A stretch of 42,243 nucleotides of DNA from an uncultured Flavobacteriales bacterium. GTDB lineage: Bacteria > Bacteroidota > Bacteroidia > Flavobacteriales_E > Vicingaceae. The notes beneath the pieces are model-generated. The model ran no database searches, had not been told where the DNA came from, and was given only the letters and a program-made list of their open reading frames with translations. The translations under genes were made by a program, and so were the position numbers. Positions 1-42,243 of this stretch are shown here, piece after piece; the first letter of the stretch is position 1; the number at the start of each line of letters is the position of its first letter. The stretch spans positions 1-42,243 of the forward strand of contig CAJQON010000001.1 in NCBI GenBank assembly GCA_905479995.1, in the 5' to 3' direction.

Positions 1-1
1 T

Positions 2-1009
2 CCCAACAGAAAACCAACGTCATTAGGTGTTGCAGGACAAATAACTCCATGGAATTTTCCGTTATTAATGGCTGCTTGGAAAATTGCTCCAGCTTTAGCC
101 ACTGGAAATACAGTGGTGCTAAAACCTGCTGAAACAACGCCTTTAACTGCACTTAAATTAGCAGAAATTATTCAAGAAGCAGGATTACCAGATGGTGTAG
201 TTAATATTATTACTGGTGCTGGCGAAACTGGTGCTGCCATTGTAAACCACAATGATGTTGACAAAATTGCTTTTACAGGTTCTACAAACGTTGGAAAAAT
301 AATTCAAGATTCTATTGCTGGAACACCTAAAAAAGCAACACTAGAATTGGGTGGTAAAGCTGCCAATATAATTTTTGAAGATGCTCCTTTAGATCAGGCT
401 GTTGAAGGAATAATTAATGGCATTTATTTTAATCAAGGACATGTGTGTTGTGCTGGTTCAAGGTTGTTTGTGCAAGAATCTGTTTATGATATTGTATTAC
501 GAAAACTCAAAGACAGAATGGAAAACCTTGTGTTAGGAAATCCTTTGGACAAGAACACAGACATTGGAGCAATTAACTCTAAAGAGCAGCTTAAAGTTAT
601 TAATAACTACCTTAAAATTGGACAAGAAGAAGGGGCAGAAATGTATCAACCCAACTGCAAAGTTCCGAGTAAAGGGTATTGGTGTAAACCAACGTTATTT
701 ACCAATGTATCGCAATCAAATAGAATTGTTCAAGAAGAAATTTTTGGTCCTGTTTTGGCTATACAAACCTTTAGAACAGTGGCTGAAGTAATAGAAAAAG
801 CCAACAATACTCCTTATGGATTATCTGCTGGAGTCTGGACAGACAAAGGTTCCAAACTCTTTAATGTTTCTGCTCAATTAAAAGCGGGTGTAATTTGGGG
901 AAACACATTTAATAAGTTTGACCCTAGCTCGCCTTTTGGAGGATATAAAGAAAGTGGATTTGGTAGAGAGGGTGGTTTACACGGTTTAAAACCCTATTTA
1001 AAATTTTAA
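2..1009 (+). CDS. NAD(P)-dependent aldehyde dehydrogenase, 5' end outside window
   Basis: C-terminal two thirds of a class I/II-type aldehyde dehydrogenase, which oxidises an aldehyde to the acid with NAD(P)+. The reading frame is open from base 2, so the start lies upstream; the ATG at 68 is internal. The visible part begins close to the conserved block GQITPWNFPLLMA of the cofactor domain. It contains the general-base glutamate in LELGGK (about residue 115 of the visible part) and the catalytic cysteine in FNQGHVCCAGSR (about residue 149), and it ends with the usual PFGGYKESGFGRE segment, so the enzyme looks active. It is followed after 4 nt by a second ALDH-like gene. Such ALDH pairs often sit beside deoC in other bacteria, which would suggest a deoxyribose or acetaldehyde role, but deoC is not in this window. 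The substrate is unknown. Confidence 0.93.
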   Translation, partial: PNRKPTSLGVAGQITPWNFPLLMAAWKIAPALATGNTVVLKPAETTPLTALKLAEIIQEAGLPDGVVNIITGAGETGAAIVNHNDVDKIAFTGSTNVGKIIQDSIAGTPKKATLELGGKAANIIFEDAPLDQAVEGIINGIYFNQGHVCCAGSRLFVQESVYDIVLRKLKDRMENLVLGNPLDKNTDIGAINSKEQLKVINNYLKIGQEEGAEMYQPNCKVPSKGYWCKPTLFTNVSQSNRIVQEEIFGPVLAIQTFRTVAEVIEKANNTPYGLSAGVWTDKGSKLFNVSAQLKAGVIWGNTFNKFDPSSPFGGYKESGFGREGGLHGLKPYLKF

Positions 1010-1013
1010 AGTT

Positions 1014-1895
1014 ATGGCTAGAATTGAAGTTTTAAAAACATACAAAATTTACATTGGTGGTAAATTCCCTAGAACAGAATCTGGACGATTTTACTCACCA
1101 AAAGTAAATGGAAAAGCGCTAGGAAATATTTGTTTATCCTCCAGAAAAGATGTTAAAAATGCTGTTGTAGCAGCGAGAAGTGCTTTTGAGGAATGGTCGG
1201 GAGCAACAGCCTATAACAGAAGCCAAATACTTTATAGAATTGCTGAAATGCTCGAAGGAAGAAAAGCGCAATTTGTTGGTGAGCTTATTGAACAAGGATC
1301 TACTAAAGGAACAGCAATTAAAGAGGTAGAAACAGCAATAGATCGAACGATTTATTATGCAGGTTGGTGCGACAAATTCACTCAACTATTTAGTTCTGTT
1401 AATCCAATAGCTACTTCTCACTTTAACTTTTCTGCTCCAGAACCAACTGGTGTTGTTGCCATTATGGCTCCAGAAAAGTATAGCTTACTTGGTTTGGTTT
1501 CTGCTATAATGCCTGTAATTGCTTCAGGAAATACATGTGTAACATTGGCTTCAGAAAACTTACCGCTTTGTTCAATTACATTTGCTGAAGTCTTAAATTC
1601 ATCGGATGTTCCGAGTGGTGTTGTAAATATTTTGACCGGAAAAAAAGATGAATTATTGGAACACATGAGTACTCATATGGATGTGAATGCACTCCTCTAT
1701 TGTGGTGCTGATAAAAAAGAAATCTTATCCATCGAAAAATATGCAGTCACTAATTTGAAACGAATCCGTGTAATAGATTTTTCCAAAATTTATGCTGTAT
1801 CACACGAAACACCATATTATATTGAAGAATTTATTGAAATTAAAACCACCTGGCATCCTATAGAAAAAATGAGTGCCGCAGGAAATGGTTATTAA
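1014..1895 (+). CDS. Truncated ALDH-like protein without the catalytic domain
   Basis: A 293-residue protein matching only the N-terminal cofactor-binding half of an aldehyde dehydrogenase. It has the ALDH start IYIGGKFPRTESG, the helix block around residues 40-110, and the region GVVAIMAPEKYSLLGLVSAI (about 146-165) equivalent to GVxGxIxPWNFP of active enzymes. The rest of an ALDH, including LELGGK and the GQxCC cysteine, is absent. The ORF ends cleanly with no trace of a broken catalytic domain behind it, so this looks like a stable pseudoenzyme rather than a fresh truncation. It lies 4 nt after the active ALDH and is probably co-translated. A plausible role is as a non-catalytic partner subunit of that enzyme; this is inference. 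Confidence 0.8.
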   Translation: MARIEVLKTYKIYIGGKFPRTESGRFYSPKVNGKALGNICLSSRKDVKNAVVAARSAFEEWSGATAYNRSQILYRIAEMLEGRKAQFVGELIEQGSTKGTAIKEVETAIDRTIYYAGWCDKFTQLFSSVNPIATSHFNFSAPEPTGVVAIMAPEKYSLLGLVSAIMPVIASGNTCVTLASENLPLCSITFAEVLNSSDVPSGVVNILTGKKDELLEHMSTHMDVNALLYCGADKKEILSIEKYAVTNLKRIRVIDFSKIYAVSHETPYYIEEFIEIKTTWHPIEKMSAAGNGY

Positions 1896-1955
1896 CTCTT
1901 ATTCTTTTTAGTTAAGTGAATCGTAATGGTTAAGATTGTACTTTATAAGTAACGA

Positions 1956-2381
1956 ATGACTCAAGACTTTTTAATAAAAAGGCATTTAGCCAAAACCATG
2001 ACCTGGAGAATTGTTGGGTCGATAGATACCATGGTGATTGGTTGGATTATCTCAGGGAACCCACTTATTGGTTTATCCATTGGAGGAACGGAAGTAATTA
2101 CCAAAATGATTTTTTACTTTTTGCACGAAAGAGCTTGGGCCAAATATGGGTACAAAAAAAATACTTCTGTAAAAAGACACTTAGCTAAAACCATTTCTTG
2201 GAGAATAATAGGAACAATAGACACCACTTTATTAGCTTGGATAATTACTGGAGACCCTTTAGTCGGACTAAAAATAGGAGGAGTAGAAGTAGTAACAAAA
2301 ATGGTATTGTATTATTTACATGAACGAGTTTGGCACAAATACAACTTTGGTGTCGAAAATAAATTAGACAAAAATGAATAG
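1956..2381 (+). CDS. Tandem DUF2061 membrane protein
   Basis: 141 residues made of two copies of the DUF2061 domain (about residues 8-66 and 74-132). Each copy runs KRHLAKTxxWRIxGxIDT, then a hydrophobic helix with WIIxG(N/D)PLxGL, then GGxEVxTKMxxYxLHERxW. DUF2061 is a small membrane domain of unknown function; in several bacteria it neighbours sulfate-assimilation genes. Here the stop overlaps the start of cysQ by 8 nt, so the two are very likely translationally coupled, which supports a link to sulfate or PAP metabolism. The start at 1956 is the first ATG before the first copy of the domain. The fused duplication probably gives a pseudo-symmetric membrane protein. Confidence 0.88.
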   Translation: MTQDFLIKRHLAKTMTWRIVGSIDTMVIGWIISGNPLIGLSIGGTEVITKMIFYFLHERAWAKYGYKKNTSVKRHLAKTISWRIIGTIDTTLLAWIITGDPLVGLKIGGVEVVTKMVLYYLHERVWHKYNFGVENKLDKNE

Positions 2382-3168
2382 AGAAGATTGGTTAATTCAA
2401 ATAATAAATGCAGCGCTTAAAGGCGGAGAAGAAATTTTGGAAGTTTATAATTCTGATTTTGCGGTTGAAACAAAAGACGATAAATCTCCTTTAACCGAAG
2501 CTGATAAACGAGCTCATATTGCCATTATGAAGGAGCTTGAATCTACAGGTATTCCCGTGTTAAGCGAAGAAGGGAAAATGATGGAGTACAGCGAACGTAA
2601 AAATTGGAAGCAGTTTTGGATGGTAGATCCTTTAGATGGTACTAAAGAATTTGTGAAGCGTAACGGAGAGTTTACCGTTAACATTGCGTTAATTGAAGAC
2701 GGAAAAGCCACCATGGGTGTAATTTATGTTCCTGTAACCAAAGAACTTTACTTTGCTGATAAATTAGCCTATAAAATCACTGGTTTTGATGCTCCTATTC
2801 AGTCTGTTAATAGTCTTTTAAGCAATGCAGATCAATTGCCTTTAACTCAAAATAGAACCAACTATGTTGTAGTTGGAAGTCGATCGCACATGAGTGAAGA
2901 AACCGAAGCTTTTATTAATGAGCAGAAAGCAATTCACAACGAAGTAGATATCTTATCTAAAGGAAGTTCATTAAAACTTTGTATGGTTGCTGAAGGTGCT
3001 GCCGATGCTTATCCACGTTTTGCTCCTACAATGGAGTGGGATACTGCAGCTGGACAAGCAATTGCAAATGCTTCTGGAGCTCGCGTAATTAATTGGGACA
3101 CCAAAGAATTAATGCAATACAATAAAGAGAATTTATTGAATAGTTGGTTTTTGGTAGATAGAGTTTAG
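2374..3168 (+). CDS. cysQ: 3'(2'),5'-bisphosphate nucleotidase
   Basis: Inositol-monophosphatase-fold phosphatase that hydrolyses 3'-phosphoadenosine 5'-phosphate (PAP) to AMP, removing the inhibitory by-product of sulfate assimilation. Of its 264 residues the metal-binding motifs are all present: SEEGK (glutamates 65-66), DPLDGTKEF (Asp85, Asp88), and EWDTAAGQAI near the C terminus (about 221-230). DGTKEF and the following NGEFTVNIALIE are typical of CysQ rather than SuhB. The ATG at 2374 overlaps the end of the DUF2061 gene by 8 nt. The gene ends 8 nt before the convergent thioesterase gene. Confidence 0.94.
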   Translation: MNREDWLIQIINAALKGGEEILEVYNSDFAVETKDDKSPLTEADKRAHIAIMKELESTGIPVLSEEGKMMEYSERKNWKQFWMVDPLDGTKEFVKRNGEFTVNIALIEDGKATMGVIYVPVTKELYFADKLAYKITGFDAPIQSVNSLLSNADQLPLTQNRTNYVVVGSRSHMSEETEAFINEQKAIHNEVDILSKGSSLKLCMVAEGAADAYPRFAPTMEWDTAAGQAIANASGARVINWDTKELMQYNKENLLNSWFLVDRV

Positions 3169-3176
3169 AGTTGTTC

Positions 3177-3686
3177 TTAAGCAAAAAGTGCCTTTAATTC
3201 TGTTGCTTCTTCAGGTTTCATTTTCCCTGCAAGAATTAAGCTTAATTGTCTTCTTCTTAATGCTCCATCGTATCGGCTTTTTTCCTCATCAGTTTCAGGA
3301 ATTAACTCTGGAGCAGCTATTGGACTGCCCATTTGATCAACAGCAACGAAAGTGTAAATAGCGTCATTACATTTTGTTTTCGCTCCAGTTCTATGGTCTT
3401 CTACAAACACTTCAATAATAACTTCCATTGAAGAATTAAAACACCTCGAAACTTTGGCTTCCAACGTAATGATATCTCCTAACTTTATTGGGTGAGAAAA
3501 AGAAACGTTGTTAACTGATGCCGTAACCACTATTCTATTGGAACATCGATGAGCCGATATAGCTGCACATATATCCAGCCAGTGTAAGAGTCTTCCTCCC
3601 ATTAAATTCCCTAAAGTATTGGTATCATTGGGCAATACTAACTCTGTCATTATTGCTTTTGTAGATGCTGCTGTTTTCGTTTTCAT
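3177..3686 (-). CDS. Acyl-CoA thioesterase, hotdog fold (YciA/BFIT type)
   Basis: A single-domain hotdog thioesterase of 169 residues that hydrolyses acyl-CoA to free fatty acid and CoA. The active-site segment DTNTLGNLMGGRLLHWLD (about residues 21-38) carries the Asn and Asp typical of the YciA/ACOT family. It is followed by VNNVSFSHPIKLGDIITLEAKV, the conserved strand pair of these enzymes. The start is the ATG at 3686. It lies downstream of the M28 peptidase gene on the same strand with a 13-nt gap, so the two may share a transcript. Chain-length preference cannot be read from sequence. Confidence 0.88.
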   Translation of the reverse strand: MKTKTAASTKAIMTELVLPNDTNTLGNLMGGRLLHWLDICAAISAHRCSNRIVVTASVNNVSFSHPIKLGDIITLEAKVSRCFNSSMEVIIEVFVEDHRTGAKTKCNDAIYTFVAVDQMGSPIAAPELIPETDEEKSRYDGALRRRQLSLILAGKMKPEEATELKALFA

Positions 3687-3699
3687 ACCACAAAAATAA

Positions 3700-4962
3700 T
3701 TACAATTCGTCTATAAAATCACGTAACAAACGAAAACAATCTTCAAACTTTGTTAACGGTAATGTTTCAGCCCTATCATCAACATCATGGTAGGCTTTTA
3801 TTCCTCCTAAGGTGTAGATAAAAAATGCAGGAATTCCTTTTTCCGTAAACCAATAATGATCACTATTTGCAGCTTTGCTTCTTTTTTTAATTTGTGGAAG
3901 ATAACCTTCTGTTTCATTTATCTTTTGTAACAATTCAAATTGTTCAGGTAAAATAGCTCCATTTACTATTGTAGCTCCTTCATCACCTGTTCCCATAATA
4001 TCCATATTAAGTACAAAATTGATGTTCTCTAACGGAAATAGTGGATGTTCTATAAAGTGCTTCGATCCCAATATTCCAACCTCTTCGGCACCAAAGAGCA
4101 TAAAAACAATGGTTTTATTGGGCACCTCTTTATGGGTGTAATGATAGGCTAAGTTAAGCAGCATAGCCGTTCCGCTGGCATTGTCGTTTGCTCCAGGAAA
4201 ATATACTTCTTTTCCCATAGTGCCCAAATGATCGTAATGAGCAGAAACAATAATGATGGAGTCAGGGTGTTTTTCCCCTTTTACCATCCCAATAATATTT
4301 TGAGAATTTTGTTTTTGAATAAACCGGTGGTCTATTTCTACGTTAATTTTTCTGTTTTTTCTAGTTATTTTATCCGCTTTAATTCGAAGTATTCCATAAT
4401 CGTTATATGACTGAGAAAGGTGTTGAGTAAGTTTAGTTCGCTCTAAAAATATAATTCCTGCTGCGCCATAAATATTTAGCTTCAAAGCCTTAACAGAGTA
4501 ATTATCTTCAGCTATTCCAGCGGCATCAATTACAATAAATTTATTTGCAAAAAACTGTCTATCTACTAACTTTTTCAATTCCTTTTTGGTTGGAATGTTT
4601 TCTTTATAATACCATAATAAATCGAAAGTACCACCCACTGAACCAGATCCAGCTTCTACTATATAATCTTGCCCAGGAACCAATAATTGTCCATCAATTT
4701 CTACTTTTAATTTTCCCGGAAAAGTGTTAATAGAATAATAAAAGGGTTGAAAAAAATCATTTTCTATAGGTTTTAATCCTATCCGGAGGTATTCATTCTT
4801 TAAAAACTCTGCGGCTTTTTTTTCACCATCATTTACAGCTCCTCTCCCACTAAAATAAGCAGAACTAAGAGTGTCAACAATACTTTTGGTATATCCTATG
4901 TTTTGTGAAACTCCTGAAAAAACAGACAGGGTTAAAATGCAAATTGTTAAAAGCCGAAACAT
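3700..4962 (-). CDS. Secreted M28 family zinc metallopeptidase
   Basis: A 420-residue exported aminopeptidase-like protein. An N-terminal signal peptide (about residues 1-19, ending FSGVSQ) points to the periplasm or beyond. The middle, about residues 90-220, looks like the PA-type insertion common in this family. The di-zinc site is complete: SAHYDHLG (His, Asp), GANDNASG (bridging Asp), GAEEVG (catalytic and binding Glu), NMDIMG (Asp) and NSDHYWF (His). The protein stops soon after the catalytic domain and has no T9SS tail. The upstream gene (4965-5618) is on the same strand with a 2-nt gap, so they are probably co-transcribed. The peptide substrate is unknown. Confidence 0.92.
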   Translation of the reverse strand: MFRLLTICILTLSVFSGVSQNIGYTKSIVDTLSSAYFSGRGAVNDGEKKAAEFLKNEYLRIGLKPIENDFFQPFYYSINTFPGKLKVEIDGQLLVPGQDYIVEAGSGSVGGTFDLLWYYKENIPTKKELKKLVDRQFFANKFIVIDAAGIAEDNYSVKALKLNIYGAAGIIFLERTKLTQHLSQSYNDYGILRIKADKITRKNRKINVEIDHRFIQKQNSQNIIGMVKGEKHPDSIIIVSAHYDHLGTMGKEVYFPGANDNASGTAMLLNLAYHYTHKEVPNKTIVFMLFGAEEVGILGSKHFIEHPLFPLENINFVLNMDIMGTGDEGATIVNGAILPEQFELLQKINETEGYLPQIKKRSKAANSDHYWFTEKGIPAFFIYTLGGIKAYHDVDDRAETLPLTKFEDCFRLLRDFIDEL

Positions 4963-4964
4963 TT

Positions 4965-5618
4965 TTATAAAAATCTTCTTTCTACCAAATCAGAAAAAGA
5001 CAATACATGCTCACTCTCAACATCCCAGTCATTTTGAGCTCCGAATTCTATTAATATGCTTTTAGCAGCTTCAAAATCTGAACATGATTCTATTTTTTTT
5101 ACCACATCATTAAAAAGCCCCATGTCTTTGTTAAATAATTCATTGGCAAATAAATACCTGTCATTTAAAGAAAATGCATCTACCAAATTTGCTATCGGCA
5201 TTTGCTCTATATTTATTGTTGGTTTACTTTCCTTTTCTTGCTCCAATTCTGCAATAGGTTCTTCCACCTCAGCTACAACAGCTTCTTCTGTTTCAGCTGG
5301 TGTTTCTTTAATTTCTTCAGGTATTACTTCTTCCAAAACAACCTCATCAACTTGTTCGGGAACAACAGCTGGTTTTTCAGGAATTAATACCTCTTCTTTA
5401 ACCTCGCGAGCCAAAACCCTTTGTTGCCTGTTTTCCTTTTCTTCTTCATTGGTTAAATGCTTCAAAAGAATCAAGGTTTCTTGCATTTTGTTTATTTTAG
5501 ATAGCACATAACTAATTTCTAAAGGAGGCATTTTACGGCTTCTTTCATATCCACTAGAATGTTCAACAACATTTTCTAATAAATCATTTAACTCTTTGCG
5601 CAGTTGTTCTATTTCCAT
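4965..5618 (-). CDS. Conserved hypothetical acidic protein of Bacteroidota
   Basis: 217 residues with three parts. Residues 1-75 are helical and charged, probably coiled coil (MEIEQLRKELNDLLENVVEH and onward). Residues 78-140 are a low-complexity linker rich in Glu, Val and Pro. The compact C-terminal domain contains SLNDRYLFANELFNKDMGLF and ends in LVERRFL. That C-terminal pattern (xxNDRYLFxxELFNxD) recurs in uncharacterised Bacteroidota proteins. There is no signal peptide or membrane helix, so it is cytoplasmic. It is divergent from tdk with an 88-nt gap and is followed after 2 nt by the M28 peptidase gene. I assign no function. Confidence 0.75.
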   Translation of the reverse strand: MEIEQLRKELNDLLENVVEHSSGYERSRKMPPLEISYVLSKINKMQETLILLKHLTNEEEKENRQQRVLAREVKEEVLIPEKPAVVPEQVDEVVLEEVIPEEIKETPAETEEAVVAEVEEPIAELEQEKESKPTINIEQMPIANLVDAFSLNDRYLFANELFNKDMGLFNDVVKKIESCSDFEAAKSILIEFGAQNDWDVESEHVLSFSDLVERRFL

Positions 5619-5706
5619 AATTTAGATGGCTGTAAGGATAGTAATATATATTCTACATAAAACTAATCAAATTTTTGGATAGGTTAATAAGATCGTTTCG
5701 TAAAAT

Positions 5707-6294
5707 ATGTTTTTAGAAAACACCATAAATGCTACTCAAAAAAAAGGCTGGATCGAAGTCATTAGCGGTTCTATGTTTTCTGGTAAAACCGAAGAGTTAA
5801 TAAGACGTATGAAACGGGCTCAATTTGCCAAACAAAATGTAGAAATTTTTAAACCTCAAGTTGATACCCGATACGATGAAGAAATGGTGGTGTCTCATGA
5901 TGACAATCAAATTCATTCAACACCAGTTCCTTCTTCTTCCAACATTCTTATTTTGGCCAACAATGTTGACGTTGTTGGAATAGATGAAGCACAGTTTTTT
6001 GATGATGGCTTAGTTGCCGTTTGCAATCAACTCGCAAATAGTGGTGTTCGCGTAATTGTTGCTGGATTAGATATGGATTTTAAAGGCATTCCTTTTGGTC
6101 CAATGCCAGGGGTTATGGCTTGTGCTGAATATGTTACAAAGGTGCACGCCATTTGCATGAAATGTGGTGAATTGGCTAACCATTCTCATAGAATGACTGA
6201 ACAAAAAGAACTCGTTTTATTGGGGGAACTAGATGAATACGAACCTTTGTGTAGAGCTTGCTTTAATCAATCAAAAAACAACTCCATTGATTAA
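5707..6294 (+). CDS. tdk: Thymidine kinase, class II
   Basis: Phosphorylates thymidine with ATP to give dTMP in the salvage pathway. Of its 195 residues the P-loop is [10 protein letters not shown] (about 21-30), the Walker B-type segment is [10 protein letters not shown], and the lasso domain carries the zinc cysteines CMKC and CRAC. The length matches TK1-type bacterial enzymes. The start at 5707 follows an 88-nt divergent spacer. The end overlaps or abuts alr, and tdk followed by alr is a common order in Flavobacteriia. Confidence 0.95.
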
Positions 6295-7411
6295 AAAATT
6301 AGTTTACGATACCACCCTAGAAATTGACCTCAACAACTTAGTTGAGAATTACCGCTATTTTAAATCTTTAGTAAAACCTAGCACCAAAATGATGGTGATG
6401 GTAAAAGCATTTTCTTATGGTTTAGGAACATACGAAATTGCACAAGAGCTAGAAAAAGAGGGCGTAAATTATTTAGGTGTTGCCAACATAATGGAAGGCA
6501 TAGAAATTAGAAAGGCTGGAGTAAACACTCCCATTATGGTGATGAATCCTGAAGCCAAAAGTTTTGATTTGATGATTGAATATAACTTAACACCAGTTAT
6601 TTTCTCCATCAAAAACTTAACCCTATTTGCTAGTGAGGTGGAGAAAAATGGCTCGCAAAAGCCTTATCCAATTCACATAAAAATTGACACTGGTATGCAT
6701 CGATTAGGTGTTTCAGAACAAAATCTAGCGTTGTTTATTGAGCAATTAAAATCATTGGAAGAATTCTTAAAAGTAGAATCTGTCTTTTCACATTTGGCTA
6801 GTACAGATGAACCTGATCACGATTCGTTTACACATCAACAGGCAGCATTGTTTGAGCAATTATCTTCAAGGTTTCTAGAAGCATTTAGCTACAACATTGA
6901 TCGTCACCTGTTAAACACCAACGGTATTATTCGATTTAATCAATACAACTACAACATGGTTCGTTTGGGAATTGGATTATATGGTGTTTGTGCTGAAGAG
7001 GAAGCACAATCTAAACTAAAAACTGTAAGTAGCTTAAAAACAAAAATATCACACCTTCAAAATGTAGCTGAAAACGAACCAATTGGTTACAACAGGAAAG
7101 GAAAACTGGCTTATCCTTCAAAAATAGCAACAATTCCTATGGGTTATGCAGATGGTTTTAACCGTTTGCTCAGCAATGGAAAATGGGAAGTGTTAGTGAA
7201 CAACAAAAAAGCAGCTGTTGTTGGAAATATTTCTATGGATATGGCCATGATAGACGTTACTAATATTGCTTGTGAAGAAGGTGATGTTGTTACTGTTTTT
7301 GGGAAGCAAAATACCATTTCGGCAATGGCCAAAAAAATCAATACCATTCCTTATGAATTGTTTACCATTATTTCTCCACGGGTAAAACGCATTTTTTATA
7401 AAACTAATTAA
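6287..7411 (+). CDS. alr: Alanine racemase
   Basis: PLP-dependent interconversion of L- and D-alanine for peptidoglycan. The PLP lysine is in [12 protein letters not shown], which replaces the commoner VKADAYGHG. Further family blocks are [10 protein letters not shown], the catalytic tyrosine in PIGYNRKGK, and [14 protein letters not shown]. Homology begins at [13 protein letters not shown]. An ATG at 6233 would add 18 residues unlike alr and overlap tdk by 62 nt. The in-frame TTG at 6287 gives about 374 residues and an 8-nt overlap with tdk, so I prefer it, though the start is uncertain. In many Flavobacteriia alr is fused to a murF-like domain; here it is stand-alone. Confidence 0.93.
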
Positions 7412-7443
7412 AGCGCTAATCTCTTTTTTTTGCTCAAATTTGT

Positions 7444-9249
7444 ATGATGCTACTACCTCATCAATTTTCTATTGCCGTGCTTCCGTTCGTGAACATGAGT
7501 TCTGATATAGAAAATGAATACTTTAGTGATGGGATGACCGAAGAAATAATAAATTCTTTAGCCAAAAATGAATCACTTAAAGTTACTTCTAGAACCTCCT
7601 CTTTTTCCTATAAGGGAGTTAAACTTAATTTATTAAAAATTGGAGCTGAGCTAAACGTTGCACTGTTATTAGAGGGTAGTGTTAGAAAACAAAAGGATAA
7701 TATTCGTGTTTCAGTCCATTTACATAATGCACAAGATGGGTCTTTATGTTGGTCAGAATCTTATGACTATGAACTAAGTAATATATTTAAATTACAAGAT
7801 AAAATTGCAACTAACGTTGCCGAAAAAATTAGAGAACATATCGGGCATTTTGATATTGACCCCACTAAAAATACATCGGATTTATCATTCGATTTTTATG
7901 ACATTTACTTAAAAAGCAAGTTCAACTTTAATAAATTTCATGCCGAGAACATTAACTTAGCAATTAGTCAAATTGAACAGGTAATTGATGCCCAACCCAG
8001 TTCGGCAAGATATTTTGCTGCTAAAGCGATCTACTATAGTTATTTAGGAATTTTCAATGCCACGTCAATGACTGAGGCTTTTGAAACGTCAAAGCTCGCA
8101 GCCGATAAAGCCATCTCTCTTGATCCAGAAGATCCAGAAGCACATCATGCCATTACAGTTATTGCCTATATTTTTGAAGACGACATTCTAAAAGCCCAAC
8201 ACCACAATGCGCTTGCTCTAAAATACAGGGCTAATTTTACAGAGGCCTTACTGGTTAATTCTATGATTGCGCTTTGTTCTGAAAATTATGATGACGCGCT
8301 TTATGGTATTAATAAGGCAATTGAAATAGATCCTTTTGCTCCAAACTTAAAGTACTTTTTAGCTGTTCTTCTTTTAAGGTTAAACAAATTTTCTGAGGCT
8401 TTAAAAGTGGTGAATGAGCATTTAAAAATTGCTCCAAAAAACACCAACTCTTATTGTATTAAAGGAGTTATTTTAACCCGATTGGGAGAATATGAGTTAG
8501 CACTTGAACATTTTAAAACAGTGCCGCTAGGCGACTCTAAAACTGTTGAGTATGGCCCTGCCATTGGTATCGTTTATGCCACCATGGGAAATTTAACTAA
8601 AGCCAAAGAATATTTGCAGCTGAATCTTGTTGACTACCAAAACTTATTCTTGGCTTATGAGGAAAACCATCAAGTCTTTATTAATATTTACTTAGGCAAT
8701 TTTGATGAAGCTTTTAAGTACATTGAAGCAGATATAAAAGCTAAAAAGAACTACCTTAAATTTTACAAAATTACTCCTGGATTTGAATTATTAAAAAGTG
8801 ATCCTCGTTATAAAATACTAGAGTCCGTTTATGTTACTAGAGGAAAAATTTCAAAAAAAAGCAACTCCAAAAAATATGTTAAATCTGGAATCAATAAAGA
8901 AAGACTAACTGCTATTGACTCTAAATTAATCTCCCTAATGCTTAAGAAAAAACCTTTTCTTGAACCACAAGTTAGTCTTCAATCCTTAGCTGATGCCATT
9001 TCAGAAAGTGCTAACCATGTTTCTCAAGTTATTAATGATCAACACAACATGAACTTTTTCGATTTTATTAATTCCTATCGGATCACAGAAATGATAGGAT
9101 TATTAAACATCCCAAAAAACAAAAATCTTACCTTATTGGCACTTGCTTTTGAATCAGGATTTAACTCGAAAACTACTTATAATGCAGCATTTAAAAAGCA
9201 ATTAGGAGTAACTCCTTCCAAGCATTTTAAATCTTTGGGTTTAGTTTAA
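7444..9249 (+). CDS. FlgO-like/TPR/AraC-type regulator without membrane segment
   Basis: A 601-residue multidomain regulator. Residues 6-135 match the domain found beside adenylate cyclase and TPR proteins (IAVLPFVNMSSDIENEYFSD, LLLEGSVRKQ). Residues about 150-460 are TPR-like helical repeats (for example SLDPEDPEAH, EIDPFAPNLK). Residues about 495-601 form an AraC-type double helix-turn-helix ending GVTPSKHFKSLG. There is no signal peptide or transmembrane helix, unlike many AraC regulators of Bacteroidota that bear a periplasmic sensor, so sensing is probably cytoplasmic via the TPRs. ATG codons occur at 7444 and 7447. It follows alr by 32 nt. The nearest target candidate is the secreted protein at 9793. 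Confidence 0.85.
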   Translation: MMLLPHQFSIAVLPFVNMSSDIENEYFSDGMTEEIINSLAKNESLKVTSRTSSFSYKGVKLNLLKIGAELNVALLLEGSVRKQKDNIRVSVHLHNAQDGSLCWSESYDYELSNIFKLQDKIATNVAEKIREHIGHFDIDPTKNTSDLSFDFYDIYLKSKFNFNKFHAENINLAISQIEQVIDAQPSSARYFAAKAIYYSYLGIFNATSMTEAFETSKLAADKAISLDPEDPEAHHAITVIAYIFEDDILKAQHHNALALKYRANFTEALLVNSMIALCSENYDDALYGINKAIEIDPFAPNLKYFLAVLLLRLNKFSEALKVVNEHLKIAPKNTNSYCIKGVILTRLGEYELALEHFKTVPLGDSKTVEYGPAIGIVYATMGNLTKAKEYLQLNLVDYQNLFLAYEENHQVFINIYLGNFDEAFKYIEADIKAKKNYLKFYKITPGFELLKSDPRYKILESVYVTRGKISKKSNSKKYVKSGINKERLTAIDSKLISLMLKKKPFLEPQVSLQSLADAISESANHVSQVINDQHNMNFFDFINSYRITEMIGLLNIPKNKNLTLLALAFESGFNSKTTYNAAFKKQLGVTPSKHFKSLGLV

Positions 9250-9362
9250 GTTCGAGCATACAGGTTCGGTCTTATTTTCTCAATTTTTATTTCCTTTAAA
9301 ACAATCCTCAGAAGCCAGGTTAGTTGAACTTCGCATTCATTATAGATTTTTAGTGTCAGTCA

Positions 9363-9392
9363 ATACGTTCGACATTACAAAGTCGGACGTAT
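9363..9392. repeat. 11-bp inverted repeat downstream of the AraC-type gene
   Basis: ATACGTTCGAC (9363-9373) pairs with GTCGGACGTAT (9382-9392) over 11 positions, with one T-G wobble and an 8-nt loop. No T-tract follows, so it is a poor intrinsic terminator. It may be a regulator site or an RNA 3' stem. Confidence 0.5.
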
Positions 9393-9417
9393 ACCTAATA
9401 ACTCTCTTATATCTTTG

Positions 9418-9569
9418 TGTAATATAAGTTTGATAGCTTAAATGATATCATTGAAAAAGTTGATTTTAGCATGTATGCAAAAGAGATAACAATTCCCTGA
9501 GGAATTATTCAATGATAGTAGTAGTAGTGTAAAAAGGGGTTTAAGATTTATTTCTTAAGCCCTTTTTTT
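9418..9569 (+). ncRNA. Possible small RNA or leader transcript
   Basis: A region of about 150 nt bounded by a -7 box (TATCTTTG, 9410-9417) and a strong terminator (9537-9569), with an internal perfect 6-bp hairpin at 9491-9506. No convincing -33 element lies at the right distance, and no conventional gene lies between box and terminator, only frames of 15 and 6 codons. The run of one Ile and four Val codons just before the terminator recalls attenuator leader peptides, but no branched-chain biosynthesis gene follows. It could equally be debris of a lost gene. Confidence 0.3.
9537..9569 (+). terminator. Intrinsic terminator
   Basis: GGGTTTAAGA (9537-9546) pairs with TCTTAAGCCC (9553-9562) over 10 positions (one T-G wobble) around a 6-nt loop, followed by seven Ts. 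It resembles the terminator before trpS at 12930-12965, and the sequence behind it also resembles the trpS end. Confidence 0.8.
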
Positions 9570-9586
9570 ATGACCTCCTTTTTGAA

Positions 9587-9631
9587 TTAATATCCTGATT
9601 TAGCCCTTACTTTAGATAAAACCTCATCATT
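9587..9631 (-). pseudogene. Remnant of a trpS 3' end
   Basis: Read on the minus strand, this stretch ends DEVLSKVRAKSGY-stop. Intact trpS (12968-13936) ends QEVLQKVRAKTGY-stop, so 10 of 13 residues agree and the stop is in the same place. An in-frame TAA at 9632-9634 cuts the frame, and weaker similarity to trpS continues to about 9650 after a one-base shift. The order terminator hairpin then trpS end is the same as at 12930-13020. It is therefore a decayed partial copy, and together with the intact copy it brackets the T9SS gene. Confidence 0.75.
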
Positions 9632-9792
9632 TTACCTTTTTCATAGAAAGCATTATTCCCAATTTGAGAATAATTATCCCTGTTTGGAGATAACAACCTC
9701 ATTCTAAACAATGTAATTTACTTATAATCAATTACTTACATGCTTGGTGCAATAATTACTTGAAATATTACGAACCCCTTAAACCTTACATC

Positions 9793-12700
9793 ATGAAACA
9801 TTTAATTACTCTTTTAGCAGCACTTTCTTTATTTTGCTGGCAAAGTGTTGCCCAATCAACCCTATACTTAACAAGTTCTGGAGGAAGTTTTACAACAGAA
9901 AAATGGATTAACATTACAGATGCTCCAAACGGAGCTGGAAATGTAATCTGGTCGCAAGGAAACGGAACATATGGAAACGGCCAAGGGTTGGTCAGTGACT
10001 CCAGTTTTACCCTAACAAATGGAACCGACTACTATATAAATTGTTACGATAGATATGCAGATAGCTGGGATGGCACAACTTATGAAATTAGAACTGCTCC
10101 CAATGGCCTAGGCCAATTAATTGCTAACAATTCAGGTGTTAGCCCTAATGATTTTAATGACAATGACGCATCTTCTGCTTGGGAAAACCCTATTGATGAA
10201 TTAGAAGTTTCCGAATTATTTACTTTCACCCCCCAATCTTGTCCAGACCCAACAATAATAGCTCCCACACAAATCTTATCCTCCTCACTTATGCTAAACT
10301 GGATAGAAAACGGTTCTGCAACATTCTGGGACATAGAGTTTGGAGTTGCAAATTTTACTCCAACAGGCATACCTACACAAAGTGGGGTAACTACTAATCC
10401 ATACTTAATCAACGGATTATCACCTACTACAAATTACGACTTTTACATAAGGTCAGATTGTGGTGTTGGTTCACAAAGCCTTTGGGTCGGACCATATTCT
10501 GCAAGCACAGCAGGAACGTGCGGCTTATTTACAGTAGACTTAGAAGACTCCTTTGGTGATGGATGGAATGGAGGCTACTTGGATATATATGTGAACGGAA
10601 TTCTTTTTAGTTCAGGCATAACACTACTCAATGGCTTTGGACCAGAAACAACATCAATCCCTGTCAATATAGGAGATATTGTATCTGTTGATTATACCGC
10701 AGGAAGTTTTTCCTACGAAAACAATTACTCGGTTTATGATCAATCAACTAGTCTTCTTGTATTAGAAGGTTCAGGAAGTAATGTTCCTAACGACATTGGA
10801 GATTACACTTTAGGAACTGGTATAAATGCTTGTCCTATGTGCCCAGAACCATTAGCATTATCAGCTTCAAACATAACATCATCCTTAGCTAATTTAAGTT
10901 GGACAGAAATGGGGTCGGCCACATCATGGGAAATTCAATATGATCTTACTGGTTTTAATATTGGATCAGGAATTTCTTTTGTAACAATCAATTTGCCACA
11001 GGCAATTGCATCTCTTATTCCCGCAACAACTTACGATGTTTACGTAAGAGCCATCTGTGGTGTTGGCGACACGAGTATTTGGTCAACTCCTCACACATTT
11101 CAAACAGCTTGTTTATCTGTAGTAGCACCTTATACCGAGAACTTTGAAAACAATGGTAATTTGCCTGCGTGCTGGAAACAAGGTGCCTCAAATGCAGAAA
11201 GTTGGGTGTTTTCAACAACCGGTGGTCATGTTGGAAATGCAGGTTCTATTGCTGGAAACAGCACTAGTGGAAACTATTTTGCCTATGTAGATGATTCTTC
11301 TCCACATAGTGCTGCTACTACCTTAGAAAGTCCTTTAATTGACGTGTCGGCATTAACAACTCCAACACTTTCTTTTTACATGGCTAGCGACAATGAAACA
11401 AATTCAAACGTAGATTTCTCTGTTGACGTTTGGGATGGAGCAGCTTGGAATGTTGGACTCTATTCTCATAACACAAATACAACAAATGGTGGCTGGGAAT
11501 TAATTTCAGTTTCGTTAACTGCGCTTACAATCACGGGAGATATTCAACTAAGGTTTGTTGTAAATGAAAACAATGGAACAGACTTTTATGATGATGTTGT
11601 TATTGATGATGTTAAGGTAGATGATTTGCCTACCAAAGATTTAGGAATCGTATCAATTAGCTCCGTTCCATCTGGATGCGGCCTTGGATTTGAAAAAATA
11701 AATATGGCTGTTAAAAATTATGGTGTAGATTCTATCACTGTTTTTGACTTGTCTTATATGCTTAATGCTTCATTTGCAAATACAGAAACCGTTAATGTAA
11801 CTATTTTGCCAGGTGACACCTTCTATTATTCCTTTGTAACACTTGCTGACATGTCTATTCCAGCTACATATGCTATTGATGGGGAATGTTCTTTAGCAGG
11901 AGATACTGATCCATTAAACGACATCTTGCTCAATGGTTGGACCTCTAAACATGTAGGGGTTTCACTAACTTTTAATGGCAATGAAACGGTGAATACTTTA
12001 CAAGGAGTAAATACCATTATATGCTCTGACGGTTTAGTACAAAACCTAATAGATCCTTGTTATCAATTAAGTGAATTAGTAATCGATTCTCTTATTCACC
12101 CATGGAATGGAGATGTTGAAATATGGTTAATTTCTCCAAACAATGACACTTTAGAAGTGTCTACAGGAAATGGAGGAGGTTCAGCAAACTATATCAACGT
12201 TAGCTTCAGTGATACAGCACAAATTAATATTAATGGTGCTATTCCAGCTCCAGGTATTTATCAACCAGAAGATGCACAAGGGTTTGCAAAATTTAACGGT
12301 ACAGATCCTAATGGAAAATGGACCTTATGGGTCTCTGACAATTTTCCTAGCATAGATGATGGAACACTCTATAAATGGCATTTAGAATTTAAAGATTACA
12401 GTCACACTGTTAACTTAGGCGCAGATACCAATGTGTGTTCTGAAGATGTAATAACTTTAACAGCACAAGTAGGTAATTACAACTACTTATGGTCTACAGG
12501 AGATACCACGCAGCAAATTACCTTAGACACTGCTTCTTTAGGTGGAAATGGAACCTATGCCATTACGGTAATTGTTACGGACAATGTTTCAGGCTGTGCG
12601 ACTAACGACACGATAGAAGTGACCTATTCAATTTGTGCAGGAATTGATGCACTGAAAAAGGAACTAAACACTTCAATTTATCCAAATCCAAGTAAAGGCA

Positions 12701-12912
12701 ACTTTACCGTAAATGTTAACACTAAAAATGTTAAATCGATGGAGATTAAAATCGTCAACTTACAGGGACAAATCGTTTATACTAAAAATAACCTCAACAA
12801 CAATAGCATAATAAGTGAGCAGATTGATTTAAGTAAAAATTCAAAAGGAATCTATTTTATGTTCATAACGACTGAAAAGGGCAGCGTTAGGCACAAAGTG
12901 GTTGTTCAATAG
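9793..12912 (+). CDS. Large T9SS-secreted multidomain protein (Fn3, MAM-like, P-domain)
   Basis: Secreted or surface protein of about 1039 residues. I start it at 9793 because MKHLITLLAALSLFCWQSVA is a clean signal peptide; the ATG at 9760 would put 11 extra residues in front. In order: a domain with the motif DRYADSWDGTTYEI (about 20-145); an Fn3-like domain from CPDPTIIAPT (about 150-240); a second SFGDGWNGG domain (about 240-335); a second Fn3 (about 345-440); a cleaved-adhesin/MAM-like domain from PYTENFENNG (about 445-615); a proprotein-convertase P-domain (about 725-870); an Ig-like segment; and a type A T9SS sorting domain with SIYPNPSKGNF and a C-terminal HKVVVQ. No protease domain is present, so an adhesin or structural role is likelier than an enzyme. 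It is flanked by decayed and intact trpS ends. Confidence 0.9.
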   Translation: MKHLITLLAALSLFCWQSVAQSTLYLTSSGGSFTTEKWINITDAPNGAGNVIWSQGNGTYGNGQGLVSDSSFTLTNGTDYYINCYDRYADSWDGTTYEIRTAPNGLGQLIANNSGVSPNDFNDNDASSAWENPIDELEVSELFTFTPQSCPDPTIIAPTQILSSSLMLNWIENGSATFWDIEFGVANFTPTGIPTQSGVTTNPYLINGLSPTTNYDFYIRSDCGVGSQSLWVGPYSASTAGTCGLFTVDLEDSFGDGWNGGYLDIYVNGILFSSGITLLNGFGPETTSIPVNIGDIVSVDYTAGSFSYENNYSVYDQSTSLLVLEGSGSNVPNDIGDYTLGTGINACPMCPEPLALSASNITSSLANLSWTEMGSATSWEIQYDLTGFNIGSGISFVTINLPQAIASLIPATTYDVYVRAICGVGDTSIWSTPHTFQTACLSVVAPYTENFENNGNLPACWKQGASNAESWVFSTTGGHVGNAGSIAGNSTSGNYFAYVDDSSPHSAATTLESPLIDVSALTTPTLSFYMASDNETNSNVDFSVDVWDGAAWNVGLYSHNTNTTNGGWELISVSLTALTITGDIQLRFVVNENNGTDFYDDVVIDDVKVDDLPTKDLGIVSISSVPSGCGLGFEKINMAVKNYGVDSITVFDLSYMLNASFANTETVNVTILPGDTFYYSFVTLADMSIPATYAIDGECSLAGDTDPLNDILLNGWTSKHVGVSLTFNGNETVNTLQGVNTIICSDGLVQNLIDPCYQLSELVIDSLIHPWNGDVEIWLISPNNDTLEVSTGNGGGSANYINVSFSDTAQININGAIPAPGIYQPEDAQGFAKFNGTDPNGKWTLWVSDNFPSIDDGTLYKWHLEFKDYSHTVNLGADTNVCSEDVITLTAQVGNYNYLWSTGDTTQQITLDTASLGGNGTYAITVIVTDNVSGCATNDTIEVTYSICAGIDALKKELNTSIYPNPSKGNFTVNVNTKNVKSMEIKIVNLQGQIVYTKNNLNNNSIISEQIDLSKNSKGIYFMFITTEKGSVRHKVVVQ

Positions 12913-12929
12913 GTTAGGTTTAGTTTGAT

Positions 12930-12965
12930 AAAAGGGCTTGAGTGTTTTCTCAAGCCTTTTTTTTT
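12930..12965. terminator. Bidirectional terminator between the T9SS gene and trpS
   Basis: GGCTTGAG (12935-12942) pairs perfectly with CTCAAGCC (12949-12956) around a 6-nt loop. It is preceded by four As and followed by nine Ts, so it can serve the plus-strand T9SS gene and the minus-strand trpS. Confidence 0.9.
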
Positions 12966-12967
12966 CC

Positions 12968-13936
12968 TTAATAACCCGTTTTAGCCCTAACTTTTTGTAA
13001 AACCTCCTGCGCTACTTTTTGGGCTTTTTCCGCACCAATTTTAAGCTGTTTATCCAGTTCAGATTTATTTTCCATGTAATAATTAAACTGCTCTCTTTCG
13101 GTTTTATACTTTTCACAAATCAACTCAAAAAGCTCTTGTTTAGCATGTCCATAACCGTAATTACCACCTTCGTATTTCGTGCGCATTTCTGCAATTTGAG
13201 CATCGTTTGCCAATAATTTGTATAAGGCAAAAGCATTACAAGTATCTGGGTTTTTAGGATCTTCTAGAGGCGTACTGTCTGTTTCAATACCCATAATTTG
13301 CTTTCTTAACTTTTTATCGTTCAGAAAAATATTAATGGTATTGTTTCTTGATTTACTCATTTTATGGCCATCCGTTCCAGGAATTAGCATGGTATCTTCT
13401 TGAACAATTACTTCGGGCAAAACGAGTGTATCACCCATTTGATGGTTAAAACGACTGGCAACATCTCTCGTCATTTCAAGGTGCTGCATTTGATCTTTCC
13501 CAACAGGAACTTTCTCTGCATTGTACAATAAAATGTCAGCAGCCATTAACATCGGGTAGCTAAATAGTCCAGAATTAACATCCTCTAAACGATCCGCTTT
13601 ATCCTTAAAAGAATGAGCCAGTGTAAGTCTCTGGTAAGGATAAAAGCAGCTCAAATACCACGACAATTCTGTTACCTGAGGAATATCAGATTGCCGATAA
13701 AAAACGGTTTTTTCAACATCTAACCCAAACGCCAACCAAGTTGCCGCAACCGAATACGTATTTTCTCTTAATTCATCGCCATTCTTAATTTGCGTTAACG
13801 AATGCATGTCTGCAATAAACAGAAATGATTCATTTTTAGGATCCTTACTCATTTCTATTGCTGGGATAATCGCTCCCAATAAATTACCCAAATGAGGCGT
13901 TCCAGTACTTTGTATTCCAGTTAAAATTCTTGCCAT
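12968..13936 (-). CDS. trpS: Tryptophanyl-tRNA synthetase
   Basis: Charges tRNA-Trp with tryptophan; class I synthetase of 322 residues, the normal bacterial length. The HIGH-type motif is GTPHLGN (12-18), KMSKS is at 192-196, and the TrpRS-specific block SYPMLMAADILLY followed by VGKDQMQHLEMTRDVA lies at about 126-160. A minus-strand TACATTTG (13941-13948) resembles a -7 promoter box and lies only 5 nt before the ATG, which would imply a very short leader. A second, decayed copy of the last codons lies at 9587-9631. Confidence 0.97.
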   Translation of the reverse strand: MARILTGIQSTGTPHLGNLLGAIIPAIEMSKDPKNESFLFIADMHSLTQIKNGDELRENTYSVAATWLAFGLDVEKTVFYRQSDIPQVTELSWYLSCFYPYQRLTLAHSFKDKADRLEDVNSGLFSYPMLMAADILLYNAEKVPVGKDQMQHLEMTRDVASRFNHQMGDTLVLPEVIVQEDTMLIPGTDGHKMSKSRNNTINIFLNDKKLRKQIMGIETDSTPLEDPKNPDTCNAFALYKLLANDAQIAEMRTKYEGGNYGYGHAKQELFELICEKYKTEREQFNYYMENKSELDKQLKIGAEKAQKVAQEVLQKVRAKTGY

Positions 13937-13986
13937 AAAACAAATGTAGTATTTCTTTTATTCTAACGATTAATGCCTTATTCTTT

Positions 13987-14015
13987 TTTGTAAAGAACAT
14001 CAATTCATAACTTTG
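13987..14015 (+). promoter_or_regulatory. Bacteroidota-type promoter for plsC-gatC
   Basis: TTTG (13987-13990), a 17-nt spacer, then TAACTTTG (14008-14015), fitting the -33/-7 consensus TTTG and TAnnTTTG. The plsC ATG follows 10 nt later. Confidence 0.65.
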
Positions 14016-14025
14016 CATTTGTAAA

Positions 14026-14775
14026 ATGAAAAAAGGCTTAGAAATACTTGGTGGAATTTGGAAAATTTATGCCGCATTGGTCTTCGTAACTATGCTGTTA
14101 ATTTTATACCCTTTGTACCTTATATTTTTAAGAAAAGAGAGCACATTTATATATGCGTTTAACCTATTAAAAGTTCATACCAAACTTATTTTAATACTTA
14201 CTGGAATTTTTGTTTCCATTGAGAATAAGCACCACTTAAGCGCATTAAAATCTTGTGTTATTACGCCTAATCATTCTTCTTACTTAGATATTTTAATGCT
14301 ATATAATACCATGCCCAACTACTTTGTTTTTATGGGAAAACACACCTTAAAAACCATCCCTATTTTTAATATCTTTTTTAAACAAATGAATATTGCTGTC
14401 AACCGCAAAAGCATAATGTCAGGCAAAGAAGCATTAAATCGATGCGCTTCGGAATTGCAAAAAGAGCACAGTGTCGTTTTATTTCCTGAAGGAACTATTC
14501 CCGATGATGCTCCAAATTTATTAAAGTTTAAATCTGGGGCATTTAAATTAGCAATAGAGCAACAAGTTCCTGTAGTTCCGATCACGTTTTTAACCAATTA
14601 TAAGCGCCTTCAGCTTGGTGGTTTGTTTACAGGAAAAGCTGGACCTGGAATAGCAAAAGTTATCGTTCATGAACCTATTATAACCATAGGAATGACTGAA
14701 GAAGATTTATTACCTTTGCAACAGAACGTTTTTAACATTATCAACAATCAAATTAATAAGAATGGCCATAGATAA
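14026..14775 (+). CDS. plsC: 1-acyl-sn-glycerol-3-phosphate acyltransferase
   Basis: Acylates lysophosphatidic acid to phosphatidic acid in membrane phospholipid synthesis. Of its 249 residues about 14-34 form a membrane helix. The catalytic HX4D motif is NHSSYLD (82-88), and the acyl-acceptor motif FPEGT is at 153-157, followed by PVVPITF. The gene overlaps gatC by 14 nt, so the two are translationally coupled, and it has its own promoter at 13987-14015. Subfamily or chain-length specificity cannot be read from sequence. Confidence 0.9.
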   Translation: MKKGLEILGGIWKIYAALVFVTMLLILYPLYLIFLRKESTFIYAFNLLKVHTKLILILTGIFVSIENKHHLSALKSCVITPNHSSYLDILMLYNTMPNYFVFMGKHTLKTIPIFNIFFKQMNIAVNRKSIMSGKEALNRCASELQKEHSVVLFPEGTIPDDAPNLLKFKSGAFKLAIEQQVPVVPITFLTNYKRLQLGGLFTGKAGPGIAKVIVHEPIITIGMTEEDLLPLQQNVFNIINNQINKNGHR

Positions 14776-15052
14776 TAATACTGTAGACAAAATAGCCACT
14801 TTAGCTAAACTTGAGTTTAACGATAATGCTAAAGAAGAAATTAAGGAAGACCTCAATAAGATGCTTCATTTTGTAGATAAATTAAATGAGTTGGATACTG
14901 ATAATGTTGAGCCTTTAATTTATATGCTAGACGAAGAGCAGGTATTAAGAGAAGATGATGTAAAGGGGCATGTTACTCAAAAGGAGGCTTTAAAAAACGC
15001 TCCTGATGCCGATAGCGATTACTTTAAAGTACCCAAAGTAATTAATAAGTAA
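14762..15052 (+). CDS. gatC: Asp/Glu-tRNA amidotransferase subunit C
   Basis: Small subunit (96 residues) of the GatCAB complex that converts misacylated Asp-tRNA-Asn or Glu-tRNA-Gln. Family features are VDKIATLAKLEF at the N terminus, LNKMLHFVDKLNELDT in the middle, and VLREDDV...KVPKVI at the end. gatA and gatB are not in this window. It starts inside the end of plsC, 14 nt before its stop. Confidence 0.93.
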   Translation: MAIDNNTVDKIATLAKLEFNDNAKEEIKEDLNKMLHFVDKLNELDTDNVEPLIYMLDEEQVLREDDVKGHVTQKEALKNAPDADSDYFKVPKVINK

Positions 15053-15081
15053 GCTCTGTTTGTTAACCTCAGCCACTTGTT

Positions 15082-15666
15082 ATGATTCCGGACTCTAGTG
15101 CGTCTTCTATTCAAATTGTTGAACTTTCATCTCAACACTTTAATTCAATTTTAACCCTTTCTGATGAATTATTCGGTAACGGATTTTTAAATACTAATTC
15201 CCTTAACGAATACCTTGCTAATCCACAAAAAATGGCTCTTGTTGCCCAATACGATAACTTAGTTTGTGGTTTTATTTTATTAGAGCACTGCACTAAAAAC
15301 TCTTTATTGAATTTAGCACTTGAAGAAAAAGACTGGTTCAATAACTATTTTTCAGCAAAAGATTCATTTGGGATACTAAAAACAATAGCCGTAAATAGTC
15401 AATTTAAAAATAAAGGTATTGGCTCCAAATTAACCACTATTGGCATTGAAACACTGAGCAAAACATGTTCATCTATTGTCTCTATTTGCTGGGACAAAAA
15501 AAGTAGCACATCATTTAATATCGTACTGGAAAAAAGCGGTTTTACTAAAATTAAAACCTTTAACGCTTTTTGGAAAAACGATAGCTTGCTTAATAACTAC
15601 TTTTGTGAAATTTGTGGTGCACCACCTTGTCTTTGCAATGCTTTTATTTACACGATAGTTTTATAA
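15082..15666 (+). CDS. GNAT N-acetyltransferase with cysteine-rich tail
   Basis: 194 residues of GNAT fold. The acetyl-CoA loop appears as VNSQFKNKGIGSKLT (about residues 111-125), followed by the usual helix and a C-terminal strand with SGFTKIKTF. The C terminus carries CEICGAPPCLC, four cysteines in 11 residues, as in a zinc-binding or redox knuckle. The start at 15082 is the first ATG, 29 nt after gatC. The gene is convergent with rnc and the two overlap by 19 nt. The acetyl acceptor is unknown. Confidence 0.75.
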   Translation: MIPDSSASSIQIVELSSQHFNSILTLSDELFGNGFLNTNSLNEYLANPQKMALVAQYDNLVCGFILLEHCTKNSLLNLALEEKDWFNNYFSAKDSFGILKTIAVNSQFKNKGIGSKLTTIGIETLSKTCSSIVSICWDKKSSTSFNIVLEKSGFTKIKTFNAFWKNDSLLNNYFCEICGAPPCLCNAFIYTIVL

Positions 15667-16346
15667 AACTCTTGAGCAGCTAATTGCTCAGCTTTCTTTT
15701 TAGAGTGAGCAGATCCTTTCCCCTTAATAATATTATTTATTTTAAGCAATGCTTCAAATAAATCAGGATTTGCAGCATCATCTGAAGAAAAAACAAACTC
15801 AAAATCTAACCGTTCTTTTTGGCACCATTCAATAACTCTGCTTTTAAAATCTGTTTCTGTCTTCATTACCACTTCAATATCAATATGAATGAATAACAAC
15901 CTGTCTTCAACAAACTTTTGAGCCCAACTATACCCTCTATCTAAATAAATTGCTCCAATCAATGCTTCCAAAGCATCTCCATAAATTGATTTAGAACCTC
16001 TTTCAATTTTTGAGTTAATTAGCTCATTAAACCCAAGCTTAATTCCTATTCCATTTAAGTTTTGTCTACTCACTATCCGAGATCTAAGCTGCGATAAATA
16101 ACCCTCATCTTGATAGGGAAACTTGTTAAATAAGTAGTGTGATATAATACTATCTAAAATAGCATCTCCCAAATACTCGAGTCTTTCATTGCTTTCAAAA
16201 GACTCGAGTTTGTTTCCTTTTAATAAGGACTTATGTAAAAATGCTTGATGATAAAGCTCAATGTTTTTCGGATAAAACCCCATCACTCGCTCCATTTTTA
16301 GAGCAAATTCACTTTTCTTTCTAAAGAGTCTAATCGAAAAAATCAA
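15648..16346 (-). CDS. rnc: Ribonuclease III
   Basis: Double-strand-specific endoribonuclease that processes rRNA precursors and structured mRNAs. Of its 232 residues the signature NERLEYLGDAILD lies at 53-65 and the second acidic site is in YGDALEALIGAIYLD (about 121-135). A double-stranded RNA-binding domain follows (about 165-230), ending AEQLAAQEFYKTIV. It abuts fabF exactly (16346/16347) in the order acpP-fabF-rnc, standard in Bacteroidota. Its 3' end overlaps the GNAT gene by 19 nt tail-to-tail. Confidence 0.95.
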   Translation of the reverse strand: MIFSIRLFRKKSEFALKMERVMGFYPKNIELYHQAFLHKSLLKGNKLESFESNERLEYLGDAILDSIISHYLFNKFPYQDEGYLSQLRSRIVSRQNLNGIGIKLGFNELINSKIERGSKSIYGDALEALIGAIYLDRGYSWAQKFVEDRLLFIHIDIEVVMKTETDFKSRVIEWCQKERLDFEFVFSSDDAANPDLFEALLKINNIIKGKGSAHSKKKAEQLAAQEFYKTIV

Positions 16347-17600
16347 TTACGATTCAAATTTCTTAAATATTACCGAGGCGTTATGTCCACCAAATCCAAA
16401 TGTATTACTTAATGCCGCTCTTACCTCTCGTTTTTCTGCTTGGTTAAACGTAAAGTTCAACTTTGGGTCAAACGACTCGTCATCTGTAAAATGATTAATT
16501 GTAGGTGGAACAATATTTTCCTTAACGGCCATTAATGTAGCCATTGCTTCTAATGCTCCTGCTGCTCCTAACAAGTGACCTGTCATAGATTTTGTTGAGC
16601 TAATATTTAAATTGTATGCATGATCTCCAAATACAGATAATATTGCTTGACTTTCAGCTATATCTCCCAATGGAGTTGAAGTTCCATGAACATTAATATA
16701 ATCAATTTCAGAAGCATCCATTTCGGCATCTTCTAATGCATATTTCATTACATTGTTGGCTCCTAATCCTTGAGGATGTGGTGCTGTCATATGATGTGCA
16801 TCAGCAGATAATCCTCCACCAACAATTTCTGCATATATAGTTGCTCCTCTAGCAATTGCATGATCGTAGTCTTCTAATATTACCGAAGCTCCTCCTTCAC
16901 CCATCACAAAACCGTCTCTGTCTTTATCAAAAGGTCTTGAAGCTGTTTTAGGGTCATCATTTCTTGTAGACAATGCATGCATTGCATTAAATCCACCAAT
17001 TCCAGCTTCATAAACAGAAGCTTCAGAACCACCAGAAACAATAACATCTGCTTTTCCTAAACGAATGTAATTAAACGCATCAATTAGCGCATTAGTAGAA
17101 GAAGCACACGCTGCAACAGTTGTAAAATTAGGTCCTCTAAATCCAAATTCCATAGAAATTAATCCCGATGCGATATCAGCAATCATTTTAGGAATAAAAA
17201 ATGGATTAAAACGAGGTGTTCCATCTCCATCAGCAAAATTAGAAACTTCATCTTGAAAGGTTTTTAAACCTCCAATTCCTGAACCCCAAATAACACCAAC
17301 TCTATCTTTATTAACTGTTTCTAAATCAAGTTTAGAATCTGCAACAGCTTCTTTAACTGCAATTAGTGCAAACTGTGTGTAAGGATCTATTTTTCTACCT
17401 TCTTTTCTATCGAAATGATCGGCAATATTATAGTTCTTTACTTCACAAGCAAATTGTGTTTTAAATTTTGATGCATCAAATCTAGTAATTGGTGCACAAC
17501 CACTAACTCCGGCTTTAAGGTTTTCCCATGTTTCTGGAAACGTGTTTCCAACTGGAGTAATTGCCCCTAACCCTGTTACTACAACTCTTCTTAATTTCAT
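16347..17600 (-). CDS. fabF: 3-oxoacyl-[acyl-carrier-protein] synthase II
   Basis: Elongating ketoacyl-ACP synthase of type II fatty acid synthesis, 417 residues. The Cys-His-His triad is present: TVAACASSTNALIDA (Cys), NVHGTSTPLGD (His) and STKSMTGHLLGAAGALE (His). The start RRVVVTGLGAITPVGN is canonical. It lies 81 nt downstream of acpP with a strong hairpin between them, and directly upstream of rnc. Confidence 0.97.
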   Translation of the reverse strand: MKLRRVVVTGLGAITPVGNTFPETWENLKAGVSGCAPITRFDASKFKTQFACEVKNYNIADHFDRKEGRKIDPYTQFALIAVKEAVADSKLDLETVNKDRVGVIWGSGIGGLKTFQDEVSNFADGDGTPRFNPFFIPKMIADIASGLISMEFGFRGPNFTTVAACASSTNALIDAFNYIRLGKADVIVSGGSEASVYEAGIGGFNAMHALSTRNDDPKTASRPFDKDRDGFVMGEGGASVILEDYDHAIARGATIYAEIVGGGLSADAHHMTAPHPQGLGANNVMKYALEDAEMDASEIDYINVHGTSTPLGDIAESQAILSVFGDHAYNLNISSTKSMTGHLLGAAGALEAMATLMAVKENIVPPTINHFTDDESFDPKLNFTFNQAEKREVRAALSNTFGFGGHNASVIFKKFES

Positions 17601-17628
17601 AGTCTACAATTGTTGTTATATATAGAAA

Positions 17629-17654
17629 TAGCTTTGAAATTAAATTCAAAGCTA
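17629..17654 (-). promoter_or_regulatory. Perfect 10-bp hairpin between acpP and fabF
   Basis: TAGCTTTGAA and TTCAAAGCTA pair perfectly around a 6-nt AT loop in the 81-nt acpP-fabF spacer. No proper T-run follows on the minus strand. A partial terminator or an mRNA-stabilising stem that makes acpP message more abundant than fabF is plausible. Confidence 0.6.
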
Positions 17655-17681
17655 CTTCAATAAATCTTTTAAAACGCTTTA

Positions 17682-17918
17682 TTATTTTGCGTTATCTTCG
17701 ATGTATTTTACAGCATCTCCTACTGTAGCAATCTTTTCTGCTTGATCATCTGGAATTGCAATGTTGAATTCTTTTTCGAATTCCATTATCAATTCAACTG
17801 TATCTAAAGAATCCGCTCCTAAATCATTTGTGAAACTTGCTTCTCCTGTTACTTCACCTTCGTCAACTCCTAATTTATCAACGATTATAGCTTGTACTCT
17901 ACCTTTAATATCTGACAT
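17682..17918 (-). CDS. acpP: Acyl carrier protein
   Basis: 78-residue carrier of the growing acyl chain. The phosphopantetheine attachment site is Ser37 in [12 protein letters not shown]. The acidic composition and the end [11 protein letters not shown] are typical. It is the first gene of acpP-fabF-rnc on the minus strand. The 70-nt gap to the upstream nitroreductase gene leaves room for its own promoter. Confidence 0.97.
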
Positions 17919-17988
17919 GTTGTATTTTTTTAAATGTTTACAAGTGCAAAGGAAATTATTTATTGCTACATAATCAAATTATTTCGCA

Positions 17989-18651
17989 CTATTTATAATG
18001 TACCATCACTTCATCCAGTTTTTTTCTAGTAATATCAGGAACTTCAGCATCTTTTGCTGCATATCCAACCGGCATCAATAAATAAGCTCTTTCATTCTCT
18101 GGTCTTTCTAATACTTTAGCCAAAAAATTCATTGGACTTGGTGTATGGGTTAACGAACTCAAGCCAGCATTGTTAATCGCGGCAATAAACATTCCTGCAG
18201 CTATACCAACAGATTCATTTACATAATAGTTGTTTCGCTTTTCACCATCAATGGTTTCAAAAGCTCTTTTAAATAAAATAACGATATAAGGTGCAATGTC
18301 TATAAATGGTTTTTCCCAATTGGTGCCAAAAGGCTCCAAATCTTCTTTCCATCTATCACTCATTCGGGTTGAATAGTTTTGTTTTTCTTCCGTTTCAGCT
18401 GCTGCCCTAATCTTCGCTTTTAAGTCGGCATTAGAAACCACGCAAAAGGTCCACGGTTGCTTGTGTGCACCAGAAGGAGCCGTAGCACCAGCTAAAATTG
18501 CATTTTCTATTACTTTAATGTCCACAGGTTCATCCGAAAATTCACGCACACTTCTTCTTCTATTCAACTCTTCGTAATAAGCCTTGCTTGTTGCCAGTTG
18601 CTCACTTGCTGTTAACTCTTTTTGTTGGTAAGGAATAAATTTCTGCTCCAT
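17989..18651 (-). CDS. Nitroreductase-fold flavoprotein of the iodotyrosine deiodinase (IYD) type
   Basis: 220-residue FMN enzyme. The FMN site is RRRSVREFSDEPV (about 32-44) and the family block is TAPSGAHKQPWTF. The lid region reads EEKQNYSTRMSDRWKEDL then TNWEKPF. Compared from memory with animal IYD (EEINYMKRM...TNWIK), the Glu, Tyr and Lys that grip the halotyrosine zwitterion are all in place, and ESVGIAAG, THTPSP and LLMPVGY also match that subfamily. So a reductive dehalogenase of halogenated tyrosines or phenols is more likely than a general nitroreductase. It sits between purN and acpP, where Flavobacteriia often have nothing, and is divergent from purN with a 36-nt gap. Confidence 0.85.
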   Translation of the reverse strand: MEQKFIPYQQKELTASEQLATSKAYYEELNRRRSVREFSDEPVDIKVIENAILAGATAPSGAHKQPWTFCVVSNADLKAKIRAAAETEEKQNYSTRMSDRWKEDLEPFGTNWEKPFIDIAPYIVILFKRAFETIDGEKRNNYYVNESVGIAAGMFIAAINNAGLSSLTHTPSPMNFLAKVLERPENERAYLLMPVGYAAKDAEVPDITRKKLDEVMVHYK

Positions 18652-18687
18652 GTTCTTTATTTTTGAGCGTTCAAGATAATAAAAACT

Positions 18688-19248
18688 ATGACAAGAATTG
18701 CAATTTTTGCTTCTGGAAGCGGATCAAATGCCGAAAATATAGCCAACTATTTTAACCTAAATGAAAATGTTGAAGTGAGCTTGTTTTTAACCAATAATCC
18801 AAATGCCTTTGTAGTAGAAAGAGCAAAAAAATTAGGTGTAAAATCTTATATTTTCAATAAAACAGACTTTACTAAAACAGACCAAATTTTGCGTTTTTTG
18901 CAAGAAAACAACATTAATTTGATCGTTTTAGCTGGTTTTTTGCTTAAAATTCCCGAAAACTTAATAAAATCGTACCCAAACAAAATCGTAAACATTCATC
19001 CAGCCTTGTTGCCAAAATTTGGCGGAAAAGGCATGTATGGAGACAACGTTCATAAAGCGGTTGTTGAAGCAAAAGAAACTGAAAGTGGCATTACCATTCA
19101 TTACGTAAATGAAAACTACGATGAAGGCAAAATAATTTTCCAAGAAAAATTTGATGTTTTACCCACCGACACTTTTGAAAACGTAGCCGAAAAAATTCAT
19201 AAGCTGGAATACAAACATTATCCTGAAGTAATTGAAACGCTTATTTAG
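18688..19248 (+). CDS. purN: Phosphoribosylglycinamide formyltransferase
   Basis: Transfers a formyl group from 10-formyl-THF to GAR in purine synthesis. Of its 186 residues the N terminus IAIFASGSGSNAENI binds the phosphate, the catalytic segment is VNIHPALLPKFGGKGMYG (Asn and His), and the Asp lies in ENYDEGKIIFQ. It is divergent from the IYD-like gene and next to the acpP-fabF-rnc cluster, a common association in this phylum. Confidence 0.95.
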   Translation: MTRIAIFASGSGSNAENIANYFNLNENVEVSLFLTNNPNAFVVERAKKLGVKSYIFNKTDFTKTDQILRFLQENNINLIVLAGFLLKIPENLIKSYPNKIVNIHPALLPKFGGKGMYGDNVHKAVVEAKETESGITIHYVNENYDEGKIIFQEKFDVLPTDTFENVAEKIHKLEYKHYPEVIETLI

Positions 19249-19370
19249 CACTGAGAAATGCATCTCTGGGGGAACATAACGGAAGGTAGGCTCCAGTATT
19301 CAATAAAAAGCCTGATAAATTAATTACTACACAAAAAATTGGAATGATGCAATGCATGTGCCTACTACAA

Positions 19371-19428
19371 AATTTGTCCGTTCGAGTATTTTGATTTTTT
19401 CAATCAAAATGTATCGAGAACTAAACAA
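19371..19428 (+). repeat. Structured repeat R1 (5' part only)
   Basis: 58 nt matching the beginning of the longer repeats at 35625 and 36665: AATTTGTCCGTTCGAGT, a hairpin, then GTATCGAGAACT. Its hairpin reads TTTTGATT-TTTTC-AATCAAAA, whereas the other copies read TTTTGAAT-TTTTC-ATTCAAAA, so both arms changed together. The sequence after 19428 does not match. The rest of 19249-19462 holds no gene. Confidence 0.85.
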
Positions 19429-19462
19429 CTAAAATTAAGCAGTTACTGCTAAATGCAAAAAC

Positions 19463-20089
19463 CTAAACATAACTTATACTATTCAACACCTCAAAAACAA
19501 ACCCTTTACTTTTCAATTCTTCAATTGATTTTGGTAAAGCGTATGTTAAATTCTGTTTGGCTTTTAGACTGTCGTGAAAAACGATGATGGAACCAGATTT
19601 GGTATGTTTAAGCACATTGTTTAAGCACTTTTCAGGCGTTGTTTTTTCATCAAAATCTCCACTGAGCACATCCCACATAATAATGCTGTAAGCCGCATTT
19701 AAATGTTTGGCTTGGGCTTTTGTTATTCTGCCATAAGGCGGACGAAACAATTTTGAATTGACGCATTTACTGGACTTTTCAATGTCCACAAAGTAATCTT
19801 CATTCTCTGTTTTCCAGCCACTTGGATGAGAAAAAGAATGATTTCCAACAGCATGTCCTTCATCCAAAATACGTTGGTAAATTTTAGGGTGTTTTTCAAC
19901 GTTACAGCCCAAACAAAAGAACGTAGCTTTTACACCATATTGTTTCAAAATATCTAGCGTCCATTCGGTTACTTCCGGTATAGGTCCGTCATCAAAAGTG
20001 AGGTAAATTTTATTTTCCGTATTCGGAATGTCCCAAATTAATTGAGCGTATAAAGCTTTTATTATTTGTGGCGATTTTGGTAAAAACAT
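19463..20089 (-). CDS. Polysaccharide deacetylase (NodB domain)
   Basis: Metal-dependent N- or O-deacetylase of polysaccharides or peptidoglycan, 208 residues. Motif 1 is IYLTFDDGPIPEVTEW (catalytic and metal Asp), motif 2 is HSFSHPSGW (His-xxx-His), and motif 3 is RPPYGRITKAQ. There is no signal peptide or N-terminal helix, so either it acts in the cytoplasm or export is unconventional. The start codon overlaps the stop of the upstream secreted-protein gene by one base, implying an operon. Confidence 0.9.
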   Translation of the reverse strand: MFLPKSPQIIKALYAQLIWDIPNTENKIYLTFDDGPIPEVTEWTLDILKQYGVKATFFCLGCNVEKHPKIYQRILDEGHAVGNHSFSHPSGWKTENEDYFVDIEKSSKCVNSKLFRPPYGRITKAQAKHLNAAYSIIMWDVLSGDFDEKTTPEKCLNNVLKHTKSGSIIVFHDSLKAKQNLTYALPKSIEELKSKGFVFEVLNSISYV

Positions 20090-20913
20090 TATTCTGCACT
20101 AGCAGTATCTGGCCCCATAAGGTTACTTACAATTTTGTTGGCTACCAATGGAAATTGCTCGTTTATAATTTTGTCAATGTCATTTTGGTTAGATGCAAAA
20201 CGAGATTTTATAGCTCCAGTACTTACTTCTTTTCCTGTTGTATCAAATATGGTATAATGTACCTTTATTTCACGCTGATATTGCGCATCAGAGGCCACGT
20301 AACGCTTGTCTGCCGATCTTTTTACATCCAATTGATTAATAAACAAATAATAACCTGCTTTATAATTCTTATCTAAACTGGGCAACAACTTTTCATTGGA
20401 GATGGCCGTTTTCATGTATTTTTCTCTGTTGTCAACTTGCGAAACTACCTCGCCATTTCTTATTCCAGCCTTAATGTATTCTTCTTCGGGTTTCTTTTTC
20501 TTAAATTTTCCAATAAGCTTTTTCCCTGTCGATTCTTTTTTTACGACCACTTCTTCGGGCACGACTTCGTATTTGTAACCTATAGAATTATAAATATAAT
20601 TGAGTTCCTTTTTCGCTTCAGCCGGTTCTATGCTATAAAAAGATAAAGGCGTATAGTACTTTTTAAGAGAGATGTATAGGTTGCGATCTAGTGCCGCTCT
20701 AAACTTTGCTTTAATTTGATGAAAGTTTAACTCACTCTTTTGAGAAATGTCTCTATCAATGTCTGAGAAATACATTTTGGTTTCAAAAGGAACAATTAAA
20801 ACCGAAGTTTTGTTGTGCCCTTCTACAGTTTCAGAATTTCCTGTAGTGGTGTTTTGTGCTTGTGTAGCGTTTAGTGCAAAAAGGGCAACTAAACCAAAAA
20901 TCATCTTTTTCAT
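20089..20913 (-). CDS. Exported hypothetical protein
   Basis: 274 residues with a clear signal peptide (MKKMIFGLVALFALNATQAQ). The mature part opens with KTSVLIVPFETKMYFSDID, followed by a basic segment (KKLIGKFKKKKPEEE, about 130-145), then a mixed alpha/beta C-terminal half with YYLFINQLDVKRSADKRYV. I do not recognise a catalytic motif. The IVPFETKMYFSDID start recalls Bacteroidota envelope proteins related to lipoprotein assembly factors, but this is weak. It is co-transcribed with the polysaccharide deacetylase gene, which suggests an envelope role. Confidence 0.75.
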   Translation of the reverse strand: MKKMIFGLVALFALNATQAQNTTTGNSETVEGHNKTSVLIVPFETKMYFSDIDRDISQKSELNFHQIKAKFRAALDRNLYISLKKYYTPLSFYSIEPAEAKKELNYIYNSIGYKYEVVPEEVVVKKESTGKKLIGKFKKKKPEEEYIKAGIRNGEVVSQVDNREKYMKTAISNEKLLPSLDKNYKAGYYLFINQLDVKRSADKRYVASDAQYQREIKVHYTIFDTTGKEVSTGAIKSRFASNQNDIDKIINEQFPLVANKIVSNLMGPDTASAE

Positions 20914-21037
20914 GGTTGTTGAGTTTATGGGCTCTTAAGTAAAACTACTTCAATAAAGTAATGCTACAGCCAACATTATTAGTGTTTTTAAACAACTAAA
21001 CGTTAGCAAAATCTAAACCAAAAATTATTTATGTGAT

Positions 21038-22426
21038 TTAAAACCTTAAAAAATCGGTATTGGCATACACCATAAAAGCCAACAACAATATCATTCCAGC
21101 AACCTGAGCGTACTCCATTGCTTTTTCATTTGGTTTTCTTCGAGTAATCATTTCGTACAATAAAAACATTACGTGGCCACCATCTAATGCCGGTATTGGC
21201 AACAAATTCATAAAGGCTAATACCAATGAAATCCATGCTGTTTTTTCCCAAAAATTTTGCCAGTTCCATTCCGTACCAAACAATTTACTAATGGACACAA
21301 AACCTCCCATTCCTTTGTAAGCTCCAGTACTTGGGTTGAGCATCATTTTAAATTGCTTGTAGTAGTTAACTATCTTTTCTTCAGCCTTGTTGTAACCTGC
21401 CGGAAATGCTTCAAAAAACGAATAGTGCTTGGTTTCTAATTGGTATAAACCTGCTTTATCTAAATCAGAAATTGAATACCCGTAAGGAGCTAAACCAATA
21501 ATATTAGAATCAGGAATTGTTAAAGGAACAGTTAATAATTGACCATCTCGTTTCACCTGAATGCCAACCTTTTTCCCGGAATAAGCAGTAATAGCATTTT
21601 TAAATTGATCGTAATATTCAATTGATTCAGAAGTTGTCACACTTATTGGATCTCCAAATTCATCCTGTCCTAAATCCTCTTGATAAGAAATTCCAACTAT
21701 TTCATCTTTTTCTTCAAAACCTGCATTTTCAGCAACATAACCATCTATAATTCCTCCAACTACAAAAGGAATACGCGGCATAAACATTGGGCCGGTTCTA
21801 TTGTCAATTAAAGTTTCTATTAAATTAACTGGAATGTTTAATTGTTTAATTTCTCCTGCTCGGTCTACTTTTAAAGTTTGAGCATAAAAAATTTCTTCTT
21901 GCATTTCCGAAAAAGTTTCAGGAGTTCTACCATTTATTTCAATGATTTTGTCTCCTGTTTTTAAACCAATTTCTGCTGCAACAGCTTCGTTAGAGCACCA
22001 AATTCCATCTTTTAATTCGGAAGGTGGTAAATATTTGTCTCCATAACCCCACAATACAAAACTGTAAATTAAAAATCCTACAATTACGTTTACAATTATT
22101 CCTCCCAACATAATGATTAATCGTTGCCAAGTTGGTTTAGATCGAAATTCCCAAGGTTCTGGTTCTTTAGCCATTTGCTCTTTGTCCATACTCTCGTCTA
22201 TCATTCCGGCTATTTTAACATAACCTCCCAATGGCAACCAACCAATACCATATTCTGTTTCACCAATTTTTTTCTTGTATAATGAAAACCACGGATTAAA
22301 AAATAAATAGAAACTCTCTACTTTCGTTTTGAAAAATTTGGCTGCAACAAAGTGCCCTCCTTCGTGTAAAACCACTAAAATAGAGATGCTTAATAATAAT
22401 TGACCGCCTTGTATAATGTAATCCAT
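21038..22426 (-). CDS. rseP: Site-2 membrane metalloprotease RseP
   Basis: Intramembrane zinc protease that cleaves transmembrane regulators, and possibly leftover signal peptides, inside the membrane. Of its 462 residues the first helix holds HEGGH (21-25). PDZ-like domains occupy the middle (GLKTGDKIIEINGRTPETF, about 155-173). The third zinc ligand lies in MNLLPIPALDGGH near the C-terminal helices. It lies 35 nt downstream of dxr, the usual pairing in Flavobacteriia. Confidence 0.95.
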   Translation of the reverse strand: MDYIIQGGQLLLSISILVVLHEGGHFVAAKFFKTKVESFYLFFNPWFSLYKKKIGETEYGIGWLPLGGYVKIAGMIDESMDKEQMAKEPEPWEFRSKPTWQRLIIMLGGIIVNVIVGFLIYSFVLWGYGDKYLPPSELKDGIWCSNEAVAAEIGLKTGDKIIEINGRTPETFSEMQEEIFYAQTLKVDRAGEIKQLNIPVNLIETLIDNRTGPMFMPRIPFVVGGIIDGYVAENAGFEEKDEIVGISYQEDLGQDEFGDPISVTTSESIEYYDQFKNAITAYSGKKVGIQVKRDGQLLTVPLTIPDSNIIGLAPYGYSISDLDKAGLYQLETKHYSFFEAFPAGYNKAEEKIVNYYKQFKMMLNPSTGAYKGMGGFVSISKLFGTEWNWQNFWEKTAWISLVLAFMNLLPIPALDGGHVMFLLYEMITRRKPNEKAMEYAQVAGMILLLAFMVYANTDFLRF

Positions 22427-22461
22427 AGTTGTTTTTTATTGGAGAGCGAAGTTAGTTATTT

Positions 22462-23613
22462 TTAAATAAGACTGTTGGCAAACGTTCTTGTTTCTGAATC
22501 TGTAGCAACGTAATCCTCATATGTAGGTGCTTTTATAAAGGTCACGTTTTCCATACATTTTTGATTGATGGCAGCTATTTCTAAAAACTTGATTTTGTCG
22601 TTTAAGAAAGCATCTACCGCAACTTCGTTTGCAGCATTGAGTATGCAGGCTAAATTTCCACCTTTATTAAGTGCTTCATAAGCCAGTTTTAAATTTACGA
22701 AGGTATCGGTATCTGGCTTTTCGAAAGTCAATTGTGGATAATCCATGAAGTTAAATCGAGGCGATTTTGAAGTATATCGGTAAGGAAAAGACAGTGCATA
22801 TTGTATCGGATGCTTCATGTCGGGCAAGCCCATTTGTGCTTTCATGCTTCCGTCTTCAAACTGAACTAAAGAGTGAACAATAGACTGTGGGTGAACAATA
22901 ACATCAATTTGATCGGGTTTTAAGTTGAATAACCACTTGGCCTCTATCACTTCCAACCCTTTATTCATTAAGGTTGCCGAATCGATGGTAATTTTTGCAC
23001 CCATCTCCCAATTAGGGTGTTTTAATGCTTGCTCTTTGCTAATGTTTTGAAGGTCTTCGGTTTTCTTTCCTCTAAACGGACCACCTGAAGCTGTTAGGTA
23101 TATTTTTTCAATTTTATTTTGAAATTCTCCTACTAAACATTGAAAAATTGCGGAATGTTCTGAATCAACTGGATAAATGTGTACACCATTTTTAGTGGCC
23201 AATTTGGTAATTAATTCGCCTGCAACTACCAATGTTTCTTTGTTGGCTAGTGCAATTGTTTTTTTAGCTTCAATGGCTTTTATGGTAGGCAATAATCCGG
23301 CATAACCAACTAAAGCGGTTAACACAACATCTACTTCATTGCTTTCTACAACCTGCGCCAAAGCATCTGCTCCAGCAAATGTTTTAATGTCATGTTCCCA
23401 AAGGGTTTCCGAAACTTTGTCGAATTGGGTTTCATCTACTATTACAACGGTGTTGGGTTTAAATTTTAAGGCTTGTTCTATTAATAACTCCGCATTTGTG
23501 TTGGCGGTTAGCACCGTTAATTCAAATTTATCTGAATGCTCTTCTATAACTTCTAATGCTTGTGTGCCTATTGAACCAGTTGAGCCCAATATGGCAATTT
23601 TCTTTTTTTCCAA
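22462..23613 (-). CDS. dxr: 1-deoxy-D-xylulose 5-phosphate reductoisomerase
   Basis: Second step of the MEP isoprenoid pathway (DXP to MEP with NADPH). Of its 383 residues the NADPH motif is ILGSTGSIGTQALEV, LANKETLVVAG follows, and the substrate/metal site is PVDSEHSAIFQCL. TASGGPFRGKK is the flexible loop, and ITIDSATLMNKGLEVIEA is the core signature. It starts 3 nt after the VWA gene and precedes rseP, so it is probably transcribed with both. Confidence 0.97.
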   Translation of the reverse strand: MEKKKIAILGSTGSIGTQALEVIEEHSDKFELTVLTANTNAELLIEQALKFKPNTVVIVDETQFDKVSETLWEHDIKTFAGADALAQVVESNEVDVVLTALVGYAGLLPTIKAIEAKKTIALANKETLVVAGELITKLATKNGVHIYPVDSEHSAIFQCLVGEFQNKIEKIYLTASGGPFRGKKTEDLQNISKEQALKHPNWEMGAKITIDSATLMNKGLEVIEAKWLFNLKPDQIDVIVHPQSIVHSLVQFEDGSMKAQMGLPDMKHPIQYALSFPYRYTSKSPRFNFMDYPQLTFEKPDTDTFVNLKLAYEALNKGGNLACILNAANEVAVDAFLNDKIKFLEIAAINQKCMENVTFIKAPTYEDYVATDSETRTFANSLI

Positions 23614-23616
23614 AGG

Positions 23617-24951
23617 TTATTTTTTTCTCGAATTAGATTTAATCTCATCCATAAGCAATGGTTTTGCCTGCGCATAAGTTTCTATGTGAATGTAGTTCCC
23701 ATTTCCTTTTTGGGTAATTGCCTTCATTGATTTAATCGTTTTCTTTTCATTCTTAACACCAACCACTGAAATACTAACGCCTCGCTCTAAATTTTCGGCA
23801 ACATCTTCTAATATCGAGTTGTGGCTTGAAGTAACATTAAACGCTCCATCGGTAGCAATAATTACCTGATTGTTTCCTCCTTCAATAAAGTTTCCTCGAG
23901 CCAATTGATAAGCTTTTTTAATTCCTTTGGCTCCAGCGGTATAACCACCAGCCCTTAAATCTTGTATTAACTGCGTAATTTCTGCTTTGTTGGTTACATA
24001 TTTAGATCGCAACACAACCTCGGTAGATGAAGCATAGGTTACAATGGCCAATCGATCAATTGGTCGTAAACCGTTAAGCAATTCTATCATAGATGCTTTT
24101 AATAAATCCAATCGGCCTTGCTGTTTCATAGATACAGAAACATCTATACAAAAAACAATGTTGTTTGGAGCGTACAAATTAACCGGAAGTTCTTGGGTTG
24201 AAATCGTGTCTTCTGCAGCAATTACAACTGGCTCTGGTATTACCTCAACAACCGTATCAATCGCAACAATTAATTCTTCTTTTGTTGCTTCTCCCAACTC
24301 AAAAACCAACGAATTATTTTTAGCATTTACATAAGAATCTTGCTCTTTTGTTCCATACCCTTCGGCATTTACCACAAAATAGTAATTGTCCCATTTTAGT
24401 TCTTGAACACTAATTCCTTTTTTGTCGGTAGTGAGTTTTTTGTATACTAAACCATCCCAAATAATTTCTACTGAAGCATTTTTAATTGGCTTTTTGGTGT
24501 TTACATCTATAACTTTTACCGATAAAGGTGCGCGCAATGCTATTGGTTTAGCACTTTTTGTAAAATCAGGACAAGCCAAGGATTCGTTTACATCAAAACT
24601 TTTAGCATCTCCTTCAATGGTAAAAGTAATTGGTTCGTTGTTTACATTAATCCAAATTGGAATATCCTTTTTAAATTTTCCTTTTTTCTTTGGTGTGTAT
24701 TTAATCCGTACTGTAATAGTGCTATCGGGTAGTATTTCTTTTTTAGAAAATTTTACATCTATTCCATAAGGTTCTTCAACCCTTAAAACAAGCGCTTTTT
24801 TTGTGCCTGCATTGGTTAAAGTAAAGTCAAAATACTTTTTGTCTGTTTTGTTTACTTCCCCTAAGTTGTGATATGATTGATTAAATATTACTTGTGCAGA
24901 CAGGCTGTTTAGCAATAAAAAGGCAACGAATATGAAGAGTAGATTTTTCAT
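23617..24951 (-). CDS. Exported protein with Ig-like, carboxypeptidase-regulatory-like and VWA domains
   Basis: 444 residues with a signal peptide (to about residue 19, LNSLSAQ). Residues 20-120 resemble the DUF1573/ASPM-type Ig domain (NLGEVNKTDKKYFDFTLTNA). Residues about 140-215 look like a carboxypeptidase-regulatory-like fold (VKVIDVNTKKPIKNASVEI). Residues about 265-440 are a von Willebrand A domain with an intact MIDAS (DVSVS, a Thr in IVTYASS, Asp in ATDGAFN). There is no T9SS tail, so it is probably periplasmic. It ends 3 nt before dxr. Its role is unknown; metal-dependent protein binding is expected. Confidence 0.85.
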   Translation of the reverse strand: MKNLLFIFVAFLLLNSLSAQVIFNQSYHNLGEVNKTDKKYFDFTLTNAGTKKALVLRVEEPYGIDVKFSKKEILPDSTITVRIKYTPKKKGKFKKDIPIWINVNNEPITFTIEGDAKSFDVNESLACPDFTKSAKPIALRAPLSVKVIDVNTKKPIKNASVEIIWDGLVYKKLTTDKKGISVQELKWDNYYFVVNAEGYGTKEQDSYVNAKNNSLVFELGEATKEELIVAIDTVVEVIPEPVVIAAEDTISTQELPVNLYAPNNIVFCIDVSVSMKQQGRLDLLKASMIELLNGLRPIDRLAIVTYASSTEVVLRSKYVTNKAEITQLIQDLRAGGYTAGAKGIKKAYQLARGNFIEGGNNQVIIATDGAFNVTSSHNSILEDVAENLERGVSISVVGVKNEKKTIKSMKAITQKGNGNYIHIETYAQAKPLLMDEIKSNSRKK

Positions 24952-25027
24952 TTATAGTGTATGATTTTCCTCTAAAAATCAAATTTGTTGCCAAAGTTAC
25001 TATTTGTTTTCGGCAAATGCACAGGAA

Positions 25028-25726
25028 CTAATCTTTCGATGCCATTAATTCTCGTGTTGCTTTGGAAAGTTCGTCTGATAAATCTCCATAATGATTTAAA
25101 TAATCTGCTTTACTTCGCTCAATAACTTCTAGGGCTTCTTCTTTCCCATAAATGTGTGTTATTTCTACGCGTGTAGCTTCTTCTCCAGGAATTCCTTTGT
25201 AGGTTAAAAAGTAATGTTTAAGTCGTTGTATAATCGATTCAGGGCAATCGCTAATGTCTTTCCAGTTTTCGTAAACCTCATCTCCTTTTAGTACAGCAAT
25301 TATTTTATCATCTGCCTCGCCATCGTCAATCATTCGTAATCCTCCAATAGGAATTGCAGGAACAATAATGTTTCCGTGGGTAATGTTTCGTTCAGTTAAC
25401 ACACAAATGTCTAAAGGGTCGGCATCTCCTACAACATCCTTTTTACCGGTTTGTTGCATGCAATATTCAGCAACACTCTCTGCACAATAGGTCTGAGGCA
25501 AAAAGCCATATAAAGCTGGTACTATGTTTGAGAATTTTTGTGGGCGATCTACTTTAATGTACCCTGAAGCTTTATCTATTTCATATTTTACTGAATCTGC
25601 TGGTGTCATTTCAATAAATGACATTACTTCTTTTGGGCTTTCGTCTCCTAAGTTAATGCCGTGCCATGGGTGCGACTGATACCTTAATTCTAATTTTTTA
25701 TAGAGCCTCTTTAATGCTTCTTCCAT
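25028..25726 (-). CDS. ppa: Inorganic pyrophosphatase, family I
   Basis: Soluble Mg-dependent hydrolase of pyrophosphate, 232 residues. The core signature is DADPLDICVLTE (the DxDPxD metal site). YEIDKASGYIKVDRPQ lies in the first half and FLPQTYC replaces the usual YG(F/Y)IPxT block. Later DGEADDKIIAVLKGD and HYFLTYKG complete the family pattern. It starts 6 nt after the lamin-tail T9SS gene, an unusual pairing of a housekeeping enzyme with a large secreted protein. Confidence 0.93.
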   Translation of the reverse strand: MEEALKRLYKKLELRYQSHPWHGINLGDESPKEVMSFIEMTPADSVKYEIDKASGYIKVDRPQKFSNIVPALYGFLPQTYCAESVAEYCMQQTGKKDVVGDADPLDICVLTERNITHGNIIVPAIPIGGLRMIDDGEADDKIIAVLKGDEVYENWKDISDCPESIIQRLKHYFLTYKGIPGEEATRVEITHIYGKEEALEVIERSKADYLNHYGDLSDELSKATRELMASKD

Positions 25727-25732
25727 GTTTTA

Positions 25733-28700
25733 TTAATTCAATCTTCCTGCTAAAACGCAGGTGTTTTTATATGTTTTAATGTTTCCGTTTAAATCAAAAA
25801 CTTCTACAAAAATAATATAAATACCTATGCGCCCCTTTTCATTTTGATCGGTTATTCCATCCCAACTAAAAGTTCCTGATGTTCCGAGCAATTCATTTTG
25901 CAAAAAAGTCTTTATACGTCTTCCTTTAGCATCATAAATTACGCTATTGGCAACAAAACCTGAAACAGGAAATTGGTAAAAAATGGTTAATACATCATCC
26001 ATCCCGTCATTGTCTGGAGAAAACGTTTCAGGGTAAACATTAATTTCATCTTCGCCTTCATTTGCTCTTTGATATTGAGAGTTTTCAATTCCCGGAGTGG
26101 CAAACCCAACTCCTTCTGCAGCAGAATTCCAATTGGTAACATCATTGCTTGGCCGGTTGTAATCAATTCGTTCTAAAGAAACGCCTTTTACATTATCTAA
26201 TAAACTAAAATGCATGTCCTCATTGTAAGTAAAATTATCTACTACTTTATTAGAATCGTTCATTAAAACTACAGTCCCGTTATCGTTGCTGAAATTGGGT
26301 AATGTTTCCATTTGTAAAAAGGTTTTTGATACTGCATTTATATATTCTTCTTCAACATTTTGAGGGTCTTTGGTTAGCAATACAAACTGATCAGGATAGA
26401 GTAAATAAGGAGAGGTTGCAATGACTTTATAATTGCTAATACTATCATTCTCTATGTTTGCCAAATTCCAATTTTGTAGGTTAATGTATTTGTTAGACTT
26501 ATTATATAATTCCACAAAATCTGATCCTCCGGTATAAGGATTAAACAACACTTCGTTAATCACTAAGTCGCCAAATTTCGCTTGTTCTGGTAATGCAAAA
26601 TTTGCTGTATTGTTTCTCGTCATGATATTCCCTGCGCAATCAGAAACCCCTTTTACTGTAACAGTATATAGCACTAAAAATTTTAATTTATTACTTAAGT
26701 TTAGCAACACATTTTTTCCATCTAAAACAGTAATCTTATTGATGTTTACTCCATTGTTTAAAGAATAATTAGCTGCTAACAAACTGGCGCTTTCAATTTG
26801 TTCGCTAAATGTTAATTGAACGAGCGAATCGGACAATGCATTTGCTTGTTTTAATAATGGTAAATTAACATCAGGATTCGATTGGTTTACTGAATTTTGT
26901 GTTCCGGGTGTTCCTCCCTTTGTATTAGTTGATGCTTTCCAATTATTCAATTCTCCACACGGATTGTTAGGGTCTATCATCTCGAGACTCCATCCGCCAT
27001 CACTTTTATCGGCATCTTGGTACCAAGTATCAAAATAGTGAACACTATGAATTTGATTGCTATCGGTATCCCAAAGAGTTATTTCATCATCGTTATTACT
27101 TAAAGAGGGCAATGAAGAAACTGTAATCACTTTCCCAAAAGGAGCATATTGGTTTTCAAAATTATCATCGCAAATAATGGCATATTCGCCTGGCCATAAC
27201 TTCCCGGAATCAATTTGAAAGGCCTTCGTTTTATCGCTAATCCAACAATTGGCTAAATCTATAATTTTAGTGGTATTGTTAAATAATTCAAGGTATTCTT
27301 CCATTGGTAACCCAATGCTTGGGGATGGGTCTGGGAAAAATTCTGTAAATAAAACATCCAAGCTTAACGGAACTTTTCCCATCCCAAAATTATAATTGTT
27401 TTGATTGATTAAGTTTCCTGAACAATCCCTTCCTCCCGAAATAGTTAAAGTATAAACACTCGAAGAATCTAATGCAGAACTCAAGGTTAAGTCAACCGCT
27501 CTCTTGTTTGAGTGAATTACTGTTCCTGAAACCACAATTCCATTATTGATGGTATAAACCGCATTTATTAAACTAGCACTGTCCATTATTTCGTTGAAAA
27601 CCACAGTAAGCAATGAAGTAGATTGAATCGAAATGTTGCTAATATTAGGATTTTTAAGGTCTGGTAACGTATCATACACATCATTTTGACTTCCCGGAGT
27701 TCCTCCACTTGCATTTGTCGAGGCTTTCCAATTCATGGAGCTGGTACATGGATGTTTTGGGTTAATTAATTCTAAAGACCAACCGCCAGCATCTTTCACG
27801 GCATCTTGATACCAAGAAACGTCATACACCACTTTGTCAATTATATTCCCATAAGGGTTTGTTAAGGTTAAACTGTCGCCTCCATTGGTTAAGCCAGCAA
27901 ACGAAGTAATTCCAATAACATCTCCATACGAAGTATAAAGAGCAGTATCATTTACATCGCAAAGAATGACATATTTGTTTGGAAATAAAGTGAAGTTTGG
28001 AAGTGATTTAGCCGTGGCCGTATTTATAAATTGCCAATTCTTAAGGAAAAAAGTAGTGTTAGAATTATTGTAAAGCTCTACAAATTCTTCTGTGGGTAAA
28101 CCTACTTGAGGTGATGGATCCGCAAAAATTTCATTGATAATTACATCTCCAGAGTTGGGCGGAATTATTAAGATACGAGTAAAAGCCGCGGCTTTTGAGA
28201 CAATTGAATTAGCCAAGGTATCTGCTATATTTTTGACGGATAAATTATACGATTTTCCATTGGCAAAAGGGGTTGCAAAAGTTAAGTGAACAATAGAAGA
28301 ATCTAACACATCGCGCAATGCATTGTTGGGATTTCCTAATCCAAAATCTCCAGTATAATTAGCAAGCATTTGGGAAGAGAATAATTCTACGGGTTCATTA
28401 AAGTAAACATCCAGGTTGGTTGCATTTACTACCACTAATGAATCAATGTTTGGGGAAGCTGTATCTCCAACAATGGTCCCAACACTAAAATTGTCGAAAA
28501 AATGATTGTTTTTAGGGCTTGCTGCTCCCGATTGCTTAATAGCCACCCCAAAAAAAGAAGAAGTAGTCACTGAATTATCAACCACAGAACCGATTGCCAG
28601 CAAACTACTTGCTGCTCCATCATCGTAAAAAAGTGTCCAATTATTGGCAATATCTCTTGTTACACTCACATTAAAAGGATTATTGCTACTATTATTTAAA

Positions 28701-29116
28701 CTACCATCTGGGCCATCTATTAGAATAATTGACGTTCCAGCTACTCTTTTGTATAGCGAAACCTCATCGGGTGTTCCACCAATTCTAACAAAATAACCAT
28801 TGTTAACGCTGGTAAGATCGGCAACATCAGCCATTAAATAAACATCAACATAGTTGGCACCCGAAGTGCTAAATTTTAAGTTAAAATAAAAGTCCCATTG
28901 TGCATTTACTCCTAAAGTAGATGGTGTGCTGAGGTAATAATTCCCAGCAATTGCACTTTGCGAGTTGAGTTCGTTGGCAGCTGCAGTAAACAATCCGACA
29001 TTGCCACTCCAAACTGGGTTGGTCGTAAAATTACCATCCGAAAAGTCATCAACCACCTGAGCATAATGTAGTTGACAAAAAATTGTAAGTATAAAAACCA
29101 TTGCTATTTTAAACAT
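25733..29116 (-). CDS. T9SS type B secreted protein with three lamin-tail domains
   Basis: 1127-residue secreted protein. The signal peptide ends about residue 19 (FCQLHYAQ). An N-terminal lectin/glucanase-like domain covers about 20-215. Then Ig-like modules (for example VVFNEIMDSASLINAVYTIN) alternate with three lamin-tail domains that begin GDVIINEIFADPSPQVGLP, LDVLFTEFFPDPSPSIGLP and GDLVINEVLFNPYTGGSDF. The C terminus (INVYPETFSPDNDGMDDVL...GRIGIYIIFVEVFDLNG) is a gliding-motility-associated type B sorting domain. It lacks a recognisable nuclease or protease and is likely a surface or matrix protein. ppa follows 6 nt downstream. Confidence 0.9.
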   Translation of the reverse strand: MFKIAMVFILTIFCQLHYAQVVDDFSDGNFTTNPVWSGNVGLFTAAANELNSQSAIAGNYYLSTPSTLGVNAQWDFYFNLKFSTSGANYVDVYLMADVADLTSVNNGYFVRIGGTPDEVSLYKRVAGTSIILIDGPDGSLNNSSNNPFNVSVTRDIANNWTLFYDDGAASSLLAIGSVVDNSVTTSSFFGVAIKQSGAASPKNNHFFDNFSVGTIVGDTASPNIDSLVVVNATNLDVYFNEPVELFSSQMLANYTGDFGLGNPNNALRDVLDSSIVHLTFATPFANGKSYNLSVKNIADTLANSIVSKAAAFTRILIIPPNSGDVIINEIFADPSPQVGLPTEEFVELYNNSNTTFFLKNWQFINTATAKSLPNFTLFPNKYVILCDVNDTALYTSYGDVIGITSFAGLTNGGDSLTLTNPYGNIIDKVVYDVSWYQDAVKDAGGWSLELINPKHPCTSSMNWKASTNASGGTPGSQNDVYDTLPDLKNPNISNISIQSTSLLTVVFNEIMDSASLINAVYTINNGIVVSGTVIHSNKRAVDLTLSSALDSSSVYTLTISGGRDCSGNLINQNNYNFGMGKVPLSLDVLFTEFFPDPSPSIGLPMEEYLELFNNTTKIIDLANCWISDKTKAFQIDSGKLWPGEYAIICDDNFENQYAPFGKVITVSSLPSLSNNDDEITLWDTDSNQIHSVHYFDTWYQDADKSDGGWSLEMIDPNNPCGELNNWKASTNTKGGTPGTQNSVNQSNPDVNLPLLKQANALSDSLVQLTFSEQIESASLLAANYSLNNGVNINKITVLDGKNVLLNLSNKLKFLVLYTVTVKGVSDCAGNIMTRNNTANFALPEQAKFGDLVINEVLFNPYTGGSDFVELYNKSNKYINLQNWNLANIENDSISNYKVIATSPYLLYPDQFVLLTKDPQNVEEEYINAVSKTFLQMETLPNFSNDNGTVVLMNDSNKVVDNFTYNEDMHFSLLDNVKGVSLERIDYNRPSNDVTNWNSAAEGVGFATPGIENSQYQRANEGEDEINVYPETFSPDNDGMDDVLTIFYQFPVSGFVANSVIYDAKGRRIKTFLQNELLGTSGTFSWDGITDQNEKGRIGIYIIFVEVFDLNGNIKTYKNTCVLAGRLN

Positions 29117-29145
29117 CCGCTAAAACTACGCGTTTGAATAAATAC

Positions 29146-29186
29146 CTAGTTACTAAGTGTAAAACGCAAAAAATGCAGTAACCTAG
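29146..29186. repeat. Inverted repeat in the divergent asd promoter region
   Basis: CTAGTTACT (29146-29154) pairs with AGTAACCTAG (29177-29186, one bulged C) across a 22-nt loop, in the spacer between two divergent genes. A regulator-binding dyad is possible; no T-run follows. Confidence 0.4.
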
Positions 29187-29277
29187 TTAAATATTTAACG
29201 GCAGCATTGTTTCTTCGCTTTCCTTTTACTTATCGAAGTTTTTTACTTTAATTTTACACGAAACTAATTTGTATAAA

Positions 29278-30267
29278 ATGAAAATAGCAGTTGTTGGTGC
29301 TACCGGAATGGTAGGAAGTGTAATGTTAAAAGTATTGGCCGAAAGAAATTTTCCGATAACAGAATTAATTCCTGTGGCTTCGCCAAAATCGGTAGGCAAA
29401 CAAATTGTGTTTAACGACAAATCTTTTTCAGTTGTGGCTCTTCAAACGGCTGTTGATATGACTCCAGATATTGCTATATTTTCTGCTGGGGGAGACACTT
29501 CTTTAGAATGGGCGCCCAAATTTGCAGCAGCAGGGACAACGGTTATCGATAATTCATCGGCATGGAGAATGAATCCAAACAATAAGTTAGTGGTTCCTGA
29601 AATTAATGCTAATGTGTTAACTGCTGAAGATAAAATTATTGCTAATCCAAATTGTTCTACAATACAATTAGTAATGGTGATGAACCCTTTACACCAAAAA
29701 TATAAAATTAAAAGAACGGTAATTTCTACCTATCAGTCCATTACTGGAACTGGTGTAAAGGCTGTTGAACAATTGGCCAATGAAAGAGCTGGAACAGAAG
29801 GTGAAATGGCCTATCCTTATGCAATAGATAAAAATTGCATTCCGCATTGTGATGTTTTTGAAGACAATGGTTACACCAAAGAGGAATTAAAGTTAATGAA
29901 TGAACCCAAAAAGATTATGGGAGATGACAGCATTAAATTAAGTGCAACTGCTGTTAGAGTTCCGGTTGTTGGTGGGCATTCTGAGTCTGTAAACATTGAG
30001 TTTGAAAATGATTTTGACTTAGCTGAAGTACGTAAAATATTGCATGAAACAGATGGTATTACTTTACAAGACAATACCGATACCAATACCTATCCAATGC
30101 CACTTTATGCGGAAGGAAAGGATGATGTTTTTGTGGGAAGAATTAGAAGAGATGAGTCGCAAGCAAATACACTTAACCTTTGGATTGTTACTGACAATTT
30201 AAGAAAAGGTGCAGCTACAAACGCAGTTCAAATTGGGGAATATTTGGTTGAACACAAGTTGGTATAA
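29278..30267 (+). CDS. asd: Aspartate-semialdehyde dehydrogenase
   Basis: Reduces aspartyl phosphate to aspartate semialdehyde for lysine/diaminopimelate, threonine and methionine synthesis. I start at the ATG at 29278 (329 residues, MKIAVVGATGMVG); an in-frame TTG at 29269 would add only three residues. Catalytic Cys lies in ANPNCSTIQLV, TYQSITGTGVKAVEQL follows, and the catalytic His is in VVGGHSESVNIEF. It is divergent from the lamin-tail gene and convergent with the next T9SS gene, whose stop lies 2 nt away. Confidence 0.96.
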   Translation: MKIAVVGATGMVGSVMLKVLAERNFPITELIPVASPKSVGKQIVFNDKSFSVVALQTAVDMTPDIAIFSAGGDTSLEWAPKFAAAGTTVIDNSSAWRMNPNNKLVVPEINANVLTAEDKIIANPNCSTIQLVMVMNPLHQKYKIKRTVISTYQSITGTGVKAVEQLANERAGTEGEMAYPYAIDKNCIPHCDVFEDNGYTKEELKLMNEPKKIMGDDSIKLSATAVRVPVVGGHSESVNIEFENDFDLAEVRKILHETDGITLQDNTDTNTYPMPLYAEGKDDVFVGRIRRDESQANTLNLWIVTDNLRKGAATNAVQIGEYLVEHKLV

Positions 30268-30269
30268 AA

Positions 30270-32915
30270 CTACCGCATTAAACTAAAGGCTCCTTTTAAA
30301 GTAAACCGGTCATCGTCTTCTCCTATGGCTTTTATGCTATAAAAATAGGTGCCCTCAGGAGCCAAATGCCCATGTGGTGTTTTTCCATCCCAAAATTGGT
30401 TGAGTTCTTTTGATGCGTAAAGTTTTTGTCCCCAACGGTTATAAATTTCTACTTCTACTGTTTTGAGGTTCACCCCTAACCACTTAAACAAATCATTGCT
30501 TCCATCCTGATTTGGTGTAAACACATTTGGAACCGTTATCGTAGATTTATGTCTAGGCGCTATTGTTACATAGGCCGTATCGAAACAAAAACCATCTGTT
30601 ACCACTAGCATTGCGGTATATGTATCTTGGTCATAATAGGTATAAGTCGGTTGAAAAATGGCACTCAAGTCTCCTGTTCCAAAGTTCCATGAATAGTTTA
30701 TTCCTGAGCCAGTTGTGCTGCCATTTCCAAAAAATACATTTAACGGAATTAATCCTTTTGTTGGCGTGGCATAAATAAACGCATTTACAGCATTTGCCTT
30801 CACTTTAACAGAATCTATGTTAGTAGCACATCCGCCAACCTCCTTAACATAAAACACATGAGTTCCTGTATCAGTTATATTGGGATAAAATGGAGTTCCT
30901 GAACCAACAATAGTTGAAGTGTCAGGTTTCTCATACCAATTTATTGTTCCTAATCCACTACCAACTGCATTTAGACTTATAGAATCACCTAAACAAATTA
31001 AACTGTCGGGTCCAGCCTCTAGGTAGTCGGGATAAACTGTCAAAGTAAACGTTTCCGGAAATCCTACACACCCATTGGCTGACGGAATTACTGTTATAAT
31101 AGCAGTTGCTACCATAGTTCCTATATTGGTAATTGTAAAAGGAGAAATTACTCCAGTTCCTGCAGAAGGCAAGCCTATAGCTGAATTTGAATTGGTCCAA
31201 GTATAAGTTGTTCCGAGTGTCGCACTACTAAAATTTAATAAAGGGACTGTTTCTCCACTGCAAAAAGTAAGATTATTTAGTCCTATAACTATTGCAGTAG
31301 GGTTTACCGTTATGGTAAAACTTACTGAATTTCCTGCACAGCCATTTACGCTAGGAACAACGGAAATATTGGCAACAATAGGAGCACTTGTTGTATTTGT
31401 AGCACTAAAAGCTGGCGTATTTCCTGTGCCAGATGCAGCCAAACCAATTGCAGTATTCGTGTTCGTCCAAGAATAGGTGGCTCCCAAAGGATTGCTCACA
31501 AAATTACTTGCAGAAACGTTAGCTCCATTACAAAAAGTTAAATTGCTTACTGCTAGTGTTGGCATTGGATTTACAGTTATTAGCGTAGTATCTTTAAATA
31601 TACAAAACCCTGTGTCGTTCTTAATAATTTGATGTGTTCCTGCACCAGCAGTAGCAGGATCAAATGTTCCATTAATCGTATCTGTAATGCCCATTCCTTT
31701 CCATACCCCACCAAGTGTTGATGCTGTTAAATTTATGGCTGCATCATTAATACAAAATGGACCAACAGCATTAATAACTGGTTTTGGTGGTGGGTTTTTA
31801 AAAACAATCGTGTCTTTAACAAATTCACAATTGGCATCATAAACGGTAACAATGTAAGTGCCTGGGCATAAATTAGTAGCTGTTTGAGTCGTTTGTTCCG
31901 GAATAGTATTCCAACTATAAGTAAAAGGTGCAGTTCCACCAGTAACATTAACTGTTGCTGTTTTATCACAAGTATTCGAGCAGGTGTCTCCAGTAAAAGA
32001 CGTTGAAGCAACTAAAGAAGTTGAAGGTGTTGCACAAGCTATACAACCTGATATTTGATAATAAACTCCCATCATGAGCCACAAATAACAATCTCCTCCA
32101 AGAGGAGAAATAGTAAACGGTGCCGTGGTTTGTCCCTGTGTATAGGTTGTATTAACTAAATTAAAATTCCAAAAATCATTGGAAAAAAAGCCAGTTGTCC
32201 CATTTAACGTAGCATTGTGACCTGGAAAGCCAAGATTATCTTGCATGTCACTAACAATTAAAAAAGCATTCCCAGCAGTAGTGTTGGCAGAAACACTTAA
32301 ACCTGTCATAGTTTGGCTAAGTGGATTTATAGAAATCAAAGAGGACATTGCTCCATCGTTAATTTGTATGGTGCCTTGGTAACTTGCCATTGGATTGGTA
32401 TATATTACCATTAATGTAACTCCATCCATGTCATCTCCCAAAGGAGATGAAAAAGTATAGCTTCCGTTTCCAATCACTTCATTAGTAAGATCAGCTCGAT
32501 AGGTTTCTGTGCCAGGAATCCAACATTTTGAACCACTTGTTCCAATTAATGTTCCAACCAATGGGTTTCCATCAAAAATAAAATTTGGGTTATTGGCTGT
32601 TCCATTGCCAGCCCACCACAAAAAAGCTTTTTCAACAGTAGCAGAAGGTGGAATTCCTGAAATAGTTAAAGTAGCTGGATATCCTGTTCCAGGGTTAATG
32701 TATCTTTGAGTTGTCATTACAGAAGCTTGCACATAGTTTAAGCCGCAGGCGGTATTGCTATAGCTCATTCCTAAAGTGCCATTTCCATCTTCAGGTTGAT
32801 TTTTATTTATAGCACAAGTTGCTCCTAAAATTGAGGTGTCGCAATTTTGGGTTGATTGACTAAACAAACAAAAGTTAAGGGTACTAAGTATTAAAAGGGT
32901 AAAAAGTGGTTTCAT
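30270..32915 (-). CDS. T9SS type B secreted protein with PKD domain
   Basis: 881-residue secreted protein. The signal peptide is MKPLFTLLILSTLNFCLFSQ. The N-terminal third (about 40-290) is a beta-rich region of a kind often seen before gliding-motility tails (YIPGTETYRADLTNEV-like pattern). It is followed by SprB-like repeat segments (TATVNVTGGTAPFTYSW), two PKD-like modules with NGCAGN/NGCVGF, a PKD domain (TPTKGLIPLNVFFGNGS), and a CHU_C/gliding-motility C-terminal domain from VPNVFTPNQDGSNDLFKW to the end. A surface adhesin or filament is likely. It is monocistronic with a 130-nt upstream spacer. Confidence 0.9.
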   Translation of the reverse strand: MKPLFTLLILSTLNFCLFSQSTQNCDTSILGATCAINKNQPEDGNGTLGMSYSNTACGLNYVQASVMTTQRYINPGTGYPATLTISGIPPSATVEKAFLWWAGNGTANNPNFIFDGNPLVGTLIGTSGSKCWIPGTETYRADLTNEVIGNGSYTFSSPLGDDMDGVTLMVIYTNPMASYQGTIQINDGAMSSLISINPLSQTMTGLSVSANTTAGNAFLIVSDMQDNLGFPGHNATLNGTTGFFSNDFWNFNLVNTTYTQGQTTAPFTISPLGGDCYLWLMMGVYYQISGCIACATPSTSLVASTSFTGDTCSNTCDKTATVNVTGGTAPFTYSWNTIPEQTTQTATNLCPGTYIVTVYDANCEFVKDTIVFKNPPPKPVINAVGPFCINDAAINLTASTLGGVWKGMGITDTINGTFDPATAGAGTHQIIKNDTGFCIFKDTTLITVNPMPTLAVSNLTFCNGANVSASNFVSNPLGATYSWTNTNTAIGLAASGTGNTPAFSATNTTSAPIVANISVVPSVNGCAGNSVSFTITVNPTAIVIGLNNLTFCSGETVPLLNFSSATLGTTYTWTNSNSAIGLPSAGTGVISPFTITNIGTMVATAIITVIPSANGCVGFPETFTLTVYPDYLEAGPDSLICLGDSISLNAVGSGLGTINWYEKPDTSTIVGSGTPFYPNITDTGTHVFYVKEVGGCATNIDSVKVKANAVNAFIYATPTKGLIPLNVFFGNGSTTGSGINYSWNFGTGDLSAIFQPTYTYYDQDTYTAMLVVTDGFCFDTAYVTIAPRHKSTITVPNVFTPNQDGSNDLFKWLGVNLKTVEVEIYNRWGQKLYASKELNQFWDGKTPHGHLAPEGTYFYSIKAIGEDDDRFTLKGAFSLMR

Positions 32916-33045
32916 TGTGAGGGATATTGGTTAAAAAGGGTAACATTGGGATAGTAAAATTACCAAATTATTTTAACCTGCGTTTTAAACACTAGTCTTT
33001 GGCACACAAATTGCTAATTTACCACCAACTATAAAACAAACTACT

Positions 33046-33366
33046 ATGAATTTAAAAACAGTATTACTCGGAGTAACAGTTGCATTATTTTGCAGCACTG
33101 GATTCGCTCAAACAACAAAAGCAAAAGTTAACAAGCGCCAAAATGTACAGCAGAAAAAAATTACCCAAGGCGTTAAAACTGGTGAGTTAACCAAAAAAGA
33201 AGCTACTGTTTTAAGGCACCAACAAAAAGACATTGCTGCTACTAAAAGAGCTGCTAAAGCAGATGGTAAAGTGACCAAAAAAGAAAGAGCCATCATTAAT
33301 AAAAAGCAAAACGTTGCAGCAAAAAAAATTGCTACTAAAAAGCACAATGCCGTAGATCGGAAATAA
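33046..33366 (+). CDS. Small exported Lys/Ala-rich helical protein
   Basis: 106 residues with a signal peptide (MNLKTVLLGVTVALFCSTGFA, written here as about residues 1-21). The mature part is basic and has two related segments, each ending in an acidic-loop-like stretch: KITQGVKTGELTKKEATVL and AAKADGKVTKKERAIIN. This (D/E)G-x-(L/V)-T-KKE pattern resembles a small periplasmic family in Proteobacteria and Bacteroidota with weak EF-hand resemblance. Function unknown. A strong terminator follows 19 nt after the stop, so the gene is monocistronic. Confidence 0.8.
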   Translation: MNLKTVLLGVTVALFCSTGFAQTTKAKVNKRQNVQQKKITQGVKTGELTKKEATVLRHQQKDIAATKRAAKADGKVTKKERAIINKKQNVAAKKIATKKHNAVDRK

Positions 33367-33385
33367 ATTTATTTCAACAGTATTT

Positions 33386-33417
33386 AAAAGCCTGCTATTT
33401 TCTAGCAGGCTTTTTTT
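33386..33417 (+). terminator. Strong intrinsic terminator
   Basis: AAAAGCCTGCTA (33386-33397) pairs perfectly with TAGCAGGCTTTT (33403-33414) around a TTTTC loop, within a run of seven Ts. It ends the transcript of the 106-residue protein and precedes the M42 peptidase gene. Confidence 0.93.
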
Positions 33418-33462
33418 ATGCGCCTAACACTAAAAATTGTACTTTCGTTACAAACAAACACT

Positions 33463-34467
33463 ATGGAACAATACAGCACCTTAAAAGAATTAATTGCCAT
33501 CGATTCGCCAACGGGATATACCGATAATGCGAGCAAATATATTTTTGAGTTATTAACCAACTATGGATATTCTCCTGAATATACCAACAAAGGTGCGGTA
33601 AAATGTGCTTTAGGAGCCAATCCTACTTTGGCAATTGCAGGACATGTAGATACTTTAGGTGCAATTGTTTCGGGCATTAAGCCAAATGGAACTTTGGCTT
33701 TTTCTTTATTGGGTGGTTTATCTTTAACCGGAGCCGAAGGAGAATATGTTAAAATTGTTACTCATTCGGGCAAAACATTTACCGGAACCATTTTGTTAGA
33801 CAACCCTTCTGTTCATGCCAACAGAGAGAAGGAAAACACACAACGGAGCATAAAAAGTATGCACATTAGAATAGATGAAGAGGTGTATACCAAAGAAGAT
33901 GTAGAAAAACTAGGTATTGAGGTAGGTGATATTATTTGTGTTGATGTGAAGTATGAGGAACTTAAAAGTGGTTATATCAAATCACGGTTTTTAGACAATA
34001 AAGCTGGTTGTTATGTATTGTTTGAATTGGCAAGAAGACTAAAAGAGGAAGGCAAAGAAGCTCCCGTAGAAATTTTCTTTTCGAACTACGAGGAAGTAGG
34101 GCATGGTGGAACTGTTGGATATTCTAATAGTATTGAAGAATTGTTGGTAATTGACATGGGCGTTTTAGGAGATGATTGCCAAGGAAACGAGGTAAGTTGT
34201 TCTATTTGTGCTAAAGACAGTAGCGGGCCTTACGATTATAATTTTAGAAAGACTTTAGTGGATTTAGCACAAAACAATAACATCCCTTACAAGGTTGATG
34301 TTTATCCTTTTTACGGATCAGATGGCTCGGCAGCATTACGAGCTGGAAACGATTTTAGAGTAGCTTTAATTGGAATGGGTGTTGCAGCTTCGCACGGAAC
34401 TGAACGAACACACATTAAAGGAATTGAAGCAACTATAGATTTGTGTTTGGCTTATATTAACCAATAA
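33463..34467 (+). CDS. M42 family metallo-aminopeptidase
   Basis: Di-metal cytoplasmic aminopeptidase of the tetrahedral (TET/PepA-like) family, 334 residues. I start at the ATG at 33463 (MEQYSTLKELIAIDSPTG); the ATG at 33418 lies in the terminator tail. Metal ligands are AGHVDTLG (His, Asp), SRFLDNKAG (bridging Asp), SNYEEVGHGG (catalytic Glu pair), VIDMGVLG (Asp) and ASHGTERTH (His). The stop overlaps the ATG of the disrupted VOC gene by one base. Confidence 0.92.
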   Translation: MEQYSTLKELIAIDSPTGYTDNASKYIFELLTNYGYSPEYTNKGAVKCALGANPTLAIAGHVDTLGAIVSGIKPNGTLAFSLLGGLSLTGAEGEYVKIVTHSGKTFTGTILLDNPSVHANREKENTQRSIKSMHIRIDEEVYTKEDVEKLGIEVGDIICVDVKYEELKSGYIKSRFLDNKAGCYVLFELARRLKEEGKEAPVEIFFSNYEEVGHGGTVGYSNSIEELLVIDMGVLGDDCQGNEVSCSICAKDSSGPYDYNFRKTLVDLAQNNNIPYKVDVYPFYGSDGSAALRAGNDFRVALIGMGVAASHGTERTHIKGIEATIDLCLAYINQ

Positions 34468-34786
34468 TGACTGTTACTCCTTTTCATTTAGCAATACCTG
34501 TTTCAAACCTCGAAAAATGCCGAACATTTTACAGAGATGTTTTAAACTGTGAAGAAGGCAGGTCTTCAGAAAAGTGGGTTGACTTTAATTTTTTCGGTCA
34601 TCAATTCGTTATTCATCAAACCGACACACTTCATAAAACAACACCAAAAAGCAATCCTGTGGATGGAAAAAATGTTCCTGTTCCTCACTTTGGTGTGGTG
34701 CTCAATTGGGCTGATTGGAAAACTTTAGCCAGTAGGCTAAAAAAAGAAAACGTTGACTCTTTAAGAATTATTCTAAGTATAGTTTT

Positions 34787-34990
34787 TTATTCCTTCGCTT
34801 CATCATTTTCAAAAATTGATTCGATAGATAAGTGAAATAATTTGGACATTTTAAATGCTAACGGTAAACTTGGATCAAATTTTCCTTTTTCTATGGCATT
34901 TATGGTTTGTCTTGAAACAGAAAGCTCATTGGCTAAATCAGCCTGAGTCATATCTCTTTCTGCGCGAAGAACTTTTAATCGATTTTTCAT
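34787..34990 (-). CDS. Small XRE-family repressor
   Basis: 67-residue stand-alone helix-turn-helix protein: LKVLRAERDMTQADLANELS, then VSRQTINAIEKGKFDPSLPL, the classic XRE (Cro/CI) fold, and a short tail. It is the second gene of a two-gene minus-strand operon and overlaps the upstream membrane-protein gene by 4 nt. XRE-plus-membrane-protein pairs are widespread; the regulator normally represses its own operon. A GTAA-n5-TTAC dyad in the promoter (35442-35454) is a good operator candidate. Confidence 0.9.
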   Translation of the reverse strand: MKNRLKVLRAERDMTQADLANELSVSRQTINAIEKGKFDPSLPLAFKMSKLFHLSIESIFENDEAKE

Positions 34991-35394
34991 TTGTATCGTT
35001 TTTTTCCAATGAATAAACCAATCATATAGGTCAAACTTATCAAAATTACCAAAAAAGAAATCTGTGCATCTTGCGTAATTACATTAGTTTGATCTAAAAG
35101 TGAATAACCTAACCCCCCTACCACTCCGACACCTAAAGCAATGCCCATTGCATCCATTTGAATTTTCTTTTGAAGTTCGTCTAAAGAATTAATAAGTTTT
35201 CGATTCACCAAAATCATACCGCCTCCACATCCAAGGTTTATTAATATTGCTAAAACATTCAACACTGTGTTTTCGGGCCAAACAAACATAGGCCCAAATG
35301 TCGCTATTGCCATAGAAACCATCCAAAGTAATGACCAAAATTTTAGTTTTTTAGTATTAGACCTAACTTCCATATTCCATTTCTTTTCTTTCAT
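34987..35394 (-). CDS. Four-helix membrane protein paired with the XRE regulator
   Basis: 135 residues with four predicted transmembrane helices (about residues 17-38, 43-63, 84-105 and 109-130) and short loops; the N terminus MKEKKWNMEVRSNTKKLK is positively charged and probably cytoplasmic. It resembles small membrane proteins coupled to XRE regulators (DUF2178-like), but I cannot fix the family. It is the first gene of the inserted operon. Function unknown; stress sensing or defence is speculative. Confidence 0.8.
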   Translation of the reverse strand: MKEKKWNMEVRSNTKKLKFWSLLWMVSMAIATFGPMFVWPENTVLNVLAILINLGCGGGMILVNRKLINSLDELQKKIQMDAMGIALGVGVVGGLGYSLLDQTNVITQDAQISFLVILISLTYMIGLFIGKKRYK

Positions 35395-35433
35395 TGTAAA
35401 ATATATTTGATTTTTTGTAAAGTTTTATTGACA

Positions 35434-35463
35434 CAAATATAGTAAACTAATTACAAATGACAA
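35434..35463 (-). promoter_or_regulatory. Promoter and candidate operator of the inserted XRE operon
   Basis: On the minus strand TTG (35463-35461), a 19-nt spacer, then TATATTTG (35441-35434) match the Bacteroidota consensus. The spacer contains GTAATTAGTTTAC (35454-35442), a dyad with GTAA/TTAC ends, well placed for autorepression. Confidence 0.65.
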
Positions 35464-35624
35464 GCTTTATTTACATTTAGTTAAGTTTACCATTCTTTTT
35501 AAAGGAGAAGTTGGCGAGCAAGCAACACTGTTTTTTCTCGACCCCGAAGGAAATGTATTAGAGTTTAAAGCTTTTAAAAACAGCGATCAAATTTTTGCAA
35601 AATAAATCTCTACGCTTAATCATT

Positions 35625-35819
35625 CCTCCAAATTTGTCCGTTCGAGTATTTTTGAATTTTTCATTCAAAATGTATCGAGAACTCAACAAATTCCCATTTA
35701 AAATAGTTCTCGATACTATTCGCCAACTGGCGAATCACTCGAACGGAAAACCCGAATTACAAATAGCACTCCTTTTGTGTATTAAACGGCACATAAAACT
35801 ATGCTGTGCAGTTTTTGTG
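35625..35819 (+). repeat. Structured repeat R2 (about 195 bp)
   Basis: Nearly identical to R3 (36665-36858), with only a few differences. It folds as a cloverleaf: outer stem CCGTTCGAGT (35638-35647) with ACTCGAACGG (35737-35746); hairpin TTTTGAAT/ATTCAAAA (35650-35670); 12-bp stem GTATCGAGAACT (35672-35683) with AGTTCTCGATAC (35705-35716); and hairpin TTCGCC/GGCGAA (35719-35734). An unpaired tail ends in ACTATGCTGTGCAGTTTTTG. Reading frames inside it are incidental. The remainder of 35606-35899 has no gene. Confidence 0.92.
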
Positions 35820-35899
35820 TAATCATAAATACTGCGATAATAAAAATTTTAACCGAACATTGTCAAAATAAATTCATTGTAAACCAAAGAAAATAAATA

Positions 35900-36595
35900 A
35901 TGACAAAATTAATCCCTCTTTTATTGCTTGTATCCGTTATAGTAAGCTGCTCAAACAACAATAACTCAGACTCAAAAAACATAGATAATCCAAAAGAAAA
36001 TACCGATTCTGTTTTAAACCCATCACCCCATCAAGAGGAAACAGCTGTTTCTTCGGTAGAAGAAATTGAACCAGGTGACATTCCTTTAGATAGCCTGCTT
36101 TCTTTTAACTCTGAAGATGAATTGAAAAGAGTCTTTGGAGATAATATTAAAAGATCAACGGGTTATTATCCAGAAGGTATGGGAGAATACAACAACACCT
36201 TACTATTTCCAGATTCAAAAAACGAAATTGAATTTGTTTGGGCAGATGATTCCCTCACGTTTAGTGGCTTACTTTATTTTCAGCTACATGGTAAAAATAC
36301 AAATTGGAAAACCAAAGACGGTATTACCATTGGAAGTAATCTTAAAACATTAGAAGAATTAAATGGGAAACCTTTTACCTTCTTTGGACTAGGATGGGAT
36401 TTTTCTGGGATGATCAACTGGCAAAAAGGACATCTTGAAGACCGAAAAATAACTGGAAGCATAGCATATCCTGAAGATATTATGCCTATTGAATTTGAAG
36501 GCTTGTATGGTGATCATGACATTAGCAGTAAATCAGAACTTGCACTAAAAGCCCAATTGATTCTTGGTGAAATGACTTTGTCGAAAACAGAGTAG
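35900..36595 (+). CDS. Putative lipoprotein of unknown function
   Basis: 231 residues. The N terminus MTKLIPLLLLVSVIVSCSNN is a lipoprotein signal with lipobox VIVSC (Cys17), followed by a long Asn/Ser/Asp/Glu-rich linker (to about residue 60). The globular part contains LKRVFGDNIKRSTGYYPEGM and a pattern W-x-T-x-DGI-x-IG-x-x-L-x-x-LEELNGKPFTFFG ending near GWDFSGMINW. Similar lipoproteins occur in Bacteroidota without assigned function. The gene is bracketed by the 195-bp direct repeats R2 and R3, suggesting it can move or be deleted as a unit. Confidence 0.8.
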   Translation: MTKLIPLLLLVSVIVSCSNNNNSDSKNIDNPKENTDSVLNPSPHQEETAVSSVEEIEPGDIPLDSLLSFNSEDELKRVFGDNIKRSTGYYPEGMGEYNNTLLFPDSKNEIEFVWADDSLTFSGLLYFQLHGKNTNWKTKDGITIGSNLKTLEELNGKPFTFFGLGWDFSGMINWQKGHLEDRKITGSIAYPEDIMPIEFEGLYGDHDISSKSELALKAQLILGEMTLSKTE

Positions 36596-36664
36596 TAGTA
36601 TTCAACTAATCCCATAAAACAGACTATTTTTCTTCCCTTAATTCAGCTAAAATTAGATGCCACC

Positions 36665-36858
36665 CCTCTAAATTTGTCCGTTCGAGTATTTTGAATTTTT
36701 CATTCAAAATGTATCGAGAACTTAACAAATTCCCATTTAAAATAGTTCTCGATACTATTCGCCAACTGGCGAATCACTCGAACGGAAAACCCGAATTACA
36801 AATAGCACTCCTTTTGTGTATTAAACGGCACATAAAACTATGCTGTGCAGTTTTTGTG
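36665..36858 (+). repeat. Structured repeat R3 (about 194 bp)
   Basis: Second copy of R2 in direct orientation, 1040 bp downstream. It differs by single-base changes (T for C near the start, one T fewer in the T-run before the first hairpin, T for C after the 12-bp stem). All stems are preserved and the tail reads ACTATGCTGTGCAGTTTTTG. The rest of 36596-36969 contains no gene. Confidence 0.92.
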
Positions 36859-36969
36859 CAAACCTCTTTTGCTGCTAAAAAGAAATTATAATTCTACATT
36901 TAACAATAACATCACCTAAAAATTACAGATGCTCTTACTTATTCGATTGTTAGACAAATTTATAGAAAT

Positions 36970-37203
36970 ATGCAACTTAGTAAAATTCAGAAAATAGCAA
37001 AGTTCTTTTCTTCAAAAGAAAAATTTATTGCCATTCAAAAAGAATCGAAAAAATGGGCGTTCACATGCTCGTCCTGTTCAAGAAAATCTAACATTTGGGA
37101 TATTGGCGGTATTCGTTACAAAGCGAAAGGCAAACCAAGGGCTAGTGTTAGATGCCCATATTGTAGTAAAATTACTATGGAAAAAATAGTGAAAACAGAA
37201 TAA
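36970..37203 (+). CDS. Small zinc-ribbon protein
   Basis: 77 residues. A basic N terminus (MQLSKIQKIAKFFSSKEKF) is followed by WAFTCSSCSRKSNIWDIGG and VRCPYCSKITMEK, so two CxxC pairs about 30 residues apart form a likely zinc ribbon. The middle IWDIGGIRYKAKGKP is conserved in small Bacteroidota proteins of this kind. There is no signal peptide. Function unknown; nucleic-acid binding or a metal-bound structural role is possible. Confidence 0.8.
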   Translation: MQLSKIQKIAKFFSSKEKFIAIQKESKKWAFTCSSCSRKSNIWDIGGIRYKAKGKPRASVRCPYCSKITMEKIVKTE

Positions 37204-37650
37204 ACATTGCCTATAAAGAATATAAAATGCAGTTTACCAAAACATTTTGCCCAGAAGCATCAGGTTCTGGTTTATTTATCGCTATACCTGTAATCATTTT
37301 AATGGATTAGTTAACCCATATAAGTTTCTTACACTGTTATACAAATACTCTCCTTAAGTCAATAACTATAGATACTTAAAATGTTAAGCCTCCTATAAAC
37401 ACAAGGCTTTTTTATAGGTGCTGCTAGAGGTTTCTATTAAAACGAGGGGAGCTTCACTAAAATTTAGTGAACATTCTATAAAATTCATAGAATGCTTTTC
37501 AGTATTTGGCAACTATTTATTGAAGACACCTCCTGTTTTCAAGGACCAACAAGGCGCAAGACTATGCTGTGCAGTATTTGTGCAAGTAATAAATTGCATT
37601 AAATGCTTTTTTTGGACGAATATTAGAAAGAATTAAAACAATACATAATG
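37204..37650. other. Non-coding stretch before the cassette array
   Basis: No convincing gene. A 27-codon frame (37227-37310, MQFTKTFCPEASGSGLF and a hydrophobic end) is probably incidental or a remnant. At 37386-37418 two stems interlock: AAGCCT (37386-37391) with AGGCTT (37404-37409), and CCTATAAA (37392-37399) with TTTATAGG (37411-37418). The first stem followed by Ts could be a weak terminator; the interlocked order allows a pseudoknot or a switch. Repeat R4 (37427-37585) follows. Confidence 0.6.
37427..37585 (+). repeat. Structured repeat R4, related to R2/R3 by architecture and tail
   Basis: Outer stem GAGGTTTCT (37427-37435) with AGACACCTC (37524-37532, one mismatch) encloses hairpins TTCACTAAA/TTTAGTGAA (37453-37471) and CATTCTAT/ATAGAATG (37472-37494). 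The tail ACTATGCTGTGCAGT(A)TTTGTGCAA (37561-37585) matches R2 and R3 except for one base, while the stem sequences differ. Confidence 0.7.
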
Positions 37651-37692
37651 CGGATAAAGAACACTAGTGTTCTTTATCCGGTTGTTGTGCGT
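37651..37692 (+). repeat. attC-like site 0: perfect 30-bp palindrome plus R'-like box
   Basis: 37651-37680 is a perfect palindrome of two 15-nt arms (CGGATAAAGAACACT and its reverse complement). Two flanking pairs extend it weakly (AACAA upstream with TTGTT downstream). It ends in GTTGTGCGT (37684-37692), whose exact reverse complement closes cassette A at 39504. This fits the left attC-like boundary of cassette A, although I find no gene cassette immediately to its left. Confidence 0.65.
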
Positions 37693-37721
37693 CACTAAAA
37701 AACAGCCCTACAAATGACAAT

Positions 37722-38312
37722 ATGAGTAAGAATACAGTTAGTTTTTACAATAAATTTTCATTTCTATACCCCATAGTTGATGTATTTTTAAAACCACAAA
37801 AAAGGAAATTATTCCAAGAAATAAATAACCTACCCTTTGGACAACTGCTTGAAATAGGTGTAGGCAACGGTACGCATTTGCCATTATATAATACACATAA
37901 AGTCATTGGAATTGACACTTCCAAGAATATGCTCAAAATTGCAAGGAAACAAAAACTAAAGGATGTTAAAGTTTTACAAATGAGTGGGGAAAACCTTTTG
38001 TTTAAAGAGCATACTTTTGATTACATTGTTTTATCTCACGTAATTACAGTAGTTGATAATCCAGAAAAACTATTGGAAGAAAGTTTTAGAGTGTTAAAAC
38101 CTAAAGGAAAAGTTTATATACTTAACCATTTTACACCAAATAATTGGTTGAGGCATATTGATAATTCTTTTCAATTTATTTCAAAAACATTTCATTATAA
38201 ATCACTCTTTCAAATCAACAACTTGACCGCTATAAATAAGTTCAAACTTTTGAAAGAAATTAGCCTTGGCAAGCTTTCATATTTTAAACTTTTAATTTAT
38301 ACAAAGGCGTGA
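37722..38312 (+). CDS. Class I SAM methyltransferase, PmtA-like (phospholipid N-methyltransferase candidate)
   Basis: 196 residues. SAM-binding motif LLEIGVGNGTHLPLY (about 43-57), acidic motif VIGIDTSKNMLKIARK, and HTFDYIVLSHVITVVDNPEK. The VLxxxPKGKVYILNHF segment resembles the Rhodobacter-type phosphatidylethanolamine N-methyltransferase, where V-x-L-x-NHF also occurs, and the C-terminal LGKLSYFKLLIYTKA fits too. So methylation of a phospholipid or other amine lipid is a reasonable guess, not proven; ubiquinone or small-molecule methylation remains possible. First gene of cassette A, overlapping the next by 4 nt (GTGA). Confidence 0.85.
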   Translation: MSKNTVSFYNKFSFLYPIVDVFLKPQKRKLFQEINNLPFGQLLEIGVGNGTHLPLYNTHKVIGIDTSKNMLKIARKQKLKDVKVLQMSGENLLFKEHTFDYIVLSHVITVVDNPEKLLEESFRVLKPKGKVYILNHFTPNNWLRHIDNSFQFISKTFHYKSLFQINNLTAINKFKLLKEISLGKLSYFKLLIYTKA

Positions 38313-38812
38313 AAAAGAAATATTTCTTAATACTATTATGCTTGTTATGTAGTTTATTCATTTACTTGTTTTATCGAACAGAAAAAACTATAGTTAATGA
38401 AATATTTATATCATTAATATCATTTGATAGTTATACTGAATTGAAAAGCGGTATCAAAAATGCATTACCACTAAACGAATATATTTTTTATTCATTACCA
38501 GAAGGATTGTGGGTCCTCTGTATAACATTGACATCAAAATTCTTATTTCTTAAAGTTGGGAAACGAGAAATCAACTTGTTTTATGTACCACTTATTTTTG
38601 CAATTGGATTAGAATTATTTCAGCTCATTAACCTTACAAACGGACGTTTTGATTTTTGGGATATTGGATTTTCAATAATTTTTTGGGTAATAGCTAATTA
38701 TTTAATCCCTTTTAAAGAAACAAGACAAAACATTCTCGCACCTTTTAACGTCAAGAGTTTTATCTGTATATTAAGTTATCTAATTGTCTATTTATCTCAC
38801 GTATGGAAATAG
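38309..38812 (+). CDS. VanZ-like membrane protein
   Basis: 167 residues starting at a GTG that overlaps the methyltransferase stop. Four or five hydrophobic helices are visible (about 4-22, 60-83, 92-110, 117-137, 147-165). The segments YSLPEGLWVLCITL and LELFQLINLTNGRFDFWDIG match the LPDxLW and (L/I)ExxQ...GxFDxxD pattern of VanZ-like membrane proteins. Their function is not known in general. The overlaps at both ends imply obligate co-translation with the lipid methyltransferase and the phosphoesterase. Confidence 0.75.
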   Translation: MKKKYFLILLCLLCSLFIYLFYRTEKTIVNEIFISLISFDSYTELKSGIKNALPLNEYIFYSLPEGLWVLCITLTSKFLFLKVGKREINLFYVPLIFAIGLELFQLINLTNGRFDFWDIGFSIIFWVIANYLIPFKETRQNILAPFNVKSFICILSYLIVYLSHVWK

Positions 38813-39495
38813 CGAAACGAGAAGAGAAAATAAATTTATTTGGCGGTATAGAAAATCTTTCCATTTTTCATATTAGCGACATTCACTTGTGGTTTTCAAC
38901 AGCTATATTAGATAAAATTGAAGCTATAATTACGTTAAATAGCCCTGATTTAATTGTCTTAACGGGTGATTATTATGATTTTCCTAAAGGAGCATATAAT
39001 TTTAAAAAATTTCTCTGCAAAATTTCTCTATCAACTACAGTAGTCTTTATCAAAGGAAATCACGACACTTTATATGGGCCTAAATTATCAAAGATACTTT
39101 CAAATATTCCAAATTGTTTTTCTGTAGAGAGTTTACTTTATAAATATAAATCAAAACAAGGATATACTTACAATATCACATCTTGGGGTAATAGGTATAG
39201 TTTACCCAAAAACAAGAGTGAAAAAAACATTGTACTTATCCATAATCCTGAAAAAATCAACATCAAAGAGCTAGCAAATATCCAACTTATACTTGCCGGT
39301 CATTTACACGGTGGACAATTTACTTTCTTCAAAACAAAGAGCGGTTCAAATTTTCCAGGTTGTATTTTGTACAAACATTGTGTAGATAGAAAACAAATTA
39401 ATAATACCACATTAATCGTAAGTAAAGGCTTGGGGGACACATTCCCTTTTAGATTTAATTGTCCTAAAGAGATTGTAAGTATAACTATCGAATAG
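38803..39495 (+). CDS. Calcineurin-like metallophosphoesterase (YaeI type)
   Basis: 230 residues with all family motifs: HISDIHLW (Asp-x-His), LTGDYYDFP (Gly-Asp), IKGNHDTLYG (Gly-Asn-His-Asp), IHNPEKI (His), and LAGHLHGGQ (Gly-His-x-His). Layout and length resemble YaeI-like and LpxH/LpxG-related phosphodiesterases that act on phospholipid or lipid A precursors, but no transmembrane helix is evident. It overlaps the VanZ-like gene by 10 nt and is the last gene of cassette A, ending 8 nt before the R''-type box. Confidence 0.85.
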   Translation: MEIAKREEKINLFGGIENLSIFHISDIHLWFSTAILDKIEAIITLNSPDLIVLTGDYYDFPKGAYNFKKFLCKISLSTTVVFIKGNHDTLYGPKLSKILSNIPNCFSVESLLYKYKSKQGYTYNITSWGNRYSLPKNKSEKNIVLIHNPEKINIKELANIQLILAGHLHGGQFTFFKTKSGSNFPGCILYKHCVDRKQINNTTLIVSKGLGDTFPFRFNCPKEIVSITIE

Positions 39496-39503
39496 TAAAG
39501 CGA

Positions 39504-39638
39504 ACGCACAACACCGTATAAAATTAATTGCTTGTTTTAGCTTACTTATGAAAGTCCTCACTGACTTTCTATCTGTGATTTATTTGCTAACTTTAGTGCT
39601 TAAACCACGCAACTAATCTTATACAAACCGTTGGCGGT
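39504..39638 (+). repeat. attC-like site A (135 nt)
   Basis: Begins ACGCACAAC and ends GTTGGCGGT. Inside, CGTATAA (39514-39520) pairs with TTATACAAACCG near the end with unpaired bases, ATTAATTGC pairs roughly with GCAACTAAT, and GAAAGTC-CTCACT-GACTTTC (39550-39569) forms a terminal hairpin. An imperfect palindrome with extrahelical bases is the hallmark of attC sites. Confidence 0.7.
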
Positions 39639-39680
39639 CATTAGATAAAATACACAAATAGAAACTGTAAGAATAATCCG

Positions 39681-39688
39681 TAACTTTG
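39681..39688 (+). promoter_or_regulatory. -7 box for the toxin-antitoxin cassette
   Basis: TAACTTTG fits TAnnTTTG and lies 15 nt before the GTG start at 39704, so the leader would be about 10 nt. No clear TTG lies at the -33 position. The cassette thus probably carries its own promoter. Confidence 0.55.
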
Positions 39689-39703
39689 TATTAAAAGAGA
39701 ATT

Positions 39704-40873
39704 GTGGCAGAAAAAGCATACATAACACCTAAGATTTTAACATGGGCTAGGGAATCCGCTAGAATGCCATTAGATGTTGCTGCCTCAAAAATCGGAAAAT
39801 CTATTGAAATATTAGAAGAATGGGAATCTGGAGTTAGTCAACCAACTATCAAACAAGCAGAAAAACTAGCGAAGATTTACAAAAGACCATTTGCACTATT
39901 CTTCTTACCCGAAATACCTAAAGACTTTCACCCTTTACAAGACTTTAGAAAATCAGATTCAATTCAACTAACTACAGGTTCAATATTTATTATTCGTGAA
40001 ATTCAGCAAAAACAAGCTTGGCTTAGTGATGTTCTTGAAGAAAATGGCGAAGAAAGATTGCCATTTATTGGTAAATACACCATAAATAACTCTCCTGAAG
40101 AGGTTGCAAAAGACATACTTTCAACTCTAAATATTAATCCTAATAATTATGCGGAAACAAACCCTATTAAAGAATGGGTTAACAAAGCTGAACTTAATGG
40201 AATATATGTATCTAGAACTAGTTTCATACATTCAAGACTAACCCTTGACAAAAATGAAGTGCAAGGATTCGCTATTGCGGACCCATATGCTCCTTTCGTT
40301 TTTGTAAATTCTAAAGATTGGGCTGCTCCACAGCTATTTACTTTAATTCATGAGATAGCACATTTATGGATTGCTGAGACAGGAATTTCAAACGAGATTG
40401 AATTTGAGCAAACAAATTCAAAAACACATCCCGTTGAAATATTTAGTAACGAAGTGGCTGCAAATATTTTAATGCCTAAAGAAGTAATTCTCAGTTTAGA
40501 CCCGAGTACATTCGATAATTCTAAAGAAATTTTTAGCATAGCAAAAACCTTAGGCGTTAGTTCCTTTGCCCTTTTATATAGAGCTTTTAACCTTTCTATT
40601 ATTAATGTAAATAAATATAAATCTTTAAAAAATCAAGCTACTATTGATTTTAAAGCTTTTCTAAAAAGAGAAGAATTAAAAAAAGAGAAACAAAAAAAAC
40701 AAAAAGGAGGACCTAATCCATACCTTTTAAGACTCAACAAAAATAGCAGATTATTTACTCAATTTGTACTGGACGGTTTTAAAAGTGGATTTGTGGAACC
40801 AACCCAAGCTAGCTTTCTTTTAAACACACCGATTAATAAGTTTAATAAGCTTGAATCTCAATTATATAAATAA
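39704..40873 (+). CDS. XRE-ImmA/IrrE antitoxin-type protein
   Basis: 389 residues. An N-terminal helix-turn-helix (about 8-62; ESARMPLDVAASKIGKSI...EEWESGVSQPT) is followed by an ImmA/IrrE metallopeptidase domain with HEIAHLW (His216, Glu217, His220) and downstream NEVAANILMP, whose Glu is the expected third zinc ligand. A basic linker (about 315-338) leads to a short C-terminal domain. Start codon is GTG. It lies 2 nt upstream of a DUF4411 gene, an arrangement known for type II toxin-antitoxin systems in which this protein represses the operon and neutralises the toxin. The protease site is intact, so it might also act by cleavage. Confidence 0.9.
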   Translation: MAEKAYITPKILTWARESARMPLDVAASKIGKSIEILEEWESGVSQPTIKQAEKLAKIYKRPFALFFLPEIPKDFHPLQDFRKSDSIQLTTGSIFIIREIQQKQAWLSDVLEENGEERLPFIGKYTINNSPEEVAKDILSTLNINPNNYAETNPIKEWVNKAELNGIYVSRTSFIHSRLTLDKNEVQGFAIADPYAPFVFVNSKDWAAPQLFTLIHEIAHLWIAETGISNEIEFEQTNSKTHPVEIFSNEVAANILMPKEVILSLDPSTFDNSKEIFSIAKTLGVSSFALLYRAFNLSIINVNKYKSLKNQATIDFKAFLKREELKKEKQKKQKGGPNPYLLRLNKNSRLFTQFVLDGFKSGFVEPTQASFLLNTPINKFNKLESQLYK

Positions 40874-40875
40874 TC

Positions 40876-41379
40876 ATGGCATCAAATAAATACTTCCTAG
40901 ATGCTAATGTACTTATTCAAGCGTGGCAAAAATATTACTCACCAAAGATATGCCCCGATTATTGGGAAAGACTTAATGAATTAGGTTCTAAAGGTATTAT
41001 ATCACTACCTGAAATGGTTTATGAAGAAATTTCAAGGACAGAAGACGATTTGTCTGATTGGCTAAAGAAAAGTGATATAAAAAAAGTAAAAATAACAGAA
41101 AGTGTTACCTCATGCTTAAAAGATATTTATTCTAAGAACGAAAAACACAAATTGTTAGTTGACAATAGAAAGGGGCGTTCTCTTGCTGACCCATGGCTAA
41201 TTGCTCATGCTATGAGTGAAAATGCCATAGTAGTTACGAAAGAAATATTAATCACTCAAGCAAATTCTAAAACTATCAGAATACCAAATGTTTGTAGCAA
41301 CATGGGAGTCCGCTGGATTGATGATTTTGAATTTATACAAGAACTAGATATTCAGTTCTCCTGTACAATAAAGGTCTAA
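40876..41379 (+). CDS. DUF4411 PIN-like ribonuclease toxin
   Basis: 167 residues. The N terminus KYFLDANVLIQA contains the first PIN acidic residue (Asp9). Further acidic positions are in LPEMVYEEISR (about residue 53 on) and in SLADPWLIAHAMSENAIVVTKE. These match the DUF4411 PIN-like family, expected to be a Mg-dependent endoribonuclease toxin. It is directly downstream of the XRE-ImmA/IrrE gene (2 nt) and its stop lies 6 nt before the R''-type box of cassette B. Confidence 0.9.
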   Translation: MASNKYFLDANVLIQAWQKYYSPKICPDYWERLNELGSKGIISLPEMVYEEISRTEDDLSDWLKKSDIKKVKITESVTSCLKDIYSKNEKHKLLVDNRKGRSLADPWLIAHAMSENAIVVTKEILITQANSKTIRIPNVCSNMGVRWIDDFEFIQELDIQFSCTIKV

Positions 41380-41385
41380 AAACGA

Positions 41386-41584
41386 ACCGCCAACAATGGC
41401 TAAACGTAATGCGGGTTTTCTGCTAAACGGAAGGTCAGTGCATTTAATAAACTCCGCCAAAACTTTGTTTTGTCGTTTTATCAGAAAAAAGTTAAACCCC
41501 AAAGACAAAACTTTGGCTAATTAGGTAAACGAAAATATGTACTTTTAAATCGCCCTACAAAAACATAGATTGGGCGTTGTAGGT
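41386..41584 (+). repeat. attC-like site B (199 nt, compound)
   Basis: Begins ACCGCCAAC and ends GTTGTAGGT. It has three substructures: GCGGGTTT (41411-41418) with AAACTCCGC; a 14-bp stem GCCAAA...GTTTTGTC (41456-41474) with GACAAAACTTTGGC (41504-41517); and an end block with CGCCC (41551-41555)/GGGCG (41572-41576) and CCTACAA (41554-41560)/TTGTAGG (41577-41583). A canonical GTTAAAC also lies inside (41491-41497), so a gene-less cassette may be fused in. Confidence 0.65.
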
Positions 41585-42104
41585 AATAGAAAATGGACAC
41601 AGACCAAGAATTAGAAAAGCAAGAAAAAAACATTAAGAAATCTTTACTTAAAGTTTTCCTCCCAATAATTGCTATTATTATTCCTATTCTATACTTCCAG
41701 GAAAACGACCTTGACCGAGTGAGACAGGAATATGAAAAAATAAGAAATGAAGAATACCAAGGGCTAGTATTAAAAAAGAAAGAAGCTGGAGACTATCCCC
41801 GAGCTGAAAGATATATTTTACTGAAAGATTACCGTAAGATTCACATCTCAAAAGATCTATTCGATATAATTACGGCTGAAGATTCAGTATCTAAAATCGA
41901 AGATTGTGATTCTATTTATTGTTACCTGAAGAATGGAGAGATAGCAATTGAAGATATTAATGAGTTTAGAAGAGATAAATATTTCAATTTATTAGATAAA
42001 AAGAAAAAAGAATAACAACCTACAACAATCTCTATATTTCATTATGTTTTAGTTTTCTTATTTTTGACTAAAGCCAAAAACAAAACGAAAACATAGAGTT
42101 GTCG
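41577..42104 (+). mobile_element. Integron-like cassette C (single small gene)
   Basis: Starts with GTTGTAGGT (41576-41584) and ends with ACCTACAAC (42018-42026), the exact reverse complement, 2 nt after the stop codon of its only gene. About 0.53 kb, the typical size of a one-gene integron cassette. Confidence 0.78.
41593..42015 (+). CDS. Hypothetical single-helix membrane protein
   Basis: 140 residues. After a charged N terminus (MDTDQELEKQEKNIKKS) a single transmembrane helix spans about 19-37 (LKVFLPIIAIIIPILYF). A charged helix follows, then a beta-rich domain from EYQGLVLKKKEAGDYPRAER through SKIEDCDSIYCYLKNGEIA. That layout (x-G-x-V-x-KK ... DSIxK-x-GE) resembles uncharacterised small Bacteroidota proteins often found in accessory regions. 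The start at 41593 is 8 nt after the GTTG box, so a leader is almost absent and expression may depend on a promoter upstream in the array. Confidence 0.75.
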   Translation: MDTDQELEKQEKNIKKSLLKVFLPIIAIIIPILYFQENDLDRVRQEYEKIRNEEYQGLVLKKKEAGDYPRAERYILLKDYRKIHISKDLFDIITAEDSVSKIEDCDSIYCYLKNGEIAIEDINEFRRDKYFNLLDKKKKE

Positions 42105-42112
42105 TTGGCAAT
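42018..42112 (+). repeat. attC-like site C (about 95 nt)
   Basis: Begins ACCTACAAC and ends GTTGGCAAT. CTCTAT (42030-42035) pairs with ATAGAG (42093-42098), flanked by CAA/TTG pairs with three extrahelical bases on the right arm. Inside, ATGTTTT/AAAACAT, GTTTT/AAAAC and TTTTTG/CAAAAA continue the stem. This is the cleanest attC-like palindrome in the array. Confidence 0.75.
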
Positions 42113-42130
42113 AATAAAAAATCCAAGTAA

Positions 42131-42178
42131 TTGTTTCTATATTAAAAAAAAGCACTACTTTTGTAGTCGACTGGTCTA
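42131..42178 (+). promoter_or_regulatory. Promoter with dyad before the last gene
   Basis: TTG (42131-42133), a 22-nt spacer and TACTTTTG (42156-42163) form a Bacteroidota-type promoter. Immediately after lies TAGTCGACTGGTCTA (42164-42178), with a perfect AGTCGACT core and TAG/CTA ends, like a TetR-family operator. Confidence 0.55.
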
Positions 42179-42190
42179 ATATTGAAACTG

Positions 42191-42243
42191 ATGAAAAAAG
42201 AAACTGTAGATTATATTTTAGAAATTGGAACCGATCTTATTAT
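42191..42243 (+). CDS. Probable TetR-family regulator, 3' end outside window
   Basis: Only 17 codons are visible: MKKETVDYILEIGTDLI. This matches the usual start of TetR repressors (ILExGxxLI, first helix of the DNA-binding domain), and a dyad with a GTCTA half lies just upstream. With so few residues the call rests mainly on pattern and context. It would be the first gene of cassette D, which starts at the GTTGGCAAT box (42104). Confidence 0.5.
   Translation, partial: MKKETVDYILEIGTDLI

Follow-up and report, generated by a model that had tools for sequence, protein, structure and literature searches.

How a short regulatory module, in which the list of open reading frames holds no recombinase, comes to lie inside another gene is the question raised by this locus. 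The window, that is, the whole analysed stretch of 42,243 nucleotides from an uncultured Flavobacteriales bacterium, contains a gene of the VOC (glyoxalase-like) type divided by a pair of small genes, and the word TTAAG on both sides had been read in the initial annotation as a possible mark of transposition. The answer is ordinary in kind: the gene disruption is real, it is due to a known kind of gene pair, and the joint had been misread.

The divided VOC gene and the module within it

Both VOC parts lie on the forward strand (Table 1) and, as originally proposed, match consecutive portions of one protein in other genomes. The 5' part is 60-71% identical to nine intact homologues and 49% identical to a tenth (loci L002-L011); its frame tracks them until about codon 97-99, then diverges and continues into the insert sequence, where its stop ends at 34835. 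The concern that the right-hand fragment might belong to a different gene is removed by its match to the next part of the same protein, with 71-83% identity to the ten homologues. Codon identity is 1.0 at position 35498, and VOC homology is complete from there.

Relatives with an intact gene, which had been suggested as a check, were sought in 60 genomes (its own, the genus, the family and the class), 18 of which gave a match. In the genome itself, which is 98.2% complete, the two halves are the sole VOC matches. In the other 17 genomes (18 places), the gene is intact and free of stops, with identities of 54-71% in ten of them and of 34-50% in the rest; the latter matches may be paralogues. 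The upstream peptidase gene is also present in relatives, where an M42 gene with 84-96% identity lies about 4 kb or less from the VOC gene in five of seven larger loci (L057, L058, L060, L061 and L063), immediately adjoining it in two; it was not seen in the relative stretches L059 and L062. On such comparisons, we take the VOC gene to be native and the insert to be the newcomer.

On the far side of the VOC gene, two copies of a repeat of about 200 nt, 98% identical, flank a lipoprotein-like ORF (35900-36595): one at 35625-35825, which begins 20 nt after the VOC stop, and one at 36665-36861. Counting these two, the genome has 14 matches to the repeat, most of the others covering its initial 60-130 nt; its ends look complementary by eye, and no Rfam match was found in the window. 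At 36970-37203, a 77-aa ORF with CxxC pairs appears zinc-ribbon-like by eye; its NCBIfam match to RNA polymerase subunit P is weak (E 3.4e-4) and lies far below the cut-off.

Table 1. Coordinates of the divided gene, the inserted module and the sequence elements discussed in the text (positions in the window)
Feature	Position	Strand	Remarks
M42-family peptidase gene	33418..34467	+	PF05343, E 2.9e-76; stop overlaps VOC start
VOC (glyoxalase-like) gene, 5' part	34467..34763	+	PF00903, E 5.3e-5; right edge uncertain, 34757 to about 34763
Left TTAAG	34761..34765	+	Present; at or near left joint
Insert, module with its own promoter	34764..35499 (about 0.73 kb)		Left edge known to within some nt; right edge between 35491 and 35500
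XRE regulator gene, 67 aa, CylR2-like	34787..34990	-	HTH_3, E 5.2e-14
Membrane protein gene, 135 aa	34987..35394	-	Four long helices; stop/start overlap with XRE gene
Operator-like dyad beside -7 box, TGTCAATAAAACTTTACA	35416..35433	-	Motif recurs upstream of module copies
-7-like promoter element, TATATTTG	35434..35441	-	TAnnTTTG
Second operator-like dyad, TGTAAATAAAGCTTGTCA	35458..35475	-	Aligned with site at about -81 in relatives
Right TTAAG	35481..35485	+	Part of module upstream region by alignment with L042, L078 and L079
VOC gene, 3' part (FKGEVGEQ... to stop)	35498..35605 (homology from about 35492/35498)	+	In frame

The earlier description of the insert as two overlapping genes with a promoter-like sequence and a dyad holds, and no recombinase was found among the ORFs listed within it. 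In addition to the genes, the insert contains an upstream region of about 105 nt and about 23-29 nt behind the XRE stop. The XRE protein matches PDB 9k3w (E 8.7e-25, residues 2-63) and CylR2 (1utx; E 2.4e-12, residues 3-61), as well as the Y4mF, HigA, HipB and RstR antitoxin/repressor models, in every case below their cut-offs. Its partner is modelled by AlphaFold with a mean pLDDT of 92.2 and a pTM of 0.74, the predicted helices spanning residues 2-37, 43-70, 73-102 and 112-134. For this membrane protein, there was no Pfam or NCBIfam match at E up to 0.001, no PADLOC match at E up to 0.1 and, in a fold search, no structural match at E up to 0.001. Ten members of the family alignment A2 gave weak Pfam/NCBIfam matches (E up to 1, best 0.0041), which fall in assorted unrelated families, and among the top titles listed in the literature searches none dealt with the family.

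The same genome encodes a second CylR2-like XRE protein elsewhere (L043:1442-2141, G000 contig C6), with 52% identity to that of the window over residues 1-60. It is preceded by another ORF, a 165-aa frame of membrane-protein-like appearance.

Upstream of the module copies, a dyad of the type TGTMAAG..CTTKACA is found, often near -40 and near -80. Each of 77 upstream regions, those shorter than 160 nt being excluded, carries at least one operator-like match (up to 4 mismatches of 17), and matches in both orientations are present in 38 of the 77, against 0.05 per mononucleotide-shuffle set. The sequence TAnnTTTG, which we take to be the Bacteroidetes -7 element, occurs in 44/77 of these 160-nt regions, and such a box lies between an upstream and a downstream operator match in only 18/77. 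The dyad at -39 in the window passes the 4-mismatch scan; the one at -81 has diverged, fails the scan and is visible by alignment only. Across the genome, matches to the operator word are no more numerous than those to its control (23 vs 26), and thus regulation may be local.

The joints of the insert

Literally, the word TTAAG is present at the two places where it had been reported. Its right-hand occurrence, however, lies inside the module and does not mark a joint, because the module's own upstream region extends through it in other copies. Window positions 35395-35499 align with the upstream regions of three such copies (L042, from genome G030; L078, from Aquimarina; and L079, from Flavobacteriales), and this alignment runs through and past the right TTAAG. 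Within it, AAAAGAATGGT stands at -105 from the ATG in the window and at -106, -107 and -106 in the three other copies; the probability of finding it at one of five offsets by base composition is about 4e-6. This segment occurs in 4/77 upstream regions, all in the window's own clade of seven, in which L086 has a variant, L084 is without it and the upstream sequence of L096 is too short to tell.

The spacing of the VOC codons points the same way. Eight codons separate the V/I-D position from FKG in 10/10 homologues, PY(I/V)R always being there; codon identities were computed from 10 of the 18 unbroken VOC places, with the more distant ones excluded. When TTAAG is counted once, 20 nt are left where the intact homologues have 24, and the PYIR codons are found on neither side of the insert. 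A TTAAG target duplication therefore does not fit: target bases appear to have been lost, and the right repeat falls in the module's upstream region. A shared word of this length is also frequent by chance: when two 25-nt stretches are placed at random 650-800 nt from each other, they have a 5-mer in common in 44% of cases over the whole window and in 43% locally. The presence of TTAAG on both sides is a coincidence.

A 4-nt TTTA duplication, which restores exactly 24 nt, was rejected as well, since 35477-35499 aligns with other module copies.

The module homology past TTAAG, the 20 nt in place of 24 and the chance rate of shared 5-mers together place the right joint, by alignment, at 35491-35500. 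There the donor (CCATTCTTTT) resembles the recipient, which reads ATTCG.TTTAAAGG in several of the homologues. Compared with the VOC columns, the eight codons that precede 35498 score 0.44, where random placements have their 95% point at 0.40 and their 99% point at 0.46, and the last two of these codons resemble VOC with P 0.0145. This resemblance fits microhomology at the joint and would also fit retained VOC sequence; it is read here as microhomology because these bases align much more strongly with the module. For the left joint, the position can be narrowed at best to about 34757-34763. We infer that about 12-24 nt of the VOC gene are missing, around the IEPYIR codons.

Spread of the module and its arrival in the VOC gene

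The membrane protein is sparsely distributed. It was found in 2/46 genomes of the family, in 5/395 genomes of a class sample and in 15/395 genomes of a phylum sample, its own genome being included in each count. In a scan of contigs from named genomes, the single protein as query gave nothing and alignment A2 gave matches; 139/181 candidate stretches were confirmed, and the best 80 were kept. Among these, an XRE gene follows the membrane gene in 76, the four module loci without a recognised XRE being L097, L121, L134 and L155. The window pair fits this family (alignment A3, 42 sequences), in which a membrane protein with an LDELQxKIQ stretch is followed by the XRE gene. The labels of the best 80 loci, some of them from doubtful bins, cover ten phyla: Bacteroidota, Pseudomonadota, Balneolota, Ignavibacteriota, Fidelibacterota, Calditrichota, Acidobacteriota, Gemmatimonadota, Latescibacterota and Verrucomicrobiota. 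No relative of the module was found in plasmid, phage and viral collections at the limits used.

L120 and L124, labelled Latescibacterota and Gemmatimonadetes, have 6.6 kb around the module in common at 96% identity, which suggests a mislabelled or foreign contig in one bin.

The module seems to travel between families. For instance, the tree groups an Aquimarina copy with a Catalimonadaceae copy (support 100/89), and the two share 85% DNA identity over 775 bp with nothing else matching in 12 kb. In 12 module pairs, selected for at least 76% identity over 600-1300 nt and for the lack of any further match at E 1e-20, the common stretch sets in 100-174 nt ahead of the ATG and finishes between -34 and +107 nt relative to the XRE stop; at E 1e-3, short additional matches appear in L130/L133 and L130/L139. 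These extents are a hint, not proof, of small transfer units, as the pairs are not independent and neutral flanks at 80% identity may have become unrecognisable. An empty site for the G030 module was sought in three congeners, in which the 1.5 kb behind the common gene are not alike.

In the explanation that we consider probable as a whole, the pair of four-helix membrane protein and CylR2-like XRE genes would have arrived horizontally, and a short donor fragment would have been joined into the VOC gene by illegitimate, possibly microhomology-assisted, recombination. This joining would have cost the target the bases around the IEPYIR codons and turned the VOC gene into a pseudogene. The illegitimate joining of a short fragment is suggested by the loss of target bases together with the possible microhomology.

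A larger mobile element or fragment may instead have entered the VOC gene and been trimmed by later deletions to the selected gene pair. With a left joint known within some nucleotides and a donor that is not pinned, a short insert and a larger, later trimmed one look alike, and both the missing target bases and the up to 174 nt of upstream sequence common to other copies would suit this course of events. We nevertheless regard it as unlikely, for nothing beyond the two genes and short flanks remains between the VOC halves, and these are both without stops, which suggests a fairly recent event.

Transposition, in the form of a non-autonomous cassette moved in trans by a recombinase encoded elsewhere with duplication of TTAAG (or TTTA), is improbable. 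It would account for TTAAG at both places, and its TTTA variant yields exactly 24 nt between VD and FKG. Additionally, copies in unrelated contexts have almost only the module in common (the 12 pairs), and among 75 loci, read in module orientation, L090 and L109 carry CTTAA in each flank and L122 and L152 likewise TTAAG, a count to which no chance level is attached. Against this, the right TTAAG and the right TTTA both lie within the aligned upstream region of the module. The initial annotation had pictured a jumping module or one carried by a transposon; apart from the missing duplication, the module's terminal inverted repeats are at chance level, the best reaching 13 of 25 as do 127/300 random placements. 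Nor are direct repeats between the two flanks in excess at module sites, where a search for TTAAG duplications had been suggested: over the 75 loci (window included), the longest such repeat averages 6.57 against 6.62 in re-paired controls, 67/100 of which are as high. Neither a flush target duplication (judged with the left joint known only within some nucleotides), nor terminal inverted repeats, nor near-identical genome copies, the marks of a transposase-type cassette, were found. The module is single in its genome, which gave one membrane-protein match and, in a DNA search, one full match and a 133-nt match with 68% identity in another XRE gene. The Shewanella pair stays put, as indicated by a neighbour gene common to 9/9 loci.

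An assembly or binning error that fused unrelated sequences is highly implausible even for a genome in 59 contigs (70-540 in the other genomes of the genus) that may be metagenome-assembled, since the insert is flanked by the two halves of a single gene, correctly ordered and next to the native M42 gene, and a chimera would not restore the second VOC half.

A bolder reading is a long shot. The pair might be a minimal, independently selected unit, about 0.7 kb in size, which passes from one bacterium to a distant other by an unseen joining or mobilising route, is able to land inside genes and has its edges within some tens of bases of the promoter and the last stop codon.

The locus offers a clear case in which a very small gene pair has entered a gene and brought hardly any passenger DNA with it, clear through unbroken homologues on one side and many module copies on the other. 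A plausible-looking transposition mark was corrected because other module copies assign the repeated word to the insert. The useful parts are this corrected junction, the small size of the common unit and the recurring operator, whose dyads offer a way to test what an unnamed family of membrane proteins does.

A putative switch and its known counterparts

To judge by analogy, the most likely function of the pair is that of a switch of the CylR1/CylR2 type. The XRE protein would occupy the dyads around the pair's own promoter and repress it, and the membrane protein would relieve or set this repression depending on a membrane state or signal. According to the passages of PMC3709268 on these regulators, CylR2 of the Enterococcus faecalis cytolysin operon binds its promoter, while CylR1 is a suspected membrane protein with three predicted helices that is required for induction. 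The window XRE protein is similar to CylR2 over 59 residues and is encoded beside a small membrane protein. Unlike CylR1, which is set beside it by description, the membrane protein of the window has four helices, and its gene precedes and overlaps the XRE gene. The window pair is also without an attached toxin operon: no divergent bacteriocin or toxin operon was found beside the insert, the nearest neighbours being the VOC halves, the M42 peptidase gene and the lipoprotein-like ORF (the last named by eye). Another counterpart of the regulator is the 65-aa XRE protein of PDB 9k3w, a transcriptional regulator of the PbsX family.

Pairs of an Xre protein and a membrane protein were listed by Makarova et al. 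2009 (PMC2701414) as PA2784-like, YoaS-like and PA4076-like. In the part of that paper concerned with them, the three were set aside on the ground that type II toxin-antitoxin systems were not known to include a membrane component, and a reply to a reviewer there allows that systems whose putative toxin is a membrane protein might represent new toxin-antitoxin systems. The window pair may have a toxin role, and its likeness to the listed pairs, drawn by description, lies in a conserved two-gene arrangement of Xre repressor and membrane protein.
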